Origin: a bacterium
Lineage (GTDB): Bacteria; Patescibacteriota; Saccharimonadia; Saccharimonadales; Saccharimonadaceae
Direction: 5' to 3'
Assembly (NCBI GenBank): GCA_030427525.1
Contig: JAUIBD010000008.1
Span: forward strand, 1 to 47,497
DNA length: 47,497 bases
Below the pieces are notes generated by a model. The model made no database searches. It had not been told where the DNA came from and saw only the letters and a program-made list of their open reading frames with translations. Shown here piece by piece: positions 1-47,497 of this stretch (positions are counted from its first letter, which is position 1; every line of letters starts with the position of its first letter). The position numbers were made by a program, and so were the translations under genes.

Positions 1-62
1 AGAACATTTTAATCTGGCTCGGTTCCCCGTTTTTCTCGCAGTTCACGAACAGACTGTTATCC

Positions 63-91
63 ATCATACAGGATTTCCAGAGGTGCGTCAA
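63..91 (-). promoter_or_regulatory. Sigma70-type promoter firing off the left edge
   Basis: On the minus strand there is TTGACG, a 17-nt spacer, then TATGAT. Transcription would begin near position 56 and run out of the window, so the gene served is not visible. The stretch 1-105 holds no convincing coding sequence. Confidence 0.55.
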
Positions 92-105
92 GCACCTAGG
101 GCTAT

Positions 106-537
106 CTATTTCGTAGCGATAAAGACAACGAATCCAACCACAAAACCGAGGATTAGGCCAGCGAATACTTCAAGTGACGTATGCCCTTTAGCTACGTGAC
201 GTAGAACAACCTTACTCTTCTGTTCCTTTATCAGCGCCTGAATCGCTCTGCCTTGCTCACCCACCGAACGACGTAAATTAATCGAGTCATACATAACTAC
301 CCCTGCAAAAAGTGCAGCTACGGCAAACACCGCAGAGTCTACTCCATCGCGAATTCCTACTATTGTCACAAGAGCTACTACTGTTGCGGTGTGAGCACTT
401 GGCATATTGCCGGAGCTGTAAAACTGCTTGAAGTTTTTAATACTCTTGGTTTTTACTGATGCAATTGTAAATTTTATGACGTGCGCAATAACCCACGCTA
501 GGGCGATTGTTATTAGGTAGGGTGACACGCCGCTCAT
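106..537 (-). CDS. Divergent PAP2 (DUF212/YuiD-like) membrane protein
   Basis: This 143-residue protein matches the short divergent PAP2 family, related to phosphatidic acid phosphatase and vanadium haloperoxidase folds. Visible signs are the NMPSAHTA segment near residue 45, the RRSVGEQG stretch near residue 90, a second histidine in GHTSLEVFAG near residue 120, and several hydrophobic segments including the last 20 residues. The family may act on phospholipid or isoprenoid phosphates, but its substrate is not established. It lies 5 nt after gyrA on the same strand and is probably cotranscribed with gyrB and gyrA. Family assignment is fairly secure; function is not. Confidence 0.8.
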   Translation of the reverse strand: MSGVSPYLITIALAWVIAHVIKFTIASVKTKSIKNFKQFYSSGNMPSAHTATVVALVTIVGIRDGVDSAVFAVAALFAGVVMYDSINLRRSVGEQGRAIQALIKEQKSKVVLRHVAKGHTSLEVFAGLILGFVVGFVVFIATK

Positions 538-542
538 CTAGG

Positions 543-3068
543 TTATTCCTGCGTCAAATCTTTACTTTGCTCAGGCATCAACCCAATCGAAGACACTGAA
601 TCGCTGTCTGATAGTCGCATAATCGTCACACCTTGGGTGGTTCGACCGAGCAACTTGATATCTTTCAGGCTCAGACGAATTGTTTGTCCTGCCTTTGAAA
701 TCAGCAATGCTTCAGCCATATCGGGTTCAATCGTTTGCACAGAGATAATCGGACCAGTTTTTGCAGTCACTACCGCTGCCTTGATGCCGACACCACCGCG
801 TTTGTGGCTTGGGAAGTTTTCTGCCTTGGTTCGTTTACCAAAGCCCTTTTCGCTGATTACCAGCAACTCTTGCTCTTCGCTGTGAACCACGTCCATACCC
901 ACAACGACGTCGTTTGGCCGCAGACGTGCACCGCGTACACCCCTGGCGGCACGACCCATTGGTCGAGCATCAGACTCATTAAAGCGCACTGCTTGGCCCG
1001 CAGACGTCGACACGATGATGTCATTCTGACCAGTTGTCTTCTTGATCCAGCGCAACTCATCGCCATCATCTAGTTTGATGGCAATCAAGCCGTTTGTACG
1101 AATATTTGCGTAGTCTTTCAGCGGCGTCTTCTTTACCGTACCCTTGCAGGTAGTCATAAACAGATACCCTTCGTCACTCGCATCCTTTTCGTGACGGATA
1201 ATTGATGTGATCTTCTCTTCTGGCTGCATCTGTAAGAGGTTTACTGCTGCAACGCCCTTGGCAGCGAGGCTTGCCGCAGGCACTTCGTATGCCTTCAGGC
1301 GGAATACACGACCGCGGTTGGTAAAGAATAGTAGCCAGTCATGCGTACTAGCTGGTACTAGCTGATCGATTACATCTTCCTCTTTCGTCGTCATGCCACG
1401 CTTACCCTTACCGCCTCGGTTTTGGCGTCGGTATTCACTCAGCAGGGTACGCTTGATGTAATTTTCCGTGGTCAGGAGGATAACGCTTTCTTCCTCTGGA
1501 ATCAGCTCTTCATCACTAAACTTACCAAGCTCGTGGGTAATAATCTTACTGCGTCGCTCGTCGCCGTATTTCTCTTTCATCTCAAGCAGCTCTGTCTTGA
1601 TGATCTTCAGAATTTCTTTTTCATCGGCTAGAATTCCCTCGAGTTTCGCGATCAGGGCCTTGAGTTCTTTTAGTTCGTCTTCGATAGCTTGGCGCTCTAG
1701 ACCGGTAAGGCGACGTAGCTGCATCTCAAGGATGGCTTTGGCTTGAATTTCACTAAGTTTAAACTTCTTAATGAGGTTGGCTTCGGCCTCTTCACGTGTC
1801 TTGCTGGCACGGATGGTCGCAATCACTTCATCAATGTGATCAAGCGCAATTTTGTAGCCTTCGAGAATATGTGCGCGTTCCTTCGCCTTCTTCAGTTCGT
1901 ACTCGGTGCGTCGACGCACGACTATTTGGCGATGCTTGATGTATTCCTGCAGGATTTCTTGGAGGCCAAGTACGCGAGGTTGTACGCCGTCTACCAGCGC
2001 CATCATATTGTAGTGATAGCTCGTCTGTAGTGAAGTCATCTTGTATAGCTGATTTAGCACTTTCTTTGGATACGCGTCTTTCTTGAGATCAATTACCACC
2101 CGTACGGTGCCACGCGCTGATTCGTCGCGGATATCGGCAATGCTTGTGAGTTTCTTTTCCTTTACTAGTTCAGCGATTCGCTCAATCAACGTGGCCTTGT
2201 TTACCGCATACGGCATTTCGGTCACGATAATCTGATGACGACCCTTTTTGGTCTCTTCGATATCGGCGACCGCGCGAATCATCACGCTACCACGACCCGT
2301 CTGATAGGCTTGCTTCATTGGTGCGCCGCCATACACGGTCGCGCCCGTTGGGAAGTCTGGACCTTTAACGTGTTTCAACAAGTCTTCTACTGTCGCTTCA
2401 GGGTTATCAATCTCCTCAATCGTTGCATCTACCAGTTCATTCAAGTTATGTGGCGGAATATTGGTGGCCATACCCACAGCAATACCAATCTGGCCATTGA
2501 GTAGCAGGTTTGGCAGTTTTGCCGGTAAAACAACTGGCTCTTGCTCGGAACCATCAAAGTTATCGCGAAAGTCGATTGTTTCTTTATCGATGTCTACCAG
2601 CATTTCATCTGCCGGCTTCGCCATGCGTGCCTCTGTATAACGCATAGCCGCTGGAGGGTCACCATCCATGGAGCCAAAGTTACCCTGCCCCTGCACCAAC
2701 ATGTAGCGCATGCTCCAGTCTTGCGCCAAACGAACCATAGAGTCATAAATTGCTGAGTCACCGTGTGGGTGATATTTACCCATCACGTCACCGACAATAC
2801 GGGCTGATTTTACAAACTTGGCACCAGAACGATTGCCGTTTTGATTCATACTGTACAAAATTCGACGATGCACAGGCTTCAAGCCATCACGTACATCAGG
2901 TAAGGCGCGGTCGATAATCACACTCATTGAATATCGGAAGAAGCTCTCTTCCATAACTGATTCAACCGTACGGTTCTCAACCAATTTTGAATGTGATGTA
3001 TCTACCACAACATCGTCAGTGTTTTCGTACTTTCCTGTTGATTCTGGTGTAATTTTGTCATCATCCAT
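543..3068 (-). CDS. gyrA: DNA gyrase subunit A
   Basis: GyrA is the DNA-cleaving subunit of gyrase, a cytoplasmic A2B2 type II topoisomerase that introduces negative supercoils. The 841 residues are a normal length. The winged-helix domain carries [12 protein letters not shown] near residues 98-109, the drug-binding region, and the catalytic tyrosine is in AMRYTEARM (about Tyr144). The C-terminal beta-pinwheel follows, with a GyrA box written QNRGGKG near residue 560. That box indicates gyrase rather than topoisomerase IV. The first 35 residues are an acidic, low-complexity extension before the conserved start of the family. It follows gyrB by 2 nt in the same operon. Confidence 0.97.
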
Positions 3069-3070
3069 AT

Positions 3071-5062
<1,992 letters not shown>

Positions 5063-5092
5063 TCAGCTATTTCTGCTATTTACACTATGTAT

Positions 5093-5121
5093 ATTATATC
5101 GAACTATTTGTATTCACTCAA
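5093..5121 (-). promoter_or_regulatory. gyrB operon promoter
   Basis: The minus strand reads TTGAGT, 17 nt, TATAAT. The start point would be about 40 nt before the gyrB ATG, leaving room for its Shine-Dalgarno sequence. The intergenic region to 5225 also carries the divergent promoter of the surface-protein gene (TTATGCTAATCT, 5142-5155 region). Confidence 0.75.
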
Positions 5122-5225
5122 GTTCTTGCATTGAACACAATACTTATGCTAATCTAGGGGCAAAAGGTATACCAAAACAAATAAAAACAAAAATCAGTGA
5201 GTAAAAAACGGTAAAGGTTCACACA

Positions 5226-7067
5226 ATGTTCCGGAAAATTGTATCAAACCTCAACTTCAGTCCTGCTCTCATGGGTCAGCTGGGCTTTTATGCTAGGCGT
5301 CTTCGTAAAGAAGAGGCAACACGACGACTCGGGCTAGTCTTTACGGCCCTTGCGCTAGTAGTTCAATCTTTCGCGGTATTCTCTCCGCCCGAGGCGGCGA
5401 ATGCGGCTAGCGCGGCCGACTTTGTGAGAGGTGGCGTCTCTAGTCCAACAGAATACCTAAAGTACTACGACCGTAACAGCAATAATATTAAAGACATCTA
5501 TAGTTCATTAGGCATAACCCGATCAGAAATTAAAAGTACTAAATTGACTGTTATAGGCGAGGCTAGCCGCTACAACTGGTCAATGACAAGCCTGTATAGC
5601 TATGCCCAGGGCCAACGCTCCTGGCAATACAAAAAATCGAATGGCGCTAACGGCACTGTGTTTTACCGCCCGATGCGCCTCACGCAACAAGGCGGTGACC
5701 GCCATGAGGTATTTGCTGGCTATTCAAAGGCATTTGGGTGGTTTGCAATCAAAAAAGATTGCGGTAACCTAATCACCGCACACCCCCCAGTGGTTAAAAA
5801 CCCTGATGCATTCTGTAAAAATCTTACTGTTAGACCGATAGACTCTAGTCGCTTTAGAATGACAACAAACGTGAAACAAGTTGATGGTGCGAAAATTACT
5901 AAATACACCTACGTAATACGTGATGACAACAAAAAGCTTGTTGCGACAAAGACATTCTCACAAAAAACGAGTCCACACACATTTGTATATAATCAGTCGA
6001 CACCTGGGGCATACCATGTTCGAGTGAAAGTGAGCACAAGCGAAGGTGAACGTTCAGGTGCAAACTGTACAGACAGCTTTGTTGTTGCCAAAAAGCCAGC
6101 TGCATTTTGTACGGATGTTAGTGCTGATATAGCCGACAGAAGCATTGTGACATTGGGTGGATCCGCTCGTGCCGTGAGAGGTGCGAAAATTAATAGGTAC
6201 GTATTTATTGTTACAAACGACGCAGGCAAAGAAGTAAAACGCGTTGTGGTAGATTCATCAAAAGAGAATGTAATCGCCAATAGCTTTACGCTTGCAAAAG
6301 CAGGAACCTATTCGGTGACACTCAAGGTGCGTACAAACCTAGGTGTAAAAACAAGCGAAAACTGTAAAACAGAGTTCACTATAGAAAAAGTTCAGGTATG
6401 TGAGTACAACCCTGCCCTACCCGCAAACGACCCACTCTGCCAACCGTGTCCTGACAACCCAAATCTATGGATTAATGATGAAGGCTGTAGCGCTAAGCTT
6501 GTAAGCAGCAAGACAGCAGCAAACATGACTCAAGGTGATGTTTCAGCTAACACGGTAACAGCAAAAGCTAACGATAAAATTACCTACACCATAACTGTTG
6601 AGAACCGTGGATTTGCTTCTGCACCTATAGAACTAAAAGAATCTCTTGCGGATGTGCTTGAATATGCAAAACTTATAGACCTTGGCGGAGGCAGCTTCGA
6701 TAAGGACACGAGTACGCTCTCTTGGCCAACGGTAGACCTAGCTGCAGGTGAAAAAGAAAGTCGCACCTTCGCAATTCAAATGCTTGCAACAATCCCAGCA
6801 ACAAACACAGGCCAGAGCGACGAAGCATCGTATGACTGTACGATGGTAAATACATTTGGCAATAGTGTTAGCATAGCTGTAAATTGTCCCGAGCAAAAAG
6901 TTATCGTCGAACAAGTTACCAAAGAGCTTCCCCACACAGGACCAAGAGAAAACATGATGTTTGGTGCAGCTCTACTAGCAGTTGTTGTCTACTTCTGGGC
7001 ACGTTCTCGACAGCTAGGTAAAGAGGTTCGCCTTATTCGACACAATGTAAACGTAGGGACGATTTAA
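5226..7067 (+). CDS. LPXTG-anchored surface protein with PKD-like and DUF11-like domains
   Basis: This 613-residue protein is probably exported and attached to the cell envelope by sortase. The N-terminus has an unusual basic segment (about 1-35), then a hydrophobic signal segment ending near AAANA/ASA (about residue 60). The middle holds two repeated beta-sandwich-like modules (about 200-290 and 295-390), each beginning with a Cys residue and a phrase such as VRGAKINRYVFIV, resembling PKD folds. A DUF11-like repeat follows (about 430-555). The C-terminus has LPHTG, a membrane segment and a basic tail that is longer than usual (about 20 residues). Paired cysteines suggest disulfides outside the cell. 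The start has AAAGG 8 nt upstream. The exact ligand or role is unknown. Confidence 0.75.
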   Translation: MFRKIVSNLNFSPALMGQLGFYARRLRKEEATRRLGLVFTALALVVQSFAVFSPPEAANAASAADFVRGGVSSPTEYLKYYDRNSNNIKDIYSSLGITRSEIKSTKLTVIGEASRYNWSMTSLYSYAQGQRSWQYKKSNGANGTVFYRPMRLTQQGGDRHEVFAGYSKAFGWFAIKKDCGNLITAHPPVVKNPDAFCKNLTVRPIDSSRFRMTTNVKQVDGAKITKYTYVIRDDNKKLVATKTFSQKTSPHTFVYNQSTPGAYHVRVKVSTSEGERSGANCTDSFVVAKKPAAFCTDVSADIADRSIVTLGGSARAVRGAKINRYVFIVTNDAGKEVKRVVVDSSKENVIANSFTLAKAGTYSVTLKVRTNLGVKTSENCKTEFTIEKVQVCEYNPALPANDPLCQPCPDNPNLWINDEGCSAKLVSSKTAANMTQGDVSANTVTAKANDKITYTITVENRGFASAPIELKESLADVLEYAKLIDLGGGSFDKDTSTLSWPTVDLAAGEKESRTFAIQMLATIPATNTGQSDEASYDCTMVNTFGNSVSIAVNCPEQKVIVEQVTKELPHTGPRENMMFGAALLAVVVYFWARSRQLGKEVRLIRHNVNVGTI

Positions 7068-7082
7068 TACTGAGGGGTGGGC

Positions 7083-7658
7083 ATGAGCGAGAAAATACAA
7101 GATAAATCAGCAGAATATAGCGCAGAGCAAGTCGAGCAACTTTCTGACGCTGCGAGCGAACAAGTTGAGAGGCTTGAGAAAAAGCTGGACAATGCGGCCG
7201 AGAGGGCTCCAACAGAGGACACTGAAAAACTAAAAGAGAACGCTGAGAAGATCGCCGAGAAACAAGAGAAAAGGAGCGAGAAAAAAGCCTCGCCCGCCGA
7301 AAAGCGTAAGGACACCCCCCTACCCAATAAAAAAGCAAAGAAAGCTGCTTTTAATGCCACAATGAAAGAAGCGCGCGGCCACATGTCGACACCTAGCAGA
7401 ACATTTAGCAAGTTTATCCACGCGGCACCAATAGAAAAAACCAGCGAATTCGTTGGAGCCACTGTTGCACGTCCTAATGCCCTGCTTGCTGGTTCGGTAT
7501 CTGCATTTGCCTTAACCTTACTCGTTTACGTTGTTGCAAGGTACTACGGATACCCATTAACTGGTTCCGAAAGCATCGCTGCATTCATACTTGGCTGGCT
7601 GCTAGGTATACTCTTTGATTACTTCCGCGTGATGATAACTGGCAAAAAAGCTGGTTAA
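7083..7658 (+). CDS. Coiled-coil protein with C-terminal membrane segments
   Basis: I do not recognise a named family. About the first 90 residues are highly charged and rich in Glu, Lys and Ala with heptad-like spacing (EQVEQLSDAASEQVERLEKK), typical of a coiled coil. The last 65 residues contain two hydrophobic segments separated by RYYGYPLTGSES. A GTG lies at 7077, but GAGGGG at 7072-7077 is placed to serve the ATG at 7083, so that start is used here (191 residues). It begins 15 nt after the surface-protein gene and is probably cotranscribed with it, so it could help organise or tether envelope material. That role is inference only. Confidence 0.65.
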   Translation: MSEKIQDKSAEYSAEQVEQLSDAASEQVERLEKKLDNAAERAPTEDTEKLKENAEKIAEKQEKRSEKKASPAEKRKDTPLPNKKAKKAAFNATMKEARGHMSTPSRTFSKFIHAAPIEKTSEFVGATVARPNALLAGSVSAFALTLLVYVVARYYGYPLTGSESIAAFILGWLLGILFDYFRVMITGKKAG

Positions 7659-7680
7659 ACTATTCTCGCGACGTTTTTAT

Positions 7681-10566
7681 TTATCGTAGTTTGAGATGAA
7701 CTTCCCGCTGATCATTCTTTTCGTCACCGCGAAGATGCAGATTAGCCTGTGGTATTGGGATACTTGAATTTGGTGGTATCTCTTGGTGAATGGGCTGTTT
7801 TTTGACTACCTCTTCTGGGTTGACCGCATCCGAAGTAGTGTGTGCTAAGTTTTCTGCTGTTTGCTCTACTGCTTTGATAGTTTCAGAAGGCTTAGCTTCA
7901 TCGGCCGCAGGCCGTGTAGAATGTCCAACGAGAGGAGCTTTAGCTGGAGGATTAACAGATGTCGACTGAGATGTTTTTGGCGTGCTTCCGCCCAGCTGTT
8001 GACGTTTAGCGAGCCATTCGTCAAGGAACGATGATCCGGCTGGCTTTGCAGAAGCTGGTACCGTTGCTGTAGTGGAAGTCGATTTTTGCATTTGCTTCAT
8101 TGCTTCAAGTCGTTGCTTTTTCTCTTTTTCGGCAGATCTGAGTCGGCCAAATATTTCTTTTTCTACAGCAGGACGTGGTCGTCCATATTTAGCCGAGGAT
8201 AGCCGTTTTAGCGCATCTGCAAGCTGTTGGTTGCCTTGCCCCATTGACGGTATGAAAGACATGCTAAATGGAGCTGAGGGCACATTATTTATCATGACAC
8301 TGCTTATTGATTGATAGTTAGGTAGCTTAGTAAGATCGTCTTCGTCAAAGGTTGGACGAAATCGCTTCACCATGATCTCTGCATCTGTAGTACCGATACG
8401 ACCTGATATGACAGTACCGACGTTACCGATAATCGCTTCACGAATCTTATCGGTGAGCTGAGTCATAAACTGATTACCCATAATCAAGTTAAGGCGATAC
8501 TTTCGAGCCTCTGACAGTATCGATTCAAAGCTATCCGTGGCAAAGTTTTGAAACTCATCAACATATAGCGAAAAGTCTGTTCGCTGCTCTTCCGGCATGT
8601 CGGCCCTTCCCATAGCAGCCGCCTGGAATTTCATTACAAATATGATACCGAGAAGTTTTGAGTTAAGTTCACCCATCCTACCCTTCGATAGGTTAACCAG
8701 TAATATCTTCTTGTTGTCCATGATGTCGCGAAGGTTAAAGCCACTTTTTGTCTGACCAATAATATTACGCATTGCGTCGTTCGATATGAATGGGCCAAAC
8801 TTTGATACAACCCAGCTTATTACCTCTCCGGCTTCATTTGAACGCTGTGACGCAGGAAATTCCTTTGTCCAGAAATCAAGCACCGACTGATCAGTGACGT
8901 ATTTCAGTTTACTTTTCATATAGTCTTGATCAATCAGGACTTTTGGTATATCGATAAAAGTACCGCCAGCAGGGTCACTCATCAGCAGCAAGGCACAGTT
9001 GCGGAAGATGTGCTCCAGGCGTGGACCAACAATACCAGTGTGTCCGGGGTCGTACAAGCCATACAGCATGTTGATTGATTCTTGAACCAGGAAGTCTTTC
9101 TGATCAGGATGATCAAACTCAAACATATTTAAGCCAATTGGATTGGTCATATCACCGGGGTTAAAGTAGATGATATCTTCGACTCGTTCTTTCGGAACCT
9201 TGCCCAACAACGTTTCAACAGAATCACCGTGCGGGTCAACGAATGCAAATCCCTTCCCGTCCATCATGTCTTGGTATGCGAGGTTCTCAAGTAATACAGA
9301 TTTACCCGTACCGGTTTGACCAATAATATATGTGTGACGACGGCGGTCATTCGTACTCAGGCGAATCGGCTTCTTGACTCCCCTAAACTCGTTATAACCT
9401 AGCAAGAACCCCTCTTCCATTAATTCAGTAGGACCATCTACTTGCTTTGCCATCTGACGTTGGACTTGTGAAGTCGGGATATTCTTCTGGTCAGGTAGAT
9501 GGAATATTGTTGCTAGTTCAACGGTGTTAAGAACATTTTGATTCAATGATTGCGGAAAAAATCGGAATATATAAGAAGTGACTAACTCTTCAATATTACG
9601 AGATGGATTGAATTTAAACCCGTTGTAACTTGGTGAGTCAAATAGAGAGAATGCAGCGACGACATTTTTCAGAAGCGTTTGAGAACGTGCAGCTGTATTC
9701 GATGACACGACAACACGCACAAGTGTTTCGTAGCCTGGGTATCTGGTCTTTTCCTCTATTGTCTCGACAGTTGCTTTTTCAAGTGATGTTAGTTGCTTGT
9801 CTTCGGGTTTTTCTTTCTCTTCAGATGATTCTGGCGGTTTCCAGAGCGCTTCCATGATGTCTTTTGATGACCCTAGTGCAGCGAAGCCTTTTTTCTTGCC
9901 TTTATCTTTAGTAATTTTATCTGCCATCTGAATCGATTTTTTTGTCCATCCATCTTTAGCTGGTCGGATCAGAATCTGTACACCTATACCATCTTCACGG
10001 CCCGCACTGGAGAGTGCGTTTAATAATGCTCTCGAGGCATCACGCTTAGCTTCTTGATATGTTGCAATTGGGTAGACGTACTCTTTCTTCAAGGTGAATT
10101 CACCACCAATTGTGCCGCTTATCTTGCCAACTTTACTGAAAACGGTGTGCTCTTCAACTTCTTCCAGCCTTGCTGAGGGATAGGCTGCTGCGACTGCTTG
10201 ACGCACAACATCGACTAGTGCAACAGGCACGACAGTGTAATAGTGAACAAGGCCTTCCCTAGCAACAATTTCAAATGATAAGTGACGTTGACCATATATC
10301 TTGCTCTTAAAGCCTTTTACCGCAGTTGAAGCGATCACGTTATACATTACCTGTGCCTGCGACAACACTTCTTCGGTAACATCGCGCTCGTCACGACTTC
10401 CTGCCTCTAAATCATCACTGGCTGGCGGCAAATGGATGATCATCGGCACCATCTTTAGCCCGCGCTCATAGTTTTTTGCTTCGCGCAGTGTTTTTCGATA
10501 CTGTGAAACAATGAGCGTGACAACAGCTGTAACCACGAGAACTACACCAAACACGCCTATTAACAC
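7681..10566 (-). CDS. VirD4/TraG-like ATPase (type IV secretion coupling-protein family)
   Basis: The 961-residue protein belongs to the HerA/VirD4 group of P-loop ATPases. It has a membrane segment at residues 2-20, a roughly 380-residue N-terminal region, and a Walker A motif GQTGTGKS near residue 415. Next come FVDPHGDS, a strand LLVNLSKG, and YVDEFQNFATDSFES near 668, typical of VirD4-like ATPases. The last 150 residues are low-complexity, rich in Pro, Ser, Thr and Lys. The start is GTG with GGGGGAG 8 nt upstream. No VirB4, relaxase or channel genes are next to it. It could export protein or DNA, or be a stand-alone motor; the sequence does not decide. Confidence 0.75.
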   Translation of the reverse strand: MLIGVFGVVLVVTAVVTLIVSQYRKTLREAKNYERGLKMVPMIIHLPPASDDLEAGSRDERDVTEEVLSQAQVMYNVIASTAVKGFKSKIYGQRHLSFEIVAREGLVHYYTVVPVALVDVVRQAVAAAYPSARLEEVEEHTVFSKVGKISGTIGGEFTLKKEYVYPIATYQEAKRDASRALLNALSSAGREDGIGVQILIRPAKDGWTKKSIQMADKITKDKGKKKGFAALGSSKDIMEALWKPPESSEEKEKPEDKQLTSLEKATVETIEEKTRYPGYETLVRVVVSSNTAARSQTLLKNVVAAFSLFDSPSYNGFKFNPSRNIEELVTSYIFRFFPQSLNQNVLNTVELATIFHLPDQKNIPTSQVQRQMAKQVDGPTELMEEGFLLGYNEFRGVKKPIRLSTNDRRRHTYIIGQTGTGKSVLLENLAYQDMMDGKGFAFVDPHGDSVETLLGKVPKERVEDIIYFNPGDMTNPIGLNMFEFDHPDQKDFLVQESINMLYGLYDPGHTGIVGPRLEHIFRNCALLLMSDPAGGTFIDIPKVLIDQDYMKSKLKYVTDQSVLDFWTKEFPASQRSNEAGEVISWVVSKFGPFISNDAMRNIIGQTKSGFNLRDIMDNKKILLVNLSKGRMGELNSKLLGIIFVMKFQAAAMGRADMPEEQRTDFSLYVDEFQNFATDSFESILSEARKYRLNLIMGNQFMTQLTDKIREAIIGNVGTVISGRIGTTDAEIMVKRFRPTFDEDDLTKLPNYQSISSVMINNVPSAPFSMSFIPSMGQGNQQLADALKRLSSAKYGRPRPAVEKEIFGRLRSAEKEKKQRLEAMKQMQKSTSTTATVPASAKPAGSSFLDEWLAKRQQLGGSTPKTSQSTSVNPPAKAPLVGHSTRPAADEAKPSETIKAVEQTAENLAHTTSDAVNPEEVVKKQPIHQEIPPNSSIPIPQANLHLRGDEKNDQREVHLKLR

Positions 10567-10596
10567 TTTTCGAACTCCCCCTCTTCAGTTCTTACA

Positions 10597-11010
10597 CTAG
10601 GTTGCTTCGCCCAGCTCTTTTCCGTACCTTTTTCGCAAATAATCTGCTTGTAGCTTGTTGACTTTTTTCTCACGCATGTGTGGGTCATCCTTTGTTTCAG
10701 CAATTATTTGTTTTGCTTTATCCACCCATTCTTTTTCAATCAAATCGTCATCGTTTGCAGTTAGTGGTGCCGTATCGTCAGCCGTTACCGCATCGTCGTC
10801 GTCGCTCTGTGATTGTATAGGAGTTGGTAATGCAATTGGCGCAGGCGATGCCGTTGTTGCATGATGCTGTTCGCCAGCGCGTTCCGTAGCTCGCTCGGGT
10901 GAATATTCAGGTTTTGATTCTGGGCTTACCTCTGGCGTGCTTGGTGAAAACTCACCCGGCACTTGCGGCATTTCGGGTATTTTCTCTGGTGAAGGCAGCT
11001 TCGGTTCCAT
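10597..11010 (-). CDS. Disordered acidic/proline-rich small protein
   Basis: This 137-residue protein has no family I recognise. Residues 1-60 are dense in Pro, Glu and Ser (EKIPEMPQVPGEFSPSTP), the middle is rich in Asp and Ala, and the last 45 residues look helical and basic (VNKLQADYLRKRYGKEL). The C-terminal third could be a small folded or binding segment. It is 30 nt upstream of the VirD4-like gene on the same strand and may encode an adaptor for it. A TATAAT box (11018-11023) lies 7 nt before the ATG, so the mRNA is probably leaderless. Confidence 0.6.
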   Translation of the reverse strand: MEPKLPSPEKIPEMPQVPGEFSPSTPEVSPESKPEYSPERATERAGEQHHATTASPAPIALPTPIQSQSDDDDAVTADDTAPLTANDDDLIEKEWVDKAKQIIAETKDDPHMREKKVNKLQADYLRKRYGKELGEAT

Positions 11011-11017
11011 ATCTGTA

Positions 11018-11023
11018 ATTATA
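11018..11023 (-). promoter_or_regulatory. Extended -10 (ATGCTATAAT), leaderless start
   Basis: TATAAT preceded by TGC lies 7 nt before the ATG at 11010. There is no Shine-Dalgarno sequence between them. The predicted transcription start falls on or beside the start codon. Confidence 0.6.
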
Positions 11024-11045
11024 GCATAATTAATAACTAGTTTTG

Positions 11046-11432
11046 CTATATGTCACGCTTGTTAACATACAGTGTAGCGATGGATAAAAACAGAGTTACA
11101 AGAATAATTTCATACACCCCAAGTGAGCCAATTGACTTCATCGCTAGCATCATCACGGGACCTAGCGCTAAGACAGATGATAAGTAGTATAGCTTCTTTA
11201 GGCTAACGGTGCTTAAGGGCTTGCGAACAGTTACGAGCCGAGACACTTTTACAGTTATCCTGTTTAATAGCCAGCTAAGTGCAGTTATTACACCAACCAA
11301 AAATACATATAGTAAAAAAAAGACGGCTAGTAAACCAGCCGGACCAACATCTGCAGGAGTTGTTGTTTCAAGTAATACCGCTAATAAAACGGCAGCGACA
11401 ATAGAACTTATTGCTACTGATTTTCCCAACAT
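11046..11432 (-). CDS. Small four-helix membrane protein
   Basis: I chose the ATG at 11432 (128 residues) because TATAGT (11439-11444) lies just 6 nt upstream, which fits a leaderless mRNA. The longer frame to 11459 would begin upstream of the promoter. The protein has about four hydrophobic segments (near 5-25, 30-55, 80-100 and 105-125) and a basic loop with TVRKPLSTVSLKK. No family is recognised. It is separated from the next gene on the same strand by that gene's own promoter. Confidence 0.6.
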   Translation of the reverse strand: MLGKSVAISSIVAAVLLAVLLETTTPADVGPAGLLAVFFLLYVFLVGVITALSWLLNRITVKVSRLVTVRKPLSTVSLKKLYYLSSVLALGPVMMLAMKSIGSLGVYEIILVTLFLSIATLYVNKRDI

Positions 11433-11438
11433 ACTTAT

Positions 11439-11444
11439 ACTATA
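11439..11444 (-). promoter_or_regulatory. -10 box of leaderless membrane-protein gene
   Basis: TATAGT is 6 nt before the ATG at 11432, with no ribosome-binding sequence between them. Confidence 0.5.
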
Positions 11445-11602
11445 CCACTTCACTATCAAGATTTAAGAGAGCCTCGGCGACTAACCTTGGAATCTGGATA
11501 GAACTTCCTGTAGCGCAAGAAGCTCAACCCAGACTCCTGTCTAGACAAGCACAGTCCGTCCTAAGTATGTATTGACGCGTGTGTCGAAAGACAATCAGCC
11601 GC

Positions 11603-11863
11603 CTAGAGGCTACTGACCGCCCAGCTATGAAAGCCGGGTACAATCCTTTCACGTGTGTTCCACAGGAGATAACTTATTACGTAATCGATCCTAGTACTAA
11701 CTTGTGAGCGCTCGTACCAATTTGGCAGAGCATCGGTAACACCAGCCAAGTCAATGCTACGAAAGGTACGTGAGTCATCAAAGAAATGACTCATAATACG
11801 TAGCGACTCTTCTGTCGTTACCGACCGTCTGTCAAATGGATTGACGGTCAGGTTATTATTCAA
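11603..11863 (-). CDS. Hypothetical 86-residue protein, TTG start
   Basis: This frame opens with TTG and encodes a water-soluble protein with a balanced composition (SLRIMSHFFDDSRTFRS near residue 20, YVISYLLWNTRERIV near 63). No family is recognised. Support for a real gene is a promoter at 11912-11940 on the same strand (TTGACA, 17 nt, TAACGT) and an A-rich leader like the one before the surface-protein gene at 5226. Against it are the weak start, no visible Shine-Dalgarno sequence, and its place in a decayed, gene-poor stretch. Confidence 0.4.
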   Translation of the reverse strand: MNNNLTVNPFDRRSVTTEESLRIMSHFFDDSRTFRSIDLAGVTDALPNWYERSQVSTRIDYVISYLLWNTRERIVPGFHSWAVSSL

Positions 11864-11911
11864 GTTGTTAATGTTTTTTGCTTTTTTTGTTTTTGATTAA
11901 AGCGTACTCTT

Positions 11912-11940
11912 ACGTTAGCACAAGCAGTATTGTATGTCAA
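11912..11940 (-). promoter_or_regulatory. Promoter upstream of the 86-residue ORF
   Basis: The minus strand shows a perfect TTGACA, 17 nt, then a weaker TAACGT. Transcription would start near 11905 and pass through the A-rich leader before the TTG at 11863. Confidence 0.45.
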
Positions 11941-12244
11941 TAATAATCGATGTTAATAATGCAAGTTTTATTAACAACAACTATCTACATCTGTAAAATT
12001 ATTATGTCATTTGAATATCAACGTTGTTATTGAAACAACTATACATTATATTTTTATGCATATCTCCGCTTCCTACCCATTCAACTAACCCTACACCTTA
12101 ACTTTCCTGCAGACCGAAGAAAAAACATGAAAGACCTGTGCGGCAGCTTTTATTGATATGTATCTGCCGTGTCCAGGCAGACTAGGACATGCTCTGCATC
12201 CCAATTTCGTAGCTAAAATGCTACGTGTCATAGACCATCGTGAA

Positions 12245-12552
12245 TTAGCAGGGTTGTATTGGGCGTTCGCCAAGACCACTAAAACAACTAGGCTCTGTGC
12301 GCTCTGTCAACGTACATGTTCCCTCACGCAAGTTCGATAGTTTATTGGCGACATTGATTTGCGTCACGGCATAGTCATAGTTCTGCAAGATAAGTTTGAG
12401 TAAATTGCTGCATATCATGCGCAGGTACAATACCCATGCGCTGCATAAAACCGTACTTCAACAATTTATCTGTGCTATAGTCGATTTCGTATAAATTTTC
12501 GTCGTATGCGCAGCCATTCTACGAGTAAGTAAACGATACGATATTCATACAT
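12245..12552 (-). pseudogene. Probable decayed small gene with two frameshifts
   Basis: Three minus-strand segments in three frames line up head to tail. The first starts at ATG 12552 (MYEYRIVYLLVEW). The second, about 12512 to the TGA at 12375, reads protein-like (AYDENLYEIDYSTDKLLKYG, then FMQRMGIVPAHDMQQFTQTY). The third, below about 12384, reads YDYAVTQINVANKLSNL. Joined with two single-base corrections they make one continuous protein of about 70-100 residues. I do not recognise the family. Sequencing error or chance ORFs remain possible. Confidence 0.35.
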
Positions 12553-12652
12553 GTAGTGTTCACATGCTACGCATATGATACGAACCACACTAGATGCTCA
12601 TTTACATTAATCCACGTAGTATTTTTTACGCAAAAAAAGTCTAAGAAAGTTA

Positions 12653-12681
12653 TTGACACAAGCATTTTAAAGTCATATTAT
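12653..12681 (+). promoter_or_regulatory. Strong sigma70-type promoter with no coding sequence behind it
   Basis: TTGACA, 17 nt, TATTAT. The predicted start is near 12688. A terminator follows at 12752-12784, so the transcript would be only about 95 nt. Confidence 0.7.
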
Positions 12682-12687
12682 AGGGGT

Positions 12688-12784
12688 AGTCTTTGAATAA
12701 ATTAATTATACAGAGACCAAAAACAAACAAAAACGAAAAAACTCCACATAAAACAACCGTTCCTCGCAGGCGGTTGTTTTTTTG
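12688..12784 (+). ncRNA. Candidate small RNA (promoter-terminator unit)
   Basis: The unit has a strong promoter, an unstructured A-rich body (ACCAAAAACAAACAAAAACG) and an intrinsic terminator, but no ORF with a plausible start. The A-rich body resembles the leader of the surface-protein gene at about 5168-5195. It could be a small RNA or the remnant promoter-leader of a lost gene. The 3' end is set by the terminator U-run; the 5' end is inferred. Confidence 0.45.
12752..12784 (+). terminator. Intrinsic terminator of the candidate sRNA
   Basis: AACAACCG pairs with CGGTTGTT around an 11-nt loop and is followed by a run of T. Confidence 0.8.
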
Positions 12785-12807
12785 TTAACCTGCTACATGA
12801 CAAAATA

Positions 12808-12838
12808 AAAAAATCTAACTATCGCTAGATTTTTTATC
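12808..12838 (-). terminator. tmRNA terminator
   Basis: On the minus strand AAAATCTAGCGATAGTTAGATTTTTTT forms a hairpin (AAATCTA with TAGATTT) followed by T residues, 9 nt beyond the tmRNA CCA end. It reads well from both sides. Confidence 0.7.
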
Positions 12839-12846
12839 ATCAGAAT

Positions 12847-13233
12847 TGGTGGAGCTGCCGGGCACTGCCCCCGGGTCCAAACGGTAACCTTCTACTCGTC
12901 TACAAGCATAGTTTGATTCAGCATTTGTTACGCATCATCGAAATAGAAATCAAACAAACAAAATCGATTCAGCGCGCTAAAAAATTTCCGCAGTTTGCCG
13001 TAGCTGCCCAGCAAGTACGTACACGACATGAATATGACACCGCATCCGTGCTATGTCGTCTGCATAGTGCGATGGCCTAAGGTTTTTAGGCGTAGGCAGG
13101 AGACAGCTGAAGTGACTTCAGGCTGTTCCAAACCTTTGCAATTGGATTTGCAATTATTATTCAGTTTACGTCTGAAAATCGGCTCGCAAAGTAGATTGTT
13201 AAGATCCATTTGTCGAAAGCTATAGTCAGCCCC
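12847..13233 (-). ncRNA. ssrA: tmRNA (one-piece)
   Basis: tmRNA rescues stalled ribosomes with SmpB and tags the nascent protein for degradation. The 5' end reads GGGGCTGACTATAGCTTTCG and the 3' end GGCAGCTCCACCA, giving a 7-bp acceptor stem with one G-U pair, a T-arm-like segment (GGACCCGGGGGCAGTGCCCGG region) and an encoded CCA. The likely resume codon is the GCA at 13151, in the context TAATTGCAAAT, like the TAGTCGCAAAC of E. coli. The tag frame then runs to TAA at 13086: 21 residues starting ANPIAK and ending SPAYA. A hairpin CTGAAGTCACTTCAG sits inside the tag frame, as in other tmRNAs. It is 387 nt long. RNA identity is firm; the tag is a prediction. Confidence 0.92.
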
Positions 13234-13303
13234 TCGACCATTACCTCTGTTATTTTAGCATAGTTTACATATATTTACTAGTTATGCTTTACTTATAAGC
13301 ACT

Positions 13304-14833
13304 ATGTCAGCCGTTTCCAAGGTATTGTCCGTTGCACCAGTTGGTTTTGAAGGCCGATTAATAGAGGTCGAGAGTGATATGAAGAATGGACTGCCAAGCA
13401 TCCAGATTGTTGGTATGGGAAGTAAAGCAATTGAAGAGGCTAAAGAGCGTGTCAGAAGCGCTGTAACAAACTCTCTGCTTGACTTCCCCGCCAAGAAGCT
13501 TATTGTTAACCTCGCGCCCGCAGAACTGCCCAAGGATGGCTCACACTATGACTTACCCATTGCACTAGCAATCCTTGCATCTAGCGGACAGCTTCGTCAA
13601 GCAGATGTTGAATCGGCCGTGTTCGCTGGTGAGCTTGCATTAGACGGTAGCCTACGTCCTATTCGCGGTGCAATATCTATCGCCGAAGCAGCACGCAGCG
13701 CAGGGCTTTCCGCGGTGTATCTACCTATTCAAAATGTAGAGCAAGCTATGTTAGTTGAAAACATTGAGATTATCGGTGTCAAAGACCTCAAAAGTCTATT
13801 TCTACATCTGAAGAAGGAAGTTCTCATTACAACACCTGCTGCTACGAATAATCAACAGCGTCCTGCAGCCGCCCCGCATGGTGGTGCTATAACGTTAGAT
13901 GATGTGAAGGGGCAAGATAAGGCGAAAAGAGCATTGTTAATTGCAGCCGCTGGCCGACATAATATACTCCTTACTGGATCACCGGGCGCTGGGAAAACAA
14001 TGCTGGCTAAAACGCTCAACTCACTTCTTCCGCCTCTAACAAGTGACGAGCAGATAGCCGTGACAAAGCTCCACAGTCTCGCCGGTGAATCAATCAACGA
14101 AATTATTTCAAGTCGACCGTTTCGTGCACCTCATCACACAGCAAGTCGTATTGCGCTAATCGGTGGAGGAAACAAACCAAAGCCAGGTGATATCAGTCTT
14201 GCTCACCTCGGCGTACTGTTTTTAGACGAAATGCCCGAATACCCCAGAGCAACCCTCGAATCCTTGCGTCAGCCACTAGAGGATAAGAAAGTCTCTATTA
14301 GCCGTATAAACGGTCACGTTCAGTACCCTGCTGATTTCATGCTTGTTGCTACAATGAATCCGTGTCCATGCGGATACTATGGTGACGACAAACATGAATG
14401 TACCTGCACATCTAATCAGATTTTGTCTTACCAGCAACGTTTATCGGGCCCGCTGCTTGATCGCATAGATTTAGTTGTGTCTGTAACACGGGTTAAGAAT
14501 GATGAGCTATTAGAGCATACGACGTCGTCTAATATACAACAAACAGAATCCGTTAATGCGATCCACACTGCCTACGAAATGCAGCGCAATAGATATGAAA
14601 GTAGTACGAAATACAACGCTAATCTATCGTCAAAAGACGTAAAAACCAAATTAGCACTCTCACCCGCTGTTCGCCAAATTCTTGCGCAGGCAACTGATCG
14701 ACTGCATGTGAGCGCCAGAAGTTACTTCAAGATAATTAAAGTAGCCCGGACGATTGCGGACTTAGAAAAGTCGAACGAAATACTTCCCTCGCACATAGCT
14801 GAAGCGCTTCAATATCGTGCTCCTGTTAGCTAA
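13304..14833 (+). CDS. comM: ComM/YifB-family AAA+ ATPase (Mg-chelatase-like)
   Basis: ComM is a hexameric helicase that aids branch migration in natural transformation. The 509 residues show an N-terminal Lon-protease-like fold (about 1-170, KERVRSAVTNSLLDFPAKK), a Walker A GSPGAGKTMLA near 226, RAPHHTAS near 275, a Walker B LGVLFLDEMPE near 305, and the zinc-type cysteines in MNPCPCGYYG and HECTC near 350. The C-terminal Mg-chelatase helical domain follows (SARSYFKIIKVARTIADLE). Length is normal. No Shine-Dalgarno is seen; TTTACT lies 10 nt before the ATG, giving a near-leaderless mRNA. With the pilus locus it suggests DNA uptake ability. Confidence 0.93.
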   Translation: MSAVSKVLSVAPVGFEGRLIEVESDMKNGLPSIQIVGMGSKAIEEAKERVRSAVTNSLLDFPAKKLIVNLAPAELPKDGSHYDLPIALAILASSGQLRQADVESAVFAGELALDGSLRPIRGAISIAEAARSAGLSAVYLPIQNVEQAMLVENIEIIGVKDLKSLFLHLKKEVLITTPAATNNQQRPAAAPHGGAITLDDVKGQDKAKRALLIAAAGRHNILLTGSPGAGKTMLAKTLNSLLPPLTSDEQIAVTKLHSLAGESINEIISSRPFRAPHHTASRIALIGGGNKPKPGDISLAHLGVLFLDEMPEYPRATLESLRQPLEDKKVSISRINGHVQYPADFMLVATMNPCPCGYYGDDKHECTCTSNQILSYQQRLSGPLLDRIDLVVSVTRVKNDELLEHTTSSNIQQTESVNAIHTAYEMQRNRYESSTKYNANLSSKDVKTKLALSPAVRQILAQATDRLHVSARSYFKIIKVARTIADLEKSNEILPSHIAEALQYRAPVS

Positions 14834-14847
14834 ATTTGCGAAAGGTA

Positions 14848-14876
14848 TTGTTTTAACGGGGGTCGCATGATAGAAT
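14848..14876 (+). promoter_or_regulatory. infC-rpmI-rplT promoter
   Basis: TTGTTT, 17 nt, TAGAAT. Transcription would start near 14883, leaving a leader of about 70 nt before infC. Confidence 0.6.
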
Positions 14877-14950
14877 AGAACACGAGTCAAACGTATTCAG
14901 AAACGACTTCTGATAGCCGTTACTCTAGTAAAGCCAAAAAGGAGATTTCT

Positions 14951-15463
14951 ATAGCCGGAAGCCAACAGATTCGCATCAACGAAGCTATTCGAGCATCAGA
15001 GCTGCGTGTCATCGGGTCAAGTGGGGAACAACTTGGTATCCTCCCCCGTGCCGAAGCACTGAAACTAGCCGAAGAAGCTGGCGTTGATCTGGTGGAAATC
15101 TCTCCAAACGCAAACCCGCCTGTTGCCAAAATCATCGACTGGGGTAAATACCAGTACCAAAAGATGAAGGAGCAGCAGAAGAATCGTCGCAGTAGTAAGC
15201 AGAGCGAACTAAAACAAATGCGATTCGGTCTCAAAATCGGAAGCGGAGATTTAGAGATAAAGCTGCGTAAGATCCGTGCATTTTTGGCAGACGGACACAA
15301 GGTTCGAATCCAAATATTCTATCGTGGGCGAGAAATGGCTCATAAAGAATTAGGCTATGGCCTCATCAACAAGATTGTCGCTGAACTAGAGGAAGACGCT
15401 GTCGTAGAACAACAGCCACAGATGGCTGGTCGTAATCTGAGCATTGTAATAAGGAGTAAATAA
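14951..15463 (+). CDS. infC: Translation initiation factor IF-3, ATA start codon
   Basis: IF3 binds the 30S subunit and checks the start codon and initiator tRNA. The first ATG in frame (15092) would remove most of the N-terminal domain. The conserved N-terminus (QQIRINEAIRASELRVIG, GEQLGILPRAEALKLAEEAG) lies upstream in the same frame. AAGGAG at 14939-14944 is 6 nt before ATA at 14951, so I place the start there (170 residues, a normal length). The C-terminal domain has MRFGLKIGSGDLEIKLRK and FYRGREMAHKELG. Non-AUG starts on infC are known to let IF3 repress its own synthesis. It overlaps rpmI by 1 nt (TAATG). Confidence 0.92.
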   Translation: MAGSQQIRINEAIRASELRVIGSSGEQLGILPRAEALKLAEEAGVDLVEISPNANPPVAKIIDWGKYQYQKMKEQQKNRRSSKQSELKQMRFGLKIGSGDLEIKLRKIRAFLADGHKVRIQIFYRGREMAHKELGYGLINKIVAELEEDAVVEQQPQMAGRNLSIVIRSK

Positions 15464-15657
15464 TGCCAAAGCTCAAGACGCACAAAGGCACCGCAAAGCG
15501 AGTGAAAATCACTGGTAGCGGAAAAATCACCCGACGTCGCGCTTCGGGAAACCACTTGCAAGCAAAGAAAAGCAAGAGCCGCAAACGCGCTATCAATTCT
15601 ACTGGTGAAGTAACCGGTAGCATGGCTAAAAATATTAAGCGATCATTAGGAGTCTAA
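15463..15657 (+). CDS. rpmI: 50S ribosomal protein L35
   Basis: L35 is a small, very basic protein of the large subunit. The 64 residues begin [20 protein letters not shown] and contain RRRASGNHL and KSKSRKR, as expected. Length is normal. Its ATG overlaps the infC stop, so the two are translationally coupled, in the classic infC-rpmI-rplT order. Confidence 0.96.
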
Positions 15658-15661
15658 TACT

Positions 15662-16003
15662 ATGCGAGTTAAACGAAGTGTACCCGCACGTGCAAAGCAC
15701 AAAAAAGTACTGAAAGCCGCAAAAGGCATGCAGCACAACCGTACCCGCAGCTTCCGTCTTGCGAAGCAAGGGGTAATTCGTGCGTTACAGTACGCCTACC
15801 GCGATCGCCGCAACCGTAAACGTGACCTTCGACGTCTTTGGATTTCACGCATAAACGCTGCTGCTCGTGAGAACGGCACAACGTACGGACAGCTAATCAA
15901 TGGCTTAAAGAAAGCAAATGTACAGCTTGACCGTAAAGTACTAGCAGATCTAGCTGTTAACGACCCGAAAGCGTTCACCGCTGTTGTGAAGTCGGTAAAA
16001 TAA
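15662..16003 (+). CDS. rplT: 50S ribosomal protein L20
   Basis: L20 is an early assembly protein of the large subunit. The 113 residues begin [20 protein letters not shown] and contain [21 protein letters not shown] and [11 protein letters not shown], matching the family over its full length. It starts 4 nt after rpmI. In several bacteria L20 represses this operon by binding its leader; I saw no clear mimic here. The operon ends at the terminator at 16022-16050. Confidence 0.96.
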
Positions 16004-16021
16004 TAGCTTGAAGCTACAACC

Positions 16022-16050
16022 AAAAAGCTCTCCATCACGGAGAGTTTTTT
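16022..16050. terminator. Shared terminator between rplT and rnpB
   Basis: CTCTCC pairs with GGAGAG around ATCAC, with A residues on one side and T residues on the other. It can end transcription from rplT (plus) and from rnpB (minus). Confidence 0.8.
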
Positions 16051-16396
16051 GGTGGGCAGCCAGCCTGTAAGCCGGGTTCTGTTCTGGAAAACCAGTGACG
16101 ACCATCTATCTAGACCGTGTGTTGCCACTCGGTTCAAGCGGTTATCGACCCACGAGCGAGCTACTCTTTATGTGGATCTCCTTGCAGCAGGCAGGGTTTA
16201 CCTCCTTCGCATGTTACCATACGTCGCTGTAGTCTCTTACACTACTCATTTCACCCTTACTTCAGAGAAGCGGTATTGTTTCTGTGGCACTTTCCCTAGG
16301 GTTTCCCCCGGCCGCCGTTAGCGGCTACCATGCTCTATGCTGCCCGGACTTTCCTCTCGCACATACGTGCCAGCGGTCGCCTAGCAGGCTGCCTAA
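16051..16396 (-). ncRNA. rnpB: RNase P RNA (type A)
   Basis: RNase P RNA is the catalytic RNA that trims tRNA 5' ends. On the minus strand the 5' part has GAGGAAAGTCCGGGC and the 3' part ACAGAACCCGGCTTACAG, the two most conserved blocks. The ends pair (GGCAGCC with GGCTGCC) to form P1. Other family signs are GGGGGAAACCC, GGTAAACCC and AGAGTAGCTCGC. The length of about 345 nt is normal. Exact ends are uncertain by a few bases. Confidence 0.95.
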
Positions 16397-16418
16397 TCAG
16401 ATATTATAACACCTCTTC

Positions 16419-17303
16419 TTACTTTTCGGGGTGATCAGCGTGTGCATCCAATATCTTGTTTACCATCCCGTCCGCCAACTGGTTGAATTCTCGTCGGACA
16501 TGAGAAAACTTAACAGACTCAAATTCTTCACTCAGCTCTTTGATCCGCTCGTAAATTGGCCAAAGGTCGTGGTTTTTAATCTTATAAATACCGTTCAACT
16601 GGTTCACTACTAGTAAACTATCCATACGAAAATCTACTGTCTTGGCGCCCATATCAAGGGCTTTTTCTAGTCCAAGCCTAACACCGTGGTACTCTGCTTG
16701 GTTATTAGTTGTGATGCCAAGATAAGCCCCGCCTTGATGCAACACCTCTTCTTTATCGTTCATTATCACAAACCCACTTGCAGATGGTCCTGGATTACCG
16801 CGTGAACCTCCATCAGAATATACAACAACGTGATCGTCATCTTGTGATACATTCGTCATGTTCACCTCTGTATTTTCTGATGTATTTTTTACTACGTCAT
16901 GCTGCTGAGATATGCCAAGTAGCAGCTTTGCGCTTTCGGTTATTTCGTCTTGATGAATGTCTTGGACCTTACGCCACATATACTTATCATAGTTTTCGCC
17001 CAGCTTTACATCAGCTCCACCTTCGCCTAGCGCGACTAGATATAGTATAAACGTATACTGAATGTCTCGATCATCATGATCAACGTAGGTCAATACATCA
17101 AATAGCTGAGCGGTTTGAACGGTTAACCCTGTATCGTCCTTCAAGTATCTTCGAAGTGCATCTTCTGGCTGCTCACCATAACTTAGTTTACCGCCGGGTA
17201 ACTCATATTTACCCAAGATGGACTTTCGGCCATTTGATCGCCTGACTAACAGAGTCTTATCATCATGTTTAATTACTGCTCTGACTGATATCAATTGTTT
17301 CAT
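16419..17303 (-). CDS. Nudix-like domain fused to RNase HI
   Basis: This 294-residue protein joins two domains. Residues 1-130 are a Nudix fold with LPGGKLSYGEQPEDALRRYL, but the box reads R-Y-L-K-D-D where R-E-U-x-E-E is expected, so hydrolase activity is doubtful. Residues 149-294 are a prokaryotic RNase HI that removes RNA from RNA-DNA hybrids. Its catalytic Asp-Glu-Asp-Asp set is visible in YSDGGSRGNPG, NNQAEYHG, FRMDSLLVVNQ and NQLADGMVN. The ATG at 16859 (residue 149) is preceded by GAGG at 5-nt spacing, so RNase H may also be made alone. The main start at 17303 has its own GAGG. Confidence 0.85.
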   Translation of the reverse strand: MKQLISVRAVIKHDDKTLLVRRSNGRKSILGKYELPGGKLSYGEQPEDALRRYLKDDTGLTVQTAQLFDVLTYVDHDDRDIQYTFILYLVALGEGGADVKLGENYDKYMWRKVQDIHQDEITESAKLLLGISQQHDVVKNTSENTEVNMTNVSQDDDHVVVYSDGGSRGNPGPSASGFVIMNDKEEVLHQGGAYLGITTNNQAEYHGVRLGLEKALDMGAKTVDFRMDSLLVVNQLNGIYKIKNHDLWPIYERIKELSEEFESVKFSHVRREFNQLADGMVNKILDAHADHPEK

Positions 17304-17338
17304 GTTTGTTTCCTCTATAACTTTAGTAACTTACCAAT

Positions 17339-17656
17339 CTAGCGTAGATGCTCTGTCAACTTAACAACTTCACCCTCTAGGTCAATGACCTTCTGGTCAG
17401 CTAACCAGGTAATGTGACTTTCGAACGCACTCCATGTATATTCAGAGCCTCCTCCAAATTCTTCAAGAACAGTAGGTGAAACCTCTCTATATATATCTAT
17501 AGCGAGCACCCCTTTAGGTTGAGTCTCAAGTGCCAATATTATCCCCTTTATACATAGATCACGAAACCTGAGAGAGGCCTCTAAAAGAGTTTCTTGATGC
17601 TGGTCAGTCGAATCACCCGTGACCTGTAGTGTGTCGAATCCATTTGGTTTTTTCAT
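17339..17656 (-). CDS. Hypothetical 105-residue protein, possibly winged helix
   Basis: No family is recognised with confidence. Residues 35-105 have a helix-turn-helix-like pattern, with VLAIDIYREVSPTVLEEF, then FESHITWLADQKVIDLEGEVVKLT, resembling a small winged-helix fold that ends in a beta hairpin. The ATG has AGGAGG at good spacing. It is 35 nt upstream of the Nudix-RNase H gene on the same strand and may be cotranscribed with it. Confidence 0.65.
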   Translation of the reverse strand: MKKPNGFDTLQVTGDSTDQHQETLLEASLRFRDLCIKGIILALETQPKGVLAIDIYREVSPTVLEEFGGGSEYTWSAFESHITWLADQKVIDLEGEVVKLTEHLR

Positions 17657-17707
17657 ACCGCCTCCTAGATATATATCTTACCATTATTAGATGTTACTGT
17701 AGCAAAT

Positions 17708-17783
17708 TGGTCGGGATGACTGGACTTGAACCAGCGGCCTCACCACCCCCAGCGGTGCGCGCTACCAACTGCGCCACATCCCG
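17708..17783 (-). tRNA. tRNA-Pro(GGG)
   Basis: The acceptor stem is CGGGATG with CATCCCG, the anticodon loop CTGGGGG gives GGG, the T-arm contains TTCAAGT, the discriminator is A and CCA is encoded. It starts 7 nt after the 3' end of the 6S-like RNA on the same strand, so the two are probably processed from one transcript. Confidence 0.95.
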
Positions 17784-17790
17784 AAACGTA

Positions 17791-17937
17791 GTAGTCCCCC
17801 AGGGCAGTAGCGGCTGATATATCCCCGCGTAAATGCAAGGTGGGAAATCTCAGAGGATCACCACAGTGACCCAGAATGTTGATTACCCTATCAAATGACG
17901 TTAGGAAATCATTTTCGCTACTGCCCTAGAGGACTAC
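17791..17937 (-). ncRNA. ssrS: Long rod-shaped RNA, probable 6S RNA
   Basis: The two ends are complementary over about 22 nt (minus strand GTAGTCC-AGGGCAGTAGCG with CGCTACTGCCCT-GGACTAC, separated by a 3-nt mismatch). The inside has a further TGAT/ATCA pairing and a terminal hairpin (GGTCAC, TGT, GGTGATCC). A closing stem, a less paired centre and an apical hairpin in about 147 nt are the shape of 6S RNA, which binds RNA polymerase. TATAAT at 17942-17947 supplies a -10 box. No conserved primary sequence proves the family, so the name is provisional. Confidence 0.55.
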
Positions 17938-17941
17938 TTAT

Positions 17942-17972
17942 ATTATACTCCTGATTGTTAATACACGCCAAA
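17942..17972 (-). promoter_or_regulatory. Promoter of 6S-like RNA and tRNA-Pro
   Basis: TATAAT lies 4 nt before the start of the rod-shaped RNA. A TTGGCG 18 nt upstream is a possible -35; it falls in the 3' end of the M50 protease gene. Confidence 0.5.
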
Positions 17973-18590
17973 AATTAGTAGGAAAAACTGGAAAATACTG
18001 TTTATTCCAGTTACAAGCACCTGTCCTATTATCGAGCTGGCTAGCATGACTAGGGCAAAAATAAAGAATATGCCGAACTGTTCGATTGATTCCATACCTC
18101 GACGGACAAAATCTGGGGCTAGCGCATAGACAATGCGCGACCCGTCTAGCGGGGGTATGGGTAGCATATTAAACACAAAGAACCCGAGATTTACTACCAC
18201 TGCTGTGGTTAAAAACGTTGCCGCTATGCCCTCTTGTGGCAAACCAGCAAGCACATAGGCACCACTGAACAGAAATGCCAGTATAAAGTTTGTCGCCGGG
18301 CCAGCAAGTGCTACTAATGCGGCGCCCCACTCATCATATTTTAGCCGTGCTGGGTTAAAGGGAACCGGTTTTGCACCACCAAATATAGGACCACCTAGGA
18401 TTGCCAGTGTCAGAGGAAGTGCGATAGTTAATACTGGATGAATGTGCTTAATAGGATTAAGTGTCAGTCTTCCCTGTAATTTAGCGGTGTCATCGCCCAG
18501 CCAATAGCTCATAAATCCATGCATTGCTTCGTGCAATGTCATGGAAAACAAGATAACAACAAGGACTATTAGTAGATAGCTTATGTCCAC
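17958..18590 (-). CDS. Site-2 protease family (M50) membrane metalloprotease
   Basis: This 210-residue integral membrane protein carries the zinc motif HEAMH near residue 20 and the third-ligand motif NMLPIPPLDGSRIV near 140, with about five hydrophobic segments. M50 proteases cut membrane-anchored proteins such as anti-sigma factors; the substrate here is unknown. There is no PDZ domain, which is common in the short branch of the family. The start is GTG, 6 nt after TATAAT (18597-18602), so the mRNA is probably leaderless. Confidence 0.88.
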   Translation of the reverse strand: MDISYLLIVLVVILFSMTLHEAMHGFMSYWLGDDTAKLQGRLTLNPIKHIHPVLTIALPLTLAILGGPIFGGAKPVPFNPARLKYDEWGAALVALAGPATNFILAFLFSGAYVLAGLPQEGIAATFLTTAVVVNLGFFVFNMLPIPPLDGSRIVYALAPDFVRRGMESIEQFGIFFIFALVMLASSIIGQVLVTGINSIFQFFLLIFGVY

Positions 18591-18596
18591 CTCTTT

Positions 18597-18602
18597 ATTA
18601 TA
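18597..18602 (-). promoter_or_regulatory. -10 box of leaderless M50 gene
   Basis: TATAAT, 6 nt, then GTG. It lies 27 nt from the diverging rpmB promoter. Confidence 0.55.
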
Positions 18603-18629
18603 CAGGTTGTGCTACGCTTCCCCCACATC

Positions 18630-18658
18630 TTGACGAAAAGGGTAAAAACCGTTACAAT
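18630..18658 (+). promoter_or_regulatory. rpmB promoter
   Basis: TTGACG, 17 nt, TACAAT. The start would be about 23 nt before the rpmB ATG, leaving room for its GGAAG ribosome-binding site. Confidence 0.7.
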
Positions 18659-18687
18659 GGTACAGATTTATAAAAAAGGAAGTAATC

Positions 18688-18894
18688 ATGGCAGCACGAT
18701 GTGATCTGACCGGTAAAGGCAAGCAGTACGGCCACAATGTGAGCTTCTCTTTGCGACGCACAAAGCGAGTGTTTAAACCGAATCTTCAAAAGAAAACTTT
18801 TGTTGTAGACGGCAAGAAAGTAACAATGACCCTTTCAACGCAAGCAATCCGCACGCTAAAGAAAAAAGGCCTCCTACAACCGGCAACCAAGTAA
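18688..18894 (+). CDS. rpmB: 50S ribosomal protein L28
   Basis: L28 is a small basic protein of the large subunit. The 68 residues begin MAARCDLTGKGKQYGHNVSF and contain SLRRTKRVFKPNLQKK and STQAIRTLKKKGL, matching the family. The zinc-binding cysteine pairs seen in some L28 proteins are absent, so this is the zinc-free form. It has its own promoter and terminator and is monocistronic. Confidence 0.95.
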   Translation: MAARCDLTGKGKQYGHNVSFSLRRTKRVFKPNLQKKTFVVDGKKVTMTLSTQAIRTLKKKGLLQPATK

Positions 18895-18917
18895 AAACCG
18901 CCCACTGGGCGGTTTTT
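18893..18917. terminator. rpmB terminator, bidirectional
   Basis: AAAAACCGCCC-ACT-GGGCGGTTTTT. The symmetrical A and T runs let it serve both rpmB and the converging gene at 18935. Confidence 0.88.
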
Positions 18918-18934
18918 ACTTGGTACGTTAGCGG

Positions 18935-19570
18935 TTATGTGCGGGTTACTTCGTATATTGTAGGTACAAGAGGTAGCGAACTAGCTGACTTAATCTTGAG
19001 TTTCGAAACTTGTTCTACCTCACCACCAAATTCTTTCTTAAATAGCTCTATGTCGTCCTGCGGAACCTCATACGAAACAGCTTTATCGGCGTAGTGTACC
19101 GGCACCACTACTTTTACATCAATTTTTCTTGCTAGCTTGGTCGCTTTTACTGCATCGAGCGTATAGCCACCGCCGCCCACAGGCAGAATAACCATGTCAA
19201 TCACACCTAAATCTTCCAGCTGATCATCAGTAAGATTATCGTTTACAGAACCTATAACTGCGATGCGCGTATCACCGATTTCAACACGATAGATTGTCGC
19301 CTTCTTCTTACCCGTATCTGCATCTATGTGGCGCTCTACTGCTACTCCACGAATCGAAAAGTCTGCCACCTCATATTCGCCAGGTCCTTCTATGTTTAGT
19401 AAGGCGTCCTCGGAGTTCAATGCAAAACGCTCGTCAGTCGCAAGCTCCACGGCATCTTTAGTAGTGATGTCTTTCAAGCCGTGAACTGATAATTTTGGAT
19501 CTACCACCAGTTTTGACTTTTTTGTACTGATAACTAGTGTTGTTCCGCCCTTATATTCAATATCAAACAT
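18935..19570 (-). CDS. Metallo-beta-lactamase-fold protein lacking the HxHxDH motif
   Basis: The 211-residue protein follows the pattern of the UlaG-like branch of the metallo-beta-lactamase superfamily: an opening beta sheet (YKGGTTLVISTKKSKLVVDP, residues 6-25), EGPGEYEVADFSI near 60, a strand with IAVIGSV near 105, VILPVGGGG near 130 and VVVPVHYAD near 155. The HxHxDH zinc motif is not present; only single histidines remain. It is therefore either a non-catalytic member or one with unusual chemistry. It is 17 nt downstream of the winged-helix gene on the same strand. Confidence 0.7.
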   Translation of the reverse strand: MFDIEYKGGTTLVISTKKSKLVVDPKLSVHGLKDITTKDAVELATDERFALNSEDALLNIEGPGEYEVADFSIRGVAVERHIDADTGKKKATIYRVEIGDTRIAVIGSVNDNLTDDQLEDLGVIDMVILPVGGGGYTLDAVKATKLARKIDVKVVVPVHYADKAVSYEVPQDDIELFKKEFGGEVEQVSKLKIKSASSLPLVPTIYEVTRT

Positions 19571-19587
19571 GCTTTCTCCTTTTTCTG

Positions 19588-20181
19588 CTATTTCAGTATG
19601 TTTTCTTCGTCTCTCAGCACCGTATGTTTGCTTGCTAGTAGTTCTGCAATAAACTTGTCACGAATACTCAATCGGTAGTAAAACTCATCATATGGTATAA
19701 CACTATAGTTCAGCTCTCTACCTTCTTGTTTTTCTAGTGTTTTTATAAAAGACTTCAACTTCGCAGGCGCAGGATTACCTACTAGCAACAAATCAAGCGC
19801 ACTGCCTGAATTTTCTATGAACACTCCCGCAACAACAGCAATCTTTATCTTACCCAAATCATCAAGTTTAGATTGCCAATCAAGAGTGGATGGAACGGAA
19901 TGCTGTAGCGGCTCACTAGCTGTCTTTTCATCTGCAAAGATTGCACGCAGCGGTACATAGTGTTCGTAGCGCTGATTAACCTCGTAGTAAAGCTTATTGT
20001 CTGCTTCATCACTCTTTATAATACCAACGTTTAGCATATTAGATAGCTCTCGACGAACAGAATTAATTTGTTCGTCTATAAGACGCGTAATCTCGCGAAC
20101 ATAAAATGACTTACCTGGATTATTTAAAAACAGGTGCAGTAATTTTATTCTGGTTTTTGAGCCAAATAATGCGTCAATCAT
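19588..20181 (-). CDS. Winged-helix (ArsR-like) protein with C-terminal domain
   Basis: I start at the ATG at 20181 (197 residues), which has GGGA 8 nt upstream; the longer TTG frame to 20220 has no such signal. Residues 1-75 form a winged helix (SKTRIKLLHLFLNNPGKSFY, then VREITRLI and RRELSNMLNVGII). The C-terminal half (KIKIAVVAGVFIENSGSALDLLLVG region) resembles a minimal nucleotidyltransferase-like fold and ends with KFIAELLASKHTVLRDEE. It is probably a DNA-binding regulator; target and ligand are unknown. It follows miaA by 42 nt. Confidence 0.75.
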   Translation of the reverse strand: MIDALFGSKTRIKLLHLFLNNPGKSFYVREITRLIDEQINSVRRELSNMLNVGIIKSDEADNKLYYEVNQRYEHYVPLRAIFADEKTASEPLQHSVPSTLDWQSKLDDLGKIKIAVVAGVFIENSGSALDLLLVGNPAPAKLKSFIKTLEKQEGRELNYSVIPYDEFYYRLSIRDKFIAELLASKHTVLRDEENILK

Positions 20182-20223
20182 TTTCGTATCCCGAATACTA
20201 TCTTTATCATAATAGCACAAAAA

Positions 20224-21090
20224 TTACTCAGTACCCAGTAGCCTGTTCACATAATTTTCAGCTGCCGCTAGGCTAGCCCATTCGATGTGCGGATTGCGTC
20301 TGAACCACGTCATTTGACGTTTGGCAAGCTGCCAGTCACGTATCTTAAATGAATCTTTTACTTCATCTAAACTATGACTACCGTGTAAATATTTTCTAAT
20401 TTCACGGTACACATTGCTCGTCATTGCCTCTGCGTTCCAACTATATTCATTTGCTAATGTTGTAGCTTCTTCTACGACTCCGTTGTCAAACATTGCTTCT
20501 GTTCTTTGAGAGATTCGTTGTCGCAATACAGACTTTTCTGTAACTATTCCTACAACAGAAAGATTTTCTGCTGGTGCGCTGCTTCTCTGTTGTGTATGCT
20601 GTGGGTCGCTTATTGCTCGCAGTAGCCGCCGCTTGTTCTTATCATCTATTGGTAACTCTATGTTGTTATCTATACAATATTTATTTAGCTCCTCTACGCT
20701 TAGTTTTTCAAATTTCTCCCGCACTTTTGCACTCATCGGCTGAGGAAATTGATAGTCGAAAATCAATGAATCAACATATAGTCCCGTTCCACCTACAATA
20801 AGTGGCACATTGCCTCGTGACCGTATCTCACTTATTTTATTTAGCGCATATTCTTTAAACTCAGCTGCTGTATAGCGTTCATCTGGATTCGCGAGATCAA
20901 GCCCCCAGTGTGGCACACCTTGTTGTTCTTCAGTACTTGGCTTAGCCGTACCGATATCCATACCTTTATAAACGGTACGTGAGTCTGCACAGATAATTTC
21001 TCCGCCGTGACGTTTAGCTAGCTCTATTGACAAGCCTGTTTTTCCACTAGCTGTTGGACCAACGATGACTACTACTGGCTTGGGCGCCAT
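20224..21090 (-). CDS. miaA: tRNA dimethylallyltransferase
   Basis: MiaA transfers a dimethylallyl group from DMAPP to N6 of A37 in tRNAs that read codons beginning with U. The 288 residues show a P-loop GPTASGKTGLS near 11, CADSRTVYKGMDIGTAKPS near 34, HWGLDLANPDERYTAAEF near 62 and VGGTGLYVDSLI near 100, then the C-terminal KRQMTWFRRNPHIEW. Length is slightly short but complete. It overlaps the end of the upstream alkyltransferase-like gene by 19 nt. Confidence 0.95.
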   Translation of the reverse strand: MAPKPVVVIVGPTASGKTGLSIELAKRHGGEIICADSRTVYKGMDIGTAKPSTEEQQGVPHWGLDLANPDERYTAAEFKEYALNKISEIRSRGNVPLIVGGTGLYVDSLIFDYQFPQPMSAKVREKFEKLSVEELNKYCIDNNIELPIDDKNKRRLLRAISDPQHTQQRSSAPAENLSVVGIVTEKSVLRQRISQRTEAMFDNGVVEEATTLANEYSWNAEAMTSNVYREIRKYLHGSHSLDEVKDSFKIRDWQLAKRQMTWFRRNPHIEWASLAAAENYVNRLLGTE

Positions 21091-21383
21091 CGTCGCTCCT
21101 CAAAATCAACTATATGGTAGTTCTCTACCGTAAAACCTTCCTGCTCCAGTACTTGTTTGTGACCTTCCTTGCCGCCATAGTACCCACTAGCGCAGTCACC
21201 ATTCCGGTTAACAACACGATGCCACGGTAGGTCAGATGGTCCAAAATGCGCAATACCACCAACTTGCCTCGCCGCATAAGGGTGCCCACATAGGCCCGCA
21301 ATATCACCATACGTCATGACCTTTCCCTGCGGTATCTGCCCCACTAAGTCTAGTACTGCCAACTTAAAGCTATCGCTCATCAA
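21072..21383 (-). CDS. Alkyltransferase-like protein (ATL)
   Basis: The 103 residues match the DNA-binding domain of O6-alkylguanine-DNA alkyltransferase (VMTYGDIAGLCGHPYAARQV, then HRVVNRNG). In the active-site motif the acceptor cysteine is replaced: it reads PWHRVV, where PCHRVV is expected. That Cys-to-Trp change defines the ATL family, which flips and binds alkylated guanine and flags it for nucleotide excision repair. It overlaps the nucleotidase-like gene upstream and miaA downstream, so all are one operon. Confidence 0.92.
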   Translation of the reverse strand: MMSDSFKLAVLDLVGQIPQGKVMTYGDIAGLCGHPYAARQVGGIAHFGPSDLPWHRVVNRNGDCASGYYGGKEGHKQVLEQEGFTVENYHIVDFEERRWRPSQ

Positions 21384-21978
21384 AAAATTTTCTTACTGCC
21401 GCCCAGTTATTACACCGCTTAACTCCGCCAGGGAGCTCGGAAGTTTGATTCCATGCATAGTCCCCAAAGAGTATCGCTGTTTTTCCCTGAGCAGCCACTG
21501 CATTACAATGTTTTAGCTGATCATCAATTAGGTAATCGATGCCAAGAGACTGAACAATGTCAGCTTTTGTTTTATGGATTGATCTATGGTCAACATTTTC
21601 GTCCCATATACCTGCAAAGTGCACGCTGTCTTTATCGAACACACCTTTGTAGTGTTTGTCTAGCCAATCATGAGTGATCTTTTCAAGCACTCTTCGTCTG
21701 GAGGTTACTATCTTCAGCTCATACCTTTTTGCAAGATGGCGCAGTACACTATCTGCCATGGTGTCATGCCGAAATGCAGCTGGCACCTCCATGTCATGGT
21801 AATACTGGGCCCTGAGGAGTGTTTCCTCCAAATCAACACCCCATACCTCCATCCAATGTTCATCATAGTCATTTATTGTAAGTTTCGTACCCCATTGCTG
21901 ATTACTAAAATCAATGAAGCCTTCGGCATTAGCGGCAAGCACATCATCAATATCTATGCCGATAATCGCACGCTTCAT
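21370..21978 (-). CDS. HAD-family 5'(3')-deoxyribonucleotidase-like protein
   Basis: The 202-residue protein has the HAD motif GIDIDDVLAANAEG at residues 7-20, a segment EVPAAFRHDTMADSVLRHLA where the cap begins, a motif II region VTSRRRV near 95, and YLIDDQLKHCNAV near 150 as motif IV. This matches the NT5C-like branch, which removes phosphate from nucleotides. Substrate is not shown by the sequence. Its ATG follows the thrS stop directly (TAG-ATG), indicating coupling. Confidence 0.82.
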   Translation of the reverse strand: MKRAIIGIDIDDVLAANAEGFIDFSNQQWGTKLTINDYDEHWMEVWGVDLEETLLRAQYYHDMEVPAAFRHDTMADSVLRHLAKRYELKIVTSRRRVLEKITHDWLDKHYKGVFDKDSVHFAGIWDENVDHRSIHKTKADIVQSLGIDYLIDDQLKHCNAVAAQGKTAILFGDYAWNQTSELPGGVKRCNNWAAVRKFFDER

Positions 21979-23823
21979 CTACAATGCCTGCAGATAATCC
22001 GCTAGTTTATCTAGTGCAACTTTTTCTTCACCTGATTGCGTGCGAACACTCACCTCACGCGACTCTTTGTCCTTCGGGCCAACGATTAACTGCACTGGGA
22101 TTTTCATAGCAGTGGCCTCGCGAATCTTCTTTCCCAGACTTTCGTTTCGAACATCTGTTGTAAATCGTACTTCATTATATTTTAGCGGTTTCATCAACAC
22201 TACCCCTGATAAGACTGTGTTAATTTCGTCAACATAGTCCATCACTGTGTCGTTGATCGTCAGAATTCTAATTTGTTCGGGAGCCAGCCAGAATGGCAAC
22301 CAGCCTGCAGTTTTTTCCAGCAGGAAGCCCATGAATCGTTCGTAAGAGCCTAAAATCGCACGATGAATAATGAGCGGCTTTTGCTTGTCGCCGTGTGCAT
22401 CAACGTAGTTTAGGTCCATACGATGCGGCACGAGAATATCAATCTGTGAGGTAGCAATGGAATCTTCTTTGCCCAGTACGTTGCGTGTCTGCACATCGAT
22501 TTTCGGACCGTAGAATGCAGCCTCGCCTTCGGCTTCGACAAACTCCGCACCGAATTCGCGCATTGCCTGACGAATTGACTCGCCGGCTTGCTCCCATACG
22601 GTTTTATCACCGCCATACTTATCTTTCTTAAAATCTGGAAGCGAAAGTCTATACCAGTAGTCGGTCACGCCCATAGTGTCGTATACCTCTTTAAACAGCT
22701 CGAGTACTCGAATAAACTCATCCTTCAGCTGGTCTGGCGTAACATATATATGAGAGTCATTTTGGCTGATTGGACCTCTTACACGGATTAATCCGGACAA
22801 CGTTCCGGACAACTCTTTACGATAAATACGCCCCGTCTCGGCTAGTGCCAACGGCAAGTCCCGGTAACTTTCTACCAGCTTTTCATAAATCATATGGTGA
22901 TGCGGACAGTTCATCGGCTTTAGGTAGAATACTTGGTCTTCGTCATCTTTTAGCTTGTACATGTCGTCACTGTAGTAGCTAGCGTGACCAGAGCGTTCAT
23001 ACAGGTTCTCGTGTGCGAGAACTGGCGTCTCGACGTATTTATAGTCACGTTTTTCCTCTTCTTGGCGCATATAGCGAATCAGAAGATCTTTTACCGTCTC
23101 GCCTCGAGGCATCATCAATGGCAAGCCGGCACCTACGGCGTCTGAGATCATATAAATATCAAGTTGCGGGCCAAGCACTCGGTGATCACGCTTCTTAGCC
23201 TCCTCTAGCAACTCTAGGTAGTTATCTAACTCCTCTTGAGTAGCGAATGCTAATCCGTAAAGACGTTGCATTTGTGGATTTTTCTCATTTCCTCGCCAGT
23301 AAGCGCCTGCAACTCGAGTTAGTTTAAATGCTCCTACTTTCCCAGTACTTTCAGCATGCGGTCCACGACAGAGGTCGGTAAAGTCGCCATCGGTGTAGAA
23401 CGATACATCTACTACACTCTTGACGGAGTCGTGCGCTGCGCCACTGATTCCTGCTGGGAGTTCCATCCCCATCATCGCTGCGTCTAGTTCGCTCGCAAGG
23501 GTGGTGCCCTCGCGTTTTAGATCATTAAGAAGTTCTACCTTATACGGCTGCTTAGCATCTCGAGCCCATTCGAGTGCCTCATCGATACCTTTTTCGCTGC
23601 GCTCAAAAGTGTAATCTTTGTTGATAATCGTGCGCATCTCTTTTTCGATTTTTTTGAAATCAGCCTCAGATATCTTGGTTTCGCCAAGGTCGATATCGTA
23701 GTAAAAGCCATTCTCAACCACCGGGCCGACACCAAACTTAGCCTCTGGCCAGAGGTGTTGCACCGCCTGCGCCATAATATGCGCCAGGCTGTGTCTCATA
23801 GCATAGAGTTGATCTTCGTTCAT
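21979..23823 (-). CDS. thrS: Threonyl-tRNA synthetase without a TGS domain
   Basis: ThrRS charges tRNA-Thr. I start at ATG 23823 (614 residues) because AAGGAGG is 4 nt upstream; the frame extends 9 codons further but without a signal. The protein begins directly at the editing domain (HSLAH at about residue 11, CRGPH near 155), so the N-terminal TGS domain of about 60 residues is missing. The class II catalytic core has PMNCPHHHMIYE with zinc ligands, ETGRIYRKE (motif 2) and a C-terminal anticodon-binding domain. It heads an operon with the nucleotidase, ATL and miaA genes. Expression is probably controlled by the T-box-like leader at 23837-23995. Confidence 0.96.
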   Translation of the reverse strand: MNEDQLYAMRHSLAHIMAQAVQHLWPEAKFGVGPVVENGFYYDIDLGETKISEADFKKIEKEMRTIINKDYTFERSEKGIDEALEWARDAKQPYKVELLNDLKREGTTLASELDAAMMGMELPAGISGAAHDSVKSVVDVSFYTDGDFTDLCRGPHAESTGKVGAFKLTRVAGAYWRGNEKNPQMQRLYGLAFATQEELDNYLELLEEAKKRDHRVLGPQLDIYMISDAVGAGLPLMMPRGETVKDLLIRYMRQEEEKRDYKYVETPVLAHENLYERSGHASYYSDDMYKLKDDEDQVFYLKPMNCPHHHMIYEKLVESYRDLPLALAETGRIYRKELSGTLSGLIRVRGPISQNDSHIYVTPDQLKDEFIRVLELFKEVYDTMGVTDYWYRLSLPDFKKDKYGGDKTVWEQAGESIRQAMREFGAEFVEAEGEAAFYGPKIDVQTRNVLGKEDSIATSQIDILVPHRMDLNYVDAHGDKQKPLIIHRAILGSYERFMGFLLEKTAGWLPFWLAPEQIRILTINDTVMDYVDEINTVLSGVVLMKPLKYNEVRFTTDVRNESLGKKIREATAMKIPVQLIVGPKDKESREVSVRTQSGEEKVALDKLADYLQAL

Positions 23824-23836
23824 AAAACCTCCTTGT

Positions 23837-23877
23837 AAATAAAAACGCACGCAATGAACGACTTGTTACATACGTGC
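23837..23877 (-). terminator. Attenuator terminator just before thrS
   Basis: On the minus strand GCACGTATG pairs with CATTGCGTGC and is followed by GTTTTTATTT. The T-run ends 3 nt before the thrS Shine-Dalgarno, so it would stop transcription before the gene. Confidence 0.7.
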
Positions 23878-23995
23878 CTCGGTCCCGAAAGTCTCAGGAG
23901 GTTCCACCTTGGCTATTTCTCTTGCTCCTGGGTGTTTACGTGCCCCAGCGACCGCCTTCACGTGCTCTGCGGGTCGTTACGCCGCTTCATCGCCT
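23837..23995 (-). promoter_or_regulatory. Candidate T-box riboswitch in the thrS leader
   Basis: T-box leaders sense uncharged tRNA. Here the bulge TGGAACC (23900-23906) fits the consensus UGGN(A/G)CC. It is flanked by helix A1, GCCAAGG with CCGAGGC (23907-23913 with 23876-23882, two mismatches), and helix A2, TCCTGA with TCGGGA (23894-23899 with 23883-23888). A terminator follows. The N in UGGN is A, predicting a tRNA with U73; the tRNA-Thr at 26548-26623 has U73. A GCACGTGAAGG upstream could hold the Thr codon ACG as specifier. I could not fold a canonical stem I, so the leader would be of a short or divergent type. Confidence 0.65.
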
Positions 23996-24001
23996 GCAGA
24001 T

Positions 24002-24031
24002 ATAGTACTAAATCTCCCCTGTTCATTGCAA
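24002..24031 (-). promoter_or_regulatory. thrS promoter (shares its -35 with tRNA-Val)
   Basis: TTGCAA, 18 nt, TACTAT on the minus strand. The -35 hexamer is a palindrome and is also the -35 of the plus-strand tRNA-Val promoter. Confidence 0.5.
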
Positions 24032-24054
24032 GCCCCGCCCCTGTTTGATAAAAT
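24026..24054 (+). promoter_or_regulatory. tRNA-Val promoter
   Basis: TTGCAA, 17 nt, TAAAAT, 18 nt before the tRNA. Confidence 0.65.
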
Positions 24055-24072
24055 AAGGCGGGTAAATGCTGA

Positions 24073-24149
24073 GGGCGATTAGCTCAGCTGGCTAGAGCGC
24101 CTCATTGACGTTGAGGAGGTCAGGGGTTCAACTCCCTTATCGCCCACCA
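24073..24149 (+). tRNA. tRNA-Val(GAC)
   Basis: The acceptor stem is GGGCGAT with ATCGCCC, the anticodon loop TTGACGT gives GAC, the D-arm contains AGCTCAGCTGG and CCA is encoded after A73. Confidence 0.95.
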
Positions 24150-24151
24150 TG

Positions 24152-24178
24152 AAAAGACTTCGACAAGAGGTCTTTTTT
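24152..24178 (+). terminator. tRNA-Val terminator
   Basis: AAAGACTTCGACAAGAGGTCTTTTTT forms a hairpin followed by T residues, immediately after the tRNA. Confidence 0.75.
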
Positions 24179-24275
24179 GTTTATGCACATATACCTTGAA
24201 GTTTTCCACCTATTACTTTCTGCAAAATAACACTTTATATATCACATTTGGTATAGATGACACTGGTATGTTCTA

Positions 24276-24304
24276 TTGACAAATTATACCGCTTATGCTA
24301 GTAT
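24276..24304 (+). promoter_or_regulatory. Promoter of the 39-residue leaderless gene
   Basis: TTGACA, 17 nt ending TTATGC, then TAGTAT. The -10 box ends 6 nt before the ATG at 24311, so transcription should start at or next to the start codon. Confidence 0.75.
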
Positions 24305-24310
24305 GTATAC

Positions 24311-24430
24311 ATGGCTACAAAACACGAAACAAAAACAACCAAGCCATCTGAGCTAGCAAAGCTTAAGCTAGAATTCGAATATAACGAAGACTGGCGTGAA
24401 GCACGCAAGCGCTACACCACTAAAAAATAG
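24311..24430 (+). CDS. 39-residue charged protein on a leaderless mRNA
   Basis: The ORF encodes MATKHETKTTKPSELAKLKL followed by an acidic-basic helical stretch (EYNEDWREARKRY). It has its own strong promoter and its own terminator (24457-24487), so it is a complete one-gene unit. No Shine-Dalgarno can fit between the -10 box and the ATG. I do not recognise the family. It is likely a cytoplasmic helical protein; a regulatory or nucleic-acid-binding role is possible but unsupported. Confidence 0.75.
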   Translation: MATKHETKTTKPSELAKLKLEFEYNEDWREARKRYTTKK

Positions 24431-24456
24431 CTGCGTTACTATAGAAACGAGCTTTT

Positions 24457-24487
24457 CCACCAGTGATTATTTACTGGTGGTTTTTCT
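24457..24487 (+). terminator. Terminator of the 39-residue gene
   Basis: CCACCAGT pairs with ACTGGTGG and is followed by TTTTTCTTT. Confidence 0.88.
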
Positions 24488-24506
24488 TTATTTACCTAGG
24501 TAATAG

Positions 24507-26147
24507 TTACTTTTTAGAAGATTTCTTTGGGGTGACGGTCACCTTTTCAGTGACATCAAACCTATCCAAATATACTCCAAGCATTAACCGAGTCTGTGAG
24601 TACAAGGCAGCGGCAGCGCTATAGCAGATCGAGGTAACCGGCATGAGTACCCACTGCAACACCATCCATACAGTTCTGCGACGCTTGTAGCGACTAGGCC
24701 GCGGCGGTAGCATCTTAAACGACAAGAACACTGTTATTAACAAACCAATCATGGCAACACGCTGTACGACGCTAAGTACCTCGGGTAGTTGGTTCGCTGC
24801 AACGCTACGAGTTGCTTCCCCGTTGATAAGAAGTGGCACCCACCCTCCAAATGTTATCAGTAGCGCCACGACAGCTAGTGTAACGTGGCCATCGAGTAAT
24901 CGTACCAACCTAGACAAGCCTGCCCAAAACGAAACAGATCGCGTGCGTGAAAAAATACGCGTTGCCACGTATGGAACATCTGATGCACCGTACGCCCAGC
25001 GACGGAGCTGTATAAACTGCGCCTTTAGTGTTTTTGTATATGTATCAGACAACACTGCGTCTTGATATATTGGAACATAGATCGGTATCACCTCGTAATC
25101 ACCGTTAAAATGGAAGTAGCTACGCCAGTACTGATGGCCGTCTTCTACGATGGTTCGTTTGCTCCAAAAATCCATTTCGATCAATGCGCTCATTGGCTGC
25201 GAATGAGATGCAAAGTTTCTGAGCGTATGTGGGCGCATTGAACTAATAATATTCCAAAAAGAGTTTCCCGTTGCGACCACACGCATGGGCGCAGGAACGT
25301 CCCAAATATTATTTAAGAATAGCGACACTGGCTGGTATGAAAGATGTTTTCTGTTTTCGTGAACAATATATTCGTATGTTACGTAATCAAAGTAGGTGTG
25401 GTGTGGTCGATTGTCGCTATCAAGGGTTGTTACAATGACATCGTTAGGGTTAATATTAGCCTTCTCAAGCCAGCCAGCGAGGTACTGGCCTGCAAATGTA
25501 ATGTTACCGCCTTTGCCTCTGACTTCGTCTTTCATGTGGTCAGGATGCTTTACAAGTTCAAAGGATTTAAATACACCTTTATACTGCTCTTGGAGTTTTT
25601 TGGCTATTACCTCTGTTTCGGGACCACCCCGCTCCTCATACGCCAACACGAGAATAATGTGTTGATTATCATATGTTGTATTTACAACAGAATCGATCGT
25701 TGGCTGAAGTACTTCGTAAGCTTCGTTGTACGTAGCAATTATTACAGCATTATATATACTGTTGGGATGCGGGAAATTATCTGGAGTATCGATCAATTTC
25801 TCGAGGTTTTCAACGTGCGTACTGATGCCTGCTTGTTTCGTTACTCTGCCTTTATATTTACGCAAACTTTTTTTCGGATTCTGGAGATCTTTGAGTCTCT
25901 CTTTCCAATTAATGGTCTGAGCCTTCTGCAAACGTGAACTCCCTGCAAACGTATGTACTGCAATACCTGATGCTTTCACCAGCAACGTGACAGTGACAAG
26001 TAAAATGTATACACCTGCTGCAAGTGGGTTCACAATAGATAGAACGACCAGTAGCACTAAAGCACCCCAGCTAAGGAATCCTGGCAGTATCTCAAATAGA
26101 CGATACTTCAGCTTTCGCTTGCCGAGTGGAATTTCTAAATCACTCAT
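24507..26147 (-). CDS. Membrane glycosyltransferase, family 2
   Basis: The 546-residue protein is a processive-type GT2 enzyme. Two membrane segments lie at about 25-70. The GT-A core follows, with IATYNEAYEVLQPTIDSVV near 132, an aspartate pair in VTTLDSDNRPHHTYFDY near 240 and the QxxRW motif as QLRRWAYGA near 378. More membrane segments fill residues 410-520. It would use a nucleotide sugar to build or extend a surface polysaccharide or glycolipid; the sugar cannot be told. It follows the small membrane protein at 26160 by 12 nt, and the two may work together. Confidence 0.88.
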   Translation of the reverse strand: MSDLEIPLGKRKLKYRLFEILPGFLSWGALVLLVVLSIVNPLAAGVYILLVTVTLLVKASGIAVHTFAGSSRLQKAQTINWKERLKDLQNPKKSLRKYKGRVTKQAGISTHVENLEKLIDTPDNFPHPNSIYNAVIIATYNEAYEVLQPTIDSVVNTTYDNQHIILVLAYEERGGPETEVIAKKLQEQYKGVFKSFELVKHPDHMKDEVRGKGGNITFAGQYLAGWLEKANINPNDVIVTTLDSDNRPHHTYFDYVTYEYIVHENRKHLSYQPVSLFLNNIWDVPAPMRVVATGNSFWNIISSMRPHTLRNFASHSQPMSALIEMDFWSKRTIVEDGHQYWRSYFHFNGDYEVIPIYVPIYQDAVLSDTYTKTLKAQFIQLRRWAYGASDVPYVATRIFSRTRSVSFWAGLSRLVRLLDGHVTLAVVALLITFGGWVPLLINGEATRSVAANQLPEVLSVVQRVAMIGLLITVFLSFKMLPPRPSRYKRRRTVWMVLQWVLMPVTSICYSAAAALYSQTRLMLGVYLDRFDVTEKVTVTPKKSSKK

Positions 26148-26159
26148 TTGCGCCTATAC

Positions 26160-26537
26160 CTACCGCAGGTACGCTATCGATAATACGTGATAGGTGTAGC
26201 TAAACATCATAAGCAGCACAATTAGTCCCAGCCACCCCATTGCGGTTGCTAGTGGCTTCATCTCGCTGACATATAGTTTTACCATCAAACCAATGTGAGT
26301 AATGGTAAACAAGAGGCCAAATCCTACGAATGAGAGCAAGTAGTACCATTTGTCTCGATAAAAGTGTGTCCCACCGAAAGAGGTATAACGAGTTGCTAGC
26401 TGTAAATCGCTCGCCTGCAAGCTTAGTGCCACGTAAATGATATAAACAATACCACCGAATAGAATCAGACTACACATGAGTAGCATTTTCCTATCGGCTA
26501 GAGACTGCTTTAGTGAACTGTATATAATATGTTTCAT
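26160..26537 (-). CDS. Four-helix membrane protein next to the glycosyltransferase
   Basis: The 125 residues contain four hydrophobic segments (about 17-40, 60-85 and two between 90 and 122), with KWYYLLSFVGFGLLFTITHI in the centre. No family is recognised. Its ATG is just 10 nt beyond the CCA end of tRNA-Thr on the same strand and has no Shine-Dalgarno, so cotranscription and tRNA processing would leave a 10-nt leader. It probably forms a unit with the GT2 gene. Confidence 0.7.
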   Translation of the reverse strand: MKHIIYSSLKQSLADRKMLLMCSLILFGGIVYIIYVALSLQASDLQLATRYTSFGGTHFYRDKWYYLLSFVGFGLLFTITHIGLMVKLYVSEMKPLATAMGWLGLIVLLMMFSYTYHVLSIAYLR

Positions 26538-26547
26538 GTCGAAATTG

Positions 26548-26623
26548 TGGAGCCGCTGAGCGGGCTTGAACCGCTGACCTATACTTTACGAAAGTACCGC
26601 TCTACCAACTGAGCTACAGCGGC
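26548..26623 (-). tRNA. tRNA-Thr(CGT)
   Basis: The acceptor stem is GCCGCTG with CAGCGGC, the anticodon loop TTCGTAA gives CGT and reads ACG, the discriminator is T (U73) and CCA is encoded. U73 matches the A of the UGGA bulge in the thrS leader. Confidence 0.95.
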
Positions 26624-26692
26624 GAGTTGGCCATGATAGATCAGTAGTAATTATAGCAGTTCAACTAGCGAAAATAAACTCCTGGCTGCCAG

Positions 26693-26721
26693 TTGCAACA
26701 GAGGCGGGTTTTTGCTATGAT
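26693..26721 (+). promoter_or_regulatory. tRNA-Asp promoter
   Basis: TTGCAA, 17 nt, TATGAT, 20 nt before the tRNA. Confidence 0.7.
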
Positions 26722-26741
26722 ACGTGGAGCAATCAACTTCT

Positions 26742-26819
26742 GGGCTCGTAGTGAAGTTGGCCTATCACGCCTCCCTGTCACGGAGGAGATCGCCGGTTCG
26801 AATCCGGTCGGGCCCGCCA
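26742..26819 (+). tRNA. tRNA-Asp(GTC)
   Basis: The acceptor stem is GGGCTCG with CGGGCCC, the anticodon loop CTGTCAC gives GTC, the discriminator is G as expected for Asp and CCA is encoded. Confidence 0.95.
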
Positions 26820-26820
26820 T

Positions 26821-26854
26821 AGAAAATGTCTCACCTTCGTAGTGAGACATTTTC
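26821..26854. terminator. Bidirectional terminator between tRNA-Asp and SOD
   Basis: AGAAAATGTCTCAC pairs with GTGAGACATTTTCT. It follows tRNA-Asp and overlaps the converging end of the superoxide dismutase transcript. Confidence 0.85.
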
Positions 26855-26857
26855 TAT

Positions 26858-27448
26858 TTATTTCATTCTGCCTGCTACAAATTCCCAGTTCACTACATTC
26901 CACCACGAAGATACATAATCATCTCGCTTGTTTTTATAGTCTAGATAGTACGCATGTTCCCAAACATCGAGTCCGAGTAGTGGTTCATCGAGTCCGAGCA
27001 GCATTGGTGTGTCTTGGTTTGGTGTAGTTACAATACTCATATCTGGCTGCAGCCAGCACCAGCCACTACCAAACACCCCCAGCGCTTTAGCAGTAAATTC
27101 ATCGACAAACGCTTGGTAAGTACCGTATTTTTCAGTAAGCTTATCTGCAAGTTCACCGGTCGGTTCGCCGCCACCATCTGGACTCATCCATTGCCAAAAT
27201 AGACTGTGATTGTAATGACCGCCACCGTGGTTGCGAACAGCATTCTGAACTGTCTCAGGTAAGGCATCAGGTGCAGCTAACATCGACTCTAGCGGGGATT
27301 CTTTCAGCTCTGGTGCAGTATCAAGCGCCGCGTTAAGCTTATCGACATATGTTTGGTGATGCTTGCTGTGGTGTAGCTGCATAATATCGGTACTGATGTA
27401 CTTACCTAGCGCACTATAATCGTACGGTAGCTCTGGTAATGTATACAT
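26858..27448 (-). CDS. Superoxide dismutase, Fe/Mn type
   Basis: The enzyme converts superoxide to oxygen and hydrogen peroxide. I use the ATG at 27448 (196 residues), since AGGAGG ends just before the upstream GTG and is best spaced for this ATG. Family signs are YTLPELPYDYSAL at the N-terminus, LHHSKHHQTYVDKLN near 26, GGHYNHSLFWQWMSP near 75, and the metal site DVWEHAYYLDYKN near 160. The metal, Fe or Mn, cannot be decided. No signal peptide, so it is cytoplasmic. It is the last gene of the run beginning with the PH-domain protein. Confidence 0.95.
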   Translation of the reverse strand: MYTLPELPYDYSALGKYISTDIMQLHHSKHHQTYVDKLNAALDTAPELKESPLESMLAAPDALPETVQNAVRNHGGGHYNHSLFWQWMSPDGGGEPTGELADKLTEKYGTYQAFVDEFTAKALGVFGSGWCWLQPDMSIVTTPNQDTPMLLGLDEPLLGLDVWEHAYYLDYKNKRDDYVSSWWNVVNWEFVAGRMK

Positions 27449-27457
27449 ACTCACCTC

Positions 27458-28522
27458 CTATTGGCGTTTTATTTCGCTCGTGTCTTCTACGTTGATATAG
27501 CTGTGGATTTTGTCATTCTTTGCGAGTTCTTTTAGCTTTTGATCGAACTGTGTCAGTGGTATGCGGAGGAAGTTGTAACTAAGCTGGGTACTATTTTGGC
27601 TGACCAACTGTACGAGATAATATCCATCACCGGTGGTTGATTTTATAAACCCAGATATTTTCGATACGTCTAGCTTCATTGCCGCTTGTGTAAGGCCACC
27701 ATCATGATTTGTCTTTGGAACAAGACCCGGCGAGCCAACATCAACCGAATAACCCTTTTCCTTCAAACGCTTCGCAAGCTCAGACAGTTTAATAGAGGGG
27801 TTTTTCTTCATTATTGTTTCTGCCGTTTGACGTGCAACATTGGCCTTGTCGTCGATAGCATACGCAACCGCCTGTCGCAGAAGAGACTGTTTGATAATAT
27901 GTCGGTATTCTTCTGGGGTGTAACCGAGGGTGCTCAGGGTTGAGTTGTCGTAAACCTCTTTCGAGATTTTACCACTAACCGTATCAAGACTAGCATCAAT
28001 CACTTTATCAACTTCTTCTTCACTGACAGTAATCCCCTTTTCCTTTGCCAGTTTTGCCGCATAAGTGTCAGCTATCGCATCATCGAGGGCTTGTCCTTTG
28101 ATAAAGTTCAGCTGTCGCTTGCCGTCTTCGCTGCTAAGATCAAGTTTCTCGGTTTGTTCAAGATAGTGTTTTGATCCACTAAGCGTTACCAGGTAGTCAC
28201 TAAAACGTACCCGTGCGCCATCGACTGTAGCAACTGGCACAGGAATAATACGAGTTACCCTATAAAAGAAATCGCTAGTATTTTGCGCTATATAGAGTTG
28301 CCACCATCCGAATACAACCAGTAGGGCTACGGTTGCGAGTGAAACAAGTAGTGCGTTGAATACAAGCTTGTGACGCGCATACTGATGAGGGTATTTAAAT
28401 CTTCGTCCACCTGCTAGCACCTTTTCGCGATGCTCTGCCACCGTCTCGTTGGTTATGCGAGATGGTGCTTCTTCGGTTGCTTCTTGCTTCTTCTTTAATT
28501 TAGGAAGTCGCGGCTTCTTCAT
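27458..28522 (-). CDS. Membrane-anchored PpiC/SurA-type peptidyl-prolyl isomerase
   Basis: The 354 residues start with a very basic cytoplasmic stretch (about 1-50) and one membrane segment (about 55-78, LVFNALLVSLATVALLVVFG). A SurA-like chaperone domain follows (about 95-240, with KGITVSEEEVDKVIDASLD). The C-terminal parvulin-like domain (about 245-345) is less conserved and the usual catalytic residues are hard to place, so it may act mainly as an extracytoplasmic folding chaperone. The ATG has AGGAG with 4-nt spacing and overlaps the end of the PH-domain gene. Confidence 0.82.
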   Translation of the reverse strand: MKKPRLPKLKKKQEATEEAPSRITNETVAEHREKVLAGGRRFKYPHQYARHKLVFNALLVSLATVALLVVFGWWQLYIAQNTSDFFYRVTRIIPVPVATVDGARVRFSDYLVTLSGSKHYLEQTEKLDLSSEDGKRQLNFIKGQALDDAIADTYAAKLAKEKGITVSEEEVDKVIDASLDTVSGKISKEVYDNSTLSTLGYTPEEYRHIIKQSLLRQAVAYAIDDKANVARQTAETIMKKNPSIKLSELAKRLKEKGYSVDVGSPGLVPKTNHDGGLTQAAMKLDVSKISGFIKSTTGDGYYLVQLVSQNSTQLSYNFLRIPLTQFDQKLKELAKNDKIHSYINVEDTSEIKRQ

Positions 28523-29036
28523 GATTCTCCTGATCTTCTATTGCGTTCATTACTGCGTCTTGCAGTTTGTTGTAGGTTTTGTCTGGATGTTCAACTTTAT
28601 GAATGACGAGGTCACCAACAAACGTCTGTATGACGATGGTGCCGTAGCCTAAAATTTCTCCACTAAACCCTGGTATATTATAGCTTATGTTTTGAATCTT
28701 TGACAGGCGTAGCTCCACTACATCCTTACCAAAAAAGCCTTTTTGTGTCACCTGTCGAATACGTTCACTCGTGACGATATAGACCGTAAAGTACCACATG
28801 ATAAAGTGATACGCAAAAATAAATATACCCAGCAATAAGCCGCCAATTGGCAGTAGAAAGAGTTCAAGCTGCGTTTGCCATATCAGCGGTGGAATAGCAG
28901 AGATTGCGAATGGGATTAATAAACCATAGAAGCCCTTGCGCATAGCAATGATGTGCCTACGGAACACAAACAGCAGTTCTTCACCTTCTCTCTGCCCCTC
29001 AAAGTCGGCGTTGTCTACTTTTTCACGCTTTGCCAT
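28500..29036 (-). CDS. Bacterial PH-domain membrane protein (YdbS/DUF304-like)
   Basis: I start at ATG 29036 (178 residues), 7 nt after TATACT (29044-29049), which implies a leaderless mRNA; the frame extends 8 codons upstream into the promoter. Two hydrophobic segments lie near residues 33-75, followed by a PH-like domain with IVTSERIRQVTQKGFFGKD, then SKIQNISYNIPG and GYGTIVIQT, the pattern of the YdbS family. Function is not established. It overlaps the PpiC-type gene downstream. Confidence 0.8.
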   Translation of the reverse strand: MAKREKVDNADFEGQREGEELLFVFRRHIIAMRKGFYGLLIPFAISAIPPLIWQTQLELFLLPIGGLLLGIFIFAYHFIMWYFTVYIVTSERIRQVTQKGFFGKDVVELRLSKIQNISYNIPGFSGEILGYGTIVIQTFVGDLVIHKVEHPDKTYNKLQDAVMNAIEDQENHEEAATS

Positions 29037-29043
29037 TAGGAAT

Positions 29044-29049
29044 AGTATA
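29044..29049 (-). promoter_or_regulatory. Extended -10 (TGATATACT), leaderless start
   Basis: TATACT with TGA directly upstream lies 7 nt before the ATG at 29036; the -35 is poor. Confidence 0.5.
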
Positions 29050-29140
29050 TCACGCCACATGCTATACTACAGAGGTACTGCCCCTACGAAAACTGAGCGA
29101 AAGCGAAGATTCAGGGGGTGGACCCCTCCTAAACTAACAC

Positions 29141-29217
29141 GCCTCGGTAGCTCAATTGGATAGAGCAGATCCGTCCTAAGGATAAGGTTGCAGGTTCGAC
29201 TCCTGCCCGGGGTACCA
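29141..29217 (+). tRNA. tRNA-Arg(CCT)
   Basis: The anticodon loop GTCCTAA gives CCT and reads AGG. D-arm and T-arm (GCAGG-TTCGACT-CCTGC) are normal, the discriminator is A and CCA is encoded. The acceptor stem GCCTCGG/CCGGGGT has G-U pairs at 1-72 and 4-69, and the anticodon stem has a weak first pair. Confidence 0.92.
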
Positions 29218-29221
29218 TAAC

Positions 29222-29740
29222 ATGAATGAATTAGATGAACATTTAGACCTTGTCGATATAGACGACAAGCCTATTAGAACAATAAGACGTGGCGATCGCC
29301 GTAATGTTTCGGAAGGCTTTTTCCGTTCGAGCGACTTGTTTATATTGCGCCACGACAAAATTCTTGTACCCACAAGAACCTTAAATACGATGATAGCACC
29401 GGGTGGTTATGACTTTAGCGCAGGCTGTCACGTATCAGCTGGCGAAACGTACTTAGAGGCAATCATCCGAGAAACCTACGAAGAGCTTCAGGTTACAGTC
29501 AAGAACAAAGACCTGACACTTATAGCTAAAACTGTTTTTGAGAGCATTGGTTACATACAGTCACTCTATTTATTCCGCCTAGACAGAGATATAGAGATTC
29601 ATCCGGACAAGTTAGAGCTTGCATCTGTAGAATGGATGAGGATTGACGAACTACTACATGCAATAGATTCCGGCCATCCTGCAAAAAGCAACCTAAAACC
29701 ATCTCTCAAGCGGCTTGAGGCGTATTTAGCCACTGACTAG
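29222..29740 (+). CDS. Nudix hydrolase, IDI-like branch
   Basis: The 172-residue protein resembles Nudix enzymes of the isopentenyl-diphosphate isomerase-like branch: LVDIDDKPIRTIRRGDRRN at the start, VSEGFFRSSDLFI near 29, and a Nudix box around residues 68-91 with intact catalytic RETYEE. The first glycine of the box is Cys and the last is Gln. It likely cleaves a nucleotide or isoprenoid diphosphate; the substrate is unknown. Its ATG is 4 nt beyond the tRNA-Arg CCA end, with no Shine-Dalgarno, so it probably depends on cotranscription with that tRNA. Confidence 0.85.
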   Translation: MNELDEHLDLVDIDDKPIRTIRRGDRRNVSEGFFRSSDLFILRHDKILVPTRTLNTMIAPGGYDFSAGCHVSAGETYLEAIIRETYEELQVTVKNKDLTLIAKTVFESIGYIQSLYLFRLDRDIEIHPDKLELASVEWMRIDELLHAIDSGHPAKSNLKPSLKRLEAYLATD

Positions 29741-30246
29741 CGTGTAAACTTTTCGTGCAAAGCTTCGTAGTCGAATAGTTCTGGATCGCTGAACCAGTGT
29801 GCGATTTCCTTTTCGGCTTCTTCTGGGTCTCCAGAGGCGTGAATGAGGTTTGGAATGCCCTTACCTTCTGTATCGGCATAGCCGTAGCTCATGTGACTGT
29901 AGTCACCACGAATGGTTCCTGGCGCGGATGATTTTGGCTCGGTGCTACCAACCAGCTTGCGTACTAGCGCTACTGACTCTACGCCTTCTAGCACCATAGC
30001 AATTACTGGACCAGCGTTCATCATCTCGAGCGTAATATCGAAAATGTGGTCACCAGCGCGGGTTTTTAGCTTGCCAATGTCTTCGTAGTGCTTGTAGTAG
30101 TGTTCTTTCTCTGGTGCCAGCATCTTTGTGGCAACGATACGTAGACCCACGCGCTCGAATCGAGTCAAAATCTCGCCTACCAGCCCACGCTGCAGGGCAT
30201 CAGGTTTAAACACTATTAATGTTTGCTCTAAATTAGGCTTAGCCAT
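29737..30246 (-). CDS. ndk: Nucleoside diphosphate kinase
   Basis: Ndk moves the gamma phosphate between nucleoside triphosphates and diphosphates through a phosphohistidine. The 169 residues start with TLIVFKPDALQRGLVGEIL, contain RGDYSHMSYGYADTEGKG and the active-site region NLIHASGDPEEAEKEIAHWF. It is about 25 residues longer than the usual 140-145, due to an insertion near the TIRGDYS loop. The ATG has GAGGAG upstream. It overlaps the stop of the converging Nudix gene by 4 nt. Confidence 0.95.
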   Translation of the reverse strand: MAKPNLEQTLIVFKPDALQRGLVGEILTRFERVGLRIVATKMLAPEKEHYYKHYEDIGKLKTRAGDHIFDITLEMMNAGPVIAMVLEGVESVALVRKLVGSTEPKSSAPGTIRGDYSHMSYGYADTEGKGIPNLIHASGDPEEAEKEIAHWFSDPELFDYEALHEKFTR

Positions 30247-30280
30247 ATTTCTCCTCTAGTAATTTATATGTCGATTAGTT

Positions 30281-31069
30281 CTATTGTAGCAAAAAGTATA
30301 CGGCCATAACAGCGGCTAGGCCGATGCGGTACCAGCCGAACACGCTTAGGCTGTGATTTGCCAGGTAGCGCATCAGGAACCCTACCGCAAACAGGCCCGA
30401 AACAAAGGCGACGAGATTGCCAATAATCGCGACAGATAGGTTCGCAGCGAGGTAATCTGGATTTTCAATCAACACTTTTAACGTCACACCCGCCATGATA
30501 GGCAAACTAGCGAGAAAGCTGTATTCCGCTGCCTCTTTGGCGCCGAGACCCATCAAGCGACCAGTCACGATGGTTGCGCCAGAGCGCGATGTACCGGGTA
30601 TTAATGCGACCATCTGAGCAACACCTACCAGTAGTGCCCTGCCTGGCCCTAGCTCCGCACCATTTTTCGTATCCGAGAGCTTTGGCAGCTTCTCAAGCAC
30701 TATCATGACAATACCTACGACCACCAGCATGGTGATTACTACCCACACGCTGCCGAAAAATGCCGACCCAGCGATAAAATCTGCTGCCAGGTAGCCGACA
30801 ATCCCTGCTGGTACCGAGGTAATGAGGATATTTCGCGCTAGTTTGAAGTCTTTTCCAGAAATGATATCTTGCAGTATCTGTAGTATTTTCGGCGCGAAAT
30901 ACACCAACAGTGCCAGAAATGTGCCAATGTTGATGACTTCTAGGAACAAATGGTCGGATTCGTGCCCAAACAACACCTGAGCCAACACCAGATGGCCAGA
31001 GCTTGATATAGGGATAAACTCGGTGAGGCCCTGTAACAAGCCGAGTATAATTACCTCGAATAGATTCAT
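30281..31069 (-). CDS. uppP: Undecaprenyl-diphosphatase (UppP/BacA)
   Basis: UppP removes phosphate from undecaprenyl diphosphate, recycling the lipid carrier for peptidoglycan and surface glycans. The 262-residue membrane protein carries the family motifs QGLTEFIPISSSGHLVL at residues 14-30 and ALIPGTSRSGATIVTGR near 150, with several hydrophobic helices. TACAAT (31077-31082) is 7 nt before the ATG, so the mRNA is probably leaderless. It diverges from the recombinase gene 51 nt away. Confidence 0.96.
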   Translation of the reverse strand: MNLFEVIILGLLQGLTEFIPISSSGHLVLAQVLFGHESDHLFLEVINIGTFLALLVYFAPKILQILQDIISGKDFKLARNILITSVPAGIVGYLAADFIAGSAFFGSVWVVITMLVVVGIVMIVLEKLPKLSDTKNGAELGPGRALLVGVAQMVALIPGTSRSGATIVTGRLMGLGAKEAAEYSFLASLPIMAGVTLKVLIENPDYLAANLSVAIIGNLVAFVSGLFAVGFLMRYLANHSLSVFGWYRIGLAAVMAVYFLLQ

Positions 31070-31076
31070 CTATACT

Positions 31077-31082
31077 ATTGTA
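31077..31082 (-). promoter_or_regulatory. -10 box of leaderless uppP
   Basis: TACAAT, 7 nt, ATG (31069). No Shine-Dalgarno is present. Confidence 0.5.
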
Positions 31083-31108
31083 CACCAGTGAGCACGAGCG
31101 CTATACGC

Positions 31109-31114
31109 TATACT
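31109..31114 (+). promoter_or_regulatory. -10 box of leaderless recombinase gene
   Basis: TATACT, 6 nt, ATG (31121). The intervening AGAGGT is too close to the ATG to act as a Shine-Dalgarno sequence. Confidence 0.5.
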
Positions 31115-31120
31115 AGAGGT

Positions 31121-32032
31121 ATGTTCACATCAGAGCTGATACTAGATTACGTGGAGTCGCTGGAAGTCGAAGGTGGCCGCTCGGCCAAGACGGCCGAAAA
31201 TTACAAACTCTACCTTGAACGCTTTGTTGAATTCTCGGATGATATCCAAGTTGAAAAAATTACCACTGAAACCGTACGAAAGTACCGCTTGTGGCTAAAC
31301 AGATACAAAAATGAACACGAAGACGAACTAGCGACGATTACCCAGAGCTACCACTTGATCGCCCTGCGTGGCTATTTGAAATACCTGTCCGACCGCAACA
31401 TCCCTAGCCTGTCGGCTGACAAGATAAAACTGCCCAAGGTTAGCCGCAAACAAGTCACCTTTCTGCATTTCGACGAAGTGACTCGTCTGCTAGACGAGAT
31501 TGACACATCTGAAGAGCCGGGCCTGCGAGACCGTGCAATTTTAGAACTGCTTTTCTCTAGTGGGCTACGTGTGTCAGAGCTGGTAAACCTAAACCGAGAC
31601 CACGTAAACACCAAACGACGCGAATTTATGGTGCGAGGAAAAGGCCAAAAAGACCGCCCGGTGTTTATCTCGCAGGCTGCTGCTGACCGTGTAGACGAAT
31701 ACCTGGCAGCACGTATCGACAACCTGCCGCCCCTGTTTCTGAGTTACAGTCGCAACAATGTCTCGTCCCAAGCTGGCGACTACCGTCGACTGACTGCCCG
31801 TAGTATTCAACGCATGATAAACAAATACGCTCGTCTAGCAGGTATAACCAAGCACGTTTCACCACACACCATGAGGCACAGCTTTGCGACAGATTTACTG
31901 ATGAACGGCGCGGACCTACGTAGCGTGCAGAGTATGCTGGGTCATAGCAATATCTCTACCACACAAGTATATACCCACGTGACCGACGAGCACCTACGCG
32001 AAGTGCACGAGAAATTTCACAGCGACACCTAG
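31121..32032 (+). CDS. XerC/XerD-type tyrosine recombinase
   Basis: The 303-residue protein (ATG 31121 chosen over GTG 31088, which lies upstream of the -10 box) has an N-terminal SAM-like core-binding domain (about 1-90) and a catalytic domain. Active-site residues are visible: Arg in SSGLRVSELVNL, Lys in MVRGKGQKDRPV, HTMRHSFATDLL with His-x-x-Arg, His in LGHSNISTTQVYTHV and the nucleophile Tyr there. It may resolve chromosome dimers at a dif site, as a single Xer protein does in several small genomes. No neighbouring mobile element suggests an integrase. Confidence 0.92.
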   Translation: MFTSELILDYVESLEVEGGRSAKTAENYKLYLERFVEFSDDIQVEKITTETVRKYRLWLNRYKNEHEDELATITQSYHLIALRGYLKYLSDRNIPSLSADKIKLPKVSRKQVTFLHFDEVTRLLDEIDTSEEPGLRDRAILELLFSSGLRVSELVNLNRDHVNTKRREFMVRGKGQKDRPVFISQAAADRVDEYLAARIDNLPPLFLSYSRNNVSSQAGDYRRLTARSIQRMINKYARLAGITKHVSPHTMRHSFATDLLMNGADLRSVQSMLGHSNISTTQVYTHVTDEHLREVHEKFHSDT

Positions 32033-32035
32033 TTT

Positions 32036-33142
32036 CTAGGGTGTACAGTTTCCTTTATACTCACCTTTGTCGTCTGTAATGAAGAAGTCTTTACAAAGAT
32101 TACCCTCGGTAGAAAGTGCCGCGTTTGGATAGGTTGTTGGCAGACTATCGATAGAGACGAGTGCGCGTACACGCCTGAACAAATCACTTGCTCGACCAGT
32201 TGAATCTACCTCTGGCTGCACAGAATCAAATAGCACATTGTTGCCCGCCGCGTTGAGCAGCTCGACTCGGTAGTGGGCACCATTGTAGATGGATGAAAGC
32301 TGCAGATATTTCTGTCGGGCATCAGATGGCAAATTGATAGTTGTAGAACAAAAATATTCGTTAGTCGCATCGCAATTCACTAGGTGTAGGTCGCTGCGAC
32401 TGGAATCACTCTCGTGTCGCTCGTCCGTATCAAAATCGAGCGAACCGCCTGGAGCGGTCGAATACGGATAAGCAAACAACGTGCGCGCTTCATCTGCCAG
32501 AGCATCCAAACTTTGGCTAGAGCTAAATTCGAGCAACTGCGCTCGCATGATAGGTGGCGTGTTTTCACCCCACGACGCTTTCTCTGGTAGCTGACCTAAT
32601 TGTGCGGGCGTCACATAGGTTGGCGCCGCGCCATCGGTGTCATCTTCACTAAACCACGATACACGAACTGCCGTGAAAGCGTTACGGCTGGACAATGGTA
32701 CGACAGCAGAACCACCGTCGCCTACCAACACGCCCTTTACATACTCTGTATCAAGTTTCACGGTTACACAGGTGTACGCTTGATTCAGCGAGCTATCGCC
32801 GACTGTTACTTCATTAGTCGAAGAATTAAATGACACGATGTCGGCGTCGTCAAGGCTCGTACACTCTTCTGAATTCAATGCTGATCGTATGGTATTAGCA
32901 CATGCTAGTCCATCTCTATCACACTCCTTCATGCGTACCAGTGCACGTTTGGCATCCTCAACACCTGCAAGCGCGGAATCGTAGGCACTTTGCGACAAAT
33001 CCGCATTAGAAGCCTGCTGCTGATTTTTGAGCATAATTTGTATAAAGCTTGTTGCTACAATAGTGACTAAGAGCGCGGTAAAGATGACGATGAACAGTGA
33101 TACCGCACCGTTTTCGCTCGAATGTTTTAGTTTTCTTGCCAT
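32036..33142 (-). CDS. PilX-like pilus-associated protein
   Basis: The 368-residue protein opens with a basic stretch and one hydrophobic helix (GAVSLFIVIFTALLVTIVAT, about 13-33), then KNQQQASNADLSQSAYDSAL, the pattern of PilX-type minor pilus proteins. It lacks the classic Glu at position 5 after the glycine, as many PilX proteins do. The rest is a polar extracellular domain with about eight cysteines that may form disulfides. It is the last gene of the minor pilin cluster and overlaps the previous one by 16 nt. Confidence 0.7.
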   Translation of the reverse strand: MARKLKHSSENGAVSLFIVIFTALLVTIVATSFIQIMLKNQQQASNADLSQSAYDSALAGVEDAKRALVRMKECDRDGLACANTIRSALNSEECTSLDDADIVSFNSSTNEVTVGDSSLNQAYTCVTVKLDTEYVKGVLVGDGGSAVVPLSSRNAFTAVRVSWFSEDDTDGAAPTYVTPAQLGQLPEKASWGENTPPIMRAQLLEFSSSQSLDALADEARTLFAYPYSTAPGGSLDFDTDERHESDSSRSDLHLVNCDATNEYFCSTTINLPSDARQKYLQLSSIYNGAHYRVELLNAAGNNVLFDSVQPEVDSTGRASDLFRRVRALVSIDSLPTTYPNAALSTEGNLCKDFFITDDKGEYKGNCTP

Positions 33143-33804
33143 GCTGACTTGTTCCCCGCTCGTGCGACAAAATTAAATTGATTAACAGCACAGTATTCGT
33201 CATCAACTCTGCTCTTTGGTGCAACACAGCCGTCGCCGTCGATAACTTCTTGCGTGTTGGTTCCAAGTGTCATATGTACACTATACAGCGTCTGTCCTCC
33301 AGCCAGCTTTGTTGGCGGGTCTTCATAGTTGAGAGCTTGGATTGCAAGATTACGATCTCCGAGCGACAACAGCTCGGGAGCATCATTAGGTATAGCTAAG
33401 TACACGCCCGAGTCGTTTGGCGTACAAAAATCATCGCCACCCGATTGGAATTTTGCGAGACGAATAACCTCTGCGCGACCGTCTTCGTAGACATTGAAGA
33501 CGCTGTCTTCTGCAATTGCTTTGCCATAGTTCCACGCATATACAGTCGTACCAATACAGAACCGTCCACCACCCTGACGGTCACTCACCTGGGCTACTGC
33601 GGTTTCGCTTGATGCATTGAGGGTTCGCTGAATATCACTCGTAATCAGTTGGCCGGTTTGATCAACTTCACGCAGCGTAAGGCCCTTGTTATAAATTGAA
33701 CTTATTTGAATAGTCAGCACCGCGATTGCTAGTAGCAACATCGACACAAAGCCCATTGAAAGCGTCAATTCAACTAGTGTAAACCCTTTGGAACTACGGC
33801 TCAT
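33127..33804 (-). CDS. Type IV prepilin-like protein (PilW/PilJ-like)
   Basis: The 225 residues begin MSRSSKGFTLVELTLSMGF, a class III prepilin signal: cleavage would fall after Gly7 and Glu lies at position +5 of the mature protein, as PilD requires. The hydrophobic helix continues to about 30, followed by a polar domain with cysteine pairs (RFCIGTT, DFCTPND, DGCVAP, DEYCAVN). It is probably a minor pilin that primes assembly. It overlaps both neighbouring minor pilin genes. Confidence 0.82.
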   Translation of the reverse strand: MSRSSKGFTLVELTLSMGFVSMLLLAIAVLTIQISSIYNKGLTLREVDQTGQLITSDIQRTLNASSETAVAQVSDRQGGGRFCIGTTVYAWNYGKAIAEDSVFNVYEDGRAEVIRLAKFQSGGDDFCTPNDSGVYLAIPNDAPELLSLGDRNLAIQALNYEDPPTKLAGGQTLYSVHMTLGTNTQEVIDGDGCVAPKSRVDDEYCAVNQFNFVARAGNKSAWQEN

Positions 33805-34387
33805 ACAACCTCACTAACGTTTCTAATCTCATCGGTGTATTCGCATTTAATCCAGCGCCAAACCAGCACGCGCGAATACGAAAATCGTACGCATCCGGCG
33901 CCCGGTCGTCTATAGCTGATTCGCGTGTCGTCTCGATCCACAGGCCGTAGGCCTTACCTTCATCACTAACAAACTGAGCATATGGCGGCGCAGTAGCTGA
34001 TGAAATAGCCGCGAACCAGTTGTCGCTATCATCAAGCATAGTGGCATTGGTAGTGTTCATGATAAACGCGCCGCTGATCTGCGACAACTCGCTAGGACAG
34101 CTGTTATCAGGTGCGAAGCTGGCACTATCAGCTTTAGCCGTCATGCTGTCCCATACGGTCTTTGCTTCGTCGGAGTCCGCTGTGTAGGCTTGATGTACCG
34201 CGCGTAGCATTTCAGCTTGTGAATCAATCTGTTGTCGTACCTGTGTTATCTCAAGCGCTCGTTGAGCACTGCTTGTGCCTTGATTCATAAGGGTCAGCGC
34301 TCCAACCGCCACCATGCTAAATATAGTAATTGCAAGTAGTACTTCTATGATGGTATCGCCTCTACTAGCCCGTGTTATGCGCTGCAT
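33794..34387 (-). CDS. Type IV prepilin-like protein (PilV-like)
   Basis: I start at ATG 34387 (197 residues) because the prepilin signal RITRASRGDTIIEVLLAITIF begins there; the longer frame merely reads through the upstream gene. Cleavage after Gly10 gives Glu at +5. A hydrophobic helix and a polar globular domain follow. It overlaps the upstream minor pilin by 13 nt. Confidence 0.78.
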   Translation of the reverse strand: MQRITRASRGDTIIEVLLAITIFSMVAVGALTLMNQGTSSAQRALEITQVRQQIDSQAEMLRAVHQAYTADSDEAKTVWDSMTAKADSASFAPDNSCPSELSQISGAFIMNTTNATMLDDSDNWFAAISSATAPPYAQFVSDEGKAYGLWIETTRESAIDDRAPDAYDFRIRACWFGAGLNANTPMRLETLVRLYEP

Positions 34388-35133
34388 GTGTTGTCCCCAT
34401 CGGCAAGTACCGTAATAAAGCTTTGTGACGATGCATTCGCACCAATTACTACTGCACGCCGCCCGCCAGCAAATGGAGCGCCAGGGTCCAGACAAAGCTG
34501 CACATCGTTTCTTTCGTTAGCTGTATCAATAAATGCACTGTCGAGCGGTGGCATAACATCACTATCTGTTAGCTTATCAAGTGCATAGGTGTGTACTGCA
34601 CCGTTGAGCGGTGAACGCACAATAGCGACTGCGTAATCTGCTGGGTCACTGCTGCCCGACGAGCCAACCACTGTGGCTTGCCAGGGAATCGTCAGCCTCA
34701 CATCGCTGAGTCCAAGGTCTTGTGTAACACGACGTGGATTTGTGGCTAAGATAGCCTGTTCATCATTTGGCTGTAATTCATCAGTGAGTTCTGTGCCCAC
34801 AATAGCGAATACATCGACGCTACTGCCGCTAATCCTCACATAACGTCCCATCAAAATACAGCTTGTTTGCCCTCTTGGTTCGCCAGCAGCGTTATCCCGA
34901 ACCCCATTCGTCGCATCACAGCTAAGATCTGCCGTGCGGCCATTTTCAGTGTTATATACCAGATTATACTGCTGTTGCAAAAACGTCTGAAGCGTACGCG
35001 TACTGTCCTTGTAGCGCTGCGTATTTATCATCGTACCCCAACCAGCCAGTAACAGAACTGCCAGCATACCAGAAAGAGCCAAAAATAGCATGACTTCGAC
35101 AATGGTAAAACCGCGTTGATTTCGAGCGTCCAT
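34375..35133 (-). CDS. Type IV prepilin-like protein (GspH/FimT-like)
   Basis: I start at ATG 35133 (252 residues), where the signal MDARNQRGFTIVEVMLFLAL begins; cleavage after Gly8 gives Glu at +5. The hydrophobic helix runs to about 30 and a mostly beta domain follows with a few cysteines. TATACT (35143-35148), within CTTATGCTATACT, is 9 nt before the ATG and lies inside pilD, so these minor pilins may have their own promoter with almost no leader. Confidence 0.8.
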   Translation of the reverse strand: MDARNQRGFTIVEVMLFLALSGMLAVLLLAGWGTMINTQRYKDSTRTLQTFLQQQYNLVYNTENGRTADLSCDATNGVRDNAAGEPRGQTSCILMGRYVRISGSSVDVFAIVGTELTDELQPNDEQAILATNPRRVTQDLGLSDVRLTIPWQATVVGSSGSSDPADYAVAIVRSPLNGAVHTYALDKLTDSDVMPPLDSAFIDTANERNDVQLCLDPGAPFAGGRRAVVIGANASSQSFITVLADGDNTCSA

Positions 35134-35140
35134 CTGGGGT

Positions 35141-36025
35141 CTAGTATAGCATAAGCGTTGTACTGATAGAGCCAACAAATACACTAATGATGGCGTGCCC
35201 AAAATAGAGCGAAATAATAAAGCCAATGATGAGTAATGGACCAAACGGGATGTGAGCCTTGCGCGACAACTTCCCCGTCAAAAGACCCGGCAACACTATC
35301 AATGTGCCAATCAAGTTCGCAAGAAACAGAGTGAGTAGCGCCAGCTGCCAGCTGCCTAGTAGTAGCCCAAGTCCGAGTCCGAGTTTTACATCTCCAAATC
35401 CTACCCATTCGCCGTTTGAAACAGCCCATAATACAAGATACAGCCCGCTAAGAACCAGTACCGCCAGCGCCGTATCCAGCAGGGCTTCACTACCGTTTGC
35501 GGCAAACAGCACGCCCACAGAAGCAATCAAGGCACTCACAGCGATAAATGGCCACATCATACTATCGGGTAGTAAAAACCATTTTGCATCATAGGCAAAT
35601 AAAATGACGAGCAGTACTAGTGCGATGCCCCACAACACTAGTAAAGGCCACAGCGGTACAAAAACAGCAGTCCAATACATATAAAAGCTTACAAACAGCG
35701 CTGCAGTACCAATCTCTATAAGTGGCTCAAAATACCCGATGGGTTTGTGACAGTAACGACACCTGCCTTTTGTTGAAAGCCAACTTACAAGCGGCAATAA
35801 ATCATACCAGGCTAGCTCGTGCGCACAGTGTAGGCACTGTGAACGATCTTTAGAGAGTGTTTGTTGCGTGAGCGGTTTCAAGCGACGTAACTCAGCCACA
35901 TCTACCGTTTCACCTTCAGCCTTATCAGACACCAGTTGTCGCGCCCTAAGACGCCACACCGTAGCACCAGCAAACGACCCAAACACCAGGCCAAGTGCGC
36001 CAACTACTATATATTCTAAAAGCAT
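35141..36025 (-). CDS. pilD: Prepilin peptidase
   Basis: PilD cuts the leader of prepilins after glycine and methylates the new N-terminus. I use ATG 36025 (294 residues), 6 nt after TATAAT (36032-36037), implying a leaderless mRNA. Signs are an N-terminal membrane helix with GSFAGATVWRLRAR, a cytoplasmic zinc-binding loop with two CxxC pairs (CLHCAHEL and CRYCHKPIGYFEPL), the catalytic aspartates near DAKWFLLPDSMM and in WVGFGDVKLGLGLG, and about seven membrane segments. It lies between pilA and the minor pilins. Confidence 0.94.
   Translation of the reverse strand: MLLEYIVVGALGLVFGSFAGATVWRLRARQLVSDKAEGETVDVAELRRLKPLTQQTLSKDRSQCLHCAHELAWYDLLPLVSWLSTKGRCRYCHKPIGYFEPLIEIGTAALFVSFYMYWTAVFVPLWPLLVLWGIALVLLVILFAYDAKWFLLPDSMMWPFIAVSALIASVGVLFAANGSEALLDTALAVLVLSGLYLVLWAVSNGEWVGFGDVKLGLGLGLLLGSWQLALLTLFLANLIGTLIVLPGLLTGKLSRKAHIPFGPLLIIGFIISLYFGHAIISVFVGSISTTLMLY
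35143..35148 (-). promoter_or_regulatory. Internal extended -10 before the minor pilins
   Basis: CTTATGCTATACT repeats the extended -10 pattern of other promoters here. It is inside the 3' end of pilD. Confidence 0.5.
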
Positions 36026-36031
36026 AGGCTT

Positions 36032-36037
36032 ATTATA
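36032..36037 (-). promoter_or_regulatory. -10 box of leaderless pilD
   Basis: ATGTATAAT, then 6 nt, then ATG (36025). There is no Shine-Dalgarno between. Confidence 0.55.
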
Positions 36038-36088
36038 CATTGAAAACAGGTAGCGCTCGCTACCTGTTTTCGTTTATTCTTACGGTTA

Positions 36089-36526
36089 CTATACTGATTT
36101 ACAGTACACGTCACCACTTTCAAGTTCGCCGAGTACTGCTGTTTGCTTTGGCGAACCGCGCTCTGCCGCATCAGCGTTGTCGGTACACTTGGCTTGTGCC
36201 CACACATCAACATTGTTTGCGTTGCTAACAGAATCAATCGTAGCACTTATGTTACCCCGTATATTGATATCTGTATATTCAGACATCTTTTCGACATAAT
36301 TATCGAGTACATTTGCCGATGTCGGCGGGTTACCGTTGTGATTCGATGTGTAGTCAGACGCTGCCGCTGCTACTGTACTGATATCAGTCTTGCGCGCGGC
36401 GTCTCGTTGCGAGCGCTGCAATGCCGGTAGTGCGATAAACACCATCAAGAATATTAATGCTGCTATTGCCAGCACCAGCACGACCTCTATAATCGTAAAG
36501 CCGTTTTGTTGTTTTTGCGTCGTCAT
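36089..36526 (-). CDS. pilA: Type IV pilin, major candidate
   Basis: The 145 residues begin MTTQKQQNGFTIIEVVLVLA; cleavage after Gly9 gives mature FTIIE with Glu at +5. The hydrophobic alpha1 helix continues to about 35, then RSQRDAARKTDISTVAAAAS and a compact C-terminal domain whose two cysteines (AQAKCTDN and DVYCKSV) could form the pilin D-loop disulfide. It is the shortest pilin in the cluster and has its own promoter (36577-36605), which suits the major subunit. The GTG 15 nt upstream is an alternative start. Confidence 0.85.
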   Translation of the reverse strand: MTTQKQQNGFTIIEVVLVLAIAALIFLMVFIALPALQRSQRDAARKTDISTVAAAASDYTSNHNGNPPTSANVLDNYVEKMSEYTDINIRGNISATIDSVSNANNVDVWAQAKCTDNADAAERGSPKQTAVLGELESGDVYCKSV

Positions 36527-36576
36527 ATGCGTTTGTCCCACCTTTCTATGAGCTTCGCGTGTTACTGCTTACGCTT

Positions 36577-36605
36577 ATCATACCCGCCTCGGCGATTCTT
36601 GTCTA
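36577..36605 (-). promoter_or_regulatory. pilA promoter
   Basis: TAGACA, 17 nt, TATGAT. Start near 36570, giving about a 44-nt leader. Confidence 0.55.
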
Positions 36606-36607
36606 GC

Positions 36608-37822
36608 CTAAGATAGATTTATGTTGTTTACCAAGCCATAAATAGGTAGTAGAATCGCCGCCACCAGGCTACCAGCCACCAGTGCCAGAACAACCATTAA
36701 CACTGGTTCAATGGCTGTAGAAATGGATTTTATCTCTTCGTCTAACTCATCTTCGTACACCTGGGCAGCTTTGCCCATCATCTCGTCTATCTTGCCAGAT
36801 TGTTCGCCGATATTGACCATTTGTGGCACAAATGGGAGGATGTATTCTTCAGGCTTCAATGCAGCTGAAAGTGCCTTACCACCTTTTACTTTGTCGGCTG
36901 CGCGTTCGATTGACTCTGCAATCACGGTGTTATTAACAGCTTGCGCGGTAATTTTCAGCATATCAAGCATCGGCACGCCCGTGTTCAGCAACGTTTGGCC
37001 TGTGCGTGAAAACCGCGCCATATACAGCTTGCGGAACATGCCGCCAAACATTGGTATGTTGAGTTTTAATGTATCGAGCTGCTTGATGCCGTTTTCTGTG
37101 CGAAGATATTGGCGCAGGAAATACACTCCGATACCAAGCAAAATCAATAGCAACCAGCCATAGTTCACAATCAGATTAGCCAAAAATACCATAATTTGCG
37201 TAATAAATGGCAGCTCTTGCTTAAGATCAGCATATAGTTTCTCAACCTGCGGTACCACGGCAACGAGCATGAATATGACCACGGCAACGATGACGAACAG
37301 TACGATTGCAGGATACACCATCGCTCCGCGTATCTTGCTCATCATAGCGGCGTCTTTCTCTTGCTGGGTCGCGATTCGCTTTAATGCCTCGTCAAGCGTA
37401 CCAGACGCCTCACCAGCTGTTATGAGCGCCAGGAATACATTATCAAACACGTCTTTGTGCTGTGAAAATGAGTCAGAAAGCGACTTTCCGCCTTCTACAG
37501 AGGCGATGACATCATCGATGATGCCTTGGAGCTTTTTGTTCTGCGTTTGATCGTGAACGGTACGCAAACTCTGCGTAAGCGGCAGCCCTGCTCCAATCAG
37601 TGTCGATAGCTGTCGGGTAAATACAACTCTGTCTTTCGTGCGAATACGACCGCTGAGCTTGCCAAGCAATCCACCGTCATCGGTGTCTTCTTTGATACTG
37701 TGAGGAGTGAAGCCCTGTGATAGCAACAACTTAGCGGCAGCACTCTCTGTGTCCGCTTGCACGGTTGCCTTTACCATCTTGCCGGTGGAAAGGTCCTTTG
37801 CTTCGTAGCTAAATCGTTTCAC
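36608..37822 (-). CDS. pilC: Type IV pilus inner-membrane platform protein
   Basis: PilC anchors the assembly ATPase to the membrane. The 404 residues open with RFSYEAKDLSTGKMVKATVQ and show two GspF domains (about 70-190 and 270-395), each with the GE-SG signature (ITAGEASGTLDEALKRIATQ and VNIGEQSGKIDEMMGKAAQV). Three membrane segments lie near 168-190, 215-238 and 375-398. It is 10 nt downstream of pilT. Confidence 0.95.
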   Translation of the reverse strand: MKRFSYEAKDLSTGKMVKATVQADTESAAAKLLLSQGFTPHSIKEDTDDGGLLGKLSGRIRTKDRVVFTRQLSTLIGAGLPLTQSLRTVHDQTQNKKLQGIIDDVIASVEGGKSLSDSFSQHKDVFDNVFLALITAGEASGTLDEALKRIATQQEKDAAMMSKIRGAMVYPAIVLFVIVAVVIFMLVAVVPQVEKLYADLKQELPFITQIMVFLANLIVNYGWLLLILLGIGVYFLRQYLRTENGIKQLDTLKLNIPMFGGMFRKLYMARFSRTGQTLLNTGVPMLDMLKITAQAVNNTVIAESIERAADKVKGGKALSAALKPEEYILPFVPQMVNIGEQSGKIDEMMGKAAQVYEDELDEEIKSISTAIEPVLMVVLALVAGSLVAAILLPIYGLVNNINLS

Positions 37823-37832
37823 CTATCGCCTG

Positions 37833-38900
37833 CTACCCTCTCATCAATCGTTCAAATTCAGTCAAATCTACAGCGTAGTTACGCGCTTCATCAAAGGTAA
37901 TTGTCCCTGCCTGTACCAAACTAGCTAACGTACGATCCATGGTCTGCATTCCCTGTTCGGCACTTGTCTGAATCACTGCGTCCAGCTGGTGGCTTTTTCC
38001 TTCACGAATAATATTGCGCACTGCTGGGTTCGCAATTAGCACTTCAGCCGCAACCACACGGCCACCGCCAATCGCAGGCACAAGCCGCTGCGAACAAATT
38101 GCCATCAGGATGTTACTTAGCTGAGCGCGAATCTGTGGCTGCTGATGCGGAGGAAAGACGTCAATCATACGATCAATACTCTGCGCCGCGCTGTTGGTGT
38201 GCAAGGTTGCGAACACCAAGTGTCCGGTTTCTGCTATCGTAATTGCTGCTGAAATCGTTTCAAGGTCACGCATCTCACCAATGAGCACCACGTCGGGATC
38301 TTGACGCAAGCTAGAACGCAGTGCCGCCGAGAAACTATAGGTATCGTAGTGGACTTCACGCTGTACTACCACCGATTTTTTCGATTTGTGCGTAAACTCA
38401 ATCGGATCTTCAATTGTAATAATATGCTGCGATTTTTCACTATTAATTTTGTCTACCAGTGCTGCTAGTGTGGTTGATTTACCGCTACCGGTTGGGCCAG
38501 TAACAAGCACAAGCCCCCGTGGGTACTCGGAAAAGTTATTCACGACTTGTGGCATACCAAGTTCCATCACGTTTTTTATTTCGTTTGGAATCAGACGCAG
38601 CGCAGCGGCAAGGTTGCCTCGTTCGTGAAAGGCATTTACACGGAAACGACCTAGGTTGCCAAAGGCGAAACTAAAGTCGAATTCTTTATCTTTAGCAAGA
38701 ATTTGCTGTTGGTCTTGGTCTAGGATGGCGAACACCAGTGCTTCCACCTCTGCTTCACCAAGGGGATTATAGCCAGGGATAGGTGCCAGTGAACCATCAA
38801 CACGAAGCATGGGCGGCAATCCGACTTGCAAGTGCAGGTCGCTCGCGCGCTTTTTCACTACTTCTTCTAGCAGGATTTCAATTCTCAGTTCTTGGCTCAT
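37833..38900 (-). CDS. pilT: Pilus retraction ATPase
   Basis: PilT powers pilus retraction. I start at ATG 38900 (355 residues), preceded by GAAGGGTGG; the longer frame runs into pilB. Signs are KRASDLHLQVGLPPMLRVDG near 17, Walker A GPTGSGKSTTLAALV near 132, the Asp box EDPIEF, LRQDPDVVLIGEMRD (Walker B) and the His box ATLHTNSAAQSIDRMID. The C-terminal motif that marks PilT reads AIGGGRVVAAEVLI. Confidence 0.94.
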   Translation of the reverse strand: MSQELRIEILLEEVVKKRASDLHLQVGLPPMLRVDGSLAPIPGYNPLGEAEVEALVFAILDQDQQQILAKDKEFDFSFAFGNLGRFRVNAFHERGNLAAALRLIPNEIKNVMELGMPQVVNNFSEYPRGLVLVTGPTGSGKSTTLAALVDKINSEKSQHIITIEDPIEFTHKSKKSVVVQREVHYDTYSFSAALRSSLRQDPDVVLIGEMRDLETISAAITIAETGHLVFATLHTNSAAQSIDRMIDVFPPHQQPQIRAQLSNILMAICSQRLVPAIGGGRVVAAEVLIANPAVRNIIREGKSHQLDAVIQTSAEQGMQTMDRTLASLVQAGTITFDEARNYAVDLTEFERLMRG

Positions 38901-38913
38901 ATTCCACCCTTCT

Positions 38914-40680
38914 TTAGGCCGTGTCTGCTGCCACGCGATTAACTTCTTCGAGCGTTGTAATACCGCCAAGCGCCTTTAGATATCCGTCCTGACGCATGGT
39001 AATCATACCTTGCTCAATCGCTTTGCGTTGTATCTCAGCACTTGTTGCTCTGGCAACGATTAGATTTTGAATTTCCTCGGTAACATCCATCACCTCGTAC
39101 ACACCAGCTCGGCCAGAGTAGCCGCGCGGTGTTTGCGGGGTGTCTTTACCTTTAACTAAAGTATAAGCGTTTTGCCCTGCGAGAGGCAAGTCTTTGTAGC
39201 CAAGATCTTGCGATATCGTAGCAATCTGCTCTTTTGCCTTTGGCAGCAAATGCCCAACAGTCGTCGTAATATTCTGCGTCTCTATAGGGTTAGAGTTGTA
39301 TACATCACGTTGTTTCGATACGCGACGCACAAGTCGCTGGCCAATAATAGTATTGACTGTACTGGCAATCAGGAATGGCTCTATGCCCATGTCGAGCAAG
39401 CGTGGCAGCACACCTGCTGCCGAATTGGTGTGGAGTGTACTAAATACGAGGTGACCCGTTAGCGCAGCCTGTACGGCTAAGTTTGCTGTTTCGCTATCAC
39501 GAATCTCCCCCACCATCACGACATTGGGGTCCTGACGCAAAATAGAGCGCAGACCACTGGCAAACGTCAGACCAACCTCTGCATTCACTTGGATCTGGTT
39601 GACGCCTTCCATCTTGTACTCGACAGGGTCCTCAAGGGTAACGATGTTGATACTGTCGTCTTTAATCTCCTTTATCAACGCATACAGACTGGTTGACTTG
39701 CCGCTACCTGTCGGGCCAGATGTCAGGATCATACCGTTCGGACGCTGGATGCCCTTTCTGATAGCACGAAGTGCGCGACCGGCGTAGCCCATCTCCTCTA
39801 GATCAAAGCTACTACCGCTTTTATCTAGCAAACGAATCACGACTTGTTCACCCCACACGACTGGACTAATTGCGATACGAAGGTCAACCTCTTTGCCGGC
39901 AACCTGTATAGCAAACTGGCCGTCTTGTGGAGTCCGGTGTTCGTCAATCTTTAGATTGGATAAAATTTTTATTCGGCTGACCAGCGCCGGTTCGATACTC
40001 TTTGGTAGCTGCATAATTTCACGCAAAACTCCGTCAATACGCACACGAATCTTGAGTGCTTTTTCAAGGGGTTCTATGTGCACGTCACTAGCTCGAGTTT
40101 TAGCAGCGTACTCAAGTATCGTACTGAGGGCTCGACTAATTGGGGAATCTTGTACGATCGTTTTTATATTGCCGGATTTCTCATCAGTAGCGACATCTTC
40201 CTCGGTCTGTACGGCAGCCTCATCCACGCTCGACAAGTCTGTTTTATACTGATCCAGAATATGTCGTACACCTGCCTCTGAGGCCATGAACACTTTAATC
40301 GGTCGCTGGATACGGTTTGCCAAGTAATCAACGGCCTGCACGTTGTTCGCGTCAATCATCGCAACAGCCAGACGATTCTGGACTTCCGCAAGCGGTACGG
40401 CCATAAAACGTTCAGCAATGTCGCCAGGTAGCAAGTTCAAAATCTTTTCATCGATAATGCTATTACGTAAGTTTACGTATGGTACGCCTGATACTTGGGC
40501 CGTGGCATGCGTGAGCAGCTCATCGTCAACCATACCCTTTTGCGTCAAGATAGCTAATATAGGCTGATTCGTCTTGGTCGCGTCTGCTTGCGCTTCAGCT
40601 ACAGAAGCCTCTGCAACTAGGCCTTCTTCTACCAGAAGAGAAAGTAGCTTTTCCTGTAGCTCGGTTGTTAGTAGCGCCAT
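38914..40680 (-). CDS. pilB: Pilus extension ATPase
   Basis: PilB drives pilus extension. The 588 residues have an N-terminal GspE-type domain (about 1-150), a linker with acidic residues, then the ATPase: ASDVHIEPLEKALKIRVRID, Walker A TSGPTGSGKSTSLYALI near 325, EDPVEY, LRQDPNVVMVGEIRDSETA and STLHTNSAAG. The tetracysteine zinc loop usual in PilB and GspE is absent: the region before YSGRAGVYEVMDV has no cysteine. Position between the PilM-N-O block and pilT is typical. Confidence 0.93.
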   Translation of the reverse strand: MALLTTELQEKLLSLLVEEGLVAEASVAEAQADATKTNQPILAILTQKGMVDDELLTHATAQVSGVPYVNLRNSIIDEKILNLLPGDIAERFMAVPLAEVQNRLAVAMIDANNVQAVDYLANRIQRPIKVFMASEAGVRHILDQYKTDLSSVDEAAVQTEEDVATDEKSGNIKTIVQDSPISRALSTILEYAAKTRASDVHIEPLEKALKIRVRIDGVLREIMQLPKSIEPALVSRIKILSNLKIDEHRTPQDGQFAIQVAGKEVDLRIAISPVVWGEQVVIRLLDKSGSSFDLEEMGYAGRALRAIRKGIQRPNGMILTSGPTGSGKSTSLYALIKEIKDDSINIVTLEDPVEYKMEGVNQIQVNAEVGLTFASGLRSILRQDPNVVMVGEIRDSETANLAVQAALTGHLVFSTLHTNSAAGVLPRLLDMGIEPFLIASTVNTIIGQRLVRRVSKQRDVYNSNPIETQNITTTVGHLLPKAKEQIATISQDLGYKDLPLAGQNAYTLVKGKDTPQTPRGYSGRAGVYEVMDVTEEIQNLIVARATSAEIQRKAIEQGMITMRQDGYLKALGGITTLEEVNRVAADTA

Positions 40681-40694
40681 ATGCCGTTCGCCCC

Positions 40695-40931
40695 CTACTG
40701 GCTATCGGCAGACTCGCCACCAATAGTTACGTCAACGGTTGGGTTAATTGCATCCTTATTGAAGATATTTGGATCTGGCGTTTCTACTTCTGTTGAATAT
40801 TCGTCTATTGTTTGTACACTTACTGATTTAGAGGGTGCTTTCAGCACAGGAATTGCGCTCACGACGCCATACGCAAACATCACGCTTACAGAGGCTATCA
40901 ATATAATCATCGCGATGTCTGACTTTTTCAC
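40695..40931 (-). CDS. Small membrane-anchored pilus-locus protein
   Basis: The 78 residues have one membrane helix (about 6-28, AMIILIASVSVMFAYGVVSA) and a short acidic extracellular tail rich in Asp, Thr and Pro. It sits where PilP is expected, after PilO, and overlaps it by 4 nt, but lacks the PilP beta domain. I call it only a small locus protein that may complete the alignment complex. Confidence 0.7.
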   Translation of the reverse strand: MKKSDIAMIILIASVSVMFAYGVVSAIPVLKAPSKSVSVQTIDEYSTEVETPDPNIFNKDAINPTVDVTIGGESADSQ

Positions 40932-41593
40932 GGCTCTACCTCTATTTCCGTTAGCTCAACCTTGGTCTCTGGTAGGAAGTATGTGTGCACTTCTCCACTC
41001 AACGTCACTCTGTTGTTCTGCTGATCAACCGACAACTTCACAAGGTCAATTGGTCGAATCGATTTTTCTAGATTTTGCAGGACTGTTTTCAAGGCGGCAA
41101 CATTTTGCGAACTAGTTGTCACGGTGAACTCATAGGCGATTTCACCGACATTACCAGCTTCTACCTCTGTCTCGACATTCAGCGGCGACAACGTTTCTAT
41201 CGATACGCCGTCAACGTTCAACAGTTTTTTCTGTAACGATGCTCCAAATGCCTCTGCGTTAGATGATGATGGCAGCGCGTCAAGAATGACCGAGACTGGC
41301 TCTGCATCGGCCGAACGAGGCGTTTCTTTCAGCGCTTCATTCGTGTTCAACACGCGTACGTTTGCTTTTAGTTCGTCGACGATTGCGTTGTTGTCTTTCA
41401 ACGTGCGAACCGTATTATTCTTTTCGTTTAAGATTTCTTGGTTGAACACCATTCGTTCAAACAAACTCACGCCAACTACTGCTGCCGTGCCCACCAGAGC
41501 CGCAGCGATAGCCACCCACATAAACATTGTTCGTCCAGCATTTTCAATTTGTTGACGCTTGCGAATTGCAACGTTTTTATCAGTAGCTGCCAT
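40928..41593 (-). CDS. pilO: PilO-like alignment-complex protein
   Basis: The 221 residues have a short basic cytoplasmic segment, one membrane helix (about 28-50), a coiled-coil stretch (about 50-85) and a ferredoxin-like domain (about 95-205), the PilO plan. It would pair with PilN in the inner-membrane complex. The start overlaps the PilN stop by 1 nt. Sequence similarity is weak by eye, so the call rests on architecture and order. Confidence 0.75.
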   Translation of the reverse strand: MAATDKNVAIRKRQQIENAGRTMFMWVAIAAALVGTAAVVGVSLFERMVFNQEILNEKNNTVRTLKDNNAIVDELKANVRVLNTNEALKETPRSADAEPVSVILDALPSSSNAEAFGASLQKKLLNVDGVSIETLSPLNVETEVEAGNVGEIAYEFTVTTSSQNVAALKTVLQNLEKSIRPIDLVKLSVDQQNNRVTLSGEVHTYFLPETKVELTEIEVEP

Positions 41594-42309
41594 TACTCCT
41601 CCGTTCCCCTGTTAGTAAACAGGCTAGTCGGGACACCTACGGCCGAGTCAGTCGCATTCTGGTTGTTTGGCGCTACAACCCGTCCTCGCTCAGAGGTAGT
41701 CGCAAATAGTTCGCTTGGGTACGTAAAGCTCAGTGTAAACCGAAGCACTCTACTGCCGTCGCTGGCTTCACCGTAACGCTGGTCACCATCTGTAATGTCG
41801 GTCGCAATCGGTAGTGCGTCTTGTTTTGTACCATCCTGCACATATTCAAAGGTAGTCTTCGCGATTGTTTTCTTGAATACTTCTAGCGCCGGATAGCCAT
41901 TCTTGGCTTCGCCTTCAATGGTTATAGTGTTGCTCTCAGTATCAAGCCCTAGCTGTGATATCGATACCCTGTTGGTGCCCGTTGGCACAATGGTGCGCAT
42001 AATATCAAATACGCGCGACGATACGTGTTTCTGATCGTGCAACGACGAAATCTGTTCAAGTTGCTTCTGTATGGTCAGAGTTTTCGACAAATCTTCAACC
42101 TTTTGCAGCTGCGCGCTTTCTTCGTCAATAGCGTTTTGCGCAAGCGTAATTGCAACCCCCTGCACCAAGAAAACGTATACAGCAAGCAGCACGACAAGTC
42201 CTGCAGCGATGATTGCTAGCAAAATAGAGATAGAAATGACGTTTCGTTGTTGTCGCTGCGTCCGCAGCAACTCAAGCTTTACGTCAGGAATAAGATTAAT
42301 TTCAATCAT
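41593..42309 (-). CDS. pilN: PilN-like alignment-complex protein
   Basis: The 238 residues begin MIEINLIPDVKLELLRTQRQ, and the INLIP segment is the conserved PilN tail that binds the PilM groove. A membrane helix (about 25-52) and a periplasmic-type ferredoxin-like domain follow, with a coiled coil near 58-95. It overlaps the end of pilM by 4 nt. Confidence 0.88.
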   Translation of the reverse strand: MIEINLIPDVKLELLRTQRQQRNVISISILLAIIAAGLVVLLAVYVFLVQGVAITLAQNAIDEESAQLQKVEDLSKTLTIQKQLEQISSLHDQKHVSSRVFDIMRTIVPTGTNRVSISQLGLDTESNTITIEGEAKNGYPALEVFKKTIAKTTFEYVQDGTKQDALPIATDITDGDQRYGEASDGSRVLRFTLSFTYPSELFATTSERGRVVAPNNQNATDSAVGVPTSLFTNRGTEE

Positions 42310-43355
42310 ATTCTGTTGCTCCGTTGCGCTAGCCCTACAGCGGTAGAAAATTCATGCATAATTGGCAGTAGCTGCTGCTGCTCGCTTTGCGATACGCGTA
42401 CTTTTTGCCATGGATTAGCAGGTTCAGCTTTTACGCCTGTCTTTGCGGCCACATATTCACCAAAACGCGGAATACTGCTGGCGTAGCCTGCTAGTAAGAT
42501 ACCGCCAACAGGAGTATTTGCATAGCGAGTCTGGAAAAACTTCACCGATTTTGTCAGCTCACTCGTAAAGTTATCGAGCGTGCTTTCCAAAGCGTGAAGC
42601 ACCTGGCCATCTAGACGATCTGGCGCAAGGCCAAATTTCAAAATAAACTGACGTGCTTGGTCTTCTTGCACGCTAAGATTCTGCACCGTAGCCTTGAGCA
42701 TTGAGTTCAGCCCAACCGGAATGGTTCGCACTAGTCGTGGCGCATCACCATACGTAATCGCGATGTCAGTTGACTGTTCGCCCATGTCTACTAGCAAGCG
42801 TGCGTCTGATACTCCAGTTGGCAACAACGAACGAATCATTGCTATCGGGTCGGGCTCTGCCGCGACAACATTCAACCCTAATCCTTCGATAAACTCTAGA
42901 CGATCCTCGGCATAATTCACCGCAGTACTCGTAAGTAACACCTCTTGCTGTTTCGGATCATGCAGTGATTGACCCAGTAGTTTCCAGTCTACTTTCGCCT
43001 CGTCGATCGACATTGGAATATATTGGTCTATCTGGTATTTAATCGTGCTTTTCAGCTCTGCTTCACTCATAGTCGGCACATCTATCACGGTCGTGAATGT
43101 TTTCTGGCTTGGTAGACCGATCACTACATCGCGAGTTTTTATGCCGCTCTGGCCAACGGCAGTCATAATGACCTCCCCTAGGCGCCGACGTGCTTCAGGC
43201 GAGTCAGCAGAGGTGGTTTTGCTATCGACCGGCGCGTAGCCATAGTGTAGTAAGCTCCAGTTTCCTTGGCCACTTGCGCCCAATTGAACAACACGCACCG
43301 CATTGGTACCAATGTCGAGTGCAAAAAAGTCGCCCACGCTTTTTAGTATTGCCAT
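42306..43355 (-). CDS. pilM: PilM actin-like ATPase
   Basis: PilM is a cytoplasmic actin-fold protein that links the PilN tail to the ATPases. I start at ATG 43355 (349 residues), preceded by GAGGGG with 4-nt spacing. Signs are FFALDIGTNAVRVVQLGASG near 9, KSTIKYQIDQYIPMSIDEA near 99, DARLLVDMGEQSTDIAITYG near 193 and GGILLAGYASSIPRFGEYVA near 290, the nucleotide-binding loops of the family. It heads the M-N-O block. Confidence 0.93.
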   Translation of the reverse strand: MAILKSVGDFFALDIGTNAVRVVQLGASGQGNWSLLHYGYAPVDSKTTSADSPEARRRLGEVIMTAVGQSGIKTRDVVIGLPSQKTFTTVIDVPTMSEAELKSTIKYQIDQYIPMSIDEAKVDWKLLGQSLHDPKQQEVLLTSTAVNYAEDRLEFIEGLGLNVVAAEPDPIAMIRSLLPTGVSDARLLVDMGEQSTDIAITYGDAPRLVRTIPVGLNSMLKATVQNLSVQEDQARQFILKFGLAPDRLDGQVLHALESTLDNFTSELTKSVKFFQTRYANTPVGGILLAGYASSIPRFGEYVAAKTGVKAEPANPWQKVRVSQSEQQQLLPIMHEFSTAVGLAQRSNRI

Positions 43356-43361
43356 ATTACC

Positions 43362-43390
43362 CCTCATTATACATAAGCACTATAGTCGAC
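43362..43390 (-). promoter_or_regulatory. Promoter of the pilMNO-BTC run
   Basis: TTGTGT, 17 nt ending GCTTATG, then TATAAT, followed by GAGGGG. It closely resembles the promoter of the large secreted protein (GCTTATGCTACAATTGAGGGG). Confidence 0.55.
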
Positions 43391-43408
43391 ACAAGCACGA
43401 GTTTCCTC

Positions 43409-45751
43409 TTAAAATCGTGGTGGTAATTCTATAATCACGTCCGTCGTCGCAACGGGCTGCGTATTCGTGCCACTTAGCGACGATAAATACACGTCTCCAC
43501 GAAGATTGAACACCTCGGCAGCACCATCTTCGTTGGCACCAGCGGTCCGATACAAGTAAATCTTTTTCGCAATTACCGGGCTATTAAATGTAAGTTGGCG
43601 GTCGCATGTAGTAGTGTCTAGCAGGCCGTCGTCGGTAAACGGCACGAAGTAGTTGCCGCTAAATGCCACGTCACTACACGTGCTGATGTTGCCATCTTCG
43701 TCTGTTGCTGTTGGCGATACTTTTGTTGCTATTAGCCACGGGTCTATTTGCGTCACACCCGGCGCAATCACGATGTTATCGGCCACTATCACGATGCGCG
43801 GAATTTGATCAATCGAAGCAAAGGTACCGGTGTAGCGTAGGTTGCCATTAATGAATGCCGTACCTTCTACATAAAACACACGCCGTTTGTTAGCACTGCC
43901 GCTATCCCAATCGGTCGATGTAAATGTATGATCTGTATTGTAAACGGTGGTAGCGGTGGTGCTAATCGAACTTGCGGCGACGCCCCCATAATTACCAAAT
44001 GCAGGCAGATTCGTGGCGTCTATATTCGCGAAGGTTAATTTGCTCCAGTCTTCTTGTGTAGAACCCGCTGCGGCGCCAGTATACAAGCCATTACCAGAGG
44101 CCATGGCACTGTTGCTGCCATCCGAGAACACGCCATATTCGCCCCAGCTACCGTACAGCTTTGTATCAATCGTATGTGTACTAGTGCCAATATTGCCACC
44201 TACACGAGTGTCACCTCCCCACACCTGTATCGTAGGAAGCTTGCCTGCTTGAGCGCAGGCCATATTGCTATAGCGCCATGAGGTATCGTCGCCAGCGTTG
44301 TCGGTCGGGTCACGTACGCGGGTAAAGAAGCACGTGTACGTACCTGGCGGGTCACTCACAGGGTCGTTGTAGGGCCGCTGATCGACGCTGTCCGAGGCTG
44401 GGTACGACGCACTATAGAAGGGAGGAGAACTACAGCTTAAACGATCCACGGCAGATACATACGAACAGGCATCAGCCGCTGGGTCGATACCTCGTATGGT
44501 GCGATTCGGATCACTACTGTACTTTACAACGTAGATCTCCCATGGATGATTCCCTGGCACATCGCCATCGCCATTTTTCGTTATTCCACCGTCCACATTC
44601 AGCGCTGCGTTCCCTGCATACACATCAGGGTCCACAGATACATATGGCACCAGGCCAAAGTCGCAACTGACGTCGGCATAAATACTGTCGTTTGGAATTG
44701 ATACACTCAGAGTGTTGTTGTGGGGGTCAATGCGTCTATTTCTCCCGTCATTCAGTACGTGCAGTCGATAACTGTCCCCTGGTTTTACAGCGGCATTCGT
44801 TATAACAAGCTGGTTATAGGTGCCGTCGCTCTGTCTTACTTTCCAACGCTTGGTTGCATTACGAAATGAGGTTGTATCAATTAGTCTGAACTGACCTACG
44901 TTATATTCACTCCTGTTAAGTTCTCTTCCGTTTACTGTTACCCACATATAGGTGTCGCCAAAGCCGGCATCCGCGTCGTAAAGCTTTACTGTCCTGTCGA
45001 CTGGGTGAATACTACTGCTGGTATTGCATGGGTATCCGAATGGAACTTTAATCTCTACCTCCTTATTAGGAGCGCTATCGACATTGCCGCTATACGCGCT
45101 TCGCAGGCCAAATTCGTCGTAGTCGCTTTTTTTCAACAGGGCAAGCTTTGCAGTACTATTGCGTGGCCCTACTAGTTTTATACGGTAGTTAAGATCATTC
45201 CCTATTGTTTTATTCAGCCTATCCGCGTTTATGAACCCGCTGTACCCAATCGTTATGTTGGCTTTTTTAAACCCAGACGCATCGTCTATCAAGTTACCGT
45301 TTGGGAAATCAATCGTTTTTCCATAGAATTTATTGGTATTGCAGACATCCTTCAGTGCTACTGTATACAGCTTTTGAACCCCGCCGTCGAGAACTATCTT
45401 TACTTCAAGGTCACCTTGTAAAGAATTCTCTAGATTACAAACCTTACCCTTTTTACCCGTTAAAATCTGTATACCCATGGCTTGACCACCGATGCGTGTC
45501 GAGGTGTTGTTGCCCGGATAGTAGGCAGCCATCTTGTTTTTTAGCACTTGAGCTACGTTGAGGTTCTTCAGGTGAAGATCAACAGCGCCATCGACTCTAT
45601 TAGCCGACACGATTTTATCATTGGTTAACCTGTTAGTGCTAATGTCTGCTGCCCTGGCGGTTGGCTGATATGCCACGCCAAAAAGCAGTGCTACTATCAG
45701 CAGTACCGCCATAGAAAATCGTGCTGTTTGCCTAGTATGCAGACGGTTCAT
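43409..45751 (-). CDS. Large secreted protein heading the pilus locus
   Basis: The 780-residue protein has a signal peptide (about 1-34, MAVLLIVALLFGVAYQPTARA, cut near ARAA). No membrane anchor or LPXTG motif is seen. Residues 35-390 are mixed beta structure; about 395-530 is rich in Ser, Asp and Cys; the C-terminal 200 residues (IDQIPRIVIVADNIVIAPGV, then a repeated turn pattern) look like a beta-helix or beta-solenoid. About a dozen cysteines suggest disulfides. Position upstream of pilM suggests a pilus-tip or surface adhesin, but I recognise no PilY1 domain. The start has GAGGGGAC upstream. Confidence 0.65.
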   Translation of the reverse strand: MNRLHTRQTARFSMAVLLIVALLFGVAYQPTARAADISTNRLTNDKIVSANRVDGAVDLHLKNLNVAQVLKNKMAAYYPGNNTSTRIGGQAMGIQILTGKKGKVCNLENSLQGDLEVKIVLDGGVQKLYTVALKDVCNTNKFYGKTIDFPNGNLIDDASGFKKANITIGYSGFINADRLNKTIGNDLNYRIKLVGPRNSTAKLALLKKSDYDEFGLRSAYSGNVDSAPNKEVEIKVPFGYPCNTSSSIHPVDRTVKLYDADAGFGDTYMWVTVNGRELNRSEYNVGQFRLIDTTSFRNATKRWKVRQSDGTYNQLVITNAAVKPGDSYRLHVLNDGRNRRIDPHNNTLSVSIPNDSIYADVSCDFGLVPYVSVDPDVYAGNAALNVDGGITKNGDGDVPGNHPWEIYVVKYSSDPNRTIRGIDPAADACSYVSAVDRLSCSSPPFYSASYPASDSVDQRPYNDPVSDPPGTYTCFFTRVRDPTDNAGDDTSWRYSNMACAQAGKLPTIQVWGGDTRVGGNIGTSTHTIDTKLYGSWGEYGVFSDGSNSAMASGNGLYTGAAAGSTQEDWSKLTFANIDATNLPAFGNYGGVAASSISTTATTVYNTDHTFTSTDWDSGSANKRRVFYVEGTAFINGNLRYTGTFASIDQIPRIVIVADNIVIAPGVTQIDPWLIATKVSPTATDEDGNISTCSDVAFSGNYFVPFTDDGLLDTTTCDRQLTFNSPVIAKKIYLYRTAGANEDGAAEVFNLRGDVYLSSLSGTNTQPVATTDVIIELPPRF

Positions 45752-45760
45752 GTCCCCTCA

Positions 45761-45766
45761 ATTGTA
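45761..45766 (-). promoter_or_regulatory. Extended -10 of the large secreted protein gene
   Basis: TTATGCTACAAT followed by TGAGGGG. The start codon is 9 nt beyond the -10 box, with GAGGGG lying between them. Confidence 0.5.
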
Positions 45767-45801
45767 GCATAAGCACCATCTGAAAATAATCCTATAAAAG
45801 C

Positions 45802-45859
45802 GAACAGGCGCGACCGACGCCCACAGGTTGCCCCGTAGACGTCGGCTCGCGCCGTGTTC
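45802..45859 (-). terminator. Long GC-rich hairpin after the GC-rich gene
   Basis: GGCGCGA-CGACG pairs with CGTCGG-TCGCGCC across about 18 bp and a 20-nt loop, with GAACA/TGTTC extending the base. On the minus strand it is followed by GCTTTTA, consistent with a terminator. Confidence 0.6.
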
Positions 45860-45890
45860 CTTGACTCCCCTCCTTCCAGGAGGAGTCTTG

Positions 45891-47003
45891 CTAGCTGCCG
45901 ATGCGGACGACCTTGTACCGCTTGACGACGCGCCACTTCAGCACGCCCCAACGCTTGTACTTCGCCATGACCGTGACCTTGGTCCGGTACGGCAGGCCCG
46001 TCTTCCACTTCGACTTGGTCTGCGACGTGAACTGGTGGAAGCTGGACTTAGGCTTCTTGCGCTTGGGCGGCTTCTTGACCTTGATCTTGAACTTGCCAAC
46101 CTTCAGCGAGCCCTTGTCCATGACGACCTTGAGCGCATGTGGCTTCATGCGGTAGATCTTCGCCTTCGGGAAGACCTTCGGCTTCGGCGGAGGCGGCTGC
46201 ACCACCGAGTCACCCGGACACGGCGGTACCACCACGTTCTCGGTGTGCGCCGTGTACAGGGCTCCCCCCGGCACGTCGCGCACCTTGAACTTCAGCTCCC
46301 AGGTGCGCCCAGACCGCAGACCCTCGCGGTCACCCGCGGTGGTCATCACGGCCAGGCCGTCGACGCGCGTGCCGTCCATGATGCGCGTGGCCTGGTCACC
46401 CTCGGTGGCGAAGCTGCCCGTGCTCTCGCTGGCCTGCGGCTTGACGTACTGGGTGTACGCCTTGCCGGGGTCAGCCACCTCCTCGACGGAAGTGGTGAGA
46501 GTCCGGTAGTTGGTACCTCCCGAGTCCTGCAGGCAGTCCAGCCCCACCTCGAACGAGAAGACGTTGTCGGCGGGCGTCACGTCGGCGGTGTTCGGGTACG
46601 TCAGCACGAACTGCGTCTTGCTGATGTTCGGCAGCTGACCGCCGGGCGGGTTGTTGTCCAACACCTCCACGACGATGGTGGCACCGTGAGTCATGTACGG
46701 CTGGTCGCCGTACAGAGACTCGTAGTTCTGCCACGGACCCACCGTGTACGACCAGCGCGGGTCGCTCGACCCGGCGAGTGCCTCGTCCTCGGCCGTGCCG
46801 GCCGGGTCGAAGCAGTACGGCAGCGGCGGCACGCTGTCAATCACGCCGTCCGGGTTGGTCTCGGCGGAGATGACGCACTCCGTCCCGTACGGGTAGTCGG
46901 TGCCCCCGTCGTAGCTGTCTGCCTGAGCAGGTGCCGGGACAAGTCCCAGCAGCCCCAGACCAGTGGATGCGACGAGCAGCCGCACCCAGTACTTGCGAGA
47001 CAT
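45891..47003 (-). CDS. GC-rich secreted basic protein, probably foreign
   Basis: The 370-residue protein has a signal peptide (about 1-28, LLVASTGLGLLGLVPAPAQA, cut before DSYDGG). Residues 30-250 form an acidic beta-rich domain with four cysteines; about 255-370 is strikingly basic, rich in Lys and Pro (KPPPPKP region, then KVKKPPKRKKPKSS). Codon third positions are mostly G or C, unlike every neighbour, and the region of unusual composition matches this gene with its hairpin. The ATG has GAGGAGGGAG upstream. I recognise no family. The look is actinobacterial, so transfer from a host or contamination are both possible. Confidence 0.75.
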   Translation of the reverse strand: MSRKYWVRLLVASTGLGLLGLVPAPAQADSYDGGTDYPYGTECVISAETNPDGVIDSVPPLPYCFDPAGTAEDEALAGSSDPRWSYTVGPWQNYESLYGDQPYMTHGATIVVEVLDNNPPGGQLPNISKTQFVLTYPNTADVTPADNVFSFEVGLDCLQDSGGTNYRTLTTSVEEVADPGKAYTQYVKPQASESTGSFATEGDQATRIMDGTRVDGLAVMTTAGDREGLRSGRTWELKFKVRDVPGGALYTAHTENVVVPPCPGDSVVQPPPPKPKVFPKAKIYRMKPHALKVVMDKGSLKVGKFKIKVKKPPKRKKPKSSFHQFTSQTKSKWKTGLPYRTKVTVMAKYKRWGVLKWRVVKRYKVVRIGS

Positions 47004-47068
47004 GACGTCTCCCTCCTCGGGAATGTTCCCGAACTGTAGGTGGATGCAGCGTTGTAATGGTTGATCTA

Positions 47069-47099
47069 GTATTACCTATGTAGCTAGCTAGTATGTCAA
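47069..47099 (-). promoter_or_regulatory. Promoter upstream of the GC-rich gene
   Basis: TTGACA, 19 nt, TAATAC on the minus strand, in sequence of ordinary composition. The long spacer makes it weak. The stretch 47004-47282 has no other feature except the palindrome at 47228-47255. Confidence 0.4.
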
Positions 47100-47227
47100 A
47101 GAACATGGCCCTATCCGGGCAACGTCTCGACACGCGAGTTGGAGCCACACAGATGAGCCTAGAGCAACCATCAGAACACTGACGATTACGGCATAATTAT
47201 ACTATGTTTACCCCTGTATGTAAAACA

Positions 47228-47255
47228 TAAGCGCTTGCAATTTCTTGCAAGCGCT
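47228..47255. terminator. Perfect palindromic hairpin
   Basis: AAGCGCTTGCAA-TTTC-TTGCAAGCGCTT: a 12-bp stem with a 4-nt loop. It lies 28 nt beyond the stop of the partial gene at 47283 and probably ends its transcript, though no long T-run follows. Confidence 0.6.
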
Positions 47256-47282
47256 TCTCTAATTCTGGCCTACTTTTCAGCG

Positions 47283-47497
47283 CTAGTTGGCCCACTGCCA
47301 CAAACCAAGGTCGTTGTGCTTGTCTTTTATGCCATTCAGTTTGTTGGCATCGCCCACATAGATTAAGCCTTGTGGGGTGAGTGCCATGCGCACATGTAGT
47401 GAGCGTTGGCGACTAGTGGTACCGTTCCACGCAGTTACCTTGCCAGTTTTCGCATTTACTTCGCAAATTCCTGGGCGGTCTACTGTTTCAATCGGGC
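47283..47497 (-). CDS. C-terminal end of a protein cut by the window edge
   Basis: The last 70 residues of an ORF enter from the right (CEVNAKTGKVTAWNGTTS, then PQGLIYVGDANKLNGIKD and DLGLWQWAN before TAG). The pattern of short beta strands with aromatic and Asn/Asp residues suggests a beta-propeller or similar extracellular repeat, but the sample is too short to be sure. Composition is ordinary, unlike the GC-rich gene beside it. Confidence 0.6.
   Translation of the reverse strand, partial: PIETVDRPGICEVNAKTGKVTAWNGTTSRQRSLHVRMALTPQGLIYVGDANKLNGIKDKHNDLGLWQWAN

Follow-up and report, generated by a model that had tools for sequence, protein, structure and literature searches.

T-box riboswitches are regarded mainly as regulators of Gram-positive bacteria, and thrS is one of their classic targets, for which a UGGA sequence in the leader matches U73 of the tRNA. 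In the actinobacterial T-boxes with an ultrashort Stem I, the specifier codon is located in the end loop of Stem I. In Escherichia coli, thrS is likewise regulated in cis through a tRNA-related RNA element, the translational operator of the gene. As a rule, T-boxes that control transcription depend on a long Stem I bearing a motif that binds the tRNA elbow, and a short Stem I typifies translational T-boxes (review PMC7583486). The T-box F-box sequence is CCGUCA (PMC7583486). The T-box database, TBDB, used RF00230 together with a class II search of Actinobacteria, and no report of T-boxes in Saccharibacteria, Patescibacteria, or the Candidate Phyla Radiation was found in the open-access literature.

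The DNA analyzed here is a stretch of 47,497 nucleotides (the window) from a tiny Saccharibacterium, in which a leader at 23876–23995 on the minus strand lies upstream of thrS (Table 1). Every feature claimed for this leader sits on the minus strand, with the ATG of thrS at 23821–23823. Based on comparison with related leaders, the element is very probably a transcription-terminating T-box riboswitch with an ultrashort Stem I. Read 5' to 3', it consists of a short C-stem, a 3-nt bulge with GA/GA, a 4-bp helix, a loop with the codon, a pseudoknot, the A1 and A2 helices with the bulge between them, and the terminator. The layout is reminiscent of the actinobacterial ileS T-boxes of N. farcinica and M. 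tuberculosis: in both, Stem I is short, sits on a K-turn, and lacks an elbow-contacting apical motif, and both combine a Stem IIA/B pseudoknot containing an F-box with a UGGN bulge (PMC7583486). In placing its specifier in the terminal loop of a short, K-turn-based Stem I, the thrS leader matches the actinobacterial class. In contrast to the actinobacterial ileS T-boxes, which are translational and sequester the ribosome-binding site, it ends in a transcription terminator. Stem II is also missing from the thrS form; the actinobacterial ileS class has one, and so do the ileS leaders of Saccharibacteria, with AGUA/GAA. Finally, the class in Patescibacteria extends beyond ileS and also precedes thrS, valS, and aspS.

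Table 1. Positions of the leader elements, the downstream gene, and the proposed ligand in the window.
Feature	Position	Strand	Sequence, pairing, or basis
thrS, threonyl-tRNA synthetase (proposed regulated gene)	21979..23823	-	ORF; orthologues throughout Saccharibacteria
thrS ribosome-binding site	23828..23834	-	AAGGAGG; sequence
Predicted intrinsic terminator	23838..23880	-	GAGGCACGUAUG...UUGCGUGCGUU followed by U-run; 5' arm is the A1 3' strand
Predicted antiterminator	23876..23913	-	A1 GCCAAGG/CCGAGGC, A2 UCCUGA/UCGGGA, bulge in between
T-box bulge	23900..23906	-	UGGAACC; tRNA-Thr ends in UCCA, the complement of UGGA
Stem IIA/B-like pseudoknot	23922..23962	-	CGUG 23959–23962 with CACG 23939–23942
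Ultrashort Stem I	23964..23995	-	C-stem, K-turn (GAU bulge, GA/GA), 4-bp NC helix GCGG/CCGC, terminal loop
Specifier codon (Thr), Stem I loop	23975..23977	-	ACG; column conserved over 64 thrS leaders
-10-like hexamer	24002..24007	-	TACTAT; sequence
-35-like hexamer, thrS leader promoter	24026..24031	-	TTGCAA; sequence; similar element here in many relatives
tRNA-Thr(CGU), proposed ligand	26548..26623	-	U73, reads ACG; ARAGORN and sequence

The genes adjoining related leaders are named thrS by TIGR00418. A first-pass annotation of the window had placed a promoter about 170 nt upstream of thrS; the hexamers are indeed present, separated by an 18-nt spacer, and have similar counterparts in many relatives, but with 8 of 12 consensus matches their score falls under the scan threshold. 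Judging from the position of the -10-like hexamer, the transcript probably starts just 5' of Stem I. A tRNA-Val(GAC) gene (24073–24149, plus strand) lies divergently just upstream of the promoter, and several relatives have a tRNA there too. The proposed ligand, tRNA-Thr(CGU), has the 3' end ...GCGGC-U-CCA, in which base 73 is U.

To assess conservation, the DNA upstream of thrS was compared among orthologues from 73 public contigs and from 98 genomes of the family; the genomes are mostly metagenome assemblies, and all evidence described below is sequence-based. One layout is common to 69 distinct Saccharibacteria thrS leaders, 64 of which were aligned, with the structure for the pairing test written by hand. 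Over these 64 leaders, the proposed pairs are standard in 88.4% of cases, versus at most 39.7% with the partners slid, and the covariation score is 0.437 versus at most 0.115 with slid partners. None of 500 shuffles attained the observed pairing or covariation score. Without being given a structure, RNAalifold predicted Stem I, A2, and some of the antiterminator base. With the window leader and its two nearest relatives left out, a sequence profile matched the window at 23993–23876 (E=1.2e-15), its sole match there at E<=10.

Taken by itself, the window leader is inconspicuous. Its folding energy is no different from that of shuffled sequences (z=-0.55), its minimum-energy fold differs from the conserved one, and a search of the window with Rfam, RF00230 included, returned nothing at the leader at either the gathering threshold or E<=10. 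With an ordinary energy and no Rfam match, the case is therefore decided by comparison with relatives. Similarly, GGTGGNACC is not enriched in the genome compared with the reversed pattern, and the motif alone is therefore worthless as evidence. Some Saccharibacteria have thrS without a leader (L093, L095, L101, L072, L024, and others), in some cases with a promoter directly before the gene; these leaderless genes are losses within the group.

The initial reading had found no canonical stem I. A by-eye search agrees insofar as canonical parts (AG bulge, specifier S-turn) are absent, but a Stem I does exist, in an ultrashort form that covaries over the 64 leaders. Its NC helix is paired in 100% of them, with changes on both sides at all four pairs, and its C-stem in 92.6%. 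The K-turn positions are near-invariant (G8 in 63, A9 in 63, G30 in 62, and A31 in 64 of the 64 leaders), and the 3-nt bulge together with this GA/GA constitutes the sequence signature of a K-turn. Stem I terminates in a 9-nt loop, where AC of the specifier column is invariant and the codon is ACC in 51, ACG in 9, and ACU in 4 of the aligned leaders. Downstream, a CCGU or CGU resembling the F-box pairs with an ACG that lies in the loop of the following hairpin, which in the window is formed by UCGCUGGG (23944–23951) and CCCAGGAGCAA (23922–23932). The CGU/ACG pairing of the pseudoknot is present at 97.9% over the 64 leaders, through U-A, U-G, and C-G pairs, and at 100% in the 21 leaders of the window's subtype; the pseudoknot hairpin varies more among subtypes. 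Stem III is present in one subtype of thrS leaders, and a Stem II with an S-turn was seen in none of the thrS leaders. Glycine T-boxes (glyQS) also dispense with Stem II, for which strong GGC-GCC pairing has been credited (PMC7583486), and the ACC and ACG codons of the thrS leaders are likewise rather GC-rich. However, in glyQS a long Stem I is retained and holds the tRNA elbow, whereas the thrS leader has neither element.

The antiterminator was examined over the same alignment. As initially described, a UGGAACC bulge lies between two helices, A1 (strands 23907–23913 and 23876–23882) and A2 (region 23883–23899). A2 is 98.4% paired with covariation in all four pairs, so that the covariation sought in related leaders is found in the antiterminator helices as well as in Stem I. 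For A1 the figure in the common register is only 79.7%, a consequence of different pairing in two subtypes. In the window's subtype, A1 comprises just 3+2 pairs flanking an AA/GA loop; the two mismatches recorded in the first-pass annotation are real and form an internal loop that is conserved in one subtype. The bulge reads UGGAACC in 61 of the 64 leaders and UGGAACA in the other 3.

An intrinsic terminator before the thrS ribosome-binding site had also been proposed, and the prediction is upheld by a hairpin at 23844–23880 (-12.7 kcal/mol, predicted), whose T-run stops just before AAGGAGG. Hairpins predicted at less than -7 kcal/mol occupy this place in 62 of the 69 thrS leaders, and the UGGNACC bulge is conserved together with the terminator in related leaders. 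The overlap between terminator and antiterminator, put at about 2 nt before, had been underestimated: the terminator mostly begins exactly at the A1 3' strand and shares 5 nt with it (GAGGC/GAGAC), counting weak U-run pairs. In the predicted structures, the overlap at this strand makes terminator and antiterminator mutually exclusive. In one thrS leader (L161; G056:C11), the specifier hairpin and UGGAACC are kept, no terminator was found, and the antiterminator is near the ribosome-binding site; this leader might be a translational version.

Because ACN is a four-fold codon box, the constancy of AC in thrS leaders is no proof of a codon, and the proof rests on comparison between genes. Two covariance models were used, one of thrS leaders (R1) and one of ileS leaders (R2); as both were trained on Saccharibacteria and their E-values are rough, the support they lend lies in matches outside Saccharibacteria that fall before the right genes. 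R1 gave one strong match per genome, those inspected being thrS leaders, and its weak second matches, including that in the window's own genome, were ileS leaders. A scan of the phylum covered 380 Patescibacteria genomes (R1 matches, 65; R2 matches, 113), and nearly all inspected matches of either model precede a tRNA-synthetase gene. R1 matches in other Patescibacteria classes lie mostly before thrS. Among 40 R2 matches examined, 38 lie before ileS, valS, or aspS; of the other two, one is first followed by a yjeF-type gene and one by a contig end; 17 of the downstream genes (yjeF-type included) were named by NCBIfam and the rest from conserved start motifs.

Most importantly, the codon in the same loop tracks the gene. 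It is AUC in 30 of 30 Saccharibacteria ileS leaders; in other Patescibacteria classes it is AUC before ileS, GUC before valS, AAC or GAC before aspS, and ACN before thrS. The homologous position of these codons bears out the earlier choice of ACG as the specifier. A hairpin rule blind to the gene called the cognate codon in 64 of 69 Saccharibacteria thrS leaders and 13 of 14 from other classes, in 23 of 30 Saccharibacteria ileS leaders, in 13 of 18 and 5 of 11 other ileS leaders, and in 15 of 17 valS leaders, and most misses reflect the choice of a different hairpin. Six valS leaders have a larger loop, and the covariance model did not put GUC in their specifier columns. Two leaders carry AAC (Asn) in the loop, one before aspS with UGGU (L338; G614:C10:99154–99311) and one before aspS_nondisc with UGGC (L337); they perhaps sense tRNA-Asn for genes of non-discriminating AspRS.

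A second comparison concerns the fourth base of UGGN and the tRNA discriminator base. Every one of the 64 aligned thrS leaders has A as N. U73 is present in tRNA-Thr of the window, in the remaining tRNA-Thr genes located on the examined contigs, and in tRNA-Thr-like matches from 46 genomes; a minority of the pattern matches, ending in GGAGCCA, stayed unassigned. The agreement of UGGA with U73, first proposed from the window, thus extends to the relatives checked. Most ileS leaders carry UGGU, and tRNA-Ile(GAU) has A73; both aspS_nondisc leaders carry UGGC, and tRNA-Asp of the window's genome has G73. Four ileS leaders have UGGA despite an AUC loop (G007, G024, G058, and G090; L250, L254, L237, and L207, respectively). 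In G007 and G058 tRNA-Ile has A73, which leaves N and base 73 mismatched in these two genomes; a tRNA pattern search found no tRNA-Ile in G024 or G090. With these four ileS leaders excepted, UGGN follows the discriminator base in the sequences compared.

The window's genome contains a second T-box-like leader (G000 contig C3, 28065–28225; loci L174, L225, and L276), which precedes a small ORF and ileS and has an AUC loop codon, UGGU, and a Stem II with AGUA/GAA-like sequence. More generally, Saccharibacteria ileS leaders conserve the base of Stem II with an S-turn-like AGUA/GAA. In these leaders the strand just upstream of A1, which is the Stem III 3' strand, pairs with the strand before the U-run. 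Uninterrupted runs of 8–21 such pairs occur in 30 of 30 ileS leaders (for example, L237, L229, and L252), counted without a shuffled control and with the shortest, A/U-rich runs providing weak evidence. In the ileS form, the terminator stem thus seems to lie below A1/A2, with Stem III rather than A1 competing with the terminator. In one genome (L205/L237; G058:C1:about 880400–881200), an ORF that by eye resembles a DNA-3-methyladenine glycosylase lies between the T-box-like leader and ileS.

Based on these comparisons and by analogy with known T-boxes, a simple model would suggest that the leader binds tRNA-Thr, senses its charge, and allows induction of thrS by the uncharged form. The anticodon would pair with ACG in the terminal loop of the 4-bp hairpin on the K-turn, and the Stem IIA/B-like pseudoknot would connect the Stem I part to the antiterminator. 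With uncharged tRNA, the free UCCA end would pair with UGGA in the bulge and stabilize A1/A2, withholding the A1 3' strand (GAGGC) from the terminator, and thrS would be transcribed. Charged tRNA would be unable to stabilize A1/A2, and the terminator would form.

The operator of E. coli thrS is a binding site for the synthetase and imitates the anticodon arm, whereas the Saccharibacteria leader presents a codon together with a UGGN bulge and terminator. Repression of thrS by ThrRS bound to the leader as a tRNA mimic, in the manner of that operator, would fit the identity of the gene, and ACG-type loops (CGUAACGAC) also contain CGU, the anticodon of tRNA-Thr(CGU). However, most leaders have ACC and no GGU in the loop, so that anticodon mimicry would apply to the ACG type only; the same architecture occurs before ileS, valS, and aspS with their own codons, and a UGGNACC bulge with a terminator is foreign to such a mechanism, which is accordingly very improbable.

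Slightly less probable still is that a canonical T-box with a long Stem I has merely degenerated in this genome. Canonical T-boxes (RF00230, such as that of Bacillus thrS) have in common with the thrS leader the K-turn, a specifier codon, UGGNACC between A1 and A2, and an overlapping terminator. RF00230 also recognizes relatives: while the proposed search with the Rfam T-box model gave no match in the window, and RF00230 found no T-box in the window's own genome, relatives yielded sub-threshold matches from end to end (41.9 bits for a thrS leader and about 37 for two ileS leaders), and 12 of 20 leaders of other classes score 30–75 bits against a gathering score of 93. In the alignments of two relatives, the K-turn, Stem III, and antiterminator are in register, but 69–70 distal Stem I positions of the model are deleted. 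In contrast to canonical T-boxes, the thrS leader thus lacks the distal part of Stem I (some 70 model positions), the S-turn of the specifier loop, and Stem II, and falls far below the cutoff. Moreover, the short form is common to 69 Saccharibacteria leaders and to other classes, its short helix fully covaries, and the position of the promoter leaves no space for extending the 5' end by a long Stem I. As judged from these alignments, the thrS element is homologous to T-boxes, yet below the curated RF00230 cutoff. Two other Rfam families were encountered near related loci: a LOOT RNA (RF03000; 52.2 versus a gathering score of 46.4 bits) about 0.9 kb upstream of thrS in Saccharibacteria TM7i (L021, 2015–2141), and a sub-threshold type III hammerhead match (37.4 versus 48.5 bits) adjoining the end of an aspS_nondisc ORF (L351, 1095–1149).

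Equally improbable is a leader-peptide attenuator, in which a short ORF with Thr codons would govern the terminator: an ATG in the window's K-turn opens a 10-codon frame with one Thr codon, but the K-turn bulge forming it (columns 5–7) varies, so the frame is not conserved in relatives, and the conserved parts are the structure and the UGGN bulge.

Given a T-box with an ultrashort Stem I at thrS, a broader picture is likely, in which the phylum Patescibacteria controls synthetase genes by transcription-terminating T-boxes of this kind that current models miss. The thrS form would then be about the smallest T-box known, with neither an elbow-gripping Stem I nor Stem II, its anticodon pairing necessarily stabilized otherwise, and in the ileS form the terminator would compete with Stem III and not with the antiterminator. 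If true, T-boxes of Patescibacteria operate without the elbow-gripping long Stem I that is deemed generally needed for transcriptional ones (PMC7583486). The leaders provide annotators with a model for synthetase leaders of Patescibacteria and, for organisms without genetic tools, offer an inducible switch of natural origin. The thrS form indicates how little RNA may suffice to read a tRNA and its charge and, if the broader picture is true, T-boxes of about 120–160 nt serve to sense amino-acid supply across a large phylum whose ultrasmall members are mostly episymbiotic.
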